Source: Kineosporia sp. R_H_3
Lineage (GTDB): Bacteria > Actinomycetota > Actinomycetes > Actinomycetales > Kineosporiaceae
Direction of reading: 5' to 3'
DNA: 64,000 nt
Assembly (NCBI RefSeq): GCF_002198675.1
Contig: NZ_MWLL01000016.1
Location: forward strand, 1-64,000
How positions within the stretch are numbered: position 1 is the stretch's first letter; every line of letters starts with the position of its first letter. Below, piece by piece: positions 1-64,000 of the stretch. The translations under genes were made by a program, and so were the position numbers. Below the pieces are notes generated by a model. It had not been told where the DNA came from, did no database searches, and saw only the letters and a program-made list of their open reading frames with translations.

Positions 1-123
1 GTGTACACGATGAAGCCCGTCGCACCCCGCCCGCAGCCCCGCCCGTGGACGGCCGAACGCGACTTCGCCGACGACCTCGACCTCGACGCCGTGCTCGCCA
101 AGCGGCGCGCCGTCAACGGCTGA
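1..123 (+). CDS. C-terminal fragment (or very short complete gene) upstream of tRNA-Ala
   Basis: An open frame runs from the first base of the window to a TGA at 121-123 and reads as a proline/arginine-rich stretch followed by an acidic segment (ERDFADDLDLDAV) and a basic end (LAKRRAVNG). GTG at 1 and ATG at 10 could both be starts, so it may be a complete protein of about 40 residues, but the window edge makes a truncated longer gene equally possible. I do not recognise the family. It is the last chromosomal gene before the tRNA that hosts the mobile element. Confidence 0.5.
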   Translation: MYTMKPVAPRPQPRPWTAERDFADDLDLDAVLAKRRAVNG

Positions 124-209
124 CGCACGCCGCGTGCGGGTCCCGGCGGTGCTCCTCGGCAGGGGCGACACACGCCGGATACCGATTCGGAGCAACGCGT
201 CCGGTCCTG

Positions 210-215
210 CTAGTC
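210..215 (+). promoter_or_regulatory. possible -10 hexamer of the tRNA-Ala promoter
   Basis: TAGTCT fits the actinobacterial TANNNT -10 consensus and lies about 20 bases before the mature 5' end of the tRNA. No convincing -35 is visible. Inferred by position only. Confidence 0.35.
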
Positions 216-234
216 TGCTCAGGCCGCAGGGCAA

Positions 235-307
235 GGGGCTGTAGCGCAGCTGGTAGCGCACCTCGTTCGCATCGAGGGGGTCAGGGGTTCGAGTCCCCTC
301 AGCTCCA
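235..307 (+). tRNA. tRNA-Ala, anticodon CGC
   Basis: The sequence folds as a standard cloverleaf: the acceptor strand GGGGCTG pairs with CAGCTCC (one G-T pair), the D-arm carries the AGC..GGTAGC pattern, the anticodon stem CCTCG/CGAGG encloses the loop TTCGCAT, giving anticodon CGC (reads GCG, alanine), and the T-arm GGGGTTCGAGTCCCC is canonical. CCA is not encoded. The 3' part from base 265 onward is duplicated at 33352-33395, so this gene is the integration target of the mobile element. Integration leaves the tRNA intact because the element supplies an identical 3' half. Confidence 0.97.
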
Positions 308-308
308 C
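265..308 (+). repeat. attL core repeat
   Basis: These 44 bases, from the anticodon loop of tRNA-Ala to one base past the discriminator, are identical to 33352-33395. Identity stops immediately outside on both sides (TC before, GC after here; CA before, CG after at the right copy), which defines the shared core within which strand exchange occurred. Confidence 0.93.
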
Positions 309-314
309 GCAGGT

Positions 315-349
315 CAGGGGCCATCTTTCGTCTTGGAAGGTGGCCCCTG
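315..349 (+). terminator. hairpin downstream of tRNA-Ala inside the element
   Basis: CAGGGGCCATCTT and AAGGTGGCCCCTG form a 13-bp stem with one G-T pair and a 9-base loop. It lies 8 bases past the tRNA and belongs to the element, replacing the host terminator that now lies beyond attR (33410-33440). No T tract follows, as is common in high-GC genomes. Confidence 0.65.
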
Positions 350-360
350 CGGCGTCGTTA

Positions 361-381
361 CAGCAGCGAAGTGCAGCAGCG
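361..381 (+). repeat. left subterminal repeat, candidate integrase arm site
   Basis: CAGCAGCGAAGTGCAGCAGCG matches 33250-33270 with one mismatch, in the same orientation. Each copy contains two tandem GCAGCAG motifs about 13 bases apart. The positions, 52 bases inside attL and 81 bases inside attR, fit arm-type binding sites of a tyrosine integrase. Function is inferred. Confidence 0.55.
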
Positions 382-408
382 ATCCGGGCGCTGCAGAGTG
401 GAGCAGTG

Positions 409-1821
409 ATGACCGCTCGCGAGTACAGCGTCTTCGATGTTTTCACGCCGTCTACGCAGGCCACGATCAACTTCGTTGAGCGTCCGAGTGTCACAGATCA
501 ACTGGTCGATGCCTTGCGGACGCCCGGCAAGCAAGTCGTCGTCTACGGTGAGACCGGGTCCGGCAAATCCACGCTGTTGCAGCACAAGCTTGACGAGCTC
601 TATCCGGCGTATGTGACTAGTCGTTGTACGGCACAGACGACCCATGATTCGCTGATTTTAGATGCATTCGACCAGTTGAACCGCTATTACATCGACTTTC
701 GAACTCGCGAGGCAAGTTCGACATTGAAGGGCAATCTCGGTGCGGACTTTCTTGCTATCAAAGCATCTGTGGAATCTCAAATTGGCGAGAAGACGACCTC
801 AAGCGCCCGGAGGTTTATTCCGCCGCAACTGACGGTTCAGCGACTAGGGCAGTTTATCGGCGCTGAGGGCATGTGTTGGGTGCTGGAGGACTTTCATAAG
901 GTACCGGTGGAAGAAAAGACAGCTCTCGCCCAGACACTGAAGGTCTTCAGTGATCTTGCCAAGGAGTTCCCAACGGTACGGATCGTCGCCCTCGGGGCCA
1001 CGGATACTGCACGTCAGGTTGTTCAGTTCGACCGTGAGATGGCCAACCGCGTCGCGGAGATACATGTTCCCTTGATGACTTCGAGGGAACTGATGACGAT
1101 CGTCGCCAACGGTGTGACGCTCATGAACGTCGATGCACTGAACGTAGTCGAAGACATCGTGAGCTTCTCAAGCGGCCTCGCGAGCGTTTGTCACCACCTT
1201 ATGCTCAATGCTTGCATCTCCGCCGGCGTCGAGAGAACGGCTGCTGAACGTTTGTCTATTGGCGAGAATGACCTCGGCATCGCCATAAAGCGCTATATGG
1301 ACGAGTCCTCCGACACTCTCAAGTCACTGTTCGAGTTGGCACTTGCGCGGCAGCGTGTCCGCAAATACGACAACACAAGGCTCATCGTTCAAGCGTTGGC
1401 CGCCGCTGACGTCGACGGCCTCACGGCGGCAGGGATACACGCGCACATCCGAAAAGCGCATGCCGAGTATCCAATGGCCAACCTCATGCGCTACCTCCAG
1501 CAGTTGACCAGCGATGAGCGTGGGCGTGTGGTTCGCCAAGCAATCGACGGGCGCTACCGATTCTCCCAACCGATGTTCCGCTCCTATGCTCGCCTGTTGC
1601 TGGGAATTTCGGATGCGACGCCGCTATCTAGGCTCTTGACCACTCTCGTAGTTGGTCTCGCCAACGCATGGGTTAGTGATAAGGCGGTGACGGTCAGTAC
1701 GGGCTCTGCCGATACCTACTACGAAAATTTGACGTCGCCGGCCGCCGCCGCAGCGCTCAAGTTCGACCTCGACCTAGACTGGTCTCCGACCTTGCGCGGC
1801 ATGACCGGACATGATGGCTGA
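409..1821 (+). CDS. AAA/STAND-type P-loop ATPase, cargo of the element
   Basis: A 470-residue protein. Walker A is GETGSGKST at residues 47-55, a Walker B-like strand WVLEDF at about 157-162, and a sensor-like LGATD at 195-199, so an ATPase core occupies roughly the first 220 residues. The rest is helical with no domain I can name. ATG 409 is preceded by GGAG at a suitable distance; upstream in-frame codons overlap the candidate integrase arm site. Codon use is clearly less GC-biased (TTA, TTG, CTT) than in transfer genes, suggesting recent acquisition. It is the first gene after attL, a usual place for defence cargo, but no effector domain is recognisable. A single-gene defence ATPase and an uncharacterised regulator are both possible. 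Confidence 0.8.
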   Translation: MTAREYSVFDVFTPSTQATINFVERPSVTDQLVDALRTPGKQVVVYGETGSGKSTLLQHKLDELYPAYVTSRCTAQTTHDSLILDAFDQLNRYYIDFRTREASSTLKGNLGADFLAIKASVESQIGEKTTSSARRFIPPQLTVQRLGQFIGAEGMCWVLEDFHKVPVEEKTALAQTLKVFSDLAKEFPTVRIVALGATDTARQVVQFDREMANRVAEIHVPLMTSRELMTIVANGVTLMNVDALNVVEDIVSFSSGLASVCHHLMLNACISAGVERTAAERLSIGENDLGIAIKRYMDESSDTLKSLFELALARQRVRKYDNTRLIVQALAAADVDGLTAAGIHAHIRKAHAEYPMANLMRYLQQLTSDERGRVVRQAIDGRYRFSQPMFRSYARLLLGISDATPLSRLLTTLVVGLANAWVSDKAVTVSTGSADTYYENLTSPAAAAALKFDLDLDWSPTLRGMTGHDG

Positions 1822-2038
1822 TTTGGCGCTGGCTGCACATCGCCGGGAGATTGGGTTTGAGGATGGCCTGCAAGTCCGGTCAAACCCGAGTGTGCTTGTT
1901 CGGATGAAATTGGGCGCCTCGCGTCAGCTGGGCCAGAAGCGCTCGCTGGCCTGCGCGACGAATGTCCCTCTCGCGTATGGCCGCGCTCTGGTGAGCCGAC
2001 AGTCCGCGGGTATTGCGCCGAACATAGGCGGAGTGGGA

Positions 2039-2070
2039 GGGGGCGGGCGCCGGGTCTTTCACCCGCCCCC
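2039..2070. terminator. bidirectional hairpin between convergent genes
   Basis: GGGGGCGGG at 2039-2047 pairs with CCCGCCCCC at 2062-2070 around a 14-base loop. It lies between the ATPase gene (plus) and the small protein gene (minus), whose stop is 11 bases away, so it can serve both. The preceding 1822-2038 stretch holds no convincing gene. Confidence 0.55.
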
Positions 2071-2080
2071 CGTCGATCGA

Positions 2081-2317
2081 CTAGTGGCCTGGCCCGGTGT
2101 AGCGACCGACATCCTTGGCGTTGTCGTTCGGGCCGTTGCCGGAGCCGTAGTGGTTGTGGTTCCCGCTCTGGCGGAAGTCCTCGTCGCTCATCTCGTGGCC
2201 GTCTCCCAGGAGGGTCTCCCCCGTCTTGGATCCCTCACCGAACCTTGCGGTGACCTCGTGGCCTTCGATGGTTCCGCGCTCGGGGTCAGACCAGCCGCCC
2301 TTGTGCTGTCCGGACAT
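2081..2317 (-). CDS. small hydrophilic hypothetical protein
   Basis: A 78-residue, soluble, Gly/Asp/His/Asn-rich protein ending in a low-complexity stretch (HNHYGSGNGPNDN). ATG at 2317 is chosen because AAAGGAG stands 5 bases before it, a near-ideal ribosome binding site; a start 9 codons further upstream lacks one. No cysteine pairs, membrane segment or known domain are visible. It is divergent from the HTH gene at 2418, so the two share a promoter region. Function unknown. Confidence 0.65.
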   Translation of the reverse strand: MSGQHKGGWSDPERGTIEGHEVTARFGEGSKTGETLLGDGHEMSDEDFRQSGNHNHYGSGNGPNDNAKDVGRYTGPGH

Positions 2318-2417
2318 GACGCTCCTTTCGGCGGTGCACTGCACCGCGGTGGTGGTACTGGCAGCACCATCAGACAGCCGCCTCCCGGGGGCGGTCGACC
2401 CGGATCGTGGGACAAGG

Positions 2418-3011
2418 ATGGGACAGTTGAGTGAGCCGCCTCCCGAGCCGCCGCGAACATATGTGGACCTCGGCGTTGTCTTGGCGCGTCAGCGTGGTCG
2501 CCGAACGCTGAGAAGCGTTGCCTCTGACTGCGGGCTGCGTTCGTCTTCCTCCCTGCAGCGCTACGAATCTGGTCGGCCAATGCCGCGGGACGTAGCCCGC
2601 GCACTCGATGAGTACTACGAGATGAGCGGATGGCTCGTAGATGCCGTTTCCCGCCTAGAGGTTACCGCCGGTCGGTGGCTACCAAGAGTCGCATGCACAA
2701 CGTTTGTACATACGTGGCCAGAGGAGCATCAAGGCTGGGTATGGATTGGGCTCAGGGCAGATCCTGCGAGGGTCGGTCGCCTCCATCTAGTTCGTCTCCG
2801 CTGGGGGCCGTGGCGTCAAGACCTGCGTATTCCGTTGAAGATGGACGGCGAGGCACTCACGACGGGGAAGGGTAAAGATCTGTCCGGAAGAACGGTTCCG
2901 TTTCACCTCGAAGTCGACCACGCTGTGGTCGCAACGTTTGGCGTCGATGCTCCTCCCGAGGATCTCGCGGCCCGAGACATCAGTCTTGGCTGGGAGTTCA
3001 TGGAACCGTAG
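2418..3011 (+). CDS. helix-turn-helix (XRE-like) domain protein
   Basis: A 197-residue protein. Residues about 12-75 resemble a Cro/C1-type HTH: VDLGVVLARQRGRRTLRSVA, then a turn and SSSSLQRYESGRPMP, the typical RYESG helix end. The remaining 120 residues are rich in Trp, Leu and Arg and have no recognised domain; they could be a ligand or partner-binding part. It starts at ATG 2418, divergent from the small gene at 2317. The IS256-type element begins 48 bases after its stop, so the gene itself is intact. Likely a transcription regulator of accessory genes; the target is unknown. Confidence 0.65.
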   Translation: MGQLSEPPPEPPRTYVDLGVVLARQRGRRTLRSVASDCGLRSSSSLQRYESGRPMPRDVARALDEYYEMSGWLVDAVSRLEVTAGRWLPRVACTTFVHTWPEEHQGWVWIGLRADPARVGRLHLVRLRWGPWRQDLRIPLKMDGEALTTGKGKDLSGRTVPFHLEVDHAVVATFGVDAPPEDLAARDISLGWEFMEP

Positions 3012-3049
3012 TTGGGTACGGCAGGATATGCGCCTGGCTTGCTTTCTCG

Positions 3050-3059
3050 CCGTGAGAGA
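3050..3059 (+). repeat. left target-site duplication of the IS256-type element
   Basis: CCGTGAGAGA here is repeated exactly at 4501-4510, directly outside the two ends of the insertion sequence. The next base (G) is also shared, so the duplication may be 9 to 11 bp; IS256-family elements usually generate 8-9 bp. Confidence 0.75.
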
Positions 3060-4500
3060 GTGGCGTCCCTCAGAGTGGTGTGCCGTTAGGCCCGTCGTTG
3101 GGCGTGGCGTAGACGCGTAGGGCGGCCACCGCGTGATCTTTCTTGAAGACCTCTCACAGTGCTTCAGAAGGAGACCGCGGTGACCGCCGTGCCCAGTATC
3201 GACCCTGCCCTGCTCACGCCCGAAACGATCCGAGAGAAGTTGTCGGACGCGTCGCTGGACCTGCTGCGCGAGCTGCTGTCGACGTTCATCGACACCCTGA
3301 TGTCGGCCGAGGCTGACGCCCTGTGCGGCGCCCCGTACGGGCAGCCGAGCCCGGAGCGGACGAACACCCGCAACGGGTACCGGCACCGCGACTTCGACAC
3401 CCGTGTCGGGACCCTGGACGTGGCCATCCCGAAGCTGCGCTCCGGCAGCTACTTTCCCGACTGGCTGCTGGAGCGCCGCACCCGTGCCGAGGCCGCCCTC
3501 ACCTCGGTGGTCGCGACGTCGTACCTGCTCGGGGTCAGCACCAGGCGGATGGAGAAGCTGGTCGCCACCTTGGGGATCACCCGGCTGTCCAAGAGCCAGG
3601 TCTCCCGGATGGCCGCCGACCTGGACGCGGTCGTCGAGGCGTTCCGGACCCGGCCGCTGGACCAAGGCCCGTACACGTTCGTCGCCGCGGACGCCCTGGT
3701 CATCAAGGTCCGCGAAGGCGGCCGTGTCGTCAACGTGCACGCCCTGCTCGCTACCGGCGTGAACGCCGACGGCCACAAGGAAGTCCTCGGCCTGCAAGTC
3801 ACCTCCAGCGAGGACGGCGCCGGCTGGCTGGCGTTCTTCCGCGACCTCACCGCCCGCGGCCTGACCGGCGTCCGCCTCGTCACCTCCGACGCCCACTCCG
3901 GGCTGGTCGCCGCGATCGGGGCGTCCCTGCCCGGCGCAGCCTGGCAACGGTGCCGGACCCACTACGCCGCCAACCTCATGTCGGTGACCCCGAAGGCGTC
4001 CTGGCCGTGGGTGAAGGCGATGCTGCACAGCGTCTACGACCAGCCCGACACCGACGCCGTCCACGCCCAGTTCGACCGGCTCCTGGACACCGTCGCCGAC
4101 AAGCTGCCCAAGGTGGCCGAGCACCTCGAGACCGCCCGGGCCGACATCCTGGCGTTCACCGGGTTCCCGAAGGAGATCTGGCGCCAGATCTGGTCCAACA
4201 ACCCGCAGGAGCGCCTGAACCGGGAGATCCGCCGCCGGACCGACGTCGTCGGCATCTTCCCCGACCGCGGTTCTCTGATCCGGCTCGTCGGCGCGGTCCT
4301 GGCCGAGCAGCACGACGAGTGGGCCGAAGCCCGCCGCTACCTCGGCCTCGACGTCCTGGCCCGCTCCCGCGTCACCCTCCTGACCGGCGACGCCGACCCG
4401 CAGCAGGAGGTGACCACCACCACCACGACCGAGGCCATCAGCGCCTAACCGAGAAGATCACGCGGCGGCCGCCGCCGCACACCACGCCCCGGGACTTGAC
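3060..4500 (+). mobile_element. IS256-family insertion sequence, complete
   Basis: A 1441-bp unit with imperfect terminal inverted repeats: 3060-3082 and the complement of 4478-4500 match at 16 of 23 positions, best at the inner GTGGTGTG. One transposase gene fills it. The conserved 10-bp direct repeat on both sides shows a simple insertion with little later decay. Confidence 0.85.
3180..4448 (+). CDS. IS256-family (Mutator) transposase
   Basis: A 422-residue transposase with the DDE triad: D171 in AADALVIKV, D237 in TSDAHSGLV and E344 in NNPQERLNREIRRRTDVV, the last being a hallmark of IS256/Mutator transposases. C/H motif RCRTHYAANL lies between. Length is typical of the family (about 400). 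GTG 3180 is preferred because AGAAGGAG ends 7 bases before it; a GTG 21 bases earlier overlaps that site. The N-terminal part contains the family GYR (NGYRHRDFDTRVG) region. The gene looks functional. Confidence 0.93.
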   Translation: MTAVPSIDPALLTPETIREKLSDASLDLLRELLSTFIDTLMSAEADALCGAPYGQPSPERTNTRNGYRHRDFDTRVGTLDVAIPKLRSGSYFPDWLLERRTRAEAALTSVVATSYLLGVSTRRMEKLVATLGITRLSKSQVSRMAADLDAVVEAFRTRPLDQGPYTFVAADALVIKVREGGRVVNVHALLATGVNADGHKEVLGLQVTSSEDGAGWLAFFRDLTARGLTGVRLVTSDAHSGLVAAIGASLPGAAWQRCRTHYAANLMSVTPKASWPWVKAMLHSVYDQPDTDAVHAQFDRLLDTVADKLPKVAEHLETARADILAFTGFPKEIWRQIWSNNPQERLNREIRRRTDVVGIFPDRGSLIRLVGAVLAEQHDEWAEARRYLGLDVLARSRVTLLTGDADPQQEVTTTTTTEAISA

Positions 4501-4510
4501 CCGTGAGAGA
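4501..4510 (+). repeat. right target-site duplication of the IS256-type element
   Basis: Exact copy of 3050-3059 directly after the right terminal inverted repeat. Reuniting the flanks at this duplication gives an open frame of about 104 codons (3028 to 4790 without the insertion), which may or may not have been a real gene. Confidence 0.75.
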
Positions 4511-4980
4511 GCTTCCCTCAACGGACCGTTCTGCCGTACTCGACCGTGGTGAGGGCTCGCCTGACTGGCCCACGTTCGAGCGGCTCCGTGGGGGACGGGT
4601 CTGTGACCTGGGGCTTCGTCGATTGACGGCGTTGGATCTGCGCACTAAGACGGCTGCCCCAGGGGCGTTAAGTGGCGCATGTCGCCGCTCGTACGGCCCG
4701 TTAGGACGGCCTCGGCGTGGCGGCGGTGCAGATCGTGTGCTCGGTTCGCAGGGGCTTGCGGTCGATGGTGCAAGTGGGCTCGGCACATGACGAGGCCGAG
4801 CGGGAGTTGCTGGTGTGGTGGCTCGGCAGTGACTCGCCGCTGGTCGGGACGTGGTGCTGCGGCCGGGCGTTGGGCCGAACGGGTGGGTCTGAGGGTTGGG
4901 TGTCGCTTGCTTGCTGCGTGGGACCGATCACATGGGCACGGGTTCTCCGGGTGTGTGCGAGTCGGTGAGTGAGGGTTGGG
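4511..4980. other. non-coding stretch between IS element and chemoreceptor
   Basis: I see no convincing gene in these 470 bases. Frames here have poor protein-like composition. The stretch contains CTGCGCACTAAG at 4638-4649, which recurs at 8815-8826 after the PAS-GGDEF gene, and G-rich runs just upstream of the chemoreceptor start. Confidence 0.5.
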
Positions 4981-6612
4981 ATGAGGCGGTTCGGGATCTC
5001 GTCGCGGTTGGTCGCGCTGGTGTTGTTGGCGGTGCTTGCCGCGGTGTCGTTGGCCGGTGTCGGCGTGCTCGAGGTCTCGGCGTTGCGGGCTGCGCAGCAG
5101 GCAGGGGCGCGGTTGACCGCGGCGCGTGCGGCGGCTCAGACGGCCCAGTTCGACTTCGCGGATTTCAACGGGTGGCAGACCGCGTACGCGTTCGACGTGG
5201 CCCGTCTCGGCGCGGGCGCAGCAGCGGACACTGCTGACTCGAGGAAGGCGTTTCTGGGGTCGGTGGCGCGTACCCGCACCCATCTGGACGCTCTGCAGGC
5301 CCTGGTGGAGACCGGCCCAGACTCAGACTCAGACTCGGGCACCGTTTCAGCGGATGTGACCGCTGCGCGGGCCGCGCTGACGGACTTCATGACGGTCGAC
5401 GGGCAGGTCGTCGCGTTGTACCGCGAGGGTGATCGTGAGTCGCGGCGGGCGGCTGACGCGCTGGTGCTGGGTCGTGAGATCGAGGTGTTCACGGCCGGTG
5501 CCGGTCACCTCGACGCGGCGGCACGGGCGTTGACGTCCGCGCAGCGGGCGGCCACGGCTGCCGCCGACCGGCGGGCGGCCGCCGCGGTGACCGTTCTGGT
5601 GGTCACGGCCGTGGTGGTGGCCGTGCTGCTGGGTGTGGGGGCGGTGCTGATCGTTCGGTCGATCCGAGGACCGTTGAACGGTCTGCGGGCCCGGCTTCAG
5701 GAGATCGCCGGGGGCGGCGGGGACCTGACAGCACGGCTCGAGGTGGCCGGCCGGGACGAGCTGACGGTGGTCGCGGAGCTGTTCAACACTTTCCTGGCGA
5801 GCATCGCCGGCATCGTCCGGGACGTGACCCGGTCCGCGGGCCGGATGGCGGACTCGGCCGGTGAGCTCGATGCGGTGTCGGTGGGTCTGGACGCCGGGGC
5901 CGGGCGGGTCAGCGTGCAGGTCGACCAGTTGGGCGAGTCGGCTCGTGAGGTGGCCGGGTCCACGACGTCGGTGTCGGCGGCGACCGAGCAGATGACCGCG
6001 TCCATCGCAGAGATCGCGGGCCAGGCCGCCTCGGCCGCCCAGGTCGCCTCGGAGGCGGTGTCCACGGTGTCCGAGACCGCTACCGCGATGGGTGACCTCG
6101 CGGCGGCCGGCAGCGAGATCGGCGAGATCGTCAAGGTGATCACCACGATCGCGGAACAGACCAATCTCCTGGCGTTGAACGCGACCATCGAAGCCGCCCG
6201 CGCCGGGGACGCCGGCCGAGGGTTCGCGGTGGTCGCGACCGAGGTCAAGGAACTCGCGAACGAGACCGCCCGGGCCACAGCAGAGATCACCAGCAAGATC
6301 ACGGCGATCCAGGACACCACCGGCCGCGCCACCCAGACGATCGACCGGATCAGCGGGATCATCACCGCTATTCACGAGAAGCAGACCACGATCGCCGCTG
6401 CGGTCGAGCAGCAGTCGGCGGTCACCAGCGAGATCAGCCGCAGCGTCACACAGATCGCCGACTCCGCAGCGGGCATGGCCGAAACCCTCGACACCGTCGC
6501 CGGCGCCACCCAGCAGACCGCGACCGGTGCCGCCTCGGCCCGCGTCGCCGCCGGTCAGGTGGCCGCCGGAACAGCGCAGATCCGCACCCTCTTGGACGCG
6601 TTCACGACCTGA
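4981..6612 (+). CDS. methyl-accepting chemotaxis protein
   Basis: A 543-residue chemoreceptor. Transmembrane helix 1 is at about residues 8-28 ([20 protein letters not shown]), followed by a periplasmic helical sensor with an acidic low-complexity SDSDSDS run; helix 2 is at about 200-225, a HAMP domain follows ([20 protein letters not shown]), and the cytoplasmic signalling hairpin has the conserved tip [18 protein letters not shown] from about residue 391. Expected role: transmit ligand binding to CheA/CheW at the inner membrane. No che or flagellar genes lie nearby, so it would have to join a host array. ATG 4981 has GAGG 6 bases upstream. Unusual cargo for such an element. It is followed 244 bases later by a PAS-GGDEF gene. 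Confidence 0.93.
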
Positions 6613-6856
6613 CGCGAGGGCTCGCCGGGATCGCTCACGTAGGCCGCAACCGGTCCGCCCAGACGCGTCCGGTGCGGCGTCGTCCCCGACGAACCGCGTC
6701 ACCATCCCGGCCGGGAACACAAGCGAACATGCCCCTATGACCTCAGGTGGCGGCAGGTGGCTGCCGACGATGGATTGGGGCCCGAACGACGTCAAGGTCT
6801 GTCACGATCGGTGGTCTGGACCAACCGGATGTCGCGTCAGGAAGCAGAGGATCCAG

Positions 6857-8788
6857 GTGTTCGAGACCGTGCCGGCGGCCCAGCCGGCGGCCCAGCCGGC
6901 GGCCCAACGGGCGGACCCGTCTGCGTCGTCGCCCGCGGGTGCCTCGCGGGCGTGGCCGACCGTTGACTGGCAGTCGCGGGTGATCGCCGTGATCGCCGAC
7001 GTCGTCTCCGTGCACCGGGACGGGGTGCTGGAGTGGATCTCCCCGGCAGTGGCCGGGCTCCTGGGCTACGCCCCGCACGAGATGGTCGGCCGGTCGGTGG
7101 TCGACTTCATGCACCCCGACGACCACGCCGTGGAGGCGCACGAGCTACCCACCGCCCCCGGCGAGGTCGTTACCGGTCGACGGGTTCGGCTGCGCTGCAA
7201 GGACGGCAGCCACCGCTGGGTCCAGTCCCGGCTGACCCGCACCACCGACCCGGACGGCACGCCCGGCCCGGTCGTCATGTGCACCCGAGACATCACCGAG
7301 ATCGTCGACCTCGAAACCCGGGCCGCGACCGCGAACGCCACCCTGACCGCAGCCCTCGACGTCAGCCCCGACGGCTTCGCCGTCTACCGGATCCACCGCG
7401 CCCCGCACCCGACAGAACAGCCGCCCCAGCAACGCACCGGGCAACCCGCCGCGTCACCAGCCGCGCAACCGACCGGGCCGGCCGGGCCGGTCGGGCCGGT
7501 CGGGCCGGTCGGGCCGGTCGGGCAGTCGGCCGAGCCGGTCGACCGGCCGGCTGAGCGGTTCACTGTGCTGGCGTTGAACCGTGCCGCGCTGGTCGCCGAC
7601 CCCGATGTCTGGGACGCCGTCGGGAAGGACCTGGTGGATGTGGTCCCGGACGCCGAGGCGAGCGGGGTGCTGGGGATGCTGCGGCGGGCCGCCGACCGGG
7701 GACCTGGCGGCGGGACAGCCCGGCTGCGCACCGACTTCTTCCGGTACGGCCGCAAGGTGACCGTGGACTGCGTCGCGGTCCGGGTCGACGACGACACCGT
7801 GCTGGTGACCTGGCGGGACGTCACCGAGCAGGCTCTCGCCGAGCGCGTGCTCGTCGAGGCCTACCAGCGGGTCCAGGGCACCTGGGACACCCTGCGGGCG
7901 GCGCTGGACGCCAGCCCGGACGCGATCGGCCTGTTCGACGTCGACCTGGACTCCCACGACGGCCCCGACGGCGGCCCCACGATCCGGGTCGAACACGTCA
8001 ACGAGGCCGCCGCCGCGCCCTTCGGGCTGCCCCCGGACCGGGTCGTCGGCTGGGAACTGTCCGAGGTCGACCCCCAGCACGACCCCCGGATCCGCGCCGC
8101 GATCCTCCAGGTCGCCCGCACCCGGGACCCGCAGCAGATCCGCCTGGACCTGACCGCCCCCGGCGACCAGCGCGTCACCGTCGAAGCCACCCTCGCCCCC
8201 GCCGGGCAGCACCGGGTGATCTCTGTCTTCCGGGACGCCACCGCCCACGAGGCCGAACGCCGCACCCTGCAGGACCGCCGCCGGCACGCCGAGCACGCCG
8301 CCACCCACGACCACCTCACCGGCCTGCCGAACCGGGCCCGCCTCGAGCAAGCCCTCCGGCACGCCCTCATGACCTGCCTACCCGGCGACCGGGTCGGTGT
8401 CGTCTTCTGCGACCTCAACAAGTTCAAAGCCGTCAACGACGCCCACGGCCACCGCATCGGAGACCACCTCCTACGCGCCGTCGGCGCCCGCCTTGCCGCC
8501 CTCACCCAGCCCGGCGACACCGCCAGTCGCCTGTCCGGAGACGAGTTCGTCCTCGTCCTCCCAAGCCGCGCCGGCGACTGGACCCCTGACACCCTCCTGC
8601 AGCGCATCCACGACACCGTGGAACAACCCCTGCACACCGAAGGGATCACTCTCACCCCGCGGCTGGCCGTCGGCTGCTACCTCGCCGACCCCGCCACCCA
8701 CCCCACAGACCGAGAACCCACCGACGTCCTCGCCGCCGCCGACCGCGCCATGTACGCCACCAAGCCCGCCCCCGACTACAGCATCTAA
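6857..8788 (+). CDS. PAS-PAS-GGDEF diguanylate cyclase
   Basis: A 643-residue soluble signalling protein. A Pro/Ala/Gln repeat opens it, a PAS domain with PAC follows (about 38-150), then a second sensor region interrupted by the repeat GPAGPVGPVGPVGPVGQ, a third PAS-like region (about 330-470), and a C-terminal GGDEF domain (about 480-640) with DHLTGLPNRARLEQAL and the active-site loop SGDEF at about 560. SGDEF variants can be active; the enzyme would make cyclic di-GMP from two GTP. No I-site RxxD is clear. GTG 6857 is chosen because AGGAAGCAGAGG lies just before it; ATG 6737 or 6770 are alternatives with weaker sites. Lies downstream of the chemoreceptor, probably co-acting in motility or surface behaviour. 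Confidence 0.88.
   Translation: MFETVPAAQPAAQPAAQRADPSASSPAGASRAWPTVDWQSRVIAVIADVVSVHRDGVLEWISPAVAGLLGYAPHEMVGRSVVDFMHPDDHAVEAHELPTAPGEVVTGRRVRLRCKDGSHRWVQSRLTRTTDPDGTPGPVVMCTRDITEIVDLETRAATANATLTAALDVSPDGFAVYRIHRAPHPTEQPPQQRTGQPAASPAAQPTGPAGPVGPVGPVGPVGQSAEPVDRPAERFTVLALNRAALVADPDVWDAVGKDLVDVVPDAEASGVLGMLRRAADRGPGGGTARLRTDFFRYGRKVTVDCVAVRVDDDTVLVTWRDVTEQALAERVLVEAYQRVQGTWDTLRAALDASPDAIGLFDVDLDSHDGPDGGPTIRVEHVNEAAAAPFGLPPDRVVGWELSEVDPQHDPRIRAAILQVARTRDPQQIRLDLTAPGDQRVTVEATLAPAGQHRVISVFRDATAHEAERRTLQDRRRHAEHAATHDHLTGLPNRARLEQALRHALMTCLPGDRVGVVFCDLNKFKAVNDAHGHRIGDHLLRAVGARLAALTQPGDTASRLSGDEFVLVLPSRAGDWTPDTLLQRIHDTVEQPLHTEGITLTPRLAVGCYLADPATHPTDREPTDVLAAADRAMYATKPAPDYSI
7473..7523 (+). repeat. 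short tandem repeat inside the GGDEF gene
   Basis: Five to six copies of a 9-bp unit (CGGGCCGGT) encode the GPV tripeptide run that separates PAS regions. Such a run can expand or contract by slippage in units of three residues without shifting frame. A second, 12-bp repeat at about 6872-6909 encodes PAAQ repeats at the N-terminus. Confidence 0.8.
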
Positions 8789-8855
8789 GCCACCCCCACT
8801 GAACAAGACCCACCCTGCGCACTAAGTGAGCCAAGTCGGGTTCGGGAGTGTGAGG

Positions 8856-10082
8856 TCAGATATGCCGTCCAAGGTGTTCTCCTAGCGCGAGCAGCGCGGC
8901 CTGCGTCGTGTCGGACGTGGCCTCGGAGTAGATGTTCATGGTGACGGCGATCTGCGAGTGCCGGAGGATCTGCATGGCCACGCGGGGGTGGACGTCCAGG
9001 GCTACGAGCAGTGATGCGCACGTCCTGCGGGTGGTGTGGACCGCGATGATCGGCACACCTGCCAGCGCTGCTCGCCGCTTAAAGTCGCGGTGAAAATTCC
9101 GAGGCTCGACGGGGAGCCCGTGGCGCGTCGTGAAGACGAAGTCGAGGTCATGCCATGCCAACCCCGCCTGTGCTCGGCGGTTGGCCTGTCGCGCACGCCA
9201 CACCGTTAGGGCGGTGGTGCAGATGGGGGGCAGCGGAAGGAGGGCATCACTAGCCTCCGTCTTCGTCTGTCGGCGCAGCAGACGGCCGTCCACGCGCTGG
9301 AGCTGCCACCCGATCCACACCGTGCCCACGTCCAGGTCAACGTCTTGCCACTTGAGTGCGAGCAGTTCCCCACGCCGGAGGCCGAGCACGAGCATGAGCA
9401 CGTAGGCGGCGTAGTGCGGATCGCCCGCTTCGAACGCGGCCTCCAGGAAGCGCCGCGCCTCGTCGACCGTCCAAGGCTTCGCCTTCTTTGGGCGTGCCTG
9501 CGGTAGCCGGACAAGTGAGGCCACGTTACGCGTCACCAATTCGTCCCGGACGGCATTGCTCAGGCCGCTACGCAGCACGGTCCACGCGGTGTGGATGGTG
9601 CGTGCGCTGGCAACCTGTTGGCAGCATTGGTTCTTGGCGCAGCACTTCGGCGCCGGGCGGCGAGCGTCCTTGCCCTGTGCGCAGCACTGGCAGGCCGTCT
9701 TCAGCCCGTTGAGCCAGCGCTGGACGTCTCGCGGCAGCAACTTGTCGATCCGTCGCTCGCCCAAGGCTGGTGCGATGTAGTGCTTGATGAACATCCGGTA
9801 GTTGGCGATCGTGGCCGGCGCGCAGTTGGGCGTGATGACCTCGAGCAGCCAGCCGTTGAGGTACGCGCCGAGCGATGGAAGCTTGGTGGCGACGGGTGCC
9901 TGCGCTGCGCGTTGGTGGAGCGCCAGCCACTTGGTGTGGACGTCTTCGCGGCTGGCGCCGTATACGTACTTGCGGATCCGCTTCCCCGTCGGTGTAGTCA
10001 CCCAGACGTAGGCGGCGTAGCCGCCGGCGGCACGGGCGTAGATGGAACCTTCGCCGTTGGCCCGGCCGCGAGGCTTGCTCAT
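8856..10082 (-). CDS. int: tyrosine recombinase (integrase)
   Basis: A 408-residue integrase. Residues 1-60 form an AP2-like arm-binding region (GEGSIYARAAGGYAAYVWVT), about 70-190 a SAM-like core-binding domain that contains a cysteine-rich insert (CQCC...KCCAKNQCC) known from actinobacterial integrases, and the catalytic domain has R236 (GLRRGE), H349 and R352 (HTTRR), H375 (LRHSQ) and the nucleophile Y385 (NIYSEA). It catalyses site-specific recombination between the tRNA-Ala attB and the element attP. Start ATG 10082 overlaps the xis stop (ATGA), so the two are translationally coupled. Odd point: it is 8.6 kb from attL, with cargo in between. Confidence 0.96.
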   Translation of the reverse strand: MSKPRGRANGEGSIYARAAGGYAAYVWVTTPTGKRIRKYVYGASREDVHTKWLALHQRAAQAPVATKLPSLGAYLNGWLLEVITPNCAPATIANYRMFIKHYIAPALGERRIDKLLPRDVQRWLNGLKTACQCCAQGKDARRPAPKCCAKNQCCQQVASARTIHTAWTVLRSGLSNAVRDELVTRNVASLVRLPQARPKKAKPWTVDEARRFLEAAFEAGDPHYAAYVLMLVLGLRRGELLALKWQDVDLDVGTVWIGWQLQRVDGRLLRRQTKTEASDALLPLPPICTTALTVWRARQANRRAQAGLAWHDLDFVFTTRHGLPVEPRNFHRDFKRRAALAGVPIIAVHTTRRTCASLLVALDVHPRVAMQILRHSQIAVTMNIYSEATSDTTQAALLALGEHLGRHI

Positions 10083-10294
10083 CGGTCGGTCTCCGCCTCG
10101 GATGCACGGCGGGCGACGTACTGGTCGACCCACTCGGGCAGGATCCGACGGGAGCGGCCGTCCTTGAGGGAGCGCAGTTCGCCTGAGATGACGAGCGTCT
10201 TGGTCTTGCTGACGCTGAAACTGAGCATCTCGGCCACCTGGGGAACGGTGAACCATTTGGGCGTGATCTCGACGTGGCGGCGGGCGTTCGTCAC
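10079..10294 (-). CDS. xis: excisionase / MerR-type HTH protein
   Basis: A 71-residue basic protein with a winged helix-turn-helix of the excisionase/DNA-binding type: WFTVPQVAEMLSFSVSKTKTLV followed by SGELRSLKDGRSRRILPEWVDQYV, the wing-containing pattern of Xis/AlpA proteins. It would bend DNA at the attachment sites and direct the integrase toward excision. Starts at ATG 10294 after AGGAGC; its stop overlaps the int start by 4 bases, so int follows in one operon. Confidence 0.88.
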   Translation of the reverse strand: MTNARRHVEITPKWFTVPQVAEMLSFSVSKTKTLVISGELRSLKDGRSRRILPEWVDQYVARRASEAETDR

Positions 10295-10413
10295 TGCGGC
10301 GCTCCTTCTGATAGTGCGGTGGGGAGGATCGGACTGACTGTCGGTGCTGGGTCGGACACTTGGGTCGGCGCGCCATCTGGGTGTCGCCGCTCGGGCCCGG
10401 GAGCGGGCGCCGG

Positions 10414-10944
10414 GTGACCGCGCTGGGTGCGGTCACCGATGTGGAGGTGGTCGTCGTGGGCTTCGACATCCGACCCCGACCGGAGCGGCGGGCGCCGGCA
10501 CCGGGTGTGGGCGGGCTGCCTGTGCTGGAGCCGCGTCCGAGCCTGGGCGACGTCGAGTTTCTGTTCGCCGTCGCTCGCCGGCTGGCTCGGCAGGCCGCCG
10601 TCGACAGCGGCACCCACGCCGGTGCCGGCGGCGCGCATGCGGCCGCGCGCGGGACGGTGGACGCGCTGCTGTGGGTGCTGGGAGCCACCGACTCGGCGCC
10701 GTCTGGGCTGCGGCACGTCGGTGGCGTGGACGCCGGGCTGCGGTCCGACGACCTGCTTGCTGTCGAGCTGGTTGCGCTGGAGAACCAGAGCGCGGTTCTC
10801 GCGGGCGCGGGCGACGGCCACTACCTGCGCGGGGCCGCCGACGCCGTGTGCTTCGCCCGTGGTTGGGTCGCTGCCTTCTGGTGGGCGCCGCTGCCGGCGG
10901 TCCTGCGGCCGCACCGCGACGAGATCGGCCGTCGCGTCGCCTGA
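10414..10944 (+). CDS. hypothetical protein divergent from xis-int
   Basis: About 176 residues, Ala/Val/Leu-rich, soluble, no recognised domain. The reading frame shows actinobacterial codon use and balanced composition with segments such as SDDLLAVELVALENQSAVLA and a Trp-containing end (RGWVAAFWWAPLPAVL). The start is uncertain: GTG 10414 follows GAGCGGG; TTG 10360 is the longest alternative. It is divergent from xis and convergent with the relaxase, ending 20 bases from it. Proteins of similar size are often found beside xis in actinobacterial elements; the role is unknown. Confidence 0.55.
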   Translation: MTALGAVTDVEVVVVGFDIRPRPERRAPAPGVGGLPVLEPRPSLGDVEFLFAVARRLARQAAVDSGTHAGAGGAHAAARGTVDALLWVLGATDSAPSGLRHVGGVDAGLRSDDLLAVELVALENQSAVLAGAGDGHYLRGAADAVCFARGWVAAFWWAPLPAVLRPHRDEIGRRVA

Positions 10945-10963
10945 TCGCACCTCGGGGTCGGCG

Positions 10964-13900
10964 TCAGTCATTGCCTGCCGCCAGGGTGTCGCCTACCGCC
11001 GGCGCGTCGTCCCACGCACGTTCGAACGCGGCGTCGCGGTCCGGGGTCGAGTCGTAGACGGCGCCGAGATCGGCGCTGTCGTCCGTGCCGCGGGTGCGCA
11101 GGTACTGCCACTCGTCGTCGGACGACGCGGCCTGGGCGCGTTCCTGGGAGGCATGGTCGGCGGTGACCTCGAACGCTGCGCGGGCTCTGGCGGCGACGGC
11201 GGCGATCTCGGCAGCGGTGGCGTCTGCGGAGAGCCCGGTGACCGGGCGGGCTGCTTCTGCGGAACGCACCGCGTCGCTGTCCTGGCGCTCGAGCATGGTG
11301 AGGATGCGCGTGACCTCGGGTCGCTGGCCGGCGTCGGTGCTGGCGAAGGTGTCGTCGGGCACGATGAACGAGCAGACCTGGACGGCGGCGCCGTGGCGGG
11401 CGGCCGTGGCGTGGATGAGGGCCAGCTCGGACTTGGTGAATCCGCCGCGGAGCGAGCGGGAGAACGGGTCCGTGGTCGCGGCGTCCTCAGCTGCGGTCGT
11501 CTCCGCTCGGGGCGCACTCTGCATCGAAGGGGCGTCGTTTCGAGCGTCCTGCGATGTCACCTGGTCGACCTCCTCATGAGCCGCCATGTCCCGGTCTTGG
11601 TCGACCAGGTCGGCTTCGGTGATGGGGCGGTGGGCGTCGTCTGCGGCGCGTGCTTCGGCCTCGGCGGCGAGCCATTCGGCGGGGGTGACGCGGTCGGGCT
11701 CTGCGCCGGGGGCGATTCCGCGGCGGGTGAGCTCGGCGGCGGCGCTGTCCCCGGCGGACAGGGTTTCGGCGTTGTCGACGAGCCAGCGGGCGCGTGCGTC
11801 GGCGGCGGCGTCGAGGTGGTCGGCCAGCAGACGGTGTCGCTCGGCGTCGGCCTCGTAGCGGGCGGCGTCGTCCTCTCGCCCGGTGGATCGGGCGAGGACT
11901 GCCTCGCGGGCGGCGAGCTCGGCGAGGCGGTGCCGCTCGCGTTGCGCGTCGTAGACCGGGTCGGGGGCGCCGGCGCGGGCCAGTTCGGCGGCGCGGGCGC
12001 GGACCAGGAGCCGGCCGTCGGTCAGCTCGGCCTCGGGGCGGCGCTCCTCGGGCATCCCGGCTGCTGCGTAGGCGGCGTGCCAGGCGGCCCGCTTCTCCGG
12101 GCTGCTGACGCCTGGGCAGCGGCCAAGGGCGATCTCCTCGTGGTCCCAGCCGGTCGCCTCGCGCAGCGCCGCGACTGCCCCTGCACGGTCGATCCACTGC
12201 TGACGGTTTGACGCGTACGCGTCAACGTCGTCGGGCAGTGGCCCGAGGGTTGCGGTCAGCCACGTGGGTCGCTCGTCGGCAGGGTGGTCGGCGAGGGCCT
12301 GCCCGAGGTTGTGGCGGCGCTCGTCGAGCAGACCGAGGAGCTGGTCGACGTAGCCGGCCCGCGCTGTGTCGATGCGCTGTGGAGCCACGGTCAGCCCCGG
12401 CGTCCGTGACGCCGCTTCCGGGGCGTTGGCGTCCTCGAGGGCGGGTGCCGGCAGATCGATCCCGGACGAGCGGTGGATGCGGGTCGCGAGCACCTGGGCG
12501 ACGCTGACGGCGTCGGTGAGGCTGCGTCCGGAGGTGACGGCGTCCCGCAGCACCTCGAGGGGCTCGTGGCCGGCCTGCTCGTAGCTGCGCAGCAGCCGGG
12601 ACAGGTGCTCGGTGCCTTGGTCGGCGCCGAGCCGGGCGCGGTCCTCATCGGTGATGAGGCCGTCGGCGGTGAGGGTGTCGAGGTCGCGGTCGAGTCGTTC
12701 GCGGCAGGCGACGCGGATCTCCTCCTCGACGAGGGCGAGCAGGGTGCCGGCGTTGGTGCGGTGGGCTTCGGCGGCGTCGGCGATGTCGACGGCGGCGAGG
12801 TCGTTGCCGGCTGCCGGGTGGTTGTGCGGGTCGTCCCAGGTGGTCAGGGAGCGGGCGAGGATTCCGCGTGCGGTGAGGCTGGGCTGGTCGGGGTTGAGGG
12901 ACTCGGTGACGGCCCAGGCGGTGTTGGACTCGCGGCCGCGGGTGAGGCCGACGTAGGCGCCGGCGCGGTCCATGCCCTGGGTGAGCAGGAGGTGCCCGAC
13001 GTCGGCGGTGCGGCCCTGGGCGCCGTGCGCGGTCGATGCGTAGGCCAGGGCGACGTCCTGGGCGACGTACCCGGCGGGCATGACGTGCACTTCGCCCGTG
13101 CGGCGGCAGACGACGTCGAGGGCGCCGTCGGGCTGGATCGCGGTGACCTCGTAGACCTCGCGGTTGACCAGCCCGAGGGTGCGGTCGATCCGGCGGGCCT
13201 GGACGAGGTCGCCGACCCCGGCGGGTGTCTCGTCGCGGCCGAGGACGACGCCGGCCTCCTGGACGACGCCGGCCTCGACGAGCAGCGCGCGCACGGAACT
13301 GGACACGGCCGCGGCGTGCTCGTTGGACGCGGCCACGACGACGACGTCCTTGCCGGCGAGCCGGTCCGCGGCGGCGGCGCGCGCGACGGCGGCGACGGCG
13401 TCGTCCGCGGTGCCGGCGTCGAGCAGCCGGCCGCGTGCGTCGTACTCCCCGACGGCGGCCGGGATGTCGCTGCTGTCGCCGTCGCGCAGACGCAGGGAGG
13501 CCTCGCGTTCCCACTCGGCGCTGAACCGGCGGACGTCGGACAGGGTGTAGGTCTCGGCGTCCCGGTCGATGGCGGCGCGCATCATGCCGCCGGCACCGAC
13601 GGCGCCGAGCTGGTGCGGGTCGCCCATGAGGACCATCCGGGCGCCGGCCGCGTCGACGGCGGCCTGCAGCCGGGTGAGGGCGTAGGTGTCGACCATCGAG
13701 GCCTCGTCGACGACGAGCAGGTCGTTGCTCGTCAGCCGCAGGGCTGCGTCGTCCGGGAGCATGGTGCCGGAGGCCAAGCGGCGCTGGGCGGCGAGGAACG
13801 CCGCGACGTTCGCGGTGTCGGCGACGCCGTCCTCGCGCAGGATGTCAGCAGCGACCTGGGTGGTGGCGACGCCGACGACGCGCCCGCGGTTGCCGCCGTC

Positions 13901-15712
13901 CGGGTCGGGTTCGCCGGCGCCGCCGGGCGGCTGGGGCGAGGCGGTGAGTTCGCGCCAGGCGGCGTCGAGGAGCCCGGCGACGTAGGACTTGCCGGTGCCG
14001 GCCGGGCCGACGAGCGTCACGAGTGCTGCGTCGGAGCTGGCGATGCCGAGGACGGCCTGCCGTTGCGCGGGGTTGAGGCTGGCGCCGAAGGTGTCGAGCC
14101 AGGTGGTCACGGCGTGCGCGGGGATGGCGGTGCGGCCGCGGACGCCGCAGGACCGCAGCAGGGCGTCTTCGGCGGCGAGGTGGCCGCGGGTCGCGTACTG
14201 GACGGCGGCCGGGTCGAGGTGCTTGGAGCGGCCGTTCTCGAGGCGGCCGGCGGCGTGGACGGTGCCGACCTCGCGGCCGACGACGAGGACGGCGTCTTCG
14301 CCGGTGAGCGCCTGGTCGACCAGGGACTCCAGGAGGCCGCGGACGCCGCCCTCGGGCAGCGCGCCGAGGTCGTCGGGGAGCGCGTCGTTGAGGTGCTTGA
14401 CGAGGTCGTGCCGGGTCCAGGTCGACTTGCCGCCCTCGCTGTGGCACGCCTCGAGGGCCTGGGCGATGACGGCCTCGGGGGAGAACGTCGTCCGGACGGC
14501 GTCGGTGGGCAGCAGGGCGGGGGACTGGGTGAGGTCGACGACCTGCTTCGCCTGGCGGACGAGTCCGCCGGCGACCTCGCCCTGGCTCATGGCGTCCCAC
14601 CGCTGGGCCATCTCGCCCCAGGTCTCGGCGTCGTGGGTCTTGGCGGCGCGGGTGGCCAGGGTCGCCCGCTGGAGGATCTGGCGGCGCTCGAGGTTGTTCG
14701 CCTTCCGGCCGAGGGCCTCTTCGTACCGGGCGAGGTCCTCGGCGGCCTTGCCGGTGATGGCCTGGCGGCGGCTGGAGAACAGGTCCTCGATGGAGCGGTC
14801 GACGCCGACGACGCGGCGGCCCATGCCGTCCTCCCGTGGTTCCCACTGGACGCCGAGCCGGCGGGTCAGCTCGACCTCGAGGGCGCGCTCGGAGACGGCG
14901 CCGGCGGCCGGGCGCGCCGCGATGACGGACTTGCCGTCCAGCGCCCGCCAGACGCCGTCCGCGCTGAGCACCTTGTTCAGGACGATCTGGTGGACGTGCA
15001 GCTGCGGGTCGTTGTTGCGGGAGGTGTGCTGGGGGAAGCGGGCTGCGGTGAGGGTGTGGGCGTCCTCCCAGCTGCCGGTGGCGCCCTTGCCGCCGTGCCG
15101 TCCGACGCGGGTGTAGCCGGCGTTGTCCTGGACGTAGCCGAGCCCGACCTCGCCGGCGGCGACGAGTGCTTCCTCGACCTGGGCGGCGCGCCAGGCCCAC
15201 AGTCGGGCGGCGTCGGTGTCGCCGGCCTGATCGGCCTCGTGGCCGGCGCGGGTGAACGACGCCCACAGGACGGTGACGGACTTGTCGGGGGAGAAGGTCA
15301 GGTCGTAGAAGGCGACGGCCTTGGGTGTATCCCGCTCGGCCTCCAGGCGCCAGCCCTGTATCTGCTCCGGCGTGGGTGTACTCGCGTGCGCGGTGGCGTA
15401 CTCGCGGATACGGTCCTCGACGACCTGGCCGGCGCTGCGGAACTGCTTCGGGGCGCGGCCGAGTACGGCGGACTCGCCGCGGGTCGCCTCGTCGGCGAAC
15501 CGGGGGTCGCGCGGGTCCCGGAACTGCTCGTACAGCGCCCGCATGATCTCGGCGTCGACCTCGCCCTCCAGGCCGAGGATCTCGGCGCCCCTGCCCCACC
15601 ACTGGCCGGGCGGCTCGCCGGCCGCGACGGCGCCGGTGTAGTACGACTCCATGCCTGCCCCGACCTGGTCGGTGAGGTAGGACGACGAGTGCCCGGTGGC
15701 GACGCTGAGCAT
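10964..15712 (-). CDS. traA: MobF-family relaxase/helicase (TraA/TrwC type)
   Basis: A 1582-residue relaxase. The N-terminal TrwC-like domain has tandem tyrosines at about 24-25 (GMESYYTG) for nicking, and a metal-binding histidine cluster in FPQHTSRNNDPQLHVHQIV near residue 230-240. A RecD-like helicase follows with Walker A GPAGTGKSYV (about 568) and Walker B LLVVDEASMVD (about 663), and further helicase motifs such as ALAYASTAHGAQGRTAD. The C-terminal third is Ala/Arg-rich and poorly conserved. It would nick at oriT, stay bound to the 5' end and unwind the strand for transfer. ATG 15712 follows AAAGG. An 18-bp palindrome repeated elsewhere in the element lies within its coding sequence (12208-12225). 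Confidence 0.93.
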   Translation of the reverse strand: MLSVATGHSSSYLTDQVGAGMESYYTGAVAAGEPPGQWWGRGAEILGLEGEVDAEIMRALYEQFRDPRDPRFADEATRGESAVLGRAPKQFRSAGQVVEDRIREYATAHASTPTPEQIQGWRLEAERDTPKAVAFYDLTFSPDKSVTVLWASFTRAGHEADQAGDTDAARLWAWRAAQVEEALVAAGEVGLGYVQDNAGYTRVGRHGGKGATGSWEDAHTLTAARFPQHTSRNNDPQLHVHQIVLNKVLSADGVWRALDGKSVIAARPAAGAVSERALEVELTRRLGVQWEPREDGMGRRVVGVDRSIEDLFSSRRQAITGKAAEDLARYEEALGRKANNLERRQILQRATLATRAAKTHDAETWGEMAQRWDAMSQGEVAGGLVRQAKQVVDLTQSPALLPTDAVRTTFSPEAVIAQALEACHSEGGKSTWTRHDLVKHLNDALPDDLGALPEGGVRGLLESLVDQALTGEDAVLVVGREVGTVHAAGRLENGRSKHLDPAAVQYATRGHLAAEDALLRSCGVRGRTAIPAHAVTTWLDTFGASLNPAQRQAVLGIASSDAALVTLVGPAGTGKSYVAGLLDAAWRELTASPQPPGGAGEPDPDGGNRGRVVGVATTQVAADILREDGVADTANVAAFLAAQRRLASGTMLPDDAALRLTSNDLLVVDEASMVDTYALTRLQAAVDAAGARMVLMGDPHQLGAVGAGGMMRAAIDRDAETYTLSDVRRFSAEWEREASLRLRDGDSSDIPAAVGEYDARGRLLDAGTADDAVAAVARAAAADRLAGKDVVVVAASNEHAAAVSSSVRALLVEAGVVQEAGVVLGRDETPAGVGDLVQARRIDRTLGLVNREVYEVTAIQPDGALDVVCRRTGEVHVMPAGYVAQDVALAYASTAHGAQGRTADVGHLLLTQGMDRAGAYVGLTRGRESNTAWAVTESLNPDQPSLTARGILARSLTTWDDPHNHPAAGNDLAAVDIADAAEAHRTNAGTLLALVEEEIRVACRERLDRDLDTLTADGLITDEDRARLGADQGTEHLSRLLRSYEQAGHEPLEVLRDAVTSGRSLTDAVSVAQVLATRIHRSSGIDLPAPALEDANAPEAASRTPGLTVAPQRIDTARAGYVDQLLGLLDERRHNLGQALADHPADERPTWLTATLGPLPDDVDAYASNRQQWIDRAGAVAALREATGWDHEEIALGRCPGVSSPEKRAAWHAAYAAAGMPEERRPEAELTDGRLLVRARAAELARAGAPDPVYDAQRERHRLAELAAREAVLARSTGREDDAARYEADAERHRLLADHLDAAADARARWLVDNAETLSAGDSAAAELTRRGIAPGAEPDRVTPAEWLAAEAEARAADDAHRPITEADLVDQDRDMAAHEEVDQVTSQDARNDAPSMQSAPRAETTAAEDAATTDPFSRSLRGGFTKSELALIHATAARHGAAVQVCSFIVPDDTFASTDAGQRPEVTRILTMLERQDSDAVRSAEAARPVTGLSADATAAEIAAVAARARAAFEVTADHASQERAQAASSDDEWQYLRTRGTDDSADLGAVYDSTPDRDAAFERAWDDAPAVGDTLAAGND
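12208..12225. repeat. 18-bp palindrome, copy 1 (inside relaxase gene)
   Basis: TTGACGCGTACGCGTCAA, a perfect palindrome, occurs exactly at 12208-12225, 17222-17239 and 22322-22339 and nowhere else that I found. Here it is within the relaxase coding frame (encoding VDAYAS). The exact conservation of a non-coding-type symmetry in three contexts suggests a protein-binding site. Confidence 0.8.
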
Positions 15713-15918
15713 GAGGAATGCCTTTCTGATCGATGACGTGCTTTTCCGGCGCGGGTTGTTTCCCGCCAGGGGGATGCCGCTGTTTTGCTCGCGCAGGGCC
15801 ATTTCCTGGCCCGGCGAAGCCGATTCTTTGGTGATCTTGGTGTGGCCTACTCGGTCGGTGATGCAAGGGTGTGATTCCTGCTTGCTGTTCTTGGGTGCTC
15901 CCTGAAAGTGGATCTTGC
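15713..15918. other. intergenic region upstream of the relaxase, candidate oriT region
   Basis: These 206 bases between the relaxase start and the DUF2637 gene end are less GC-rich than the surroundings and contain a small hairpin, GGGCCA-TTTCC-TGGCCC, near 15797-15813. Origins of transfer recognised by MobF relaxases commonly lie next to the relaxase gene with an inverted repeat beside the nick. This is a positional inference; a competing candidate lies at 19539-19665. Confidence 0.35.
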
Positions 15919-17291
15919 TTAGTCGCGGTCGTTTCTGGATTTGATCTCTGTCGGCTTGATTTCTTCGGTGTTCTCGTTCTCGGGCTGGGCTTTCTCGGTG
16001 GTGTTCTCGTTCGGTTCTTGCTGGGTGTCATGGTTCTCGTGCTGGTCGTCGTCCTGTTTGTCGGTGCCGGGTCGGGCGGCGTGGTGTCGATCGGTGGCTG
16101 TGCGGTGGATCCGGGTTGCTCGGGCCTGGCCGATGCCGTGGGTCCGCATGAGCGCTCGGATGGACGGCGGTTCGCCGGTGAGCGTGGTGAGGATCTGTTC
16201 GTCGCTGGGCGCGGTGACGGTCGCGGTGACGGCGCGGCGGTGTACTCCGATCGCGACTCGGCGGGATCGGGCGAGGCAGCTGGGGGCCGCTGTGTACTCG
16301 TGGGCGGGTGCGGGACGTCGCGCGGGTCGTCGGGGTGGACGGCGTCCGCCGGGTGCGGGCGGGCGCGGTCGGCGAGTACACCGGCCAGGGCGGTGCGTAG
16401 CGCCGTCGTCGGTCTGACCGCAGCGGGTGCACTCGTGGTGCTGACGGCGGTGCCGCTGTCGGGGGATGTCCAGCCGAGGGCGTGCAGCACGGCGGAGGGT
16501 GGCAGGCTGCCCGCCCGGAGTTGGCGGCGCAGGACGGCCCGGACCTTGCGCGCGCGTCGTCCGGGGAGGGCGAGGTGCAGCGCCTGGACGGCGGCGGCGT
16601 GGACGCCGACGTCGATGCGGGCACCGGCGTGGGTGACGGTGCCGGTGCGGGCCATGAGCAGCCAGGTGCGGGTGGACTCGATCGGGGCAGTGAGCCAGAG
16701 CCGGGCGGGGATCTGGTCCCGGGGCGTGGTGTGGGTGGCGCGCCAGGTGCCGAGCAGCTCGCGGGCGGTCAGCTCGACGAGGACTGACCAGGTGGCGGGC
16801 GCGGTGACGTGCCACGGGACGTCGGCGAGCCGGTGGGCGGCCAGGGCGTTGAGCGCGATCGTGCCGGCGGCCGCGGCGTGCGCAGTGAGCCGCCACCCGG
16901 CGCGCGGCCGCCCGACGGTGGCGCCGGCGGCGTAGGCGAGCGAGGCGCCCAGGCACAGGGCGTCCACGAGCAGCGGGAACCCGGCCGCCAGCACGGGCCC
17001 GAACACGGGGACCGCCGCGGTGTAGAGGCTGCTGAAGGACAGGACGGCGCCGGCTGCGGCGACAGCCGCCAGGACGACCATCGCGGCCCGGCGCAGCACG
17101 GCCGCACGGACGTCAGCGCCGGGCACGGCGACGGACGGCTGGGCGGCGCCGCGATCCGCTCCCACGGTGGGGGCGCCGCGCGAGGCGCCGGTCACCGACG
17201 CGATGCCCGTATCGGTCTGCGTTGACGCGTACGCGTCAAGAGTGTTCCGGGACAACTGGTTGGCGCCGACAATCGACGGTGCGGTGCTCAT
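15919..17291 (-). pseudogene. DUF2637 membrane protein with apparent -1 frameshift
   Basis: The start (ATG 17291, GAGGAGG 8 bases upstream) reads a Spd-like DUF2637 protein: a Thr/Ser/Ala N-terminus, then four hydrophobic helices (VVLAAVAAAGAVLSF, AAGFPLLVDALCLGASLAYA and two more) and a basic tail up to about 16330. A sensible C-terminus with a helix-turn-helix-like segment (SIRALMRTHGIGQARATRI) and an acidic end continues only in the frame that starts one base earlier, stopping at 15919. Total length 1373 nt equals a multiple of three minus one, so one base is missing. A CCCCC run at 16282-16286 (minus strand) is the likely spot. It could be a real mutation, a sequence error or recoding. 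DUF2637 proteins are linked to conjugal spread in actinobacteria. Confidence 0.7.
17222..17239. repeat. 18-bp palindrome, copy 2 (start of DUF2637 gene)
   Basis: Exact copy of TTGACGCGTACGCGTCAA, 52 bases inside the DUF2637 coding region. A site so close to a translation start could act as an operator or a roadblock. See copies at 12208 and 22322. Confidence 0.8.
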
Positions 17292-17677
17292 GCTGGGGCC
17301 TCCTCGGATCCGGTGGGGGCGGTGCCGCCGGGGGCGGTGACCGTGGGGCAGGTCAGGCCCCAGGACGCGCGGATCGCCGCCCGGTACGCCGCGACAGCGG
17401 CCGGGTCTTGGAAGTCCGGCTCCCCGGGCCGGCGGCCGGGTTGCGCGAGCCCGGAGCGGGTGGTGGCGACCTCGAGGGCGCGTGAGGGGTGCAGCGTGTC
17501 GGCGAGGAACGATCCGGCCGCGTCGAGGGCTTCGCGGGCGGCCAGATAGCCGGCGGACCATCCGGCCTCGTAGCCGGCCGTCCAGTCGGCGATCGACGTG
17601 GGCGGCGGGGTCTGCTGGGTGTGTGGCGAGCGGTCCCGGCAGGCACGGGTCGTCGCAGCAGCACGGACGGCGGTCAC
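17288..17677 (-). CDS. hypothetical protein of the transfer operon
   Basis: A 129-residue protein with a helical core (IADWTAGYEAGWSAGYLAAREALDAAG) rich in glycine-spaced aromatics and a Pro/Gly-rich tail. GTG 17677 follows AGGA and overlaps the stop of the upstream gene by 4 bases; its own stop overlaps the DUF2637 start (ATGA). The tight overlaps place it in a co-translated operon with the DUF2637 and SprT-like genes. No domain recognised. Confidence 0.68.
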   Translation of the reverse strand: MTAVRAAATTRACRDRSPHTQQTPPPTSIADWTAGYEAGWSAGYLAAREALDAAGSFLADTLHPSRALEVATTRSGLAQPGRRPGEPDFQDPAAVAAYRAAIRASWGLTCPTVTAPGGTAPTGSEEAPA

Positions 17678-18582
17678 CGGTCCTGCCCCTCGTGCGTCCG
17701 TGCGTCCGCCGCGGCGGGGCCGGTCGTCGTGACCGGCTCGCTGCCGGCCTGCAGCGCGGTCAGCCAGCCGGGCAGCGCGGGCAGGTCGAGCGCGGGGGCG
17801 TCCGGAACTGGGACGGCTGCGGCGGCGGCCCGCCAAAGCCGGGCGGTGAGCTCGTCGTCGGAGGCGCCGCAGTCGAGGTCGTCGAACGGGTTAACCACGG
17901 CGGCCGCCTGCTCGTGCGGGTCGCGGGGGTCGTGCGCGCAGGTCACGGAGACCGGGACGGACAGGCCGGCGATCTGGGCTGCGGCGGCGTGGACGGCGTC
18001 GGTGAATGCGTCGGCGTAGGCGCGGTAGAGCTGCGCGTACCTGGCGAGCGCGGCGGCCTCGGCCGCGTCGCGGACCTCGTCGTACTCCCGCCACTGCTCG
18101 TCCGTGAGCTGCTCGCCGATCCGGGCGGCAGTCTGCGGGTCGGGGGACAGCCGCAGCCGCTCCAGGGTGGCGGTGATGGCGTCCTCGGCGTCGGGGAAGC
18201 CGGGCAGGTCCCACGACAGGGCCGGGACGTTCAGCGGGACGACGACCGGCTCGGTGCGGTTCTCGTAGAGCCAGGCCTCGTCTTCCCCGACGGTGCCGGT
18301 GACGAGCTGGGCGACGAGCCCGGCCTCCCACGAGCCGGGACGCCCGGCCACGAGCCGATCCGTGGATCCGACGTTTGCTGTGACGCCGGCGAGGACGGAG
18401 GCGAGGAAGTCGGCGAAGTCGATCGGCTCGCTGCTTGCCGTGGTGCCGTCGGAGTGTGTCCGGGCGTACCGCAGCCGGCAGGCCGTGGTGAGCACGGCGA
18501 CGGCCTGGGCGTGGGTCTGCGTCCACGTCTGCTGGAAGGCGGCCGGCGGCGTGGTGGGCTCGAGGCTCGTGGGCTGGTTCAT
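17674..18582 (-). CDS. conserved-type hypothetical protein of the transfer operon
   Basis: A 302-residue acidic, soluble, alpha-helical protein with no recognised domain. ATG 18582 has AAGGA 8 bases upstream. It overlaps both neighbours by 4 bases (ATGA upstream with the SprT-like gene, GTGA downstream). The operon order SprT-like, this gene, a 129-residue gene and DUF2637 suggests a role in element maintenance or transfer, but nothing in the sequence names it. Confidence 0.7.
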   Translation of the reverse strand: MNQPTSLEPTTPPAAFQQTWTQTHAQAVAVLTTACRLRYARTHSDGTTASSEPIDFADFLASVLAGVTANVGSTDRLVAGRPGSWEAGLVAQLVTGTVGEDEAWLYENRTEPVVVPLNVPALSWDLPGFPDAEDAITATLERLRLSPDPQTAARIGEQLTDEQWREYDEVRDAAEAAALARYAQLYRAYADAFTDAVHAAAAQIAGLSVPVSVTCAHDPRDPHEQAAAVVNPFDDLDCGASDDELTARLWRAAAAAVPVPDAPALDLPALPGWLTALQAGSEPVTTTGPAAADARTHEGQDR

Positions 18583-19418
18583 CGCGGGTCCTTCCGGTCG
18601 GCGTCGGCGGCATTGGTCTCGCAGGCGTCGGGGGTGTCGGTGTCGGAGGTGCTGAAGGGCTGGCCGCAGAGCCCGCAGGTGATCGGGCCGAGGGCGAGGA
18701 CCGAGGCGGTGACCCGGATCCGGCGACCGCAGCCGCAGCGGGCAGCGGCACCGTTGCGCGAGGAGTTGGGACCGGCGGAGCCGCTCCCGGTGCTGGGGTC
18801 TGCGCCTGCGGCCTCGTCGTCGGGTGCGGTGACGGGCATGCCACCTTCGGCGCGGCGGTGGAGAGTCAGCGCGGCCGTAAGCGAGGTGAGGGTGGCGGCG
18901 TACTCGTCCCGGGTCGCGGCCGGAACGTGGGTGTCGGACCAGCCGATGACCGGGACCTCCCGAACGTCGAGGCCCAACTCCTCCGCCAGGTCGCGGAACT
19001 TGCGGTTGTGGTAGCGGCCCTGCCGGGAGCAGTCCTTGACACCGCGGACGTGGGCCAGCGCGTGGGTCGCCTCGTGGAGCAGGGTGCCGAGCACGTCGAC
19101 CGCGCCGAGCGCCAGGCCCTCGCCACCCACGAACACCTCGCCAAGCGCTGAGCCGGAGGCACCGACGGTCTCGGCGATCTCGGTGGCCTCGGCGTGGGTC
19201 CAGCGCATGGCGGCGAAGTGGCCGAGCTTGAGGGCGCCGCGGGGCGCTCCGACGGAGCCGGAGGCCAGGACGATGACGACGTCGGGGATCTGCGGGTGCC
19301 TGGCCTGGATCGCCGTCCACGCCTGCTCGAGGGCGGCCACGATCGGTGAGGACAGCGGCCGGTCGGCGGACTTGCCCGTGTCGATGTCGGGGTTGGTGTT
19401 TGGGTCGGTGCTGGTCAT
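18579..19418 (-). CDS. SprT-like zinc metallopeptidase
   Basis: A 279-residue protein with the zincin motif HEATHALAH at about 113-121 and a downstream YHNRKFRDLAEELGL segment, the third-ligand region typical of SprT-like proteases. The C-terminus carries a zinc ribbon (CGCGRRI...CGLCGQPF). SprT-like proteins in eukaryotes (Spartan) cleave DNA-bound proteins; in actinobacterial mobile elements they are common, possibly to process relaxase-DNA adducts, though that is inference. ATG 19418 follows AAGAGG. It heads the operon that runs down to DUF2637, right after the intergenic inverted repeat at 19539-19665. Confidence 0.82.
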   Translation of the reverse strand: MTSTDPNTNPDIDTGKSADRPLSSPIVAALEQAWTAIQARHPQIPDVVIVLASGSVGAPRGALKLGHFAAMRWTHAEATEIAETVGASGSALGEVFVGGEGLALGAVDVLGTLLHEATHALAHVRGVKDCSRQGRYHNRKFRDLAEELGLDVREVPVIGWSDTHVPAATRDEYAATLTSLTAALTLHRRAEGGMPVTAPDDEAAGADPSTGSGSAGPNSSRNGAAARCGCGRRIRVTASVLALGPITCGLCGQPFSTSDTDTPDACETNAADADRKDPR

Positions 19419-19538
19419 GTCGGCGCCTCTTCCGCGAGGGGTCTGAGCGGTGTGGGCGGGCCCCTGTTCGTGGGGGCTCGTCCTTAACCGCCCTGTAGCG
19501 GCGTCGTAGGGGCCCCGGCGCCAGGGCCGCAGGGGTCG

Positions 19539-19665
19539 TCCGTGCGGACAGCGCAGCGGGTCTTTCCCGCGCCGCCCGGTCCCGGCCGGCACCGAGACCG
19601 GCCGGCCGGCGGCCGTGACGCGGATGAGCAGAACCGGGCGGTGCGGGAAAGATCGTCCGCACGGA
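19539..19665. repeat. long imperfect inverted repeat, candidate origin
   Basis: TCCGTGCGGAC (19539-19549) and CTTTCCCGCGCCGCCCGGT (19562-19580) recur in inverted order as ACCGGGCGGTGCGGGAAAG (19633-19651, one mismatch) and GTCCGCACGGA (19655-19665). The arms differ by a 12- versus 3-base interruption, and the 52-base loop has its own CCGGCCGG palindromes. It is the only large secondary structure in the 380-base gap 19419-19798 between two transfer operons. Consistent with oriT or a replication initiation site; no gene is visible in the gap. Confidence 0.7.
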
Positions 19666-19798
19666 TGTGCCCCGGAGCGCCCTGGCGGTGGGGTGGCGAT
19701 GCTGCTACCGCGCCCCGGAAGGTGAGCAGACGATGCTCTGGCTGTCGCCGCAGGCGGCAGTGCCTGAGCTGGTCTGTGGGCAACTGCCGGGAGCGCGC

Positions 19799-20470
19799 TC
19801 ATCGGCTGTCGTCCAACGTGAGGCCAGGCGCCGGTCGGGTCGGCTCGCTGCCGTGGGTGGTGGCCCACCACTCGGCGACCTCGTCGAGGCACGCGACGTC
19901 GTAGACGTTCTCCTTGTGCTGGTCGTCCTTGTGACGGCCGAAGGAGCGGTCGCAGCCGGCCATCCGCCGCTCGACGCGGCGGGCAGCGCCGGGGCGCCAG
20001 CGGTCGTGCCACGCGGCGAGGGCGTCGGGTGCGGCCCCGTCGGCGGCGGCCAGAGTCCACAGATGTTGGACGACGAGCAGCTCGGCGACGACGTCGGGGT
20101 GCCACGGCCAGCACGCCGGGGTCTTGGTCTGCAGGTAGGGCTGCCAGACCTGCGGCACCCACACCGCGAGCTCGTTCAGCCACCTGATCGCGGCCGCGGG
20201 GTCGAGGACGGTGAGCCATGCCGGGGCCGGCTCCTCGCCGTCCGCCGCGTCCTGTGTGTTCGAGGTGGCGCGAGCAGCGGGGATCACGGGCGTGCGGGCG
20301 GCGTCGCCGCGGCCGACGACGGCAGAGAGCTCCTCGAGGGCGCGGCTGTGGGCGGCGGTGACGGTGTGCAGGTCGGCGAGTTCGTCGACCTCCCGGCGCA
20401 GCCGGGCGACGTCGGTGGCCAGGCGTGCGAGTGCGTGGGTCTGGTCGGTGGTGACGGAGCGGCGGGTCAC
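19799..20470 (-). CDS. hypothetical protein, possibly DUF4913-like
   Basis: A 223-residue protein with an N-terminal coiled coil (LARLATDVARLRREVDELADLHT) and a C-terminal Trp-rich part (CWPWHPDVVAELLVVQHLW ... AWHDRWRPG) resembling the DUF4913 proteins often found next to coupling proteins in actinobacterial elements. The family assignment is from memory and tentative. GTG 20470 overlaps the coupling-protein stop by 4 bases, so both are co-translated. Likely an accessory of DNA transfer. Confidence 0.65.
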   Translation of the reverse strand: MTRRSVTTDQTHALARLATDVARLRREVDELADLHTVTAAHSRALEELSAVVGRGDAARTPVIPAARATSNTQDAADGEEPAPAWLTVLDPAAAIRWLNELAVWVPQVWQPYLQTKTPACWPWHPDVVAELLVVQHLWTLAAADGAAPDALAAWHDRWRPGAARRVERRMAGCDRSFGRHKDDQHKENVYDVACLDEVAEWWATTHGSEPTRPAPGLTLDDSR

Positions 20471-22290
20471 GTGTCACCACCGCCTGCGTGACTGCCGTCG
20501 GTGTTGCCGCTGCGGCCGTCGAGGGGCCGCGTCGTGGCGCCGTCCGGCCGGGCGGGGGCCACGGTGCCGCGACCGTCCAGGACAGCGCGGGCGGCCTTGG
20601 CGGCGGCGCGGCGCGTCTGCCGCTCGCCGTCCCAGGTGACGATCCGGCGGCGGGTGGTCGCGGCGAGCCGGCGGACGGCGGCCGCGGTGCGGGAGGGGTC
20701 GCGTTCGCCGATCCACGGGGCGTGGCCGATCACAGGGCGGAGGCCGTTGCGCAGGACGAGCGCGGTCCCGATCGGCAGGGTGGAGATCTCGGCCGGGGTC
20801 ATGACGGGCAGCGGCCGGTTGTCGTCGGCGTCCAGGGCGACGAGCCGGCTGCCGCAGAGGGTGGAGATCTCCTGGAGGTCGTCGGAGGACTTGATGTTGC
20901 CGAAGACGACCAGGGCGCCGGTGTTCGCGAGGATCGCGGCGGCGCGTTCGCGGCCCCAGACGTCGCGCAGCTGGGCGAGGGATTGGGCGGCGATGTGGAG
21001 GGTGAGGTTGAAGCCGCCCATGTCGGCGGTCCAGTCGTGCAGAGGGATCGGGCCGCAGGTGAGCGGGGCCTCGTCGAGGATCGCGGTCATCGGCGGGTCG
21101 AGGCGGCCACCGAGGTAGGCGGCGTGCATCCGGACCTGGTGGGCGACCTCGGCGGTGAGCGCGCCGATGATCGTGGGCGCGCCGTCGTCCCGGCCGACGA
21201 GGTAGAGGGTGTCGGTGCCGGAGCGGACGAGCCGGCCGACGTCGAGCAGGTCGGGATCGGCGACGTTCGCGTCGGCAGCGGCGGCCAGCGTCGGGTCGTT
21301 GACCCACTTCAGGTGGGGCAGCAGGGTCGCGGTGATCGAGGACAGGGTCCGGTCGTTGGTGGCGTAGAGGGAGCGGATCTGCGTCGCCATGGAACGGGCG
21401 CGCGGGGTCGAGCCCAGGGCCGTGAGGATCTCGTCGCGGGCGACGGCGTCCGCGGGGGAGATCCAGTCCAGGACGGTGCGCATCGAGCCGCCGGACAGGG
21501 CGGCGGCGTGCAGGAGGGTGGCGAGCAGCCCGCGGGCCTGGACGTCCCATCGCTCGCCCTCGTTGGACGAGGACGTCGGGATGAGGTCGGCGGCGCGGCG
21601 CTGCGCCGTCCCGTAGTCGGTGCAGCCGGCGAGTGGGGTCCAGCGGACGGTGGACTCGACGCCGCCGAGGTCGGTGGGGTTGAAGACGTCGACCCGGCCC
21701 TTGCGGGCGCGGACGCCGCGGGTGGCGTTGAGCAGGTCGGTGCGGGAGCTGGTGACGAGCAGCGACCCGGGGGCGTCGAGGGCGTGGCAGGCCATCGACG
21801 CGGACTTGCCGGATCTCGGGCCACCGATCCGCAGGGTGACCTCTTCGCAGGAGGACCAGACGGTGCTGCCGACGGGCAGCCACCCGGTGCGCAGCAGCGG
21901 GACGGCGTACTCGGTGACCGGGGTGCGTCGCCGCCGGCGGCGCGATGCCGCGGCGAGGGAGGGGCGCAGGGTGACGGCGCGGCGGCGCATCGCGGACCGG
22001 GAGGCCTTCTCGCCGATGTCGGTCCAGGTCGCGACGCCGCCGGCGTGGATGGAGGCGTCGTCGCGGCGGTCGACCCAGCGGCCGGTGGATAGGGCGGGGG
22101 CGAGCCAGGTGAGGGTCCAGTGGCCGAGCAGGACGACGGTCAGGACGACGGCAGCGAGGCGGGCCTGGGTCGTCAGGGTGGCGAGGCGCTCGGCGTGGCC
22201 GGCAAGCCAGGCGAGGGCGACCAGGACGGCGGCGGCGGTGAGGGGCCGGTAGGGCAGGTGCCGCAGGGCACGCAGGACACGGAAGATCAT
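20467..22290 (-). CDS. VirD4/TraG-type coupling protein
   Basis: A 607-residue T4CP-like ATPase. Two hydrophobic helices in the first 60 residues anchor it in the membrane; Walker A is GGPRSGKSAS (about 155-164) and Walker B is AILDEAPL (about 402-409), with a TraG/TraD C-terminal region (GFNLTLHIAAQSLAQLRDVWG) between. It would bring the relaxase-DNA complex to a secretion channel. No channel genes are encoded nearby. ATG 22290 has CAGGAGA 6 bases upstream, and a copy of the 18-bp palindrome lies 31 bases upstream of the start, where it could control transcription. Confidence 0.9.
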   Translation of the reverse strand: MIFRVLRALRHLPYRPLTAAAVLVALAWLAGHAERLATLTTQARLAAVVLTVVLLGHWTLTWLAPALSTGRWVDRRDDASIHAGGVATWTDIGEKASRSAMRRRAVTLRPSLAAASRRRRRRTPVTEYAVPLLRTGWLPVGSTVWSSCEEVTLRIGGPRSGKSASMACHALDAPGSLLVTSSRTDLLNATRGVRARKGRVDVFNPTDLGGVESTVRWTPLAGCTDYGTAQRRAADLIPTSSSNEGERWDVQARGLLATLLHAAALSGGSMRTVLDWISPADAVARDEILTALGSTPRARSMATQIRSLYATNDRTLSSITATLLPHLKWVNDPTLAAAADANVADPDLLDVGRLVRSGTDTLYLVGRDDGAPTIIGALTAEVAHQVRMHAAYLGGRLDPPMTAILDEAPLTCGPIPLHDWTADMGGFNLTLHIAAQSLAQLRDVWGRERAAAILANTGALVVFGNIKSSDDLQEISTLCGSRLVALDADDNRPLPVMTPAEISTLPIGTALVLRNGLRPVIGHAPWIGERDPSRTAAAVRRLAATTRRRIVTWDGERQTRRAAAKAARAVLDGRGTVAPARPDGATTRPLDGRSGNTDGSHAGGGDT

Positions 22291-22321
22291 CAGGTTCTCC
22301 TGAGGACGGCGGGCAGCGGCG

Positions 22322-22339
22322 TTGACGCGTACGCGTCAA
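22322..22339. repeat. 18-bp palindrome, copy 3 (upstream of coupling protein)
   Basis: Third exact copy of TTGACGCGTACGCGTCAA; here flanking G and C extend it to a perfect 20-bp palindrome (22321-22340). It lies in the 181-bp gap before the coupling-protein gene, the position expected of an operator. Confidence 0.82.
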
Positions 22340-22471
22340 CCGCGCCCTGTACTGGGCGTGACGGGGTAGCGGCTCGGCGCCGGGGCGCCGTCCGTGCGGG
22401 GTGCAGGGTCTGGTGGAGCCGGGTGACGTCCGGGGCGGGGGAACCTCCGGACGCCACCCGGGTTCAGGGCG

Positions 22472-22927
22472 TCAGCCGAGTCGGCGGGGTCGGCGGTGGT
22501 CGAGCCAGACGACGGCTGCGAGGGTGCACAGCCCCGCGGTCACCATCGGGGCGGGGGCGGCCGTCAGCGTGTAGGCGGTGAGCGCGGCGAGCGGGGGAGC
22601 GCCGCAGACGGTGGCGGTCCAGGCGAGGTCGCGGGGTCTGGTTTGCTGGATGACGGTGCCCTGCCAGTGCGGGTCCGTCGCGATGCCCTGGGACTGAGCG
22701 TCGTGGGCTGCCGCTGGGGCCGGGGCGCCGTCGGCCGCGCCACCGGTGGGCTGTGTGCTGTGTGGACCGGCCGGGGCGCAGTCGGCGCAGACGGAGAAGG
22801 GCTCGGCGCCGTCGAGGGCGACCCGCCCGATGGCGGGACGCCAGCCGCACGACTCGCAGCAGGTGACGGCGGCCGGGACCGCGGGCACGTCGAGCCCGGT
22901 GCGTGGGCGGGGGCCGGCGATGCTCAC
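22472..22927 (-). CDS. small membrane protein with N-terminal zinc-ribbon-like cysteines
   Basis: A 151-residue protein. The N-terminal half has CCESCGW and CADC pairs that could bind zinc; the C-terminal third has two hydrophobic helices (AALTAYTLTAAPAPMVTAGLC, TLAAVVWL). GTG 22927 overlaps the stop of the 62-residue gene upstream. The operon starts with the WhiB-like gene at 23396. No family recognised; position between regulator and coupling protein suggests a transfer accessory. Confidence 0.6.
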   Translation of the reverse strand: MSIAGPRPRTGLDVPAVPAAVTCCESCGWRPAIGRVALDGAEPFSVCADCAPAGPHSTQPTGGAADGAPAPAAAHDAQSQGIATDPHWQGTVIQQTRPRDLAWTATVCGAPPLAALTAYTLTAAPAPMVTAGLCTLAAVVWLDHRRPRRLG

Positions 22928-23112
22928 GGTGCACCTGCCAGGTGGGCTGCCAGCGCCTCGAGCAGGGCGCTGGCGGTCCAGGTGCTCGCCAGGACGCCGG
23001 CGGCGATGAGGTACGTGACGCCGTCGGCGAGCGGGAACACGCGCCGGATCCAGGCGCGGGTCGGCGATGTGGACGACGGGCGGCGGGGCTCGCGGAGCGC
23101 AGGCTTGTTCAC
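22924..23112 (-). CDS. very small membrane protein
   Basis: A 62-residue protein with a basic N-terminus and a hydrophobic helix (VTYLIAAGVLASTWTASALLEAL). GTG 23112 overlaps the WhiB-like stop by 4 bases and is preceded by GGAG; its own stop overlaps the next GTG. The tandem 4-base overlaps are the main support for its reality. Function unknown. Confidence 0.58.
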   Translation of the reverse strand: MNKPALREPRRPSSTSPTRAWIRRVFPLADGVTYLIAAGVLASTWTASALLEALAAHLAGAP

Positions 23113-23396
23113 GCTGCCGCTCCGTCCTCGTGGGCCGGCAGAGCGGTCGGCGCGGCCTGCCCGAGGGGACGGCGCCGGTCTTGCTCGGTCGTCCCGCCCC
23201 AGACGCCGTACGCCTCCCGGTTGAGCAGGGCTGCGGTGAGGCACTGGACGCGGACCGCGCAGCCGGCACAGGCGGCCAGCGCGTCGTCGGCCGGTTCGTC
23301 GTCCTCGGGGAAGAACAGTTCCGGGTCCAGGTCGGCGCACGCGCCGAGACGGCGCCAGTCGGCGCCGCGGGTCTCGAGGAGTCGGGCATGCTGCAT
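23109..23396 (-). CDS. WhiB-family transcription factor
   Basis: A 95-residue WhiB-like protein with the four iron-sulfur cysteines (ACADLD, then CAGCAVRVQC) and the diagnostic GVWGG turn. Such proteins bind a [4Fe-4S] cluster and usually act with the principal sigma factor. ATG 23396 follows AAAGGA at 7 bases. It is divergent from the GntR gene, with a perfect inverted repeat between them, and heads an operon with two small membrane proteins. Probably part of the element's own control circuit. Confidence 0.93.
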   Translation of the reverse strand: MQHARLLETRGADWRRLGACADLDPELFFPEDDEPADDALAACAGCAVRVQCLTAALLNREAYGVWGGTTEQDRRRPLGQAAPTALPAHEDGAAA

Positions 23397-23422
23397 GGGA
23401 AGTCCTTTCAGAGACACTGAGG

Positions 23423-23445
23423 ACTAGTACTACCTAAGTACTAGT
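23423..23445. promoter_or_regulatory. inverted repeat operator between whiB-like and GntR genes
   Basis: ACTAGTAC-TACCTAA-GTACTAGT: two perfect 8-bp arms with a 7-base spacer, in an AT-rich pocket between divergent genes. This is the expected place for autoregulation by the GntR-family protein encoded at 23459. Binding is inferred. Confidence 0.65.
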
Positions 23446-23458
23446 AAAGAATGACAGG

Positions 23459-23821
23459 ATGTGGAACTGCGCGCAAGGGGTGCGCAAGGATGTGCTTGTG
23501 GGAACTAGGTCAGTGGTGACGTCCGGGCTGCCGAAGTGGCGCCAGCTCGCCGACGAGCTCGAGCGGCAGATCCGCTCCGGCCGGGCTGCCGCGGGCAGTC
23601 AGCTGCCGTCGCTGACCACCCAGCAGAAGGCCGGCTACTCCCAGACGACGACGCTGCGGGCGTACCAGGAGCTCATCAACAAGGGGCTGGCGTACTCGAT
23701 CCACGGCTCGGGCACCTACGTTGCCGATCCGGTTCCGGCGGCCGACGCCGGCGTGACACTTGCTGCCCTCGAGGAGCGCATCCGGCGCATCGAGCGGCAC
23801 CTCAACCTCGACGAGGGCTGA
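23459..23821 (+). CDS. GntR-family regulator
   Basis: Up to 120 residues: a GntR winged HTH (PKWRQLADELERQIRSGRAA ... LPSLTTQQKAGYSQTTTLRAYQEL ... YSIHGSGTYVAD) followed by a short helix (LAALEERIRRIERHL) instead of a ligand domain. This short form resembles regulators such as KorSA that control transfer genes of actinobacterial elements. The start is uncertain: ATG 23459 is longest; GTG codons near 23498-23513, nearer an AGG, are plausible. Divergent from the WhiB-like operon. Confidence 0.85.
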   Translation: MWNCAQGVRKDVLVGTRSVVTSGLPKWRQLADELERQIRSGRAAAGSQLPSLTTQQKAGYSQTTTLRAYQELINKGLAYSIHGSGTYVADPVPAADAGVTLAALEERIRRIERHLNLDEG

Positions 23822-24032
23822 TCCCGGGCGATCGGCGTCACGGTCGGCCGGGGCGTCTGCGGGGGAGTGGCTTCGGGGCATGACAGAAGTCTTGGGCCGC
23901 CTGGACGTCCGAAGTTGCCTGGCTGGCAACCCTCTGCAGGCGTCGGTCTGAACGTGGTTGTCGGCTGTTGTGCGTCATCGACCGAAGGGCGACGCGACCC
24001 GGGCGGGCGCCGGGTTCGGGGAGGCCAGTGCG

Positions 24033-24278
24033 TCAGGCGCTCTGGAGCCGGTGCGGCGGCATGTGCACGTAGCGCCACGGCTCGCCGGCCCGGGGGAGTC
24101 GCCAGAACGGTGCGCGACCGTATCGGACGCCCACCCACCAGGCGGTCTCGGTCTGCTCGTCGAGAGCGAGGGCTGGACGGCGGATGAACTTCGGCGGCAG
24201 GTTCGTGCGGTCGAGCGGCACCGTCACGAGATCCCCGTCGGCGGGGCCGCCGTCGCACCAGGCCGTCGCGCGCTCCAT
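24033..24278 (-). CDS. small hypothetical protein
   Basis: An 81-residue soluble protein with a coherent sequence (VTVPLDRTNLPPKFIRRPALALDEQTETAWWVGVRYGRAPFWRL) that looks like a small beta-rich domain. ATG 24278. It follows the XRE/TPR regulator on the same strand with a 97-base gap. No family recognised. Confidence 0.5.
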   Translation of the reverse strand: MERATAWCDGGPADGDLVTVPLDRTNLPPKFIRRPALALDEQTETAWWVGVRYGRAPFWRLPRAGEPWRYVHMPPHRLQSA

Positions 24279-24375
24279 CGGTCCACAGTCGCACGCCGGA
24301 CGTGCGGACGTCAGTAGCCGCGTTCATCGTTCCGAAGGCCCCTCGAGAACGCACAGCCTGGCGGCCACACCTTGC

Positions 24376-25569
24376 TCAATCCCTGTTCAGCACACCGCAG
24401 CGCTCCGCCAGACCGCGCAGCTCGACGCCGGCCGCTCGCCGGGCTCCGCCGTCCACCAGCTCCCGCACGCTGTCGCGCACGACAGGACTGAGCCGCACGC
24501 GCAAGGGAGCTGCTCGCTCGGCCCGACGGAACGCGTCTACTGCCTCGCGGTGACGGTCGAGCTGGGAGTACGCACGGCCCACGTCGACCCAGAAGTAGGA
24601 CATCCGCTCTCGTTGACTCACGCCGGTCTTCATCAGCCCTTGCGCAGCCATCAACGCAGCAGCAGCGTTCCCGGCATCGACCTCAACCGAGACACGGTGC
24701 ATGACGCAGTTCCACTCGCTGAACGACGTGTGACTCGCCACGAGCGTCGGCACCTCGAGCGCAGCGGCGATCTCAGCGGCCGCCGCGATCTGCTCCCGGG
24801 CTGCGTCCACGTCACCGAGCGCAGCGCTGCTCGAAGCTGCCACCAGGAGACAGGAACCTCTGGCCGCACGCTGCTCAGCGTCGGCCCCGGTCGTTGCGTC
24901 CGACGCGCCGACGGCGAGGTCGACGGCCCTACGGACGACGCCCGCAGGGACCAGCGAGTGCGCACGGCTGTAGGCAGCCCAGGCGATCGTGGCAGGGTCC
25001 GCGGACGCCTCCGCAGCGGCCGCCATCCGCTGGCCGGCGATGACGGCCAGGTCGGGCTCGCCAAGGTTGCGCAGGAAGAAGACAGCGGTGTGCGCGACGG
25101 CAGCGACGCGGCGGTGCCAGTCGGGCGAATCTGTAAGCGCCGCGTACAGATGTGCGCTCCGTAGGAGCTCCGGAACCAGCCGGCCCTGGGCTTCGAGGTC
25201 GCAGGCGGCCATCGTCTCGGCGAGCGCGTCGATCGCTGCGGCAACCTCCGCTTCCTCCGACAGAGGTCCCGTCGGATCGAGGAGGGCGAGCCGGATGCCG
25301 GAGACGCCGCGATGGGCCTCGGCGTGCTGCCGGTCACGAGGGACGTACGGCTGGCCGGTCAGGTCCGCAATGGAGACATCGAGTGCGCGGGTGATGCGAA
25401 ACAGCAGCTCGCGGGAGTCGACGGACCTCTGGCCCCGCTCGAGTCGCGAGAGGTAGGACTTGCTGATGCCGGCGAGACCAGCCGCCTGGTCCAGACTCAT
25501 GCCTCGTGCGCGCCGGAACCGCCGCATGCGGGGGCCGACGCCGTCCTCATCCGCGCCCACAAGCCTCAC
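24376..25569 (-). CDS. XRE-family HTH regulator with TPR-like repeats
   Basis: A 397-residue protein. Residues 13-70 are a Cro/C1 HTH (MRRFRRARGMSLDQAAGLAG, then SKSYLSRLERGQRSV). The remainder is helical with TPR-like spacing (VGRAYSQLDRHREAVDAFRRAE), as in peptide- or stress-sensing actinobacterial regulators. GTG 25569 gives the longest form; an ATG 14 codons in is possible. Divergent from the flavoprotein gene with a 73-base gap. This pairing is common in actinobacterial integrative elements; its purpose is not established. Confidence 0.85.
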   Translation of the reverse strand: MRLVGADEDGVGPRMRRFRRARGMSLDQAAGLAGISKSYLSRLERGQRSVDSRELLFRITRALDVSIADLTGQPYVPRDRQHAEAHRGVSGIRLALLDPTGPLSEEAEVAAAIDALAETMAACDLEAQGRLVPELLRSAHLYAALTDSPDWHRRVAAVAHTAVFFLRNLGEPDLAVIAGQRMAAAAEASADPATIAWAAYSRAHSLVPAGVVRRAVDLAVGASDATTGADAEQRAARGSCLLVAASSSAALGDVDAAREQIAAAAEIAAALEVPTLVASHTSFSEWNCVMHRVSVEVDAGNAAAALMAAQGLMKTGVSQRERMSYFWVDVGRAYSQLDRHREAVDAFRRAERAAPLRVRLSPVVRDSVRELVDGGARRAAGVELRGLAERCGVLNRD

Positions 25570-25642
25570 ATCCCCCGATGATCGACGACGCCTGACAGGC
25601 TATGCGTGACCGGCACGCGAGACCAGACAAGGACCTGCCAGC

Positions 25643-26191
25643 GTGGAACGAACTTCGCCCTCAGCCGCCCCCGTCCTCTACGTGATCGTGTGCGGCAGTC
25701 CAGCGGCACGTGGTGTCCCGGAGTTCGTCCGTGGAGCCCAGCGCAGCGGGTGGAAGGTGTGCGTCGTGCCGACGCCGATGGGCCGGCAGTTTGTGGACGC
25801 AACTGAACTAGAGGACTTGACCGGCTTCCCCGTACGGACGGCGTACAAGCATCCCGACGAGCCGGACGTTCTTCCGGCCGCGGATGCCTTCGTAGTGGCA
25901 CCGGCAACGTTCAACACGGTCAACAAGATCGCGAACGGCATCACCGACACTCTCGCGGTCGGACTGATCTGCGAGGCGATGGGCGCTGGCAAGCCAGTGG
26001 TGGTGGCCCCGGCAATGAATCGAGCGCTGGCATGTGCCGGCCCGTACGCCCGAAGTATCGCCCTGTTGAAGGCAGACGGAGCCCGAGTCGTTCTGACCCA
26101 CACCACTACGCCTGGTCAGGGACCCACCGAGCAACCGACGGTGGCCTTCCCCTGGTCACGGGTGCTCGAGGAGTTGCCCAGTCTGGGGTAG
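25643..26191 (+). CDS. flavoprotein of the PPC-decarboxylase-like family
   Basis: A 182-residue protein of the HFCD flavoprotein fold: an opening strand-loop LYVIVCGSPAA, the FMN-binding APATFNTVNKIANGITDTLA segment and PVVVAPAMNRALA, matching the PxMNxxMW-like loop of phosphopantothenoylcysteine decarboxylases. Missing CoaB and the changed substrate motif argue against a coenzyme A role. GTG 25643 with AAGGA about 10 bases upstream. Divergent from the XRE/TPR regulator. Confidence 0.83.
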   Translation: MERTSPSAAPVLYVIVCGSPAARGVPEFVRGAQRSGWKVCVVPTPMGRQFVDATELEDLTGFPVRTAYKHPDEPDVLPAADAFVVAPATFNTVNKIANGITDTLAVGLICEAMGAGKPVVVAPAMNRALACAGPYARSIALLKADGARVVLTHTTTPGQGPTEQPTVAFPWSRVLEELPSLG

Positions 26192-26461
26192 CCCGGCCTG
26201 TGTGTGCCCTGCAGACCATGAGGGTGGCAGGGGCCAGTGTGCGCGGTCTGTCGACCTCGCCGCACTCGCCGCCCGCCGTAGGGGATCGGTCTGGCCCGCG
26301 CTGGGCTGACGTCGCGCGCCGAGGGCGAGGCGAGGACGTCCCAACCGTCGGCCCGGAAGGGGTTGAACGGTGGCCGACTCGTCAAGGCGAGTACCACCGT
26401 TGCCAGCCGCAACGCCATCGACGTCGTCGCGCGGCCAAGCGATGCCGTTGTCCCTCCACAG

Positions 26462-28465
26462 CTAGTCTCCCCTCGCCCTCCGTCGCCTGGTCCGTGCAGC
26501 CGCGCTGCTTGCCAGCCCCTCCACGGTCGTCACCTGATCCTCGCCAGGGTGTGCGACGGACGCCACCGTGGGGTGTTCGAAATCGAAAACGAGGAGTTGC
26601 CAATTGGCCGCAACGTCCTCTGGGACATAGTTGTCCGCAACGATCACCTGCATGTCGCGGCCACGGAACTGGGTGGTGTGTGCAATGTTGTCGAGAGTTC
26701 TATACAGATTCTCGGCCATTGCCTCAGAGGGGCCTATCGCCTTTCTAGGATTGTCGATGATCAGAAAAGCAGGAAGGAGTGTGTCGCGTACAGAGAGGGC
26801 AACCGAGATGAGACTTAGCCAGTAAGCCACGACGATTGCCGTGCGTGTCCCGCCGCCAACGGTAAACGCGTCGAAGCGAATACCATTGACATATGGCAGG
26901 TAGTTCTCTGAAGAAATCTCCGCGCTGGTCACGCCGCGAATTTGAGCCTCGGCCAAGATTTCCGCGAATCGCTCCGAAAGGGAAGTCATCACATTGGCTC
27001 GGTCGCCCGCAAGTGAGTCCGCCCCAAACGCGATCGACTGGTCGAGACGTCGGATCTCGACGATCAACGACTGGGCACGCTGCTCAGAATCCGCAACTCG
27101 ATCCCAGTTGAGGAGATCAGACTCTAGGTGAATAAGCCGCTCGCGTCCTGCCGCCAATTGAGCCCGCACATCGCTGTAACTCTCCAATCGATCGCCAATG
27201 AAGTCCTCGAGCAACACCTTGATTCGCCCGGAGTACTCGGCCGTGCGATCCCGCAGCGCATCACGTCGGTCGCCGAGCGCTGTACGGTCCGCCTGGTCTC
27301 GCTGCTGTACCCCACGCATCTCAGCGAGCATGCGCTCGATGTCCGGTGTCAGGCTCGGATGGGGACTTGGCTGCAGGTCAGTCAACAAGTCCGGTTCTCC
27401 TGAAGTCGCGACAAGGGGCACCGGCTCGGGCTGCCGACAAAGTCGACAAGTCCCCGTGTCCTGCTGCTCGAGGAGCTCTTGAGCGCATCGCGGACAGGAC
27501 TGGAACTCCAGTAGCGCGAAGAACTGAGAGGCATCGGCTACCCGCTGAAGCCGACCAAGCTCCAGTTCCAGGGAACCAATCTGCGCTTCTCGAGCCGCGA
27601 TCGCGCGGTCAAGCGATACGCAGAGCTCGTCGGCCTCTTGCCACTCGCTTTCGGTCAAAGACAGGGCTTGCTGCAGCATTGACAGCTTGCCGCTTCGAGG
27701 ACGCCCTTCCGAGGACAGCGCCTCTGCTTGTGACTCAAGCAAGGCGATCGTCTTTCGCAGGTCGTCGGCGGCGGCCTCGGTTGCGAAGGCGGACTGATAG
27801 CCGGCTTGAAGCAGGACAGAGCGAAGAAGACTCGCCTCGTCAGCAACCCGCTTCCGTTCGACCCTCGCTTCTAAGCGCCTTGCCTCGAGGTCCGCCTGTG
27901 TTGAATTGGTAAGTCCAAACAGGAATCTAAACATCCCTTTCCGAAGCGGCTCTGAATCTCGCTCTCTATGATGGGCGACGCTACGGTCGATCTCAAGCTG
28001 TTCGACGTACATGTAGGTAAAGAGGTGATTGAAACCGAGTTCCACAACTCTTTGAGCATGACGTTGTACGACTGAAAGTCGCGGGAAGCCCATTTCCTTC
28101 ATAAGCCACTGACCTATGCTTTGCTGCTCACCGGTTGGCGGGACCACGGGAAAGGGGCCCAATGATTCAGCCGTGATCAGATCCGTGACGAGAACGGACT
28201 CCCTCGCGTTTCCGATAGGTCGCTGAAGTGCGTATCTCCCACTTGCCAGTGAGATCTTCACGGTCACAGCTTGGATGTGTTCGGTCGCCACTGGAGTGAG
28301 TAGCGCGTTGCGCACGCCCAATCCGTATCGAATCAACTCAAGAAGAGTGCTCTTCCCTGCCCCGGACGGCCCGACCAGGAAGGTGAGCGGGCCATCGAAC
28401 TCTATGACTGTTGGCCCGCCGTCGGTGTCAAGCGCGAGTGAATCAATGCGGAAATGAGTGGTCAA
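26462..28465 (-). CDS. Rad50/SMC-like ATPase of an ABC-three-component-type system
   Basis: A 667-residue ATPase. Walker A GPSGAGKST is at 32-40; long coiled coils (about 190-320 and 370-490) flank a zinc-hook-like CPRC ... CRLC at about 322-341; a GGGTRTA signature precedes the Walker B strand FLIIDNP at about 568, with Asn after the Asp where most ABC ATPases have Glu. A similar DQP/DNP replacement is known in DUF3732/ABC-3C ATPases. TTG 28465 overlaps the middle-component stop by 4 bases. Likely senses or threads nucleic acid and activates the effector encoded at 29003-30409. The last gene of the operon; codon use is lower in GC than in the chromosome. Confidence 0.85.
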   Translation of the reverse strand: MTTHFRIDSLALDTDGGPTVIEFDGPLTFLVGPSGAGKSTLLELIRYGLGVRNALLTPVATEHIQAVTVKISLASGRYALQRPIGNARESVLVTDLITAESLGPFPVVPPTGEQQSIGQWLMKEMGFPRLSVVQRHAQRVVELGFNHLFTYMYVEQLEIDRSVAHHRERDSEPLRKGMFRFLFGLTNSTQADLEARRLEARVERKRVADEASLLRSVLLQAGYQSAFATEAAADDLRKTIALLESQAEALSSEGRPRSGKLSMLQQALSLTESEWQEADELCVSLDRAIAAREAQIGSLELELGRLQRVADASQFFALLEFQSCPRCAQELLEQQDTGTCRLCRQPEPVPLVATSGEPDLLTDLQPSPHPSLTPDIERMLAEMRGVQQRDQADRTALGDRRDALRDRTAEYSGRIKVLLEDFIGDRLESYSDVRAQLAAGRERLIHLESDLLNWDRVADSEQRAQSLIVEIRRLDQSIAFGADSLAGDRANVMTSLSERFAEILAEAQIRGVTSAEISSENYLPYVNGIRFDAFTVGGGTRTAIVVAYWLSLISVALSVRDTLLPAFLIIDNPRKAIGPSEAMAENLYRTLDNIAHTTQFRGRDMQVIVADNYVPEDVAANWQLLVFDFEHPTVASVAHPGEDQVTTVEGLASSAAARTRRRRARGD

Positions 28466-29016
28466 AGAACGATCTCGCTTCCAAGTTTGTCCCCGCGCCG
28501 CCGCGAGATATGTGCGTTGATTCGAGCACCCAGTGCGGCTGCGTCCAGTCGACTAGCTTGCGCGGCCACTGCGAAACAGCGGGCCGCCGTGATCTCCCAA
28601 AGCGGCCGCTGAGTCAACTGGCTGAATCGGACCTTGCCGGCCTCTGTAATGGTGATCAGACGTATGCCCGACGTGGGAGCAAGCCTGATTGCCGCGAGGC
28701 CTTGTCCCACCAGTGCGCCGAGAACAGGGACAAAGCGGTGATCCCACGGTCCGTACTTGTAGTGAATCATCGGTGATTCCACCTGCTTTCGCTCCGCAGG
28801 CGCAAGCGTGAGTGAGGCCGTTTCTTCATCGGACAGCGCCAAAGCTGGGATCGCTAATGCTGGATAGCGAACGAAGAAGTCCATTCGGACCAGTTTCGTG
28901 ATGCCTTCAACTTCTCCCGTGGCATGATGGAGCGCAACGGCCCCGAGGAGCAAAAGCACTCGACACTCGTGATATCTAATGTCCTCAATTGCGGCCTGCA
29001 AACTATCGGCCGTCAT
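28462..29016 (-). CDS. middle component of the ABC-three-component-type system
   Basis: A 184-residue helical/winged protein (SLQAAIEDIRYHECRVLLLL ... MDFFVRYPALAIPAL ... LITITEAGKVRFSQL). The last part looks like a wHTH. I assign it mainly from its place between the effector and ATPase, its size and its 14-base and 4-base overlaps with them. ATG 29016 is preceded by AAGGGGGG. Direct homology to ABC-3C middle components is not proven here. Confidence 0.68.
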   Translation of the reverse strand: MTADSLQAAIEDIRYHECRVLLLLGAVALHHATGEVEGITKLVRMDFFVRYPALAIPALALSDEETASLTLAPAERKQVESPMIHYKYGPWDHRFVPVLGALVGQGLAAIRLAPTSGIRLITITEAGKVRFSQLTQRPLWEITAARCFAVAAQASRLDAAALGARINAHISRRRGDKLGSEIVL

Positions 29017-30409
29017 GTTGCCCCCCTTCTCCGCTCGGTTTCAGGCTGGCGCCGTCGACCGCGTCCGGCTCAATCGTGAAACGGGGTCCGAACCAGAGTC
29101 GACACTGGGTTGCGTGCTGCAACATTCCGCCCAGGACAACTTCATATGTGAGAGGGAATGGCGGCGCTGCAAACGTCTGTAGTGCGTCTACCTGTTCATA
29201 AAGATTGGACATGACCCCGCGGCCGTATTGGTCGCCCTGGACGCTGTTGTCGATCGCATCTATTTCAGCTTGCAGAGCTGCCCGTTCGAGTTTCATTCGC
29301 AGTTTGTCAACAGCGGGATGGAAGCCGGGTGCGTCCGGGACGAGATCAGTCGAGGCTGTTACCCAAGCGCTTACGTGGTGCTGCGCAGCCGCAATCTGAG
29401 AGGGGGAGCAGCCGCCGCGATCCATCTTTATTGAGAGCCTGTCCCGATAAATGCTCGTCGGAATGGGACGGACGGGTGTCGTGGCGAGCATCGCTGCCAC
29501 TACCTCGAGGAGGCCGTCGATATGTATCGTACGTCGCGCGATGTGCTCCTCGCGGAGGCTTAGGGCGGGGTCATCGCTTGCGAGCGCGGAGAGGTAGTCG
29601 AGAGATCCGGCGGGCGTCTCGCCGTGGCCTTGCATTCGCGGTCGCAGTTGCGACTTGATTTCTCTCCAAACTTCGGCAGCCCTTGTCACATCCCCACCAA
29701 GGACTCGGATCAGCGGTTGAACATAGTCCGCTGGCGAACTGGAGTCGATGTACTTGGCCTGCGGTCGATCGCAATCGAACACAAGCGAAGCCATGAAGCG
29801 GCGGACATCCAGAAGAAGAGCTGGCACTGGCGAAAAAGTCCGGCGATCGCGGCCGCTGCTTCGCTCTGCGGGGGTAAGGTGCGCCACTTCCGCGTTCATC
29901 ATGAGTTGCCGCGTCAGCTGGTCGACCGCTAGGTCGAGAGCTTGTGTCTGTGCACTGGACAGGGAAGCGGTCTGTGATCGAGCGAGGTGAGTCGCAAGCC
30001 CGACCTTCTGGGCGGGGCCAGCCTTGAGGCCGGAGTTGCTCACGAGTCGACAGCGCGCCCCGCGGCCAGTCCTCCTCCATTCATGGAAGAGATGTGCGAC
30101 ACCGCCGCTTGCGACGAGCTCGGGCAGGGTCCAGGCGCCGGTGCTGCTCTCCCGATGCTTAGCAGAGACGAGTTCCGCATGTCTGCCCTTGATGATTGCC
30201 CAGTCTTCATGATGTTCCGAAATGATTACCGGACCGTCACCGGAAGGAAGTGGCGCGGAGCGTGTCTTGACCTCGCGCAGAAGTCGGCAGGCGTCGGCGG
30301 CCGCTACCGAAACCTGCCACTCGAACTTGTCTGCCGTGTCCTCACCCACGGTGTTGCGAACGGGCGTGCGGAGAACTCTGGAGGCCGGAGTGGGGCTCAT
30401 GCGAGCCAT
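29003..30409 (-). CDS. putative DUF4297/Cap4-like nuclease effector
   Basis: A 468-residue protein. The N-terminal 110 residues look like the DUF4297/Cap4 endonuclease fold: GEDTADKFEWQVSVAAADA (the nucleotide-substrate helix), then an acidic residue in HHEDWAIIKG and ELVSAKHRE, the ExxxK/QxK-type active strand, followed by WTLPEL. The C-terminal 350 residues are helical with no domain I can name and probably contact the ATPase. No good Shine-Dalgarno precedes ATG 30409 or 30400, so leaderless translation is possible. First gene of the three-gene unit; 103 bases separate it from the upstream PD-(D/E)XK gene. Predicted to degrade DNA on activation. Confidence 0.68.
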   Translation of the reverse strand: MARMSPTPASRVLRTPVRNTVGEDTADKFEWQVSVAAADACRLLREVKTRSAPLPSGDGPVIISEHHEDWAIIKGRHAELVSAKHRESSTGAWTLPELVASGGVAHLFHEWRRTGRGARCRLVSNSGLKAGPAQKVGLATHLARSQTASLSSAQTQALDLAVDQLTRQLMMNAEVAHLTPAERSSGRDRRTFSPVPALLLDVRRFMASLVFDCDRPQAKYIDSSSPADYVQPLIRVLGGDVTRAAEVWREIKSQLRPRMQGHGETPAGSLDYLSALASDDPALSLREEHIARRTIHIDGLLEVVAAMLATTPVRPIPTSIYRDRLSIKMDRGGCSPSQIAAAQHHVSAWVTASTDLVPDAPGFHPAVDKLRMKLERAALQAEIDAIDNSVQGDQYGRGVMSNLYEQVDALQTFAAPPFPLTYEVVLGGMLQHATQCRLWFGPRFTIEPDAVDGASLKPSGEGGQHDGR

Positions 30410-30511
30410 AGTCTGCGCCCGTGTGCATAGTCGACCCAGATGCCCGGAACTGGGACTCGTGAGTCTTGAGTCGAAAGCAGTGTCGAGTCACTCTTGCCGC
30501 ACATTGGTCCC

Positions 30512-31681
30512 CTAGGTAGCGGGTAGCGGTAGCGGAGAGTTGAGTGCGCGCTCAGTTTCGCTGGAGACTCCTGTCTGCCCCTTCAGAAATGCTGCGATGA
30601 GTCGGACCTGCCGTTGCGTGTCCGCGTCAATGTCGAGGCGGCGAGCGACCGATGATGACAGCCCGCGTTGGCGCACCAGTCTCTCGTAGATCAGCACATC
30701 CATCTGTCGAGGGAGACGAGAAGTGGTCCGCGCCTCGACGGCGAGACGCTGCACCAACTCGAGTAGCGGCTCGAAATAGTCCGGCGGTGTTGGCATGAAG
30801 GCTCCCATCGCGGACACCTGGACATCTGCCGGAGCGTCTAGCGAGGAAAGAATCTTGGCCAAGTAGTCATCGACGCGATCAGACAGTTTTCGAATCGAGT
30901 GATAGGCGACATCACCGGTAGACAGGCGGGCCGCGGCCGTTTCCTTGAAAGTCGCGGGGTCCATCCTGTTGTGTATCCCGGCGATCGTCACGAGGTGAAG
31001 TGTTACGAGTGCGATCGTTTCCGCCGCGATCCAACGTGCGCAGGCAAGTGGTTCAGGCTGGTTGTCTGGCGGCCAGCGTTTTGTGGTTTCGCGCAGCAGC
31101 CCCAAGAGTCTCTTAAGTGCATCAAATGGCTCCAAGAACCACACCTCTGAGGTCAGGAACCAGTAGGCGCGCTCGAGCACTGGGTCAGATCTGACAAAGG
31201 ACTGAACACTGTTCCGTGCGATAATCATGGATTCGCCATGTGAGCCGCAGTCGTTCACTGAAGGAATGGCGAGGCGGGCTTCACGCGCAGTCAATTCTTC
31301 GAGATGCTGAACGGAAGAGCCCAGTTGCCTACAGGCGTCCCGAACCGCGGTAGAGGCTCGGAAAGCTGTTGTTACTTCACTCGATGTGGCGCCGACCAAG
31401 TCTCGGACGCCGCGGAGCCAGAGAGCCCGGTCCAGCGGGCGGGGGGTCGTCTTCGAAGTACCAGTCTTTACCTCCCCGATTTCTCGACGTGCAGTTAGGG
31501 ACGGGTCAAAGCTGATCCCAATAACGTCGAGGTCGGTGAGAGTGGTGGCTTCCGCGCCGAATCTGTGCTGAAGATCAATGCCTCGGCGGGCGAAGTAGCC
31601 ATCCCAGAACCAGGCCTGAGCAACTCTGGCTTCGGCGAGGATGCCTGGCTCAAGACCACGGGTCGTCTCGGCGCGTGGCAC
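30512..31681 (-). CDS. PD-(D/E)XK nuclease-like protein, candidate defence effector
   Basis: A 389-residue protein whose N-terminus fits a PD-(D/E)XK nuclease: a helix with E18 (ILAEARVAQAWFWDGYF), D52 in LTDLDVIGISFD and the E70-x-K72 strand REIGEVKTG. The remaining 300 residues are helical, with a hydrophobic patch around ETIALVTLHLVTIAGI. No family is recognised. GTG 31681 has GAGGAG 8 bases upstream and lies 32 bases inside the upstream gene, so the two are co-translated. Its place at the element's right end, low-GC composition and nuclease motif suggest an anti-phage or anti-plasmid role together with the 447-residue partner. Confidence 0.7.
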   Translation of the reverse strand: MPRAETTRGLEPGILAEARVAQAWFWDGYFARRGIDLQHRFGAEATTLTDLDVIGISFDPSLTARREIGEVKTGTSKTTPRPLDRALWLRGVRDLVGATSSEVTTAFRASTAVRDACRQLGSSVQHLEELTAREARLAIPSVNDCGSHGESMIIARNSVQSFVRSDPVLERAYWFLTSEVWFLEPFDALKRLLGLLRETTKRWPPDNQPEPLACARWIAAETIALVTLHLVTIAGIHNRMDPATFKETAAARLSTGDVAYHSIRKLSDRVDDYLAKILSSLDAPADVQVSAMGAFMPTPPDYFEPLLELVQRLAVEARTTSRLPRQMDVLIYERLVRQRGLSSSVARRLDIDADTQRQVRLIAAFLKGQTGVSSETERALNSPLPLPAT

Positions 31682-32993
31682 GTTGCATCTCCTCTCGTAG
31701 GGCGAGGACTGACGCGACCATGACCTCGTTTGCTGCGCCGGCGGACTGTTCTGACCGAGCGTCCTCGGGACTGACGAATCGCGCTGGGCGCTGCGTGAGC
31801 GAGACACTCTGCGGGCCCTCCGGATTGCTGAGCTTGCGCAACCAGTCAAGCCCTGCTTTCGCGATCTCCGGCTTTACTAGTCGAAGGAACGCCCGGTCGT
31901 CCGTGGTCTCTACGGCCACGACCCCGGCTGCTTCGAGCAGGTGGTAGTCCGTGCTGATGTTGGTGGCGGGCCCGACCCTGCCCTTGTTTACGAGGGAGTT
32001 GACCAGCACCGCAGGGTTGTTGATGGTTCCGAGGCCAGCCCTGGCCTTTTCGTGGCCAAACAGGATGTGAGCAACGAAGAGCTTCCGAAGATGAAGTGCC
32101 TCCGTGGTACTGACGCCATTGTCCTCGGCCTCGATGAGTGGAGAGAAGACGTAGGTGGACGCCGCCCCGGTTGACGACTGCACCGTGGCCGCCTGGATGA
32201 GGCCAGCGTTCTGCGCACTCCGCACGAGGGCTGGTGTTGCCGTGAGACGAGAGAGGTGCAGCCCAGGAGTCGAGAGGACCTGCTCGCTCATCCCAAGTAG
32301 AACGCCTCGCTCGTTTGGTGGGAGTTCGGAAAGGAACTTCGCCAGCGATAGTTGCCGGGTGCCCCAGACGTACGGGCTGTAGATCACAGTGCTGTTGGCC
32401 TCAGGTGACGGCGCACCAAGGTTCAGACCCACAGCCCGCGCCAAGCGGAGCGCGGTAGTTGCCTCTTGCTCTGTGAAGCCTCGACCGATCAGCTGGTCGA
32501 GGTGGTCACGCTCCAAGAGCGGTGCGATTGCACCAATCTCAACCGAGTGTAGAAATGCTAGATCGGCTCTGGTCGGTGAGAGTGACTCGAGGAGTTGGAC
32601 AGTCTGCTCGACGACCGACGCTGAGACCCCAACGTATTCCTCGAAGTGAGTGATCCGCCCTTGCTGGTCCAGGGCGTACTCGACGAGACCCGCGCGCTTT
32701 AGCGCGGGGAGAACAGTACTTGTGAGCTCCAATGCGCCGAGACCCACGTACCTGGCGTACCTGTGTACGAGCTCGTGTGTGAGGTTGAAGACGGGCTGGT
32801 GCCCCTTCAGGCGCGCCGCAAAGTCCATCGCCTTGCCAGTAAGCAGCAGAACCTCGACCTCGGCGCGTACGAGCGGATCTGTGATCTTGCGGTCGTGCTG
32901 ATGCACGAATACGACAGCTCGGCCGAGGCGCTTGACATCATCGGGTGCACGCTGTTGCAAGGCTGCCTCTCGTGGGTTGCTTCCTGCGACCAT
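31650..32993 (-). CDS. unrecognised partner protein of the PD-(D/E)XK gene
   Basis: About 447 residues, soluble. Composition and predicted helices suggest several winged-helix-like blocks (ELTSTVLPALKRAGLVEYALDQQGRITHFEEY; KGRVGPATNISTDYHLLEAAGVVAVET), as in proteins that sense DNA or act as adaptors. ATG 32993 is chosen as the first good start; no clear ribosome site precedes it, and in-frame starts further upstream run through a region without protein-like composition. It leads the two-gene unit and overlaps the nuclease by 32 bases. I do not recognise it as part of any named defence system. Confidence 0.65.
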   Translation of the reverse strand: MVAGSNPREAALQQRAPDDVKRLGRAVVFVHQHDRKITDPLVRAEVEVLLLTGKAMDFAARLKGHQPVFNLTHELVHRYARYVGLGALELTSTVLPALKRAGLVEYALDQQGRITHFEEYVGVSASVVEQTVQLLESLSPTRADLAFLHSVEIGAIAPLLERDHLDQLIGRGFTEQEATTALRLARAVGLNLGAPSPEANSTVIYSPYVWGTRQLSLAKFLSELPPNERGVLLGMSEQVLSTPGLHLSRLTATPALVRSAQNAGLIQAATVQSSTGAASTYVFSPLIEAEDNGVSTTEALHLRKLFVAHILFGHEKARAGLGTINNPAVLVNSLVNKGRVGPATNISTDYHLLEAAGVVAVETTDDRAFLRLVKPEIAKAGLDWLRKLSNPEGPQSVSLTQRPARFVSPEDARSEQSAGAANEVMVASVLALREEMQRATRRDDPWS

Positions 32994-33351
32994 ATTGTGG
33001 CGGCGCGACCGTGTCGTCCGATCTAGACATCCTGCCCCGAAACTGCACCGCATGGTGGCTGGAAATGCACTACCCGCTCGTCCTGACACCATCCGGCCGT
33101 CGCCACGTTGGTGCTGGTCCACTCGGGGACGTGCTCGCGACGCTCTTGGCGGGCCGGCTGGGTCAGGACTGCTACCGCGTCACCGGTTGTGGTGTCCCTT
33201 CCCACGCGACGGCGACGGTCGGCTGGGACCGCGGTCAGAGGGCGATGTGCAGCAGAGAAGTGCAGCAGCGTCCGTGCGCCTAGACACCCACCACGAGTCG
33301 CACTGAACGACTCGTCAAGTCACCAGTACCTTGTTGACCACGGCGCCTGCA
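32994..33351. other. non-coding right end of the element
   Basis: A 358-base stretch between the last cargo gene start and attR. A plus-strand frame from GTG 33011 to 33283 exists but overlaps the candidate integrase arm site and shows no domain. It must contain the promoter of the two-gene cassette; none is obvious. Confidence 0.5.
33250..33270 (+). repeat. right subterminal repeat, candidate integrase arm site
   Basis: CAGCAGAGAAGTGCAGCAGCG, one mismatch to 361-381 and in the same orientation. With the preceding GTG it forms two direct GTGCAGCAG units 13 bases apart. In the excised circle these copies would flank attP on both sides. Confidence 0.55.
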
Positions 33352-33395
33352 GTTCGCATCGAGGGGGTCAGGGGTTCGAGTCCCCTCAGCTCCAC
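33352..33395 (+). repeat. attR core repeat (3' fragment of tRNA-Ala)
   Basis: An exact 44-bp copy of 265-308 lacking the 5' half of the tRNA, so it is not a functional tRNA gene. The chromosomal terminator of the original tRNA follows 15 bases later. Confidence 0.93.
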
Positions 33396-33409
33396 CGAGA
33401 CACCGCAGA

Positions 33410-33440
33410 GGGCCCCGGACATGCTTCTCGTCCGGGGCCC
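33410..33440 (+). terminator. original tRNA-Ala terminator, now beyond attR
   Basis: GGGCCCCGGAC and GTCCGGGGCCC form a perfect 11-bp stem with a 9-base loop, followed by TTC. Before integration it would have stood about 17 bases after the tRNA. Confidence 0.8.
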
Positions 33441-33534
33441 TTCGCGATGCCCCGGGTCCGCCCGGCCGCTCGACGGCCGCGCGGAGCTCGGGTCCGTGCT
33501 CGGGCTCTCCGGGTCGTGATCACGGCTGCGCGGA

Positions 33535-33598
33535 CCCGAGCATCGACCCGAGCATCGACCCGAGCATCGACCCGAGCATCGACCCGAGCATCGACCCG
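33535..33598 (+). repeat. 12-bp tandem repeat, five units
   Basis: CCCGAGCATCGA is repeated five times without change from 33535 to 33594, then a partial CCCG. It is non-coding and located 100 bases upstream of the L,D-transpeptidase start. Copy-number change by slippage is likely; it may also be a set of binding sites. Confidence 0.9.
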
Positions 33599-33702
33599 GG
33601 CCCTGGCGCGTGCGAGGTCCGGCCGTTCGCCTCTGGGGCAAGGGTTCCGACGCGCCTAGCGTGGAGAGCAGGAACCCGTCGCACAGCGAGGGGATGAGGA
33701 CG

Positions 33703-34497
33703 ATGCGTTCCTGTGCTGCACGTCCACGCCGGGCCGCGATCGCTGCGGCCGTCTCGACCACCGCACTGCTCTGCGCGGCACCGTCCGCGCTCGCCGCCCA
33801 GGCGCCGCCGCCCGCAGCAGCGACCCCCTCGCAGGTCGCGACCTCGGCCGCCGCGGCTCCGGCCGTCGTCGTGGGCGGCCCCGCCGTCCGACCGGCCTCC
33901 GTCGCGACGACCCCCTGGCGCTCGGTCGCCCGGCCGACGGTGCGCCAGGGCTCCCACGGCGCGGCCGTCGTCGCTCTCCAGGACCGCCTCACAGCGCTCC
34001 ACTACGACGTCGGCCCGGTCGACGGGGACTTCGGGACGAGCACGCTGCACGGCGTCTACGCCTTCCGGAAGGTGCAGGGCCTGCACCTGGACGGCATCGT
34101 CGGCCCGCGGACGTGGGCGGCGCTCGCGACGCCGCGGGTGCCGCAGCCGCGGCACACGCTCACGGCGTCCGCCGTCGAGATCGACCTGGCGCGCCGGGTC
34201 GTCTACCTGACGAAGAACGGCGCGGTGACGCGGATCGTCGACGCCTCACCGGGGAAGGCGAGCACGCCGACCCCCACGGGTGCGTTCACGATCACCCGGC
34301 GGATCGACGGCTGGCGGCGGAGCCCGCTCGGGCTGCTGTGGCGGCCGAACTACTTCCACGAGGGCTACGCGCTCCACGGCTCGACGTCCGTGCCGACGTA
34401 CGCCGCGAGCCACGGGTGCGTGCGCGTGACGGTGCCCGCGATGAACCGGCTCTGGCCGAAGCTGTTCGTCGGCGAGCATCTGTGGGTCTACCGCTGA
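33703..34497 (+). CDS. secreted L,D-transpeptidase with peptidoglycan-binding domain
   Basis: A 264-residue exported enzyme. A signal peptide covers about 1-35 (RRAAIAAAVSTTALLCAAPS, then ALAAQ), an Ala/Pro linker follows, a PG_binding_1 domain (VRQGSHGAAVVALQDRL ... GIVGPRTWAAL) spans about 78-142, and the YkuD catalytic domain ends with YAASHGCVRV, whose His and Cys are the active site. It would make 3-3 cross-links in peptidoglycan. ATG 33703 fits GAGGGG 9 bases upstream; ATG 33694 is the alternative. Its stop is 6 bases from the convergent HAD-like gene. Confidence 0.92.
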   Translation: MRSCAARPRRAAIAAAVSTTALLCAAPSALAAQAPPPAAATPSQVATSAAAAPAVVVGGPAVRPASVATTPWRSVARPTVRQGSHGAAVVALQDRLTALHYDVGPVDGDFGTSTLHGVYAFRKVQGLHLDGIVGPRTWAALATPRVPQPRHTLTASAVEIDLARRVVYLTKNGAVTRIVDASPGKASTPTPTGAFTITRRIDGWRRSPLGLLWRPNYFHEGYALHGSTSVPTYAASHGCVRVTVPAMNRLWPKLFVGEHLWVYR

Positions 34498-34503
34498 CGG
34501 TGC

Positions 34504-35025
34504 TCACGCCGTCGCGAGCGACGCGGTGACGAGCCGCTCGACGTCCCTCCACGAGAGTGTCGGGTGCAGGCCCGGCGCAGCGGTTGCGCGCTGGGGACCG
34601 AACAGGTACTGGTGCCGGACGACGCCCCGGATCGCCGCATGGACCTCGGGATGGTCGTCGACGAAGTGCGTCAGACCGAGCTCCTCGCAGTGGATGCGCT
34701 TGTCCGGGCGGGTGCGGCAGAAGCGGACGTGGTCGGGCGGGAGACCGGTGCGTCCGTAGAAGTCGTGCCCGTCCAGCCAGCGGAGCGTGCGCTCCTGCAC
34801 ACGCGGCCCGCACTTCGACACGAGCCAGACACGCCCGTCGAAGGCAGGGACGAGCCGGGCGATCGTCTCGACGGCTCCCGGCATCTCCGGGGTCGCGAGC
34901 ATGGTGGGCTCGTCGCCGCTGAAGAAGGCGGTGTCGCCGCCCTGAGGGTGGCTCGAACCGTCGATGACGACCCGGCCGATGTCGATCCCGAGGGCCGGGA
35001 GGGGGTGATGGGTGATCGTGTCCAT
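34504..35025 (-). CDS. HAD-like hydrolase
   Basis: A 173-residue protein with HAD features: an opening strand LGIDIGRVVIDG, a central VWLVSKCGPRVQERTL (motif II-like Ser), Lys in RPDKRIHC and the motif IV-like FVDDHPEV. The second Asp of the usual DxD motif I is replaced (DIG), so the phosphatase mechanism may be altered. ATG 35025. Divergent from the LysR regulator with a perfect inverted repeat between, and therefore its probable target. Substrate unknown. Confidence 0.75.
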   Translation of the reverse strand: MDTITHHPLPALGIDIGRVVIDGSSHPQGGDTAFFSGDEPTMLATPEMPGAVETIARLVPAFDGRVWLVSKCGPRVQERTLRWLDGHDFYGRTGLPPDHVRFCRTRPDKRIHCEELGLTHFVDDHPEVHAAIRGVVRHQYLFGPQRATAAPGLHPTLSWRDVERLVTASLATA

Positions 35026-35060
35026 GCCACGACGATGACGGGTGCGCCTCGGCAGGGGAA

Positions 35061-35085
35061 CTATTGATCCGCGACAAATCAATAG
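35061..35085. promoter_or_regulatory. inverted repeat operator for the LysR regulator
   Basis: CTATTGAT-CCGCGACAA-ATCAATAG: perfect 8-bp arms, 9-base spacer, containing the LysR-type T-N11-A geometry. It lies between the divergent HAD-like and LysR genes. A -10-like TACGCT at 35105-35110 stands 7 bases before the LysR ATG, suggesting a nearly leaderless transcript. Confidence 0.7.
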
Positions 35086-35117
35086 GCAGGGACTATGACT
35101 GAGGTACGCTCCGCAGC

Positions 35118-35987
35118 ATGCTCGGCCGCGACCTGCTCGAGGCGGACGCCGTCCGCGCCTTCGAGGTGTTCGCCGAGCACCGGAGCTTCACAGCGGCGGC
35201 CGCGGTCCTGCACCTGAGCCAACCGTCGCTGCACGCGAAGATCGGGCGGCTGCAGACGGCGCTCGGGGTGCCCCTCTACGAACGCCACGGCCGTGGTCTG
35301 CGGCTCACGGTGGCCGGCGAGCGGCTCGCGGTCTTCGCCCGGGACGCCGGACGCCGGGCGGACGACCTCGTCGCGCAGCTGCACGCAGGTGCGGCGCCCA
35401 TCACGCTGGCCGCCGGGCGAGGGACCTTCCGCTGGGTCGTCTCCGACGGTCTGCGCCGGCTGGGTGCGACCGGCCGGCCGGTCCGGGTCCGGACCGCCGA
35501 CCGGGAGGCGGCGCTCGGGGCCGTGACGTCCGGACAGGTCGACGTCGCCGTCGTCGCCCACGACCGGCCGCCGCCTGCGCTGGAGAGCCGTCAGATCGCC
35601 GTCTACCCGCAGACCCTCGTCGTCGCCCGACGGCACCCGCTCGCCCGCCGCGGGAGCGTCCGGGTCGTCGACCTCGACGGGCTCGCGCTCGTCGTCCCGC
35701 CGCCCGAGCGCGTGCACCGGCGCACGCTCGAGCGGGCTCTGGGTGACGCGGGGGTCAGCTGGCAGGTCGCCGCCGAGGTCGACGGGTGGGACCTCCTCGT
35801 GCACTTCGCGGCGATCGGGCTCGGCGCGACCGTGGTCAACGGGTGCGTCCGACCGCCTCGCGGGCTGGTCGCGGTCCCGATCGAGGACCTGCCCGTCGTC
35901 CGGTACTGGGCTGCATGGCGCCCTGAGCGCGGTGCGCTGGCGGACGACGTCCTGGAGCATCTCGTTCCCGCGCAGGCTCCGGCATGA
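35118..35987 (+). CDS. LysR-family transcription regulator
   Basis: A 289-residue regulator. The N-terminal winged HTH (AFEVFAEHRSFTAAAAVLHLSQPSLHAKI) is typical, followed by the linker helix and a substrate-binding domain with VTSGQVDVAVVAH and a C-terminal GLGATVVNG. Overlaps kptA by 4 bases (ATGA), so both are co-expressed. Likely controls the divergent HAD-like gene and itself through the inverted repeat at 35061-35085. The ligand is unknown. Confidence 0.92.
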   Translation: MLGRDLLEADAVRAFEVFAEHRSFTAAAAVLHLSQPSLHAKIGRLQTALGVPLYERHGRGLRLTVAGERLAVFARDAGRRADDLVAQLHAGAAPITLAAGRGTFRWVVSDGLRRLGATGRPVRVRTADREAALGAVTSGQVDVAVVAHDRPPPALESRQIAVYPQTLVVARRHPLARRGSVRVVDLDGLALVVPPPERVHRRTLERALGDAGVSWQVAAEVDGWDLLVHFAAIGLGATVVNGCVRPPRGLVAVPIEDLPVVRYWAAWRPERGALADDVLEHLVPAQAPA

Positions 35988-36526
35988 GGGACGACGACGT
36001 CGCACTGAGCCGCTTCCTCGCGTACGTCCTCCGGCATCGCCCGGAGGCCGTCGGCCTCGCACTCGCGGAGGGTGGCTGGGTCGAGGTCCCGGAGCTGCTC
36101 GCGGCCCTCGCCGCGAACGGCCGACCAGTCGACCGGGCACGGCTCGACCGTCTGGTCGCCGGGCCGGGCAAGGTGCGGTTCGAGCTCGTCGACGGTCGGG
36201 TCCGCGCGGCGCAGGGACACAGCGTGCCCGTCGAGCTCGGGCTCCCGCCGCTCGCGCCGCCGGACGTCCTCTGGCACGGGACCGCGGCCGGGAGTGTCGG
36301 GGCGATCCTCGCCGAAGGACTGGTCCCGGGCCGTCGCACGCAGGTCCATCTGTCGGGCGACCCCGGGACCGCGCGCGACGTGGGGGCCAGGCACGGCCGG
36401 CCCGTCGTGCTCAGGGTGGACGCCGCCGGGTTGCACGCGTCCGGCGGGGTCTTCACGTGCGCCACGAACGGGGTCTGGCTCGTGGACCGGGTCCCGGCGA
36501 GGTTCCTCAGCAGGACCGATCTCTGA
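35984..36526 (+). CDS. kptA: RNA 2'-phosphotransferase (Tpt1/KptA family)
   Basis: A 180-residue protein with all Tpt1/KptA landmarks: an N-terminal wHTH with LSRFLAYVLRHRPEAVGLAL, GGWVEVPELL, then the ADP-ribosyl part with GHS, LWHGT, GLVPGRRTQVHLS and VFTCATNGVWL. The family transfers the 2'-phosphate of an RNA splice junction to NAD. Bacteria lack that type of tRNA splicing, so the natural substrate is unclear. Overlaps the LysR gene. Confidence 0.93.
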   Translation: MRDDDVALSRFLAYVLRHRPEAVGLALAEGGWVEVPELLAALAANGRPVDRARLDRLVAGPGKVRFELVDGRVRAAQGHSVPVELGLPPLAPPDVLWHGTAAGSVGAILAEGLVPGRRTQVHLSGDPGTARDVGARHGRPVVLRVDAAGLHASGGVFTCATNGVWLVDRVPARFLSRTDL

Positions 36527-36567
36527 GCACGTCGACCGCGACCGACGGCCCGGCGCAGGTCAGGCCG

Positions 36568-38193
36568 TCAGATCCAGCTCGGCAGCCACATCCGGTCCTG
36601 CCAGTCGTTCTTGGAGATGATCGGCGCGGCGTAGATCGGGTAGAACCATGCGAACGCCAGGGCGGCGAGGACGACGACCGAGCCGGCCGCGAGGGTGCCG
36701 GCGAGGCGGCGCCGCGGGGCGGCGTCCGGCGGGCCGAGCATCAGGCCCAGCACGTAGGTGAGGGCGAGGACGACGAACGGCACGAAGGCGACGGCGTAGA
36801 ACGAGAAGATCGTGCGCTGCTGGTACTGGAACCAGGGCAGGTAGCCGGCGACGAACCCGGCGAGGATCGCACCGGCCCGCCAGTCCCGGCCGAGCGCCCA
36901 GCGGACGACGAGGACGGCGACCGCGATCGTCGCGCCCCACCAGATGACGGGGTTGCCGAGGGCGAGCACGGTCTGGGCGCACTCCTTGCCGGCGCACGCC
37001 TTGTCCTCGTACCAGTAGTCGACGGGCCGGGCGAGGATCAGCCAGGACCACGGGTTCGACTCGTAGGGGTGCGGCGACGTGAGCCCGACATGGAACGTGT
37101 ACGCCTCGGCGTGGTAGTGCCACAGACCGCGCAGCGCGTCCGGGACCCAGCCGGCCACCTTCGAGGGGTGCTCGGCGCCCCACTGCCGGAAGTACGCGTC
37201 GGTGGACAGGAACCAGCCGGTCCACGTCGCGAGGTAGGCGGCGAAGAACGCGGGGACCATCGCGACGAAGCCGGTGAGCCCGTCCCGCAGGAACGTGCCG
37301 GTCAGCCAGTGCCGGACGCCGACGGCGCGGCGGGCGGACAGGTCCCAGGCGACGGTCATGAGGCCGAACACCACGAGGAAGTACAGGCCGGACCACTTGA
37401 CGCCCGTGCAGAGCCCCAGGCTCACGCCGGCCGCGATCCGCCACCAGCGGATGCCGAGCCCCGGCCCGAAGAGCAGCAGCGAGGCCCCGCCCGAGACCCG
37501 GTCGGCGAGCCGGGCGCGGGCGACGTCCCGGTCGATGAGCAGGCAGCCGAACGCGGCGAGGGCCCAGAACATGACGAAGAGGTCGAGGATCCCGGTCCGG
37601 CTGTGGACGAAGTGCTGGCCGTCGATCGCCAGCAGCAGCCCGGCCGTCGTCCCGAGGAGCGTCGAGCGGAACAGCCGGCGCGCGATCCGGGCCAGCATGA
37701 GGATCGAGAGCGTCCCGCAGAGAGCGACGGAGAACCGCCAGCCGAACGGGTCGTCCGCCCCGAAGAGCCACTCGCCGAACGCGATCATCCACTTGCCGAG
37801 CGGCGGGTGGACGACGAAGTCGGCGGCCGTCCCGAAGACGTCGGTGTTGCCGGTGTTCCAGAGCTTGTCGGGCTCCTTGATGTCCGGGTCGTTGACGAGC
37901 TCGTAGCCGACGTCGAGGAGGGACTTGGCCTCCTTGACGTAGTACGTCTCGTCGAAGACGAGGCCCGGCGGCCGCTCGAGGTGCCAGAACCGCAGGAAGC
38001 CGCCGATCGCCGTGACGACGAGCGGCGCGACCCAGCCCCAGAACCGGTCCATGAGCCGGACGCCGAGCAGCTTCGCGGCGAGCGCCTGCTGGGCGGCGAG
38101 CAGCGGACCCGGTGGGGGCACCGGCGCACCGGGCCCCTCGCTCCGGGCCAGGTCCGGCCTCAGCGTCTGCGGCGGGGACGTCACCCGCGACAT
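36568..38193 (-). CDS. pmt: dolichyl-phosphate-mannose--protein mannosyltransferase
   Basis: A 541-residue polytopic membrane enzyme. The first periplasmic loop has the catalytic-type DE pair in [24 protein letters not shown] and [13 protein letters not shown] are family motifs, with about ten hydrophobic segments and a C-terminal four-TM block ([20 protein letters not shown]). It transfers mannose from a polyprenyl-phosphate carrier to Ser/Thr of secreted proteins. ATG 38193. Divergent from rsmI, the conserved actinobacterial arrangement. The Thr/Ser-rich giant secreted proteins downstream are plausible substrates, which is inference. Confidence 0.95.
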
Positions 38194-38236
38194 CGTAAGC
38201 CGCCCGGCGGCGCGCCCCGGGCACGGGCGGAGGAAG

Positions 38237-39148
38237 ATGCCTCGGGTGACCGACACCGCCGGCCCGGGCCGCCTCGTCCTCGCCGCGACGCCGATCGGGG
38301 ACGTCGACGACGCCCCGCCCCGGCTGCTGCGCCTGCTCGGGACCGCCGACGTCGTCGCCGCCGAGGACACCCGGCGGCTGCGCCGGCTCACCGCGGCGGC
38401 CGGCGTGACCCCGACCGGACGGGTCCTCAGCTACCACGAGCACAACGAGTCGACCCGGACGGCGGAGCTCGTCGCGGCGGCCCTCGGCGGCGCGACCGTG
38501 CTCGTCGTCACCGACGCCGGGATGCCGAGCGTCTCCGACCCCGGGCTGCGCGCCGTCCGGGCGGCGGTCGAGGCGGGGGTCGCGGTGACCGCGGTCCCGG
38601 GGCCCTCCGCGGTGCTCACGGCACTGGCCCTCTCCGGCCTCGCGACGGACCGGTTCTGCTTCGAGGGGTTCCTGCCGCGCAAGCCGGGGGAGCGGCGCCG
38701 GGCGCTCGCCGCGCTGGCCGCAGAGCCGCGGACGACGATCTACTTCGAGGCCCCGCACCGGCTCGCCGCGACGCTCGCCGACATGGCGGAGGTGTTCGGT
38801 GCCGACCGCGCCGCCGCGGTGTGCCGCGAGCTGACCAAGACGTACGAGGAGGTCCTGCGCCGGCCCGTCGGGGAGCTCGCGGCCTGGGCGGCCGCCGGTG
38901 AGGTGCTCGGCGAGATCACGGTCGTCGTCGCCGGCGCGCCGCCCGTCGAGGCCGGGCCGGACGACGTCCCCGGGCTCGTCGTCCGGGTGCACGACCTCGT
39001 CGCGGCCGGGACGCGGCTCAAGGACGCCGTCGCCCAGGTCGCCGCGGGCAGCGGGGTCCACAAGCGCGACCTGTACGACGCCGCCGTCCGGACCCCGCGC
39101 GCGGGCGTCACGGACGGTGGCCGGGCGACTCCCCCCACGCCAGGCTGA
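38237..39148 (+). CDS. rsmI: 16S rRNA (cytidine1402-2'-O)-methyltransferase
   Basis: A 303-residue SAM-dependent methylase of the tetrapyrrole-methylase fold: [76 protein letters not shown] and ELTKTYEE are all signature segments. Modifies the decoding centre of the ribosome. ATG 38237 has GGAGG very close; GTG 38246 is a possible alternative start. Divergent from pmt. Confidence 0.95.
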
Positions 39149-39150
39149 TC

Positions 39151-39164
39151 GGGACCTAGGTCCC
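39151..39164. promoter_or_regulatory. GGGAC-N4-GTCCC palindrome, box 1
   Basis: GGGACCTAGGTCCC, a perfect 14-bp palindrome, 2 bases after the rsmI stop and 119 bases before the small membrane protein gene. Close variants lie upstream of both giant secreted protein genes (40124 and 45377). The half-site matches the GGGAC of DevR/DosR boxes. Confidence 0.65.
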
Positions 39165-39218
39165 TGGGCGACCCTGGACCCTGCCGACGACCGGGCAGGT
39201 CGGGCGGCGGACGACGCA

Positions 39219-39255
39219 CCGGGCGAAGGGTGCGGCGGACCCGGGCGAAGGGTGC
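39219..39255 (+). repeat. 15-bp direct repeat upstream of membrane protein gene
   Basis: CCGGGCGAAGGGTGC occurs at 39219-39233 and 39241-39255, a 22-base period (two helical turns), between box 1 and the next start codon. This spacing is typical of sites for one protein bound twice on the same DNA face. Confidence 0.6.
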
Positions 39256-39282
39256 AGGGGCGATGGGCAGCAGGGCTTCGAC

Positions 39283-39978
39283 GTGCGCGGACGCACGGTG
39301 ACGACGCTCGCGCCCGCTCCGCGCCCCAGGCCCCGCGCCGCGTCCCCCTCCCGGAGCAGGGTCCGCCAGCAGGTCCGCCGGCGCACCGCCCGGGTCGACC
39401 TCCTCCCCGGCCGGCCGCCGGCCCCCGTGCGCCGGGCGGGCCCGGCCCGCCTGCGCGCCGCGGTCTTCCCGCTCGTCGTCGTGGCCGTCCTCGTCGGGGG
39501 CGGGTGGCAGGTCAGCCGGGCCGTGGCGGCCGCCCAGCCGATCACCATGACGGTGGCCTCGCCCGCGGTCACGGCGTCGTGGGGGCGGCTCGTGGTCCTC
39601 GGGGCCACGCAGTACGACCGGTCCGCCCCCGCTTCCGCCGCCGCTGCCCCCGCCGCCGAGGGCGGTGTCCTCGTCGAGGTCATGGTCCGGCTCGTGCCCA
39701 CCGGCGGCAGCGGGCGATTCGACCCGGCGTCCGTCGTCCTGCGGCGTCCGGACGGCCGCGAGGTCCCGGCGACCCTCGGGGCGCTCGCACCGGTCCGGGT
39801 GCCCGTCGGCGGTTCCGTGGAGGGACGTCTCGGGTTCGTCACCGCGCCGTTCGACGGCACTGCCGTCCTCGTCGTCCGAGACGGCGCGGCGGCCGGGAAG
39901 CTCGTGACGCTCCGGCCGGCGAGGCACACCGGGCAGGGGCCGGTCGACGTCCGCGGGTCCTGGCTCCAGGACCGGTAG
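39283..39978 (+). CDS. single-pass membrane protein with extracellular domain
   Basis: About 231 residues: a basic Pro/Arg-rich cytoplasmic N-terminus, one membrane helix at about 58-78 (VFPLVVVAVLVGGGWQVSRAV) and a beta-rich extracellular domain (VLVEVMVRLVPTGGSGRFDPASVVLRRPDG) like DUF4352-type domains. GTG 39283 or GTG 39298 could start; neither has a clear ribosome site. Follows box 1 and precedes the first giant secreted gene. Family not recognised with certainty. Confidence 0.65.
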   Translation: MRGRTVTTLAPAPRPRPRAASPSRSRVRQQVRRRTARVDLLPGRPPAPVRRAGPARLRAAVFPLVVVAVLVGGGWQVSRAVAAAQPITMTVASPAVTASWGRLVVLGATQYDRSAPASAAAAPAAEGGVLVEVMVRLVPTGGSGRFDPASVVLRRPDGREVPATLGALAPVRVPVGGSVEGRLGFVTAPFDGTAVLVVRDGAAAGKLVTLRPARHTGQGPVDVRGSWLQDR

Positions 39979-40323
39979 CCGTCCCGCAGCGGACGGCACG
40001 CAGGGTCGTCCGAACGGTGGAGCGGTTCCCTCCGCCGTTCGGCGTGACCTGCAGGTTGTCACCGACGGTGACGTGATCATTCCCCCGGTTCCCGGGCATC
40101 GACACCCCCGCCGACGGCTGCCAGAGACCTAGGTCCCTCCGTCAGGCTCCTCCACCGTGGCCCACGTGTGATCAAGGACGGGGCGTCCTCGAGCACCGGT
40201 TCGACGGCCACGCGCAGGGGCTGACTGCGCGACACGGTCCGGGACGTGCCACGTCCCGGGTCGGCTCGCGACCGCCCGCCTGCGGTCCGGGCAGGGGTAT
40301 GACGGACTGCCAGGAAGGCGACC
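39979..40323. other. regulatory region before the first giant secreted gene
   Basis: No gene. It contains box 2 (40124-40137), another palindrome GGGACGT-GCC-ACGTCCC at 40242-40258 and a GTCACC-GAC-GGTGAC hairpin near 40055-40071, suggesting a long, controlled promoter region. Confidence 0.5.
40124..40137. promoter_or_regulatory. GGGAC-N4-GTCCC-like palindrome, box 2
   Basis: GAGACCTAGGTCCC matches box 1 at 13 of 14 positions and lies 186 bases before the first giant secreted protein gene. Confidence 0.6.
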
Positions 40324-43300
40324 ATGACGACCACCCGGGGCCGGCACGCGACGCACGGCCGACGCGTTCTCTCGGCACGAACCAAGGTCCTTCGGGCCGT
40401 CGCCGCGCTCGTCGCGCTGCCCATGGTCGTCACGGGTCTCGTGACGATCGCCGGGCCGGCGGGCGCGGCCGGCACCGTGGCGCCGACGCTCATGGCCGGC
40501 AGCAGCTTCCCGCTCTGGTACGCCGACACCAAGGGCGACCGGGTCGAGCCGTGCCTCGACGCCGCGGACACGACGTGCATCCTCCCCGCCGTCGGCGACG
40601 AGCCCGGCTACGACCCGCGCCTGCCGCTGTCGTTCCCCAAGAACTTCCCGACCGAGTTCTTCTACGCCTACGCCGCGTCGAACACGGTGACCACCCCGGG
40701 CTGCGGCACGTCGCCGGCCGGCAAGGCGTCCGTCGTCCTCGCGCTCGAGGGTGCGTTCATCAACGGCGACCCGGCCCCGGGCGACCAGATGGTCTTCGGC
40801 CGGATCCGGGTCCGGGTCTCCAGCGGCCTGTGCCCGAACACCGACTACCTCTTCAGGCACCCCTTCGGCGAGGAGGCGATCCGCACGAACGACGCGGGCG
40901 CCGTCACCGCGACGCTCGGCACCGAGGACATCGGCTGCGTCCCCACGGCGACGGTCCCGTGCGACTTCCACGACGCGCTCTCCTCGCGGGTGTTCGGCGC
41001 CGGCGACGGCTTCCTGCGGTGGACCGCGGACCCCGCCCTCGCCCCCGGGTACCTCGGCGACGGCGTCACCCCGCACGCGATCACCGGCGGCACCGGTGTC
41101 AACGAGTTCGCGATCCTCGACGGCGCCGGGACGGCGCTCGACGACGGCGCCGGCAACCCGCTGAGCACCTCGCTCTTCACGGTGTCCGGCAAGCTCGCCG
41201 GGCCGCTCGTGTCGGACGGCGTCGACTTCGGCGGCGTCGCCGTCGGGACCAGCCAGACCCGCCCCGTCACCGTGACGAACATCGGGACCACGCCGGTGAC
41301 CGTCGCACCCGGCGCGGCCACGGTGCTCGGCGACCCCGGCTCCCGGTTCGCCGTCGCGCCCTCCGCCGACGGGTCGTGCGTCAGCCCGGACGGCGACGTC
41401 ACGGTCCCCGTCGACGGGACCTGCACCCTCGACGTCACGTTCAGCCCCGACGACTACCCGGCGGTGTCGGACATCGTCGACCTGGCCTCGACGGGTGGTC
41501 TGCGGTCCCCGCTGTCCATCCACGTCAGCGGCACCGGGATCAACGCCGGTGACGCGCCCGCGATCGCCCCGGTCGACCCGCTCGCGTTCGGCGACGTCCG
41601 GATCCGGGAGGAGAAGTCGCTCACCGCGACGCTGACCAACAACGGTCTGGCCCCGCTGCGGGTCGCGGACGTCGCGCTCACCGGTGACGGCGCCTCGCAG
41701 TACCGGCTCGCGGCACAGACCTGCACGACCGGCGGCCGGACGATCCCGGTCGGCGGCACGTGCGACGTCACCGTCACGATGCGGCCGTTCTCCCGCGGTG
41801 CGCACGCGGCCGTCGTCGAGGTGACGAGCAACGTCGACGGCGGCCTCACGACGATCGACGTCACCGGCACCGCGACCGGCGGCACGGCGGCGGTCTCGGC
41901 CACCGAGGACCCGTACGACGGCTTCCCGTACTGGTACCGCGACGAGAACGCGGTCAAGGTCTCGCAGTGCATCGACCCGCAGGACCCGTACTGCGTCGTC
42001 CTCCCGGATGGCGGGTACGACCCGTCCGCGCCGCAGGCCTTCCCCACCAACTTCCCCGGTGAGTTCTTCTACACGGTCGCCGACTCCGAGCCCGTCACGA
42101 CGCCCGGCTGCGACGGCGGCCCGGAGGGGACGGCCTTCATCCGGTCGGCGGTCGAGGGCACGTTCGTCAACGGTTCCGCGGCGTTTGACGAGCAGATGGT
42201 CTTCGGCCGGGTGCGCATCGTCGTCCGGGGCGGGCTGTGCCCGGACACCGACTACACGTTCGTCCACCCCTACGGCACGTCGACGATCCGGACCAACGAG
42301 GACGGCTCGATCAAGCCGATCCAGGGCACCGTCGACATCGGCTGCGCGCCGCTGCCGCCAGCGACGTGCGACTTCTCGGAGGCGCTGAGCAGCCCGGTCT
42401 TCGGCGGCTTCCTGCGCTGGGACCCGGCGGTGTCCCCGGCGGCGCCGCCGGGCTACCTCGGTGACGCGGTGACCTTCCACCCCGTGGTCGGCGCGCCGTA
42501 CCTCGACGAGACCGGCAACCCGGCGAACTACTTCCGGATCCTCGACCCGGCGGACGGCTCGACCCTCGCGCAGAGCGACACGTTCACGGTCATGGGCAAG
42601 CTGCGCGGCCCGCTCGAGGTGACGGACGGCGTGGACGCGGCGGGGCACGTGAACCTCGGCGCGGTCGCCATGGCGTCGACGTCCGGCACGGCGCACGTCG
42701 TCTACACGAACACGGGCCTGGAGCCGATCGAGATCGGCCCCGACGCCGTGACGATCAGCGGCACGGACGCGGGCGACTTCACCGTCGCCGGTGACTCCTG
42801 CTCCTCCGCGACGCTCGCGGTCGACGACACCTGCACGGTGGACGTCAGCTTCTCGCCGACGGCCACGGGCAACCGGACGGCGGACCTGCGGGTCGTCCAC
42901 TCCGGGATGAACTCGCCCGTCGTCACGGTGCTCGACGGCATCGGCGGCGCCGAGGGCGACACGGCGGCGATCAGCTTCCAGCCGCGGTCGCTCACCTTCG
43001 CCCAGCTCGCCGTGAACAGCGCGAGCGCGGCGGCACGGGTGACGATCTCGAACGTCGGCGGCAGCCTGCCGCTGTCGGTCTCGAACCTCGCCGTCGGCGG
43101 CGCCCCGGACGACTTCGCCATCGTCGACGACAGCTGCCGGGACGGTGAGGTCGCCCCCGGCGGCACCTGCTGGGTCGACGTCGTCTTCACCCCGACCCGG
43201 GCCGGCGCGATCGGCGGCAGCCTCGTCGTCACCGACAACGCCCCGGGCACGACGCACTCCGTCGCTCTCACCGGGACGGCGTCCGCGGCCGGCAAGGGCG

Positions 43301-45093
43301 TGTCCGCAGCCGTGGACCCGAACGGGTTCCCGCGGTTCTACACCGACGAGAACGGCGTCCGGATCGAGCCGTGCCTCGACACCAACGGCAAGTGCGTCGT
43401 GCTCCCGGACGCGACGTACAAGGCGAACCAGCCGCTCGTCTTCCCGACGAACTTCCCCGGTGAGTTCTTCTACGCGGTGGCCGACTCCGACGTCGTCGCC
43501 CTCGACGGCTGCGGCGGGGCGACCGAGCCGGGCACGGCGCTCCTGCGGGTCGCCCTCGAGGGCACCTTCGCGGACGGCTCGCCGAGCTTCAACGACCAGA
43601 TGACGTTCACCCGCATCCGGTTCACCGCGAACAGCGGCCTGTGCCCGAACGTGCCCTACCAGTGGGTCTCCCCGTACGGCGTCTTCAGCTTCACGACGAA
43701 CGCCGTCGGCGGGCTGCCCCGCAACGAGGGCACGATCGACATCGGCTGCCCCGCGGTCGTCGGGACGCCGTGCGTCTTCGCCGACGCCCTCGACAGCCCG
43801 GTCCCGGCCGGCTCGCCCGGGGTGGCGGCCGACCGGGTCGCGCCGAACCTGCCGAGGACGCCGATCGACGGCTTCCTCCGGTGGGACCCGAACCAGGGGG
43901 CGGCGGCCCCCGCCGGGTACCTCGGTGACGCCACGACCCTGCACAAGGTCGTCGGCGGCACCTACCAGGAGGCCGGGGCGACCGGCCCCACCAACCGGTT
44001 CGAGATCCGTGACCTCGCCGACAACACGATCGCCGGGACCGACCTGTTCGCGGTCTCCGGCAAGATCGCCGGCCCGCTCTACGCCTCGACGGCCGCCGTC
44101 GCCTTCGGGCACCAGCCGTCCGGGACGCAGAGCGGCCTCAGGACGGTCACGGTGACCAACGTCGGGCCCGACACCACGGTCCACGTCGCCAAGACCGGGC
44201 TCAACGCCGACCAGTTCCTCCTGGACGGCTCCGGCACCTGCGACACCGAGGTGACGGCCACCGACGGGACGTGCACGATCAAGGTCCGGTTCGCCCCCAC
44301 GGGTGACTCCGGGGCGCGCGGCCCTGCCCGGCTCGTCATCACGGCGGACGGCGACCCGGCCGCCCGGACGGTCGTCGTCGACCTCACCGGTCTTGCGGAT
44401 CCGCCGCTAGCACCGGCGATCTCGGTGAGCCCCGGGATCCTGTCGTTCACCACCGTCACGGCACCCGGGACGGCGGACCGCACGACGACGATCACGAACA
44501 CGGGCACCGCACCGCTGAACGTCGGGTCGGTCACGGTGACCGGGCCCGCGGCGTCCGACTACAGCATCTTCGAGAACACCTGTGCGGCGGACCTCGCCGC
44601 CGCGGTCCTCGACGACGCGGGGGCGGTCGTGACCCCGGCGGGCACCTGCACGGTCACCGTGCGGTTCAAGCCGTCGGCACAGGGTCCCCGGGTCGCGACG
44701 CTGACGATCAACCACAACGCCCAGGGCAACTCGACGCTCGTGTCGCTCACCGGCACCGGGCTCGGGTCGCAGTTCAGCCTGTCGCCCAACCCGATCGGGT
44801 TCAGCAAGGTGTCGAGGAACACGACGAAGTCGTCGTCGGTGTCCATCAAGAACACCGGCACGATCCCCGTCCGGCTGACGGCGGCCGTGGTCAACAGCGC
44901 CACCCCCGGCATCTTCGGCACGACGAACGGCACCTGCATCGGCCAGGTCGTGCAGGCCGGACGGTCCTGCACGATGAACGTGACCTTCCGGCCGACCGCG
45001 CTGGTGAACTACAGCGGGACGCTCGTCGTCACGGGCGACAACACGTCGCTGCCGGCGTCGGTGTCGGTGAGCGTCACGGGTTCGGGCAAGTGA
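40324..45093 (+). CDS. giant secreted protein, three cysteine modules plus Hydin-like repeats
   Basis: A 1589-residue exported protein. A signal peptide ends near residue 49 (VALPMVVTGLVTIAGPAGAAG). Three copies of a roughly 230-residue module begin near 60, 531 and 1000; each has F-P-x-W/F-Y, NFPxEFFYA/T, PGC, ALEGxFxNGxP, DQMxFxRxR, GLCPN, IGC, FLRWDP and GYLGD. Between and after them lie Ig-like ASPM-SPD-2/Hydin (choice-of-anchor D) domains with GGTCTVTVTFxPTxxG patterns, the last three at about 1340-1589. No LPXTG or membrane anchor; it ends SVTGSGK. Likely a cell-surface or released adhesion or matrix protein. ATG 40324 has AGGAAGG 6 bases upstream. Paralogous to the next gene. Confidence 0.85.
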   Translation: MTTTRGRHATHGRRVLSARTKVLRAVAALVALPMVVTGLVTIAGPAGAAGTVAPTLMAGSSFPLWYADTKGDRVEPCLDAADTTCILPAVGDEPGYDPRLPLSFPKNFPTEFFYAYAASNTVTTPGCGTSPAGKASVVLALEGAFINGDPAPGDQMVFGRIRVRVSSGLCPNTDYLFRHPFGEEAIRTNDAGAVTATLGTEDIGCVPTATVPCDFHDALSSRVFGAGDGFLRWTADPALAPGYLGDGVTPHAITGGTGVNEFAILDGAGTALDDGAGNPLSTSLFTVSGKLAGPLVSDGVDFGGVAVGTSQTRPVTVTNIGTTPVTVAPGAATVLGDPGSRFAVAPSADGSCVSPDGDVTVPVDGTCTLDVTFSPDDYPAVSDIVDLASTGGLRSPLSIHVSGTGINAGDAPAIAPVDPLAFGDVRIREEKSLTATLTNNGLAPLRVADVALTGDGASQYRLAAQTCTTGGRTIPVGGTCDVTVTMRPFSRGAHAAVVEVTSNVDGGLTTIDVTGTATGGTAAVSATEDPYDGFPYWYRDENAVKVSQCIDPQDPYCVVLPDGGYDPSAPQAFPTNFPGEFFYTVADSEPVTTPGCDGGPEGTAFIRSAVEGTFVNGSAAFDEQMVFGRVRIVVRGGLCPDTDYTFVHPYGTSTIRTNEDGSIKPIQGTVDIGCAPLPPATCDFSEALSSPVFGGFLRWDPAVSPAAPPGYLGDAVTFHPVVGAPYLDETGNPANYFRILDPADGSTLAQSDTFTVMGKLRGPLEVTDGVDAAGHVNLGAVAMASTSGTAHVVYTNTGLEPIEIGPDAVTISGTDAGDFTVAGDSCSSATLAVDDTCTVDVSFSPTATGNRTADLRVVHSGMNSPVVTVLDGIGGAEGDTAAISFQPRSLTFAQLAVNSASAAARVTISNVGGSLPLSVSNLAVGGAPDDFAIVDDSCRDGEVAPGGTCWVDVVFTPTRAGAIGGSLVVTDNAPGTTHSVALTGTASAAGKGVSAAVDPNGFPRFYTDENGVRIEPCLDTNGKCVVLPDATYKANQPLVFPTNFPGEFFYAVADSDVVALDGCGGATEPGTALLRVALEGTFADGSPSFNDQMTFTRIRFTANSGLCPNVPYQWVSPYGVFSFTTNAVGGLPRNEGTIDIGCPAVVGTPCVFADALDSPVPAGSPGVAADRVAPNLPRTPIDGFLRWDPNQGAAAPAGYLGDATTLHKVVGGTYQEAGATGPTNRFEIRDLADNTIAGTDLFAVSGKIAGPLYASTAAVAFGHQPSGTQSGLRTVTVTNVGPDTTVHVAKTGLNADQFLLDGSGTCDTEVTATDGTCTIKVRFAPTGDSGARGPARLVITADGDPAARTVVVDLTGLADPPLAPAISVSPGILSFTTVTAPGTADRTTTITNTGTAPLNVGSVTVTGPAASDYSIFENTCAADLAAAVLDDAGAVVTPAGTCTVTVRFKPSAQGPRVATLTINHNAQGNSTLVSLTGTGLGSQFSLSPNPIGFSKVSRNTTKSSSVSIKNTGTIPVRLTAAVVNSATPGIFGTTNGTCIGQVVQAGRSCTMNVTFRPTALVNYSGTLVVTGDNTSLPASVSVSVTGSGK

Positions 45094-45109
45094 CCGGAGC
45101 CTGAGCCAC

Positions 45110-45148
45110 GGCCGGCCGCGGACGAGCCCCCGGACTCCGCGGCCGGCC
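45110..45148 (+). terminator. strong hairpin after the first giant gene
   Basis: GGCCGGCCGCGGA and TCCGCGGCCGGCC form a perfect 13-bp stem with a 13-base loop, 16 bases after the stop. No T tract. Confidence 0.75.
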
Positions 45149-45561
45149 GAAAGGCCCGTACCGACCCGGTACGACGAGCGCCCCACTCGTCCACCGGGCC
45201 CGCGGGCCGGACGCGGCGACGACAGGTCCGCCCTGTGCCTGTCGCAGCCGCCGGGACCCCCAGGTCTGCCCCGGCCTGGGGGTCCCGCCGTCCGCGTCGC
45301 CGGCGCCATATCACTGTGCGTCGATCACGTATACCCCCCAACTTTCGGCACTGCCACCACCACTGCGCGGCTGCCAGGGACCTCGGTCCCTGGACGAGGG
45401 TTCGGTGCAGTGGAAAACCACGCCCTCCGCGGGGCGGTCAGGCGTGGTGGAACTCAGGCAACACAGTGCGTCCCACCGCCATGGGCTCGGTCGGTGAGGA
45501 CGGTTCCCGGACCGTGCAGCAGCCGGTCCGGTGGGGCGAAGGAAGCACCGCGGAGGTGCCC
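45149..45561. other. regulatory region before the second giant gene
   Basis: About 410 bases without a convincing gene: after the terminator come a GC-rich stretch, an AT-richer pocket at 45305-45360 and box 3. In-frame codons upstream of GTG 45562 exist but lack a ribosome site. Confidence 0.5.
45377..45390. promoter_or_regulatory. GGGAC-N4-GTCCC palindrome, box 3
   Basis: GGGACCTCGGTCCC, extended to CCAGGGACC..GGTCCCTGG, 171 bases upstream of the second giant secreted gene; same half-sites and spacing as box 1. Confidence 0.65.
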
Positions 45562-48500
45562 GTGTTCAACAACCCGGCAGCGACTGTGGCGGCGCGTGCG
45601 CGTCGGTCCACCCGGCTGCGTCGACTGGTCGCCACCGCAGTGGCAGTGCCCCTCGCAGTCCTCGGTCTCGTGACCGTGGGCGCCCCTGCCGCGCAGGCGG
45701 CCGCCGTGGCGCCGGCCACCCAGACCCTGCCGGGCAGCGGGTTCCCCGCCTGGTACGAGGACAACAACGGCAACCGGGTCGAGGCCTGCATCGAGGCCAA
45801 CGACCCGAACTGCGTCCTGCCGGGTGCGGAGCCGGACTACAACCCGGCTGCCCCGCTGAGCTTCCCGACGAACTACCCGAGCGAGTTCTTCTACGCGTAC
45901 GCGCAGTCCTCGAACGTCGCGACCCCCGGCTGCGGCACCTCGCCCGCCGGTCGGGCGTTCGTCACGCTCGCGATCGAGGGGGCCTTCATCGGCGGTGCCC
46001 CCAAGGCCGGGGACCAGATGACCTTCGGTCGCGTCCGGGTCCGCGCGACGAGCGGCCTCTGCCCGGGCCAGGCGTACACCTTCCAGCACCCGTTCGGCAC
46101 GGTGACCCTCACCGCCAACGCGGCCGGCGCGATCCCGGTGAACACCCCCGGCGCGACCGTCGACGTCGGCTGCGTCCCGACCACCCTCGTGCTGTGCAAC
46201 TTCTCCCTGGCCACCGGTTCGCCGGTCATGGGCAGCGCCACCGCGGGCTTCCTCAAGTGGGACCCGGCCGTCGGGCCGGCCGCACCGCCCGGCTACCTGG
46301 GCGACGGCGTCACCCCGCACCCGATCGTCGGCGCGAACGGCCCCGGCAGCGCGAACAACCTCACCGTCTCCGGCTCCGACGGCGCCGGCGGCGTCTGGAC
46401 CGGGACGACGAACCTGTTCACCGTGGCCGGCCGGCTCGCCGAGACCGTGGCGAGCCCGAGCCCGCTCGACTTCGGCGGCCAGGCCGTGGGGGTCCGTAGC
46501 ACCACCCGCACGGTCACCGTGACCAACCTCGGCAAGGCGACGCTCACCATCCCCAACGGTGGTGTGACGATCGCCGGCCCGGCGAACATCTTCCGGCTCA
46601 ACGGCACGAACTCCTGCAACCGCGCGGTGCTCGCCCGGAACGCGACGTGCACGTTCGGCGTGAACTTCCAGCCGCCCGTCCTCGGCCCGTCCACGGCGAA
46701 CAGCGTCAACGTCGCCTTCACCGGCGGGTCCCGGTCGCCGCTGAACATCCCGCTGCTCGGCACCGGCACGACGGCCGGCGCGCAGCCGGTCGTCACGGCG
46801 ACGCCGAACCCGCTCGCCTTCGGTGACGTCCGGATCAAGACGACGTCCACCCTGCCCTTCACTGTGACCAACTCGGGCACCTCCCCGCTGGCGGTCTCCT
46901 CGGTCGACTTCGACCTCGCGCCGGGGAGCGAGGCGGACCAGTTCCGGGTCGCCTCGACGACGTGCACCGGTGTCACGGTCGCCGCGGGCGCCTCGTGCTC
47001 GGTCTCGGTGATGTTCGCGCCCACGGCTCCCGGGCCGCACACCGCGACCGTCCTCGTCGCGAGCAACGTGGTGGCCACGCCGACCCGAGTCACCGTCACC
47101 GGCAACGCGACGGGCGGCGTCGCCGCGGTGGCGACGGACAAGCTCCCCGTCGACGAGTTCCCGACCTGGTACCGCGACGAGAACGGGGTCAAGGTCTCGC
47201 AGTGCATCGACCCGGACGACCCGTTCTGCGTCGTGCTGCCGGACGCGACCTTCACCCGGGGCCAGCCGCTGAGCTTCCTGCCCGCGGCCCCCGGCAAGGC
47301 GCTGAACTTCCCGGGTGAGTTCTTCTACACGGTCGCCGACTCCGACCAGCTCACGACCCCGGGCTGCGCCGGGACGGCGCCGGGCAAGGCCGCCTACCGC
47401 AGCGCCATCGAGGGCACGTTCGTCAACGGCGACCCCGTCGACACCGAGCAGATGGTGTTCGGCCGCGAGCGGTTCTTCGTGACGAGCGGCCTGTGCCCCA
47501 ACACGAACTACACGGTGACGAGCCCGTACGGGCGCACCGTCATCCAGTCGAACGCCAAGGGCGGGATCGCCCGCAACGCGTCGACGGTCGACATCGGGTG
47601 CGCCCCGGTCGCGCCGGCGGTGTGCGACTTCTCCGAGGCGCTCAGCTCCCCGGTCCTCGGCGGGATCCTCCGTTGGGACCCGGCCGTCGCGCCGGCCGCC
47701 CCGGCGGGCTACATCGGTGACGCGGCGTCGTTCCACAAGGTCATCGGCGCCCCGTTCAAGGAGGACGGGGTCAACCCGTCCAACTACTTCAAGATCACCG
47801 GCCCCGGCCTGCCGCCCGCCGGGCTGCAAACCTCGCAGTTCTCCGTCATGGGCAAGCTCCAGGGCCCGCTCGAGGCGACCGGCGGCGTCAGCGCCGCGGG
47901 CAAGCTCGTCCTCGACACCACGGCCGTGGGCAGCGTCTCCCCGGCCAAGACGCTCACGGTGACGAACACCGGCGTCGCGGTCCCGGGCGGCTCCGACGGC
48001 CGCGTGACGCTGTCGGGCATCACCGTCGGCGGTGTCGACGCAGCGGAGTTCGCGGTCGCCGGAGGCACCTGCACCGCGACGACGACCCTGGCGCCCGGTG
48101 ACACGTGCACCGTGGACGTCACCTTCGCCCCGGTCGCGACCGGGGTCCGGGCAGCGACCCTGACGTTCACGAACAACGGGCTCAACAACCCGTTCGTCGT
48201 GCCCCTCGAGGGCACCGGCAGCGACCCGACCGGTGCGGCGATCAGCTTCGCCCCGAGGTCGCTGACGTTCGGGCAGCTGGGCATCGGGCGCTCCAGCAGC
48301 GCCGAGACGGTGACCATCTCCAACGCCGGCGGGACCGCACCCCTGGTGGTCAGCGGGTTCACGCTCGGCGGCGCGGCGCCCGGCTCCTACGCCTTCACGA
48401 ACAGCACCTGCGCCGACCCGGTGGCGCCGGACGCGAGCTGCACCGTCGACGTCGTCTTCTCCCCGACGGCCGGCGGCGCGCAGAACGCCACGCTGTTCGT

Positions 48501-50295
48501 CTCGGACAACGTCGGGGCGGGCCAGCACTCGATCGCGTTGACCGGCAGCGGGTTCGCCGGTGCCAAGTCGGTGTCCGCGAGCGTCGGCAGGTTCGGCTAC
48601 CCGACCTTCTACCAGGACTCGAACGGGACCCGGCTCGAGCCGTGCCTCGACCCGGCCAACTGCGTGCTCCTCGGGGTCCCGCAGCCCGACCAGCCGCTCG
48701 CCCTCCCGGACAACTTCCCGGACGAGTTCTTCTACGCCTTCGCGACGAGCGACATCCTCTCGATCCCGGGCTGCAACCCCGGCGACCCGGCGGGCAGCGC
48801 GTTCCTCGTGTCCGGCCTCGAGGGTTCGTTCGCGACGACGGCCGGGCCGGTGGCCGGTGACCAGACGACGTTCACCCGGTTGCGGCTCGTCGCCAGCGGG
48901 CTGTGCCCGAACGTCGGCCCGGACGCTCCGTACACCGCGGTGACGCCGTACGGGACGTTCGCCTTCACGACCGACGCGAACGGCGCCGTCCGGCCGAACG
49001 CGCAGACGCAGGACACCGGCTGCGGGGCCGCCCCGTGCGCCTTCGGGGACGCGCTCGCCAGCCCGGGAGCGGTCTTCGTCAACGCGGCGACGCCGATCGA
49101 GGGCTTCCTGCGCTGGGACCCGAACGCGGCGACGCCGCCCGCCGGCTACCTCGGTGACGCGACGAGCTTCCAGAAGGTCATCGGTGGTACCTACGTCAAG
49201 CCGGGTGCCACGGGCGCGTTCAACGGGTTCGAGATCCAGGACCCGACGACCCGCGTCCTGGCGAGCACCGACCGCTGGCAGGTGGCCGGCAAGATCGCCG
49301 GTCCGCTGGCGCCGGACGCGTTCGCGCTCGACTTCGGTGCCGTCGACCAGGGGCAGTCCAGCCCGACGCAGACCGTCGTCGTGACGAACGTCGGCGCGGA
49401 CACGGCCGGGGTCACGCCGAGCCTCACCGGCACCGGTGCGAGCCAGTTCGCGATCACCGGCGGCACCTGCGCGGCGGGTACCGCGGTCGCCCAGGACGCG
49501 ACCTGCACGGTGGTCGTCCGGTTCAGCCCGACGACCGGGACCGGGCCGCTCGCCGCGACCCTGACCCTCAAGCCGGCCACGGGCCCGTCGGCGACGGTCT
49601 CCCTCACCGGTGTCGCCAACGAGGTGGCCAGGCCGAGCATCACCGTGACGCCGGGCGTCCTGTCCTACGGCACCGTGACGGCCCCCGGACCGTCGTCGCT
49701 CTCGACGACGGTCACCAACACCGGGACGGCGCCGCTCACCGTCAGCGCGGCCACGGTGACCTCGGGGGCGAGTGACTACGCGGTCACCGGAGGGACGTGC
49801 GGCGCCGCACCGTTCACCGTCGCCGGTGGGGCGAGCTGCACGGTCACCGTGCGGTTCGTGCCGACGGCGATCGGGGCGCGGACCGGGGCGCTGACCCTGA
49901 GCCACAACGCCGTCGGCGGGAGCACCGTGGTCTCGCTGACCGGCACCGGTGCCGGGGCCAGCTGGTCGGTCTCGCCGAGCCCGGTCGGGTTCGGCACGGT
50001 GAACCGCGGGACGACGAAGACGTCGACCCTCTCGGTGAAGAACACCGGCACGGCCAACGGAACGATCGCCGCGGCCACCACGGTCGTCAGCGGTCTGCCC
50101 TTCGGGGTCGTCGTGAACCCGGCGACGAGCACCTGCTTCAACGGCACGGCGGTCGCCCCGGGGAAGACGTGCGGCATCAGCGTCACGTTCACCCCGACCG
50201 CGGTGCAGACCTACAACGGCACGCTGACCATCGACGGCGGAGCGTCCTCCCTGCCCCGCCTGACGACGGTCACCCTCACCGGTACGGGCAAGTGA
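45562..50295 (+). CDS. giant secreted protein, paralogue of the preceding gene
   Basis: About 1577 residues with the same architecture: signal peptide (VATAVAVPLAVLGLVTVGAP, then AAQAA), three cysteine modules starting near 58, 531 and 1011 (FPAWYEDNNGNRVEACIE; FPTWYRDENGVKVSQCID; YPTFYQDSNGTRLEPCLD) and Hydin-like beta domains (SCTVTVRFVPTAIGARTGAL). Position-by-position equivalence with its neighbour shows a whole-gene tandem duplication after the internal triplication. GTG 45562 is chosen because GGAGG ends 5 bases upstream and the signal peptide then has a normal length; ATG 45481 and GTG 45556 are alternatives. No anchor motif; it ends TLTGTGK. Confidence 0.85.
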   Translation: MFNNPAATVAARARRSTRLRRLVATAVAVPLAVLGLVTVGAPAAQAAAVAPATQTLPGSGFPAWYEDNNGNRVEACIEANDPNCVLPGAEPDYNPAAPLSFPTNYPSEFFYAYAQSSNVATPGCGTSPAGRAFVTLAIEGAFIGGAPKAGDQMTFGRVRVRATSGLCPGQAYTFQHPFGTVTLTANAAGAIPVNTPGATVDVGCVPTTLVLCNFSLATGSPVMGSATAGFLKWDPAVGPAAPPGYLGDGVTPHPIVGANGPGSANNLTVSGSDGAGGVWTGTTNLFTVAGRLAETVASPSPLDFGGQAVGVRSTTRTVTVTNLGKATLTIPNGGVTIAGPANIFRLNGTNSCNRAVLARNATCTFGVNFQPPVLGPSTANSVNVAFTGGSRSPLNIPLLGTGTTAGAQPVVTATPNPLAFGDVRIKTTSTLPFTVTNSGTSPLAVSSVDFDLAPGSEADQFRVASTTCTGVTVAAGASCSVSVMFAPTAPGPHTATVLVASNVVATPTRVTVTGNATGGVAAVATDKLPVDEFPTWYRDENGVKVSQCIDPDDPFCVVLPDATFTRGQPLSFLPAAPGKALNFPGEFFYTVADSDQLTTPGCAGTAPGKAAYRSAIEGTFVNGDPVDTEQMVFGRERFFVTSGLCPNTNYTVTSPYGRTVIQSNAKGGIARNASTVDIGCAPVAPAVCDFSEALSSPVLGGILRWDPAVAPAAPAGYIGDAASFHKVIGAPFKEDGVNPSNYFKITGPGLPPAGLQTSQFSVMGKLQGPLEATGGVSAAGKLVLDTTAVGSVSPAKTLTVTNTGVAVPGGSDGRVTLSGITVGGVDAAEFAVAGGTCTATTTLAPGDTCTVDVTFAPVATGVRAATLTFTNNGLNNPFVVPLEGTGSDPTGAAISFAPRSLTFGQLGIGRSSSAETVTISNAGGTAPLVVSGFTLGGAAPGSYAFTNSTCADPVAPDASCTVDVVFSPTAGGAQNATLFVSDNVGAGQHSIALTGSGFAGAKSVSASVGRFGYPTFYQDSNGTRLEPCLDPANCVLLGVPQPDQPLALPDNFPDEFFYAFATSDILSIPGCNPGDPAGSAFLVSGLEGSFATTAGPVAGDQTTFTRLRLVASGLCPNVGPDAPYTAVTPYGTFAFTTDANGAVRPNAQTQDTGCGAAPCAFGDALASPGAVFVNAATPIEGFLRWDPNAATPPAGYLGDATSFQKVIGGTYVKPGATGAFNGFEIQDPTTRVLASTDRWQVAGKIAGPLAPDAFALDFGAVDQGQSSPTQTVVVTNVGADTAGVTPSLTGTGASQFAITGGTCAAGTAVAQDATCTVVVRFSPTTGTGPLAATLTLKPATGPSATVSLTGVANEVARPSITVTPGVLSYGTVTAPGPSSLSTTVTNTGTAPLTVSAATVTSGASDYAVTGGTCGAAPFTVAGGASCTVTVRFVPTAIGARTGALTLSHNAVGGSTVVSLTGTGAGASWSVSPSPVGFGTVNRGTTKTSTLSVKNTGTANGTIAAATTVVSGLPFGVVVNPATSTCFNGTAVAPGKTCGISVTFTPTAVQTYNGTLTIDGGASSLPRLTTVTLTGTGK

Positions 50296-50321
50296 CCCTG
50301 CCCCGTCCCCACCGGTGACAC

Positions 50322-50360
50322 CGGTCGGCCGCTGAGCACCCCTGGCTCAGCGGCCGACCG
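50322..50360 (+). terminator. strong hairpin after the second giant gene
   Basis: CGGTCGGCCGCTGAGC and GCTCAGCGGCCGACCG form a perfect 16-bp stem with a 7-base loop, 26 bases after the stop. Confidence 0.82.
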
Positions 50361-50472
50361 CCCCGGCCCGCAGCACGGGCCCGGGCTCGGGCGCCCCACC
50401 CGACCCGGTCCGCGGGCCGTGCACCACGTCGACCGCCGGCTCGCCCTACGCCGACGGCAGGCGAACGGTGCG

Positions 50473-50506
50473 AAGACCCCCTGGCCCGCCCCGGCCAGGG
50501 GGTCTT
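50473..50506 (-). terminator. hairpin after the histidine kinase gene
   Basis: AAGACCCCCTGGCC and GGCCAGGGGGTCTT form a perfect 14-bp stem; outer GTGC/GCAC extend it past one mismatch. It lies 75 bases beyond the kinase stop and can act on both strands. Confidence 0.7.
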
Positions 50507-50581
50507 GCACGTTCGGGGTGCCGCTCCTGCCGCCGGGTGTCCGTCGCCGGCGCAGGTCCCGAGGCGGGAGCGCGACCTGCG

Positions 50582-52021
50582 TCAGCCCTGACGGGCGCGC
50601 CGCCACCAGGGCCGCTGCGGTACGCCGTCGGTCGGCACCCGGACGACGAGGGTCGTGCCCGAGCCGGGCGCCGTCCGCAGCGTGTAGCCGCCGCCGGCGG
50701 CCCGGGCCGCCCGCGCGTAGAGGGTCAGGCCGAGGTGCCCGTCGGCCGCGGTCGTCGCACCGGCCGGGTCGAACCCGCGGCCGTCGTCGGTGACCTCGAG
50801 GACGATGTGGCCGTCCTGCCGCGCGAGCCGGACGACGAGCCGCGTCGCGGCCGCGTGCCGGACGACGTTCCGGATCGCCTCCCGGGCGACCAGGCTCAGT
50901 GCCGTGTGGACGTCGCGGCTGTGCGGCTCGACGTCGACGACGTCGCGCTCGACGAGCAGGCCCGCCTGCTCGGCCTCCAGGGCCGCCTGCGTGACGACGC
51001 CGGCCAGCGGGGTCGCGGCGAGGTCGCCGACGGCGAGCGAGCCGATGAGGCCGCGCAGCACCCGGACGTCCTCGCGGACGATGTCGTTGAGCTGCTGGGC
51101 CGCCGCGCCGATGTCCGCCTGGCCCTCGCGGTCGGCGACGGCCCGGACGGTGCCCAGGCCGAACCCGACGGCGACGAGGTCCTGGATGACGCCGTCGTGC
51201 AGCTCGGCGGCGATCGAGTGCCGCTCGGACTCGGCGGCGTGCGCGGCGAGCCGGGACAGGGTCGCCCGTTCCTCGTGCCCGCGGGCGATCCGGCGGGCGA
51301 GGACGACGGCCAGCGGCAGGAGCAGCAGCTCCAGGGTGAGCAGCGAGAGCACCACGAGCGGGGTGATCTGGTCGCTGAGGTTCTCCCGCAGGGCGTCGAG
51401 CCGGTCGACGGGCAGGTAGGCCTCGACGAGCACCGGCTCGCCGTCGGCCGCCGTGACGCCGGCGTACACCTCGAGCGTCTCACCGAAGCCGGACTCGAAC
51501 TCGTTCTCTGGCTTGGTGCTCGGGGAGACGTGCGCGTCGAGCCCGAGGGTCTCGAGCACCTCGCGGTCGTCGGGCTCGATCTCGTACGTGCGACCGATGA
51601 GCCGCGGCTCGTCGGAGTAGAGCACCCGCGCGTCCGCGGACCAGACCTTGACCCGGAGCACCTCGTGCTCGGCCATCTGGCGCTTGACCAGCTCGTCGAG
51701 CCGGGCGATCGCCTGCGGGTCGCCGGCGGCGAGCTCGTCGGTGACGAGCGGCGCGACGGTCAGCTGGGCGAACTTCTGCGTGTAGAAGCCGGCGTCGTGG
51801 ACGGCACCGTCCCGGGCCACGGTCTCCGCGACGACCGACGCCCCGACGCCGACGAAGAGCAGCGCGCCGAGGCTCGCGACCGCGTAGCTGACGAGGGCGC
51901 GCCGCACGATCCTGCGGGCCTCCGAGCGGGCGGTCTCCTCGTCGGCGGACAGCGGTGACCGCGGCACGTAGAGCGGGTCGTCGAGGGCGCGCGGACGAGG
52001 CCCGCGCGCGAGCATGGCCAT
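50582..52021 (-). CDS. sensor histidine kinase (HisKA_3/NarX type)
   Basis: A 479-residue membrane kinase. Helix 1 is at about 46-70 (VSYAVASLGALLFVGVGASVV), an extracellular sensor domain follows up to about 215, helix 2 is at about 217-240 (LVVLSLLTLELLLLPLAVVL), then the HisKA_3 box RHSIAAELHDGVIQDLVAV with the phospho-acceptor His and an HATPase domain (EAIRNVVRHA, DDGRGFD, GHLGLTLYARA). Pairs with the NarL-type regulator whose gene ends 32 bases upstream. The signal is unknown. The ATG at 52021 has no clear ribosome site; ATG 52015 is an alternative. Confidence 0.93.
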   Translation of the reverse strand: MAMLARGPRPRALDDPLYVPRSPLSADEETARSEARRIVRRALVSYAVASLGALLFVGVGASVVAETVARDGAVHDAGFYTQKFAQLTVAPLVTDELAAGDPQAIARLDELVKRQMAEHEVLRVKVWSADARVLYSDEPRLIGRTYEIEPDDREVLETLGLDAHVSPSTKPENEFESGFGETLEVYAGVTAADGEPVLVEAYLPVDRLDALRENLSDQITPLVVLSLLTLELLLLPLAVVLARRIARGHEERATLSRLAAHAAESERHSIAAELHDGVIQDLVAVGFGLGTVRAVADREGQADIGAAAQQLNDIVREDVRVLRGLIGSLAVGDLAATPLAGVVTQAALEAEQAGLLVERDVVDVEPHSRDVHTALSLVAREAIRNVVRHAAATRLVVRLARQDGHIVLEVTDDGRGFDPAGATTAADGHLGLTLYARAARAAGGGYTLRTAPGSGTTLVVRVPTDGVPQRPWWRRARQG

Positions 52022-52053
52022 CCGGTGGACTCGGTGGACGTGCGGGGAGTCGG

Positions 52054-52794
52054 TCAGGACGCCTGGTGGAGGCGGAGCAGCCCGAGCCGGGCGGCGGTGA
52101 CGACGGCCTCGAGCTGGGAGTGGCAGTCCAGCTTGGTGAGGATCGTCTTCACGTAGCCGCGCGCGGTGTGCGGGCTGATGCCCAGCCGGCGGGCCGCGGC
52201 GGTGACGTCGCGGCCGGCGGCGAGCTCCTGGAGGACGTCGATCTCCCGCGAGGTGAGCGACGGGGCGGCGGACGTCGTCGCGGACCGCGGGCGGCCGAGC
52301 GCGGCGATGAGCCGGTTGTCGACGACCATCGAGCCCTTGCGGGCGCTGCGGAGCGCCTCGAGCACCTCGGCGAGACCGCCGGTCTTGGCGACGTAGCCGC
52401 AGGCGCCGGCCTCGGCGGCCCGGCTCACGAGGCTCGGGTCGGTCTCCGCGGTGAGGATGACGATCCGGACGGACGGGTAGAGCGTCGAGATCTCCCGCGC
52501 CAGCCACATCCCGTTGCCGTCGGGCAGGTTGAGGTCGAGGAGGACGACGTCGGGGAGGATCCGGCCGACGAGGTCCAGGCCCGTGCTCACCGTCGGGGCG
52601 TGCCCGACGAAGACGAAGCCGGTCTCGGCGGCGAGCGCGAAGGCGAGCAGGTCCGCCATCGTCCGGTGGTCGTCGATGATGGCGACGCGCAGCGGCGCGT
52701 CCTCCTGCCCGGTGTCGGCGGTGCCCGCGGGCGTCGTCGCCGACCGGTCCAGCGGCTGGCTCGGCAGGTGCTGCGAGTAACGTGTGACGTCCAT
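52054..52794 (-). CDS. NarL/FixJ-family response regulator
   Basis: A 246-residue regulator. The receiver domain has the acidic pair in AIIDDH, the phospho-acceptor Asp in VVLLDLNLPDGNG, Thr in ILTAE and Lys in YVAKTGG; the C-terminal LuxR-type HTH reads LTSREIDVLQELAAGRDVTAAARRLGISPHTARGYV. An unusual 35-residue Ser/Thr-rich extension precedes the receiver. In an operon with the kinase. The GGGAC-N4-GTCCC boxes before the neighbouring secreted genes resemble targets of this protein class (DevR), which is an inference. Confidence 0.94.
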   Translation of the reverse strand: MDVTRYSQHLPSQPLDRSATTPAGTADTGQEDAPLRVAIIDDHRTMADLLAFALAAETGFVFVGHAPTVSTGLDLVGRILPDVVLLDLNLPDGNGMWLAREISTLYPSVRIVILTAETDPSLVSRAAEAGACGYVAKTGGLAEVLEALRSARKGSMVVDNRLIAALGRPRSATTSAAPSLTSREIDVLQELAAGRDVTAAARRLGISPHTARGYVKTILTKLDCHSQLEAVVTAARLGLLRLHQAS

Positions 52795-53181
52795 GATGTG
52801 CCCCATCCATCCGCGGGTTCCAGCGGTGTCCCCGCCGCTGTGACCCGCCGTCCGCCCGGTGCCCGACCGGTGCCCGAAGGCCTGGTGTGCGGACTTCCCC
52901 TTGTCCCGTGACCATGGTGCCTTGACGTCTGACGGCCGTGGCCGTACATGACAGGCGATCTGGCCGCCACGCGAAGATGTAATGTCCGGCACCCCCGCAC
53001 ACGGTGCAGAGCAGACAGAACGTCGGAAAATACCGTCACCTGACGTGTTCACGGTGCCGCGCTCCGTAGACAAGTACTCCACCTGGTGACCGAGGGTCAC
53101 ATCCTCTCTTCGGACTGTCGCTGGGTCGGGCGCACGGCGGGGCGGCCCGCGGGGCCGTCGGTGCGTCAATAGGATCGGTCC
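52795..53181. other. divergent promoter region of the two-component operon and metG
   Basis: 387 bases without a gene. A GTGACC-GAG-GGTCAC palindrome lies near 53086-53100. TAGGAT at 53170-53175, a good -10, stands 6 bases before the metG ATG. Confidence 0.5.
53170..53175 (+). promoter_or_regulatory. -10 hexamer of metG, predicting a leaderless mRNA
   Basis: TAGGAT fits TANNNT. With the usual 6-8 bases to the start site, transcription would begin at or next to the A of ATG 53182. No Shine-Dalgarno sequence is present, which fits leaderless translation, common in actinobacteria. Confidence 0.55.
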
Positions 53182-54984
53182 ATGACGCATGTGCTCTCGG
53201 CGGTCGCCTGGCCGTACGCCAACGGCCCCCGCCACATCGGCCACGTCGCCGGCTTCGGCGTCCCCTCCGACGTCTTCAGCCGCTACATGCGCATGGCCGG
53301 GCACGACGTCCTCATGGTCTCCGGCACCGACGAGCACGGCACGCCGATCCTCGTCCAGGCCGAGCAGGAGGGACTGACCCCGAAGGCGCTCGCCGACCGC
53401 TACAACCGCGTCATCGTCGAGGACCTGCACGGTCTCGGTCTCGCGTACGACCTCTTCACCCGGACGACGACCCGCAACCACTACGCGGTCGCCCAGGAGC
53501 TGTTCCGCGTCGTCCACAAGAACGGCTACATGATCGAGAAGACGACGACGGGCGCGATCTCGCCGTCGACGGGCCGCACGCTGCCCGACCGCTACATCGA
53601 GGGCACCTGCCCGATCTGCGGCTACGACGGGGCGCGCGGCGACCAGTGCGACAACTGCGGCAACCAGCTCGACGCCGCGGAGCTGAAGAACCCGCGCAGC
53701 CGGATCAACGGCGAGACCCCGAAGTTCGTCGAGACCGAGCACTTCTTCCTCGACCTGCCGGCGCTGTCGGAGACCCTCGGCGCGTGGCTCCAGACCCGCA
53801 GCGACTGGCGCCCCAACGTCCTGAAGTTCTCCCTGAACCTGCTGGACGACGTCCGGCCGCGGGCGATGACCCGCGACATCGACTGGGGGATCCCGGTCCC
53901 GCTGCCCGGCTGGGAGGACAACGCGGCCAAGCGGCTCTACGTGTGGTTCGACGCCGTCATCGGCTACCTGTCGGCCTCGGTCGAGTGGGCCCGCCGGACC
54001 GGGGACGACGACGCCTGGCGGCTGTGGTGGAACGACCCCGACGCGCGGTCGTACTACTTCATGGGCAAGGACAACATCACGTTCCACAGCCAGATCTGGC
54101 CCGCCGAGCTCCTCGCCTACAACGGCAAGGGCGACAAGGGCGGCACCCCGGGCGTCCTCGGCGAGCTGAACCTGCCGACCGAGGTCGTGAGCAGCGAGTT
54201 CCTCACGATGGAGGGCAAGCAGTTCTCCTCCTCGCGCGGCGTCGTCATCTACGTGCGCGACATGCTCGCCCGGTACCAGCCGGACGCCCTGCGCTACTTC
54301 ATCGCGACCGCGGGCCCGGAGACGCAGGACACCGACTTCACGTGGACGGAGTTCGTCCGCCGCACGAACGACGAGCTCGTCGCCGGCTGGGGCAACCTCG
54401 TCAACCGGACGGCGTCGATGATCCACAAGAACCTCGGCGCGATCCCCGAGCGCGGCGTCCTCACCGAGGCCGACCACGCGCTCCTCGCGACGACCGAGGC
54501 GGGCTTCGGCGACGTCGGCGACCTGCTCGGCACCCACCGCCAGAAGCAGGCGGTCGCCGAGGCGATGCGCGTGGTCTCCGAGGCGAACAAGTACCTGTCC
54601 GACCAGGCGCCGTGGAAGCTCAAGAACGAGGACCCGGAGCGGATGAAGACCGTGCTGCACGTCGCGGCACAGGCGATCTCGGACTGCCGCACGATGCTCT
54701 CGCCGTTCCTGCCACACAGCGCCCAGGCCGTCCACGAGGCGTTCGGCGGCGTCGGCACCGTCTCGCCGATGCCGCAGATCCGCGAGGTCGAGGACCTCGA
54801 CGGCGGGCCCGGCTACCCCGTCCTCATGGGGGACTACACCCGCGGCGAGACCCTCGCCGAGTGGAAGCCCGTCCCGATCGTGCCCGGCACCCCGGTGCCC
54901 GCCCCGGTGCCGGTCTTCACCAAGCTCGACGACTCGGTCGTCGCCGAGGAGATCGCCCGGCTCGAGGAGAAGGCAGGCTCGTGA
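53182..54984 (+). CDS. metG: methionyl-tRNA synthetase
   Basis: A 600-residue class I synthetase. The HIGH motif is in [10 protein letters not shown], the zinc knuckle in [18 protein letters not shown], and the KMSKS-equivalent region is [11 protein letters not shown] (residue 342 onward), a known variation. An anticodon-binding helical domain follows; no C-terminal EMAPII domain. Charges tRNA-Met in the cytoplasm. Its stop overlaps the start of the DUF4287 gene. Confidence 0.97.
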
Positions 54985-55223
54985 GCGACGGTCCCGCGCC
55001 CGAGGACACGCCCAAGGTCCAGGGCCCCGCGTCGTACTTCCCCTCGATCGAGAAGAAGTACGGCCAACCGGTCGCGTACTGGAAGGCCCTCGTCGTCGAG
55101 CGGCTCCCGGCCAGGCACATGGATCTCGTCGCGTTCCTCAAGGACGAGCACGGCCTCGGTCACGGGCACGCCAACGCGATCGTCGCGCACACGCTCGCGG
55201 AGCAGGCGTCGTCCACCGGCTGA
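54981..55223 (+). CDS. DUF4287 domain protein
   Basis: An 80-residue protein with the DUF4287 pattern [21 protein letters not shown] ... [25 protein letters not shown] 54981 overlaps the metG stop by 4 bases, so it is translationally coupled. The family has no established function. Confidence 0.85.
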
Positions 55224-55274
55224 AGGTCTGCGCCGCTGCACGCAGCGGAAGTCCCCGGCCGGGTGGTCACGGGG

Positions 55275-56084
55275 CTACTTGACCTCGGCGCGCACAACGG
55301 CGAAGAGACCGACGACGAGCGGGGCGAGCAGCCAGACCGCGGCGCTGGCGGCGAGGTGCTCCCACTGCGCCGCCGTCAGCGTGCCGTCGACGAGCGTCCC
55401 CTGGGCGTACCGCAGGTCGACCCAGGGCTGCACGGTGCGGAACCAGGCCTGCGAGCCGGCGAGGACGACGGCCAGGGCCGGCAGCACGAGCGCGTAGCCG
55501 AAGTACGCGACGACCGCCCCGACCGAGCTGCGCAGGAGCACCCCCAGCACGAAGCCGACGAGGACGCCCAGCACGTTCGAACCGACGATCGTCAGCATGC
55601 TCGTCGCGGTGACGTCCCAGACCGGGGCGATGCCGGCGAGCGAGCTGCCGGCGAGGTTGCCCAGCGCCGCGGCCCCGAGGGCGAGCGGTACGGCGGCGAC
55701 GGCGACGCCGACGCACGCGACCGCCTTGGCGGCGACGACCCGGCCGCGCCGGGGCACGAGGGTGAACGTCGTGAGGCCGCTGCGCTGGCTCCACTCGGAC
55801 GTCACGGAGAGGATCGCGACGACCGGCAGCACGAGGGTGAGCGGGTAGTCCACGGCCGTCGTGAACGCGCGGTACGTCATCCCCGCGTCCGAGGCGAGCG
55901 CGGCGACGGCCGCCGAGGCGAGCAGCGCGAGCAGCCCGACGCCGGCCACGAGCCAGAACCCGGAGCGGGTGTCGAAGAGCTTGCGCACCTCGGTCGTCAC
56001 GATGCGGCGCAGGGGGATCGAGGGGCGGGCGGACGGCGGCCCGCCGGGCCCGGGGCCCGCGGCGAGGGTGTCGAGGGTGGTCAC
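55275..56084 (-). CDS. ABC transporter permease
   Basis: A 269-residue membrane protein with six hydrophobic segments (FWLVAGVGLLALLASAAVAALA, YPLTLVLPVVAILSV, VACVGVAVAAVPLALGAAAL, GSNVLGVLVGFVLGVLLRSS, VLPALAVVLAGS, WLLAPLVVGLFAVV), of the ABC-2 type. GTG 56084 overlaps the ATPase stop by 4 bases. Works with the ATPase next door; substrate unknown. Confidence 0.9.
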   Translation of the reverse strand: MTTLDTLAAGPGPGGPPSARPSIPLRRIVTTEVRKLFDTRSGFWLVAGVGLLALLASAAVAALASDAGMTYRAFTTAVDYPLTLVLPVVAILSVTSEWSQRSGLTTFTLVPRRGRVVAAKAVACVGVAVAAVPLALGAAALGNLAGSSLAGIAPVWDVTATSMLTIVGSNVLGVLVGFVLGVLLRSSVGAVVAYFGYALVLPALAVVLAGSQAWFRTVQPWVDLRYAQGTLVDGTLTAAQWEHLAASAAVWLLAPLVVGLFAVVRAEVK

Positions 56085-56806
56085 GCGACGACTCCTTCGG
56101 TGAGGTCGAGGAAGAGCTGCTCGAGGCCGCCGCCGTCCGCCGCGGGCCCGACGGCCCGGAGCAGGTCGGCCTTCGTGCCGCGGGCCACGACCCGGCCGCC
56201 GGCGAGGACGACGAGGTCGTCGGCGACGACCTCGATCTCGTGGATCAGGTGCGAGGAGAGCAGGACGGTCCCGCCGCGGTCGGCGAAGTCGCGCAGCAGC
56301 CCGCGCATCCAGCGGATGCCGGCCGGGTCGAGCCCGTTCGCCGGCTCGTCGAGGACGAGGACGGCGGGGTCGCCGAGGAGCGCCGTCGCGATGCCGAGGC
56401 GCTGCCGCATCCCGAGCGAGTAGTCACGGACGCGACGCGACGACTCCTGCGGCGTGAGCCCGACGACGGCGAGCATCTCCTCGACCCGGCCGCGGGGCAG
56501 CCCCATGTAGCGCTGCGCGACCGTCAGGGTCTCGCGGCCGGTGCGGCCGACGTGCTGGGCGGACGCGTCGAGGAGCACCCCGACCTCCCGTCCCGGGTCG
56601 GGCAGGTCGACGTACCGGCGGCCGCCGACCGTCGCCGTCCCCGACGTCGCGGTCGACAGCCCGACGAGGATCCGCAGGGTCGTCGACTTGCCTGCGCCGT
56701 TCGGGCCGAGGAAGCCCGTCACGCGCCCCGGCAGCGCGGCGAAGGTCACGTCGTCGACGGCGGTGAAGCCGCCGTACCGGCGGGTGAGAGCGTCGACGGC
56801 GATCAC
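56081..56806 (-). CDS. ABC transporter ATP-binding protein
   Basis: A 241-residue ATPase with Walker A GPNGAGKST, signature YSLGMRQRLGIA, Walker B VLVLDEPANGLDP and switch His in LLSSHLIHEIE. Drug/antibiotic-exporter subfamily (DrrA-like) by length and the permease type. ATG 56806 overlaps the upstream small gene by 4 bases. Confidence 0.95.
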   Translation of the reverse strand: MIAVDALTRRYGGFTAVDDVTFAALPGRVTGFLGPNGAGKSTTLRILVGLSTATSGTATVGGRRYVDLPDPGREVGVLLDASAQHVGRTGRETLTVAQRYMGLPRGRVEEMLAVVGLTPQESSRRVRDYSLGMRQRLGIATALLGDPAVLVLDEPANGLDPAGIRWMRGLLRDFADRGGTVLLSSHLIHEIEVVADDLVVLAGGRVVARGTKADLLRAVGPAADGGGLEQLFLDLTEGVVA

Positions 56807-57126
56807 GACGTGGGCCGCTTGTGGGAGGGTGCCGCGGCGGGCACCTGCTCGACCGAGACGAGCGCGAGCCCGGTGTCGCGGACCTTCTGCAGCACGCCGT
56901 GCAGGGCCGCCTGGTCGGTGACGGGGCCGGCGATCCGGGTCGTGCCGTCGCCGAGCCGGTCGAGCGTGAGCCCGTCGAACCAGGCCGCCCAGCGGCCGGC
57001 GAGGTGCCCCCGGACCCGGATCTCGTAGTGGCCGGCGCCGGGTCGGTCTGGTCCGTCAGGTCCGTCAGGGCCGTGGGGGCCGTGGGGGCCGTCGGGGGCG
57101 CCGTGCGGGAGGTCGGTGTCGTCCAT
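56803..57126 (-). CDS. small protein with collagen-like Gly-Pro run, first gene of ABC operon
   Basis: A 107-residue protein. Residues 8-30 form a collagen-like GPH/GPD tripeptide run; residues 33-95 look like a small alpha/beta domain (HYEIRVRGHLAGRWAAWFDGLTL) seen as a lone domain in other actinobacteria. ATG 57126 is 7 bases beyond a -10-like TAGCCT (57133-57138), so the mRNA may be leaderless; an operator-like inverted repeat lies just upstream. Confidence 0.7.
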   Translation of the reverse strand: MDDTDLPHGAPDGPHGPHGPDGPDGPDRPGAGHYEIRVRGHLAGRWAAWFDGLTLDRLGDGTTRIAGPVTDQAALHGVLQKVRDTGLALVSVEQVPAAAPSHKRPTS

Positions 57127-57145
57127 GCCCGCAGGCTAGGAACGG

Positions 57146-57170
57146 ATGTGGTGAGCCCGGATCACCACAT
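57146..57170 (-). promoter_or_regulatory. operator 1 for the MalT-like regulator (predicted)
   Basis: Read on the minus strand: ATGTGGTG-N9-CACCACAT, perfect 8-bp arms, ending 7 bases before the -10-like TAGCCT of the ABC operon. The same repeat, spacer and distance occur at 61363-61387. Confidence 0.7.
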
Positions 57171-59888
57171 GTGGTGGTTGTGCCGGGGAGCCCCGGGGGA
57201 GAGCAGGTCGAGCTCCTGCGCGCGGCGGACGGCGGCCCGCCGGCTGTTGACGCCGAGCTTGGCGTAGATGCTCTTCGTGTGCGTGCGCACGGTGTTCAGC
57301 GACACGACGAGCTCCCCGGCGATCTCCGGCCCGCTGAGCTCGGTCGCGAGCAGCCGCAGCACGTCGCGCTCCCGGTCGCTGAGCGGTTCGACGAGGGGCT
57401 GCCGGGCCGGCGGCCGCGGGGCGTCCGCGCCGCCGGCGGCGAGCAGCCGCGCGGCGTACCCGCCCGCGGGGCCGCGCTCGGCGGCCGCCCGGAGCAGGGC
57501 GGCCAGCGGCGGGCCCTCGTCGAGGAAGAGGCGGACGTAGCCCTCCGGCCCGGCGAGGGCCAGCGCGCGCCCGAGCGGCTCGAGCGCACCGCGGGCGTCG
57601 CCGCCCGCACGCGCGGCGAGCGCTCGCAGGAGAAGCACCTCGACGAGGCTGCCGGTGCGCCCGCCCGCATCGGCGGCCGCGGCGAGCCGGTCGAGGAGCG
57701 AGGCGGCCGCGGCCAGGGCGTCGCCGTCCCCGTCGGCACCGTGCCGGGCGAGGAGCGCCCGGGCGAGGGTCACGTGCTCGTACTCGCGCAGGTGGTCGGG
57801 CTCGTCGTCGACGGACAGGCCCCGCTCCCGGACCCAGTCCAGGACCTCGGCGAGCCGGCCCTGGACGAGCAGGGCCCGGGCCCGGACGGCCGCGACGGGG
57901 CGCACGTCCGGGGCCATGTCCCCGACGTACCGGCGCCGCGCCTCGTCGAGCAGGGCCAGCGCCTCGAGCGGGTCGCCCTGCACCTGGAGCAGCCGGGCCC
58001 GGACGACGCGGCTGCGGTACGGGTTCTGCGGCAGCCCGTTGTGCTCGCCGAGGTCCTCGGCCTGCGCGAGGACCCGGCCCGCCTGCTCCGGGTCGCCCTG
58101 CTCGAGGTCGAGGGCGGCGAGCCCGACGAGCATGTCGGCCGTGCCGCGCAGCGGCGGGCCGCCGTCCGCTGGGCGCAGCCGCAGCGCCCGCTCGTAGGTG
58201 CGCCGGGCGTCCCGCAGCCGGCCCTGCGTGACCTGGATGTCGGCGAGGGAGAGGGAGCAGCCGAGGACGTCGGAGGCGTGCCCGGCCCGCTCCAGGCTCA
58301 CGAGGCACTCGGAGTACCCGGCGACGGCCGCGTCGAGGTCCCCGGTGACCCAGGACGCCAGTCCGACGAGCGCGGTCGCCGCGCCCCGGGCGATGTGGTG
58401 GTCCTCCTCGAGCAGCCCCAGGGCACGCCGGGCGTGGGTCACGGTCGCGGCGGGGTCGCCGAGCGCCAGGGCGAGACCGGCCCGGTGGACGGCGATCCCG
58501 GCCGGGACCCGGCGCAGCTCCTGCTCGTCCCGGGCGCGCGGGCCGTCGGCCAGCGCCTGCTCGGCGTCGCGCAGGTGCTGCTCGACGCCCCGGACCTCAC
58601 CGGTCGACAGCAGCGCGCCCGCGAGACCGTTGGCGAGCACCGGCCGCGCCCGGACCAGCCCGGCCGGCAGCTGCTCGATCCAGTGCCGCAGCGCGGCCTC
58701 CTGCCGGGTGCGCCGCGCGTCGGGCATCGCCAGCTCGACGAGGTCGGCGGCGCGCTCGTGGTCCTGCGCGGCGGTCGCGTGCCGGATCCCTTCGGCGGGG
58801 TCGCCGTTCGCGGCGTACCAGTCGCTCGCGCGCCGGTGCAGGGTGCGCACGAGGCCGGGCGACTCCTCGACGAGCCTGGCCCGCAGGACGTCGCCGAACA
58901 GGTGGTGGTAGCGGTAGGCCCGGCGGTGGTCGTCGAGCGGGACGACGAAGAGGTTGCCCCGGTCGAGCGCCTCGAGCGCGGCGCGGCCGTCCTGCCGGCC
59001 GGTCACGGCGTCGCACAGCGGGCCGGTGAGGCGGGCCAGCACGGACGTCTGCAGGAGGAAGTCGCGGACCGGCGCCGGCTGGCGGTGCAGGACCTCCTCG
59101 ACGAGGTAGTCGACGACGTAGCGGTCGTCGCCGGTGAAGCCCGCGACGAAGCCGGTGACGTCCTCACGGCCCTGCATCGACAGCGCCGCGAGCTGGAGGG
59201 CGGCGATCCACCCCTCGGTGCGGTCCTCCAGGGCCTCGACGTCCCCGGCCGTGACCGTGAGCCCCATGGCCCCGACGAGGTACTCGGCGGCCTCGTCGGG
59301 GGTGAAGCGCAGGTCGGCGGCGCGGACCTCGACGAGCTCGCCGCGGGCCCGCAGCCGGGCCAGCGGCAGCGGCGGGTCCGCGCGGCCGGCGAGCACGAGC
59401 CGGACGCGCGGCGGCAGGTGCTCGACGAGGAACGCCATCTCCTCGTGGACCTCGCGGGCCTCGACGAGGTGGTAGTCGTCGAGCACGAGCACGACCTCGC
59501 CGCCGGGCGCGGCGAGGTCGTTGAGCAGGGTCGTCAGCACGAGCCGGGTCTGCACCGGTCCGCCGCTGCCGAGCAGCGCCAGGGCGTCGGCACCGGCCTC
59601 CGGCGCGACCGTCCGCAGCGCGGTGACCACGTAGGTCCAGAAGGTGACGGGGTCGTCGTCGCCACGGTCCAGCGACAGCCACGCCGCCCGCCGGCCGCGC
59701 GGCGGCGCCTCCTGCCCGGCCAGCCACTGGGTGAGCAGCGTCGTCTTGCCGAAGCCGGCCGGGGCGCACACGAGCACGACCTTCGCCCCTGCCGCGCCGT
59801 CCAGCCGTCGCAGGAGCCTCGCGCGCGGCACCACCCCCGCCCGCGGCCGGGGCAGGTACAGCTTGGTCCGCAGCAGAGGGGCCGGCAT
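57162..59888 (-). CDS. large ATP-binding LuxR-family (MalT-like) regulator
   Basis: A 908-residue LAL regulator. Walker A APAGFGKTTL is at 42-51 and Walker B-like VVLVLDDYH near 130; a STAND-type core and TPR-like helical repeats fill the middle; the C-terminal LuxR HTH reads LSDRERDVLRLLATELSGPEIAGELVVSLNTVRTH. Such proteins activate transcription when bound to ATP and an inducer. ATG 59888 follows GGGAGA. Downstream of two membrane-protein genes on the same strand. Its probable operators are at 57146-57170 and 61363-61387. Confidence 0.93.
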   Translation of the reverse strand: MPAPLLRTKLYLPRPRAGVVPRARLLRRLDGAAGAKVVLVCAPAGFGKTTLLTQWLAGQEAPPRGRRAAWLSLDRGDDDPVTFWTYVVTALRTVAPEAGADALALLGSGGPVQTRLVLTTLLNDLAAPGGEVVLVLDDYHLVEAREVHEEMAFLVEHLPPRVRLVLAGRADPPLPLARLRARGELVEVRAADLRFTPDEAAEYLVGAMGLTVTAGDVEALEDRTEGWIAALQLAALSMQGREDVTGFVAGFTGDDRYVVDYLVEEVLHRQPAPVRDFLLQTSVLARLTGPLCDAVTGRQDGRAALEALDRGNLFVVPLDDHRRAYRYHHLFGDVLRARLVEESPGLVRTLHRRASDWYAANGDPAEGIRHATAAQDHERAADLVELAMPDARRTRQEAALRHWIEQLPAGLVRARPVLANGLAGALLSTGEVRGVEQHLRDAEQALADGPRARDEQELRRVPAGIAVHRAGLALALGDPAATVTHARRALGLLEEDHHIARGAATALVGLASWVTGDLDAAVAGYSECLVSLERAGHASDVLGCSLSLADIQVTQGRLRDARRTYERALRLRPADGGPPLRGTADMLVGLAALDLEQGDPEQAGRVLAQAEDLGEHNGLPQNPYRSRVVRARLLQVQGDPLEALALLDEARRRYVGDMAPDVRPVAAVRARALLVQGRLAEVLDWVRERGLSVDDEPDHLREYEHVTLARALLARHGADGDGDALAAAASLLDRLAAAADAGGRTGSLVEVLLLRALAARAGGDARGALEPLGRALALAGPEGYVRLFLDEGPPLAALLRAAAERGPAGGYAARLLAAGGADAPRPPARQPLVEPLSDRERDVLRLLATELSGPEIAGELVVSLNTVRTHTKSIYAKLGVNSRRAAVRRAQELDLLSPGAPRHNHHMW

Positions 59889-59936
59889 GACGTCTCCCGT
59901 CACCGGGCGTCGCGGCGGGGGCTCCCGCCGACGCCG

Positions 59937-60620
59937 TCACCGCGTCCGGACGCCCACAGTATCCCCGGGGGCGTCCCCGGCGACGGCGACGGCGGCCCTG
60001 CGGCCGGCGCGTGGACGCCGGACGACGACCTCGGCGACGACGGCGTTGAGCACCCACCCCGCGGTGAGCGACAGCGCCGTGCTGAGGTCGCCCGTGCCGA
60101 AGAGCGCGTTGCCGAAGCCCTGCGTGAAGGTCTGGGTGCCGGCGGCCACGGCCAGCGCGTACGCCCGGATCATCCAGGCGCGGTGGGCGGGGACGTCCCG
60201 CCGGCGCACGGCGGTGACGCCGAGGACGACGCCGGCGGCGACCGCCGTCCCGACGACGAACCGGACGACCTGGAGCAGCACGCCGCCCGGCGCGTCCGGG
60301 TAGAACAGCGTCATCCAGACCCCGGACAGGGCCACCACGGCACCGGCGACGACGGCCGCCCGGCCGTTGCGGCGGTGCCGGTCGGGGTGCGCGCGACGCT
60401 GCCGGGCGGAGAGCTGGAACGCCCCGAGGACGGCGTAGACGGCCGCCGCGACGACGTGCAGCACGAGCGGCACCGGGACGGCGTCCACCCGGGGGTTCTC
60501 CGGGAGCAGCCGCGGGCCGCCGAGGATCTCGACGATCCGCAGCGACCCGGCGGCGAGCGGGAGGACCACCAGGGCCACCAGGGCCAGCGGCACCCGCCAC
60601 CCGCCCGCGGCGCGGGTCAC
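59937..60620 (-). CDS. DUF2306 membrane protein
   Basis: A 227-residue protein with six to seven hydrophobic helices and the DUF2306 landmarks HVVAAAVYAVLGAFQLS and RRDVPAHRAWMIRAYAL. GTG 60620 overlaps the upstream DUF4386 stop by 4 bases. Function unknown; co-expressed with the MalT-like regulator 48 bases downstream. Confidence 0.85.
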   Translation of the reverse strand: MTRAAGGWRVPLALVALVVLPLAAGSLRIVEILGGPRLLPENPRVDAVPVPLVLHVVAAAVYAVLGAFQLSARQRRAHPDRHRRNGRAAVVAGAVVALSGVWMTLFYPDAPGGVLLQVVRFVVGTAVAAGVVLGVTAVRRRDVPAHRAWMIRAYALAVAAGTQTFTQGFGNALFGTGDLSTALSLTAGWVLNAVVAEVVVRRPRAGRRAAVAVAGDAPGDTVGVRTR

Positions 60621-61306
60621 TCGACGGCCGTCGCGGCGAGCACCGGAGACGTCCCGGCGGCCGCACCGGTGCCGGTGGTGCTGCCGCCGACGCTCCACAG
60701 CGACCAGCCGAGCGCGATCATCGCGATGCCGTTCGGGAACGCGAGCAGCCGGAAGAACGCGTCGGGCATGAAGGTCAGGGCCGCCGAGACGACGCCGCCG
60801 ACGGCGAGGAGCAGGCAGGCCCACCGGGCCAGCACCCGGGCCCGGTACATCGCGACGCCGAGGAGCAGACCGCCGCCGAGGTAGGCGACGCCCTGGAGCT
60901 TGATCACCGTGGCGAGGTGGCCGATGTCGCCGACCGCCTGGCCGCCGGTCGCCACCGCGGTGACGTCGTCGACGTACGCCGGGACGGCGGCCGCGACCGA
61001 CGGCAGGACGAACGCCGCCACGAACGCGGTGCAGGCGATGAGCAGGTAGCCGGCGGCCAGCAGGAGGTAGCCGACGAGGCCGAGGACCCCGGCCTGCCGC
61101 ACCTGGCGCAGGTACATGCCGGTGATGCCGAGCAGCGCCAGGGCGGCCATGACCACCTTGAGGCTGTCGCGGACGAGCATCTCGGTGCTCGTGACGGTGA
61201 CCGCGTCGAGGTGCGGGTGGGCGACCTGGACGCCGATGAACAGCAGCCCGGAGGCGACGGCGGCCAGGCCTGCGGACCGGCTGAGGGTGGTGGGGGAGAG
61301 AGTCAT
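60617..61306 (-). CDS. DUF4386-like membrane protein
   Basis: A 229-residue protein with six hydrophobic segments (AAVASGLLFIGVQVA, VVMAALALLGITGMYL, VGYLLLAAGYLLIACTAF, GVAYLGGGLLLGVAMY and others), resembling DUF4386 proteins. ATG 61306 follows AGGAAG. It heads the operon DUF4386, DUF2306, MalT-like regulator, controlled by the operator-like repeat at 61363-61387. Confidence 0.8.
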   Translation of the reverse strand: MTLSPTTLSRSAGLAAVASGLLFIGVQVAHPHLDAVTVTSTEMLVRDSLKVVMAALALLGITGMYLRQVRQAGVLGLVGYLLLAAGYLLIACTAFVAAFVLPSVAAAVPAYVDDVTAVATGGQAVGDIGHLATVIKLQGVAYLGGGLLLGVAMYRARVLARWACLLLAVGGVVSAALTFMPDAFFRLLAFPNGIAMIALGWSLWSVGGSTTGTGAAAGTSPVLAATAVE

Positions 61307-61362
61307 GGCGCTTCCTGTTCCGATCGTCCGGGGGACTGCGGGTGCTCGGAACGTAGGCGCCG

Positions 61363-61387
61363 AGGTGGTGGCCGGTCCTCACCACAT
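61363..61387 (-). promoter_or_regulatory. operator 2 for the MalT-like regulator (predicted)
   Basis: On the minus strand: ATGTGGTG-N9-CACCACCT followed after 7 bases by the -10-like TACGTT (61350-61355). Arms, spacer and distance equal operator 1. Lies in the region shared with the divergent tatD gene. Confidence 0.7.
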
Positions 61388-61429
61388 GATGTGAACGAGG
61401 TGGTGACATCGGGACGGCAGAATCGGGGC

Positions 61430-62296
61430 GTGGCCTTCTCCCGTCCGCCGGCGCCCGAGCCGCTGCCCCTGCCCGTCGTCGACAACCACGCCCACCTCGA
61501 CCACACCCGTGGCGGGGACGAGCCGTTCGACGTCGCGGACGCGATCGCCGCGGCGGCCGCGGTCAACGTGACGCGGCACGTGCAGATCGGCTGCGAGCTC
61601 GAGTCCGCGCGGTGGACGGTAGACGTCGTCGACCGCTTCCCGCAGGTGCTCGGCGGGGTCGCGCTGCACCCGACCGAGGCGACCAGGATCGTTGCGGCGC
61701 AACCGGATCCGGTGAGCGGGCGGAAGGCGCTCGAGGAGGCGTTCGCCGAGATCGAGGCGCTCGCGGCGCACCCGCGGGTGCGGGTCGTCGGCGAGACCGG
61801 GCTCGACCACTACTGGGTGGACGCCGACGACACCGCCGGCCGGGCGGCGCAGGTCGAGTCGTTCGCGCGGCACGTCGACCTCGCCAAGCGGCTCGGCAAG
61901 GTGCTGCAGATCCACGACCGGGACGCGCACGACGCCGTCCTCGACGTGCTCGCCGCCGAGGGCGCACCCGCGCGCACCGTCTTCCACTGCTTCTCCGGGG
62001 ACGCCGCGATGGCGAAGGTCTGCGCCGACAACGGGTGGTTCCTGTCCTTCGCGGGCACCCTGACGTTCAAGAACGCGCAGGAGCTGCGCGACGCCCTGCG
62101 CGCCGTCCCGCTCGAGCAGGTGCTCGTGGAGACCGACGCGCCGTACCTCACCCCGGCGCCGTACCGCGGCAAGGTCAACGCGGGCTACCTCGTGCCGCTC
62201 ACCGTGCGTCGCATGGCGGAGGTGCTCGAGGTCGACCTGGATGCGCTCTGCGCGCGGCTGGACGCGACGTCCGAGGCCCTGTACGGCCCATGGTGA
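61430..62296 (+). CDS. tatD: TatD-family metal-dependent hydrolase
   Basis: A 288-residue TIM-barrel hydrolase. Metal ligands are in DNHAHLDH, VVGETGLDHYW, LQIHDRDAHDAVL, FHCFSGDAAMA and LVETDAPYLTP, the complete TatD set. The family has 3'-5' exonuclease activity on DNA/RNA. GTG 61430 gives the expected N-terminus; no clear ribosome site. In actinobacteria it normally precedes rpfB, as here. Confidence 0.93.
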   Translation: MAFSRPPAPEPLPLPVVDNHAHLDHTRGGDEPFDVADAIAAAAAVNVTRHVQIGCELESARWTVDVVDRFPQVLGGVALHPTEATRIVAAQPDPVSGRKALEEAFAEIEALAAHPRVRVVGETGLDHYWVDADDTAGRAAQVESFARHVDLAKRLGKVLQIHDRDAHDAVLDVLAAEGAPARTVFHCFSGDAAMAKVCADNGWFLSFAGTLTFKNAQELRDALRAVPLEQVLVETDAPYLTPAPYRGKVNAGYLVPLTVRRMAEVLEVDLDALCARLDATSEALYGPW

Positions 62297-62699
62297 GCAC
62301 GCAGCGCGAAACACCAGTCACACCAGTCACATCCGCCCCGCCCGGCATGCCGGGAACGGCTCTCGAACACCACGCCGACACGCGCGACACGGCGATGGAG
62401 GTCATCTGCGTGTAACAACTGCTGTGACCTCGAACACCCGGAGCAACCCGGCTCTGACCTGCGAAGACTCCGGAGCGTCAGGTCGTGCGGCGTGTCGGGG
62501 GCCGTTCTCGCGACGCTGTGTGGCTTGGTCCCCGGTCTCGTTTCGATTACGTTGGCGCCCGACAGCCGGGGTCGGTCGACCTCGGGGGCAACGCGCGACG
62601 CGCACCGCACCGCCACCGGGACGACCTCCCCACGGCAGGGAGCGCGTACCGGGGGCACGCAGGCGTCCTCCACCGTCGCACGGATGCGACGAGACGAAG
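62297..62699. other. intergenic region with probable structured leader of rpfB
   Basis: 403 bases with no gene. TACGTT at 62548-62553 is a possible -10, giving a 5' leader of about 140 bases that is very GC-rich and contains GACAGC and GGGAGCG segments. c-di-AMP (ydaO-type) riboswitches often precede rpf genes in actinobacteria, but the match is not good enough to call one. Confidence 0.35.
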
Positions 62700-63896
62700 A
62701 TGCGCCCGCCCCCGGTCGCCGTGCTCGGACATCGCAAGGTCTGGAGCGTCGTGCTCAACGTTCTCATCGGCAAGCCCGGCAAGGGCCGCGTCCTGCGGCT
62801 CGGCGCCCAGGCGGCCGTCCTCACCGCGGTCGTCGGCGGCACCGTCGCGTTCGCGAACCAGGACACCGACGTGGACCTCACGGTCGACGGCAGGACCACG
62901 CTGGTCTCCGAGGACGCCGACACGGTCGGCGAGCTGCTCGCGGCCCGCGGCATCCGGCTCGGTGCGCGCGACGTCGTCGCCCCCTCGCCGGCGGCGAAGA
63001 TCGAGGACGGCGACGACGTCGTCGTCCGGTACGCGCGCCAGCTCGAGGTCTCGGTCGACGGCAAGACGCAGACCTTCTGGACGACGGAGCTCACCGTCGA
63101 CTCCGCGCTGCGGGCCGTCGGCATCCGCGCCGACGGGGCCCGGCTCTCCGCGTCGCGCTCGCTCCCGCTCGGCCGGCAGGGCCTCGCCCTCGTCGTCACG
63201 ACGCCGAAGAAGGTGACGCTCGTCGCCGACGGCAAGCGCGCCAAGGTCACGACGACGGCCCCGACCGTCGGCGACCTCCTCGACGAGCAGGGCCTCACGC
63301 TCGGCAAGGACGACAAGCTCTCGGTCTTGGAGTCGACGCCGACGGTCAAGGGCCTCGTCGTGGCCGTGACCCGGATCGACAAGAAGACCGTGACGAAGAC
63401 CGAGAAGGTCTCGTACACCACGAAGTCCGTGAAGAGCGCCAAGCTCTACAAGGGCGAGAAGAAGGTCGTCACCGAGGGCGTCCAGGGCAGCCGCAAGGCG
63501 ACGTACGCCGTGACCCTCGCCGACGGCAAGGTCGTCAGCAAGAAGCTCGTCGACGCGACCGTCACGAAGAAGCCGGTGACGCAGGTCGTCCAGGTCGGCA
63601 CGAAGGCCCGGCCGGCGTCCTCGTCCGGTGGCGGCGGCGGCTCCGTCGCGGGTGCCGACAGCCTCAACTGGGCCGCGCTCGCGAAGTGCGAGTCCGGCGG
63701 CAACCCGTCGATCGTCAGCTCGAACGGGCTCTACCACGGGCTCTACCAGTTCAGCGTCTCGACGTGGCGCGCCGTCGGCGGCTCCGGCCTGCCGAGCCAG
63801 GCGTCGGCGGCCGAGCAGACGTACCGAGCGAAGCTGCTCTACAAGAAGGCCGGCGCCGGCCAGTGGCCGCACTGCGGTCCCCGGCTCTTCACCTGA
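62700..63896 (+). CDS. rpfB: resuscitation-promoting factor (RpfB type)
   Basis: A 398-residue secreted cell-wall enzyme. An N-terminal signal anchor (AAVLTAVVGGTVAFA) precedes three DUF348 repeats (each starting VxLTVDGRxTLV / VSVDGKTQTFW / VTLVADGKRAKV), a G5 domain (about 225-300), a Ser/Gly linker and the Rpf transglycosylase domain (LNWAALAKCESGGNPSIVSS) with the catalytic Glu in CESGG. It cleaves peptidoglycan and stimulates resuscitation of dormant cells. ATG 62700 is the best start in frame; a later GTG near the conserved LNVLIGKPGKGRVLRL is possible. Confidence 0.95.
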   Translation: MRPPPVAVLGHRKVWSVVLNVLIGKPGKGRVLRLGAQAAVLTAVVGGTVAFANQDTDVDLTVDGRTTLVSEDADTVGELLAARGIRLGARDVVAPSPAAKIEDGDDVVVRYARQLEVSVDGKTQTFWTTELTVDSALRAVGIRADGARLSASRSLPLGRQGLALVVTTPKKVTLVADGKRAKVTTTAPTVGDLLDEQGLTLGKDDKLSVLESTPTVKGLVVAVTRIDKKTVTKTEKVSYTTKSVKSAKLYKGEKKVVTEGVQGSRKATYAVTLADGKVVSKKLVDATVTKKPVTQVVQVGTKARPASSSGGGGGSVAGADSLNWAALAKCESGGNPSIVSSNGLYHGLYQFSVSTWRAVGGSGLPSQASAAEQTYRAKLLYKKAGAGQWPHCGPRLFT

Positions 63897-63951
63897 CCGG
63901 CCCGCACCCTGCACCAGCCGTAGCCCGGCCCGCGGCCCGGCCACGACGTCC

Positions 63952-63985
63952 CGCGCCCGGCGGACCCTTCGGTCCGCCGGGCGCG
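63952..63985 (+). terminator. strong hairpin after rpfB
   Basis: CGCGCCCGGCGGACC and GGTCCGCCGGGCGCG form a perfect 15-bp stem with a CTTC tetraloop, 56 bases after the rpfB stop. Last feature of the window. Confidence 0.85.
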
Positions 63986-64000
63986 GCCGTCTGGGAAGGT

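Follow-up and report, generated by a model that had tools for sequence, protein, structure and literature searches.

A conserved, probable operator-promoter element accompanying a MalT-like LAL regulator in actinobacteria

Actinobacteria encode many LAL/STAND regulators whose DNA targets are unknown. In Kineosporia sp. R_H_3, a locus within a window of 64,000 nucleotides (the whole stretch of DNA analysed; contig NZ_MWLL01000016.1, positions 1 to 64,000) raises the question of whether an operator-like element found at two promoters is the switch of the MalT-like LAL regulator encoded there, and how it would work. The main reading, to which we assign a probability of roughly 0.85 on the basis of sequence comparison, is that this element serves the adjacent LAL as operator-promoter, and that the LAL would activate from it, in the fashion of MalT, an autoregulated regulon of two promoters. 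Sequence alone would then supply one LAL family with an exactly defined operator, a constant promoter layout and a regulon of just two promoters, together with a conserved but uncharacterised family of targets. Such a system would offer a simple case for studying the contact between oligomeric STAND activators and RNA polymerase, and would extend the MalT mode of regulation past maltose genes. The candidate regulon is limited to a few uncharacterised genes for membrane proteins and small proteins.

All genes of the locus described here lie on the minus strand. The LAL gene (57162-59903) encodes a protein of 913 residues with a STAND ATPase, a MalT TPR region and a GerE HTH, in which residues 12-388 are homologous to the MalT NOD ATPase (phmmer to 8bob, E 1.1e-57), the MalT-type TPR sensor PF17874 is matched at E 4.3e-66, and the GerE HTH PF00196 is matched at E 1.1e-14 (residues 840-895). 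Against the NCBIfam MalT equivalog NF003420, the protein scores 407.8 bits, under the cut-off of 537, and is therefore not MalT proper. Behind operator 1 lie the genes for sp107, a 107-aa protein (56803-57126), an ABC transporter ATPase (56081-56806, PF00005) and an ABC-2 type permease (55275-56084; PF12730, under its curated cut-off). An earlier sequence-only reading had placed this site before an ABC operon; the first gene after the site is that of the 107-aa protein, not an ABC gene. Behind operator 2 lie the genes for MP229, a 229-aa protein that is hydrophobic by reading (60617-61306), a DUF2306 membrane protein (59937-60620) and the LAL. Of the DUF4386-DUF2306-regulator operon proposed earlier, the DUF2306 member is confirmed by PF10067 and the DUF4386 member finds no support, MP229 having in the Pfam scan no family above cut-off and no match to DUF4386 (PF14329) up to E 10. 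PF14329 does match the proteins after sp107 in two other loci, L105 and L087 (3e-47 and 3e-39). The term 'DUF4386' was without mention in a search of open-licence PMC literature; a fungal DUF2306 membrane protein has a part in an epoxidation (PMC12895699). In view of the ABC-2 exporter and the membrane proteins, our guess is that the locus forms an envelope or antimicrobial stress module. In PADLOC, the ATPase and the HTH stretch of the LAL (830-894) gave matches to shared domains only.

The pattern ATGTGGTG-N9-CACCACMT matches two stretches of the minus strand, 57146-57170 and 61363-61387, without a single mismatch, and each copy is followed, after a gap of 7 bases, by a predicted −10 hexamer, TAGCCT (57138-57133) for operator 1 and TACGTT (61355-61350) for operator 2. 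The identical operator architecture, the equal spacing and the position of the regulator gene between the two sites were all described correctly by the sequence-only reading. With up to 3 mismatches allowed, the pattern gives 4 matches, which are the two sites on both strands, compared with a mean of 0.45 in shuffled controls, where 4 was reached in 1 of 100. The core GTGGTG-N9-CACCAC is present in the whole 7.26-Mb assembly at 57148-57168 and 61365-61385 only, and its reversed control pattern has 0 occurrences there. Because a simple composition estimate predicts approximately 0.8 exact cores per genome (0.007 per window), the genome-wide count alone is unremarkable; the unusual part is that two copies lie 4.2 kb apart with one regulator between them. 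An operator model likewise returned two strong sites in this genome (E 1.5e-14 and 3.8e-13), the next best match standing at 0.16, so that the motif scan proposed earlier adds no further regulon member here better than E 0.16, while the element recurs class-wide.

The full operator comprises up to four TCACCAC half-sites, as the repeat extends upstream of the pattern originally described. In operator 1, these are D1 (57183-57189, a degenerate TCCCCGG in the 3′ end of the LAL gene), D2 (57171-57177, CCACCAC), the inverted half-site R (57162-57169, TGTGGTGA, whose TGA is the LAL stop codon) and D3 (57148-57154, TCACCAC, between the −35 and −10 positions), all read on the minus strand. Operator 2, on the same strand, consists of D1 (61400-61406, TCACCAC), D2 (61388-61394, TCACATC), R (61379-61386, TGTGGTGA) and D3 (61365-61371, CCACCAC). 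The D2-R pair, TCACCA-N4-TGGTGA, occupies about −51 to −36, with the 3′ end of R some 35 nt from the predicted +1, and the N9 palindrome is the right half of this pair plus an extra half-site in the −35/−10 spacer. For operator 2, the predicted +1 is at 61343, leaving a leader of 37 nt to the ATG at 61306, whereas the predicted +1 of the operator 1 promoter is the A of the ATG at 57126, giving a leaderless start; in ten sp107 genes, an in-frame start lies exactly 6-7 nt past the −10 when the earliest in-frame candidate is taken.

This geometry is fixed across 51 sites, comprising 30 model sites and 21 held-out ones; for D2, whichever of TCACCAC and TCACATC fitted better was counted. TANNNT stands at offset 31 in 47 of the 51 and NANNNT in every one; among the held-out sites, scored by a weight matrix limited to the operator columns, that offset carries TANNNT in 18 and GANNNT in 3, and none of the 21 has TANNNT at any other offset inspected. 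The chance-level matches L197, L198 and L201 were left out of the held-out column counts, and a class site in G443 (C79, 38.2 bits) is not among the 21. The −35 region differs from TTGACA at three or more of six positions in 48/51 sites, without a −35 consensus, and D3 is found in the spacer with at most one mismatch in 43/51. A fixed operator to −10 distance combined with the lack of a −35 box is the layout of a class II activator promoter. The earlier proposal of an activator overlapping the −35 region is strongly supported by comparison, with the correction that the part placed as MalT-type sites are is the D2-R pair, of which the N9 palindrome contains the right half.

In the mechanism that we propose, the active LAL, presumably assembled, like MalT, into oligomers that depend on ATP and ligand, would bind three to four half-sites cooperatively, with D1 upstream, the D2-R pair over the −35 region and D3 in the spacer, and would bring RNA polymerase to promoters with a TANNNT −10 but without a −35 box. 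Operator 2 would then drive MP229, DUF2306 and the LAL itself, amounting to positive autoregulation, and operator 1 would drive sp107, the ATPase and the permease via the leaderless start. Among the details counted against this explanation are the degenerate D1 of operator 1 and the three held-out sites that lack the first T of TANNNT.

Sites of the NarL/GerE type are inverted heptamers in a 7-2-7 arrangement. The D2-R pair also reads 7-2-7 (TCACCAC-AT-GTGGTGA) and the LAL has a GerE-type DNA-binding domain, but the sequence is another and the LAL is a STAND protein, not a response regulator. With E. coli MalT, the LAL shares NOD ATPase homology, the MalT TPR and the LuxR HTH. MalT acts at a promoter with four sites, malPp800 (in passages of PMC10427625), whereas its box, quoted in passages of PMC7567727 as GGGGA(T/G)GAGG, differs from the TGGTGA seen here, and no maltose genes lie behind our operators. 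ACSP50_3915 of Actinoplanes sp. SE50/110, as described in passages of PMC7567727, is a MalT-like activator, according to deletion and overexpression, whose palindrome TCATCC-N5-GGATGA overlaps the −35 region and ends 34.4 ± 1.0 nt from mapped starts. Both proteins are actinobacterial MalT-like LuxR proteins; in our element, too, inverted hexamers would overlap the −35 region, about 35 nt from a start that is predicted. Neither the MalT-box core GGA(T/G)GA nor TCATCC-N5-GGATGA was found in our element, which has TGGTGA and TCACCA-N4 instead, along with the additional half-sites D1 and D3; the target promoters number two rather than 17, and, going by the passages of PMC7567727, the target genes differ in kind. 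The SARP-LAL PimR, also a LAL-type activator with heptameric repeats at a promoter that it activates, binds these direct repeats through its SARP domain (PMC5930380), whereas only the GerE HTH was found in the present LAL. In the open-licence PMC passages on LAL/MalT operators, no description of this operator motif was found; the operator strings themselves occur in 16 papers there, mostly animal studies to judge by the 15 titles listed.

Unlikely, though the best placed of the rival explanations, is that the LAL binds these operators as a repressor, the half-site between −35 and −10 blocking RNA polymerase and yielding negative autoregulation. The frequency of D3 in the spacer would suit such a role, and SCO6993, a shorter LAL, is reported in passages of PMC9628970 to be a repressor that binds palindromes. 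Lacking a −35 box, however, the promoters would be weak unaided; the D2-R position, measured from the predicted start, equals that of the activating Actinoplanes protein (PMC7567727), and MalT itself is an activator (PMC10427625).

The assignment of the element to the LAL draws on its distribution in two large genome samples, both scanned with stricter filters by which weak matches are lost. In the order sample, it was found in 28/28 genomes with a LAL ortholog (at least 46% identity) and in 0/368 others, with model E values of at most 1.7e-8 in all 28 and a best value of 4.2e-4 among the 368 (Fisher p 1.5e-43, a test that is partly circular because the operator model was built from these sites). 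In a class sample of 394 genomes, 24 have the element (E ≤ 1e-5), all of them among the 35 with a LAL (E ≤ 1e-90), and 0 of the 359 without one at that threshold do (p 2.7e-30); 19 of the 24 come from other orders and contributed no site to the model. Eleven of the 35 lack the element: eight have LALs of 36-44% identity, in G409 and G426 the contig stops within the LAL gene, ahead of the HTH, and the LAL of G627 has 46% identity (a partial match). Since the element accompanies the LAL in dozens of distantly related actinobacteria and is absent from the sampled genomes without it, it is very probably the switch of this LAL, and the cognate role suggested earlier is strongly supported by comparison.

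Targets are conserved as well, since a homolog of sp107 or MP229 follows each of the 21 held-out sites examined, even with the LAL on another contig or non-adjacent; 2 of the 30 model sites (L084 and L095) showed neither behind them. That the element stands at sp107 or MP229 promoters but not always beside the LAL (L180, L183, L184, L187, L196, L199 and L200) could point to another regulator, encoded elsewhere, with the LAL a mere neighbour. We regard this as very improbable, because the element tracks the LAL in both samples and a remote protein would need an identical distribution. The recognition helix of the LAL, moreover, is near-invariant in operator-positive genomes (R873 and T876, each in 46/47) and differs where the element is absent: among 10 comparison rows from more distant LALs, 8 have K873 and all 10 have V, M or L at 876. 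This alignment kept only those operator-positive rows that scored above 60 bits, which took out the split L171 row and rows of neighbouring HTH proteins; the comparison rows were left unfiltered, with one neighbouring protein included (the second L173 row).

A still weaker case can be made for a function as RNA, with the palindrome serving as terminator or attenuator where the LAL gene ends, to which the inverted repeat of operator 1 over the stop codon lends some appeal. Such a hairpin is rejected on position, as the element lies upstream of the −10 and hence outside the predicted target-gene transcript, and neither operator 2 nor the L081 site comes after the LAL gene on the strand that carries it; nor would a hairpin have any use for D1 and D2 as direct repeats or for a constant spacing to the −10. 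A chance repeat of a GC-rich motif, to which the expected core number and the exact cores in most other genomes of the family might be thought to point, is excluded by the held-out scan and by the way the element is kept, in different orders and with unchanged geometry, next to LALs that share 46-64% identity. Two of those other exact cores were examined (L037 and L045), and both lie within long open frames without flanking half-sites.

For sp107, no Pfam or NCBIfam family and, by profile up to E 1, no PDB relative was found, and the best Foldseek match has E 0.011, for which reason only a fold class is offered, a predicted beta-alpha-beta-beta-alpha-beta arrangement. MalY, Aes and MalK feed back on MalT. 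By analogy, a speculative and rather doubtful extension would see here an undescribed class-wide STAND-LAL regulon in which sp107, with a ferredoxin-like fold, might be a LAL partner giving MalY/Aes/MalK-like feedback, and in which the four half-sites might put one DNA-binding domain of the STAND oligomer into the −35/−10 spacer. The sp107 gene is often leaderless by prediction and usually lies close behind the putative operator of the LAL.

Several weaker sites were also noted. Near the LAL, L089 (11389-11437) and L087 (15126-15175) have a D2-R pair made of TCATCAC or TCACCAC with GTGGTGA, followed by the −10-like hexamers TACCGT at offset 30 and TACCTT at offset 31, respectively; judged by eye, they lie upstream of a gene resembling an FAD oxidoreductase and of a quinone-oxidoreductase-like gene. 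The intermediate matches L140 and L201 show little beyond D3 and a −10. L141 (G045), with TCACCCC/GGGGTGA and TAGCGT upstream of a sulfatase-like gene, may serve a more distant LAL as operator.

Six genes lie in series on the minus strand of the window, namely MP229 (encoding a 229-aa protein, 61306-60617), DUF2306 (60620-59937), the MalT-like STAND-LuxR regulator LAL (59903-57162), sp107 (encoding a 107-aa protein, 57126-56803), an ABC ATPase (56806-56081) and a permease (56084-55275), with operator 2 preceding MP229 and operator 1 preceding sp107. The sequence-only reading had assigned both sites an identical architecture, which proved exact, and the scan for further copies that it proposed found the core GTGGTG-N9-CACCAC restricted to these two places genome-wide. 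About 0.8 such cores would be expected in a GC-rich genome of 7 Mb, so that two are unremarkable in number; what is unusual is the clustering of both cores around one gene. Both sites are present in three of three genomes examined in the genus, and the nearest named relative found, Kineosporia sp. A_224, has a LAL 92% identical to that of the window; operator 2 at one comparison locus (L003) carries a tandem duplication of its upstream part. Because MP229/DUF2306, sp107/ATPase and ATPase/permease each overlap by 4 bp and only 33 nt separate DUF2306 from the LAL start, a single transcript from operator 2 could span all six genes, making operator 1 an internal promoter. The LAL stop codon belongs to operator 1 (57162-57169), whose sequence encodes the LAL C-terminal residues HNHHMW; similar HH..W tails occur in several orthologs, some of them past a stop codon.

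Thirty sites align without gaps. Numbered from the first base of the inverted half-site R (TGTGGTGA, 0 to 7), the element comprises D1 (TCACCAC, -20 to -14), D2 (TCACCAC or TCACATC, -8 to -2), R, D3 (TCACCAC, 15 to 21) and a TANNNT -10 (31 to 36). Across 51 sites (these 30 model sites plus 21 held-out sites), at most one mismatch of seven was seen in D1 at 35, D2 at 47, R at 45 and D3 at 43, and the TGA of R is invariant, as are the A and the final T of the -10. Taking the first T of the -10 as -12, D2-R spans -51 to -36 and D3, within the -35/-10 spacer, -28 to -22. The constant -10 spacing claimed for the two window promoters extends to held-out sites placed by operator columns alone: of these 21, 18 have TANNNT at offset 31 and none has it at any other offset looked at, the remaining three having GANNNT at 31. 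A TTGACA-like -35 was not present over the 51 sites (≥3 mismatches in 48). Transcription from operator 1 is predicted to begin at the A of the ATG of sp107. An in-frame start lies 6-7 nt past the -10 in ten sp107 genes, a cluster that supports the predicted -10 and fits leaderless starts. Where a start could be assigned to the remaining sp107 and MP229 genes, it lies 33-78 nt past the -10, except for a doubtful GTG in L097; no start codon was found behind the -10 at four sites.

Among 396 genomes of the order, LAL was found at E≤1e-30 in 66, with identity of at least 46% in 28 and of 28-40% in the rest. A sequence-only covariance model built from the 30 sites matched at E≤1.7e-8 in exactly those 28 genomes, a partly circular test, and scored at best 4.2e-4 in the other 368. 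Of 394 genomes sampled across the class, 24 have the element at E≤1e-5, 19 of them from other orders, and all 24 fall among the 35 with LAL at E≤1e-90; two further genomes matched at ~6e-4. The element was missing at E≤1e-5 from 11 of these 35, in a scan whose filters, as in the order sample, drop weak matches: eight have LALs of 36-44% identity and two a LAL cut by a contig end, explanations that do not account for G627, with a LAL of 46% identity and a partial match. An sp107 or MP229 homolog follows in the element's direction at 21/21 held-out loci examined, sp107 being split across two frames at L199, and neither was found by tblastn at two of the 30 model sites (L084, L095). Weaker operators, which have D2-R and a -10 and lack D1, lie upstream of oxidoreductase-like genes at L089 (11389-11437, minus strand, E 1.8e-5) and L087 (15126-15175, plus strand, E 7.4e-4), and these are possible extra regulon members. 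At L141 (1501-1555, minus strand, E 1.3e-3), TCACCCC/GGGGTGA with TAGCGT precedes a sulfatase-like frame in a genome, G045, where the nearest LAL reaches only 36% identity; this match is perhaps a sister operator.

In 33 LAL regions compared by tblastn, sp107 stands beside the LAL orthologs in nearly all cases, and MP229-DUF2306 or ATPase-permease additionally in many. A weight matrix built on 25 sites gave a single strong match per ortholog region, except that L087, L109 and the window have two; nothing scored above 12 in five regions whose LALs are more distant (L106, L107, L108, L110, L111). L087 (genome G305) holds two adjacent LAL paralogs and both neighbourhood kinds together, sp107-ATPase-permease with one and MP229-DUF2306-sp107 with the other, each with a separate operator. 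In the window, the two kinds appear to have been joined into a single locus, each contributing its own operator. L111 pairs a distant sp107 homolog (9598-9867, reverse-strand coordinates; 38.9 bits) with an adjoining LAL that has no such operator, which suggests that the sp107-LAL association predates the operator.

In the LAL helix-turn-helix, G858, P859 and S868 are present in all 47 operator-positive rows, R873 in 46, T874 in 44 and T876 in 46. In the comparison set of 10 rows, one of which comes from a neighbouring protein, position 873 is K in eight and position 876 is V, M or L throughout. These residues, which we presume to face DNA from LuxR-family structures, differ in a manner consistent with changed specificity, although not proof of it, since overall divergence is also greater in the comparison LALs.

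A MalT-like activator of Actinoplanes is reported to use a TCATCC-N5-GGATGA motif whose end lies 34.4 ± 1.0 nt upstream of mapped starts (PMC7567727); the operator described here is alike in position and symmetry, with R ending ~35 nt upstream of the start that is predicted. MalT itself is reported to pass between a monomer and ATP-bound oligomers, the latter binding several sites (PMC10427625). On the grounds of this match and this behaviour, we propose that oligomeric LAL would bind three to four half-sites, presumably cooperatively, and drive class II activation at both promoters, with probable autoregulation. We class the system as a regulon of a MalT-like LAL that has an operator of its own; no description of this operator or regulon was found in the open-licence literature searched.

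The ATPase is akin to lantibiotic-protection and drug-export ATPases at scores under the cut-offs (175.6 versus 309.75 and 166.9 versus 312.45). For sp107, a beta-alpha-beta-beta-alpha-beta fold is predicted from two sequences (mean pLDDT 70.8), and structure and profile searches gave no confident structural relative. At L101, a single reading frame encodes the sp107 domain followed by a Pfam-confirmed GNAT acetyltransferase domain; frames at L087, L100, L103 and L182 resemble this fusion by eye. In other genomes, the gene behind sp107 encodes a true DUF4386 protein, as confirmed in two cases; others are alike by blastp. A role in envelope or antimicrobial stress is our guess. Since a divergent TatD-type DNase gene (61430-62296) starts ~23 bp past D1 of operator 2, that operator could affect it as well. 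Elsewhere in the window, a 1686-aa frame (45235-50295) carries repeated ASPM-SPD-2-Hydin-type Ig-like domains, and a resuscitation-promoting-factor-like gene (62241-63896) combines DUF348 repeats with G5 and transglycosylase-like domains.
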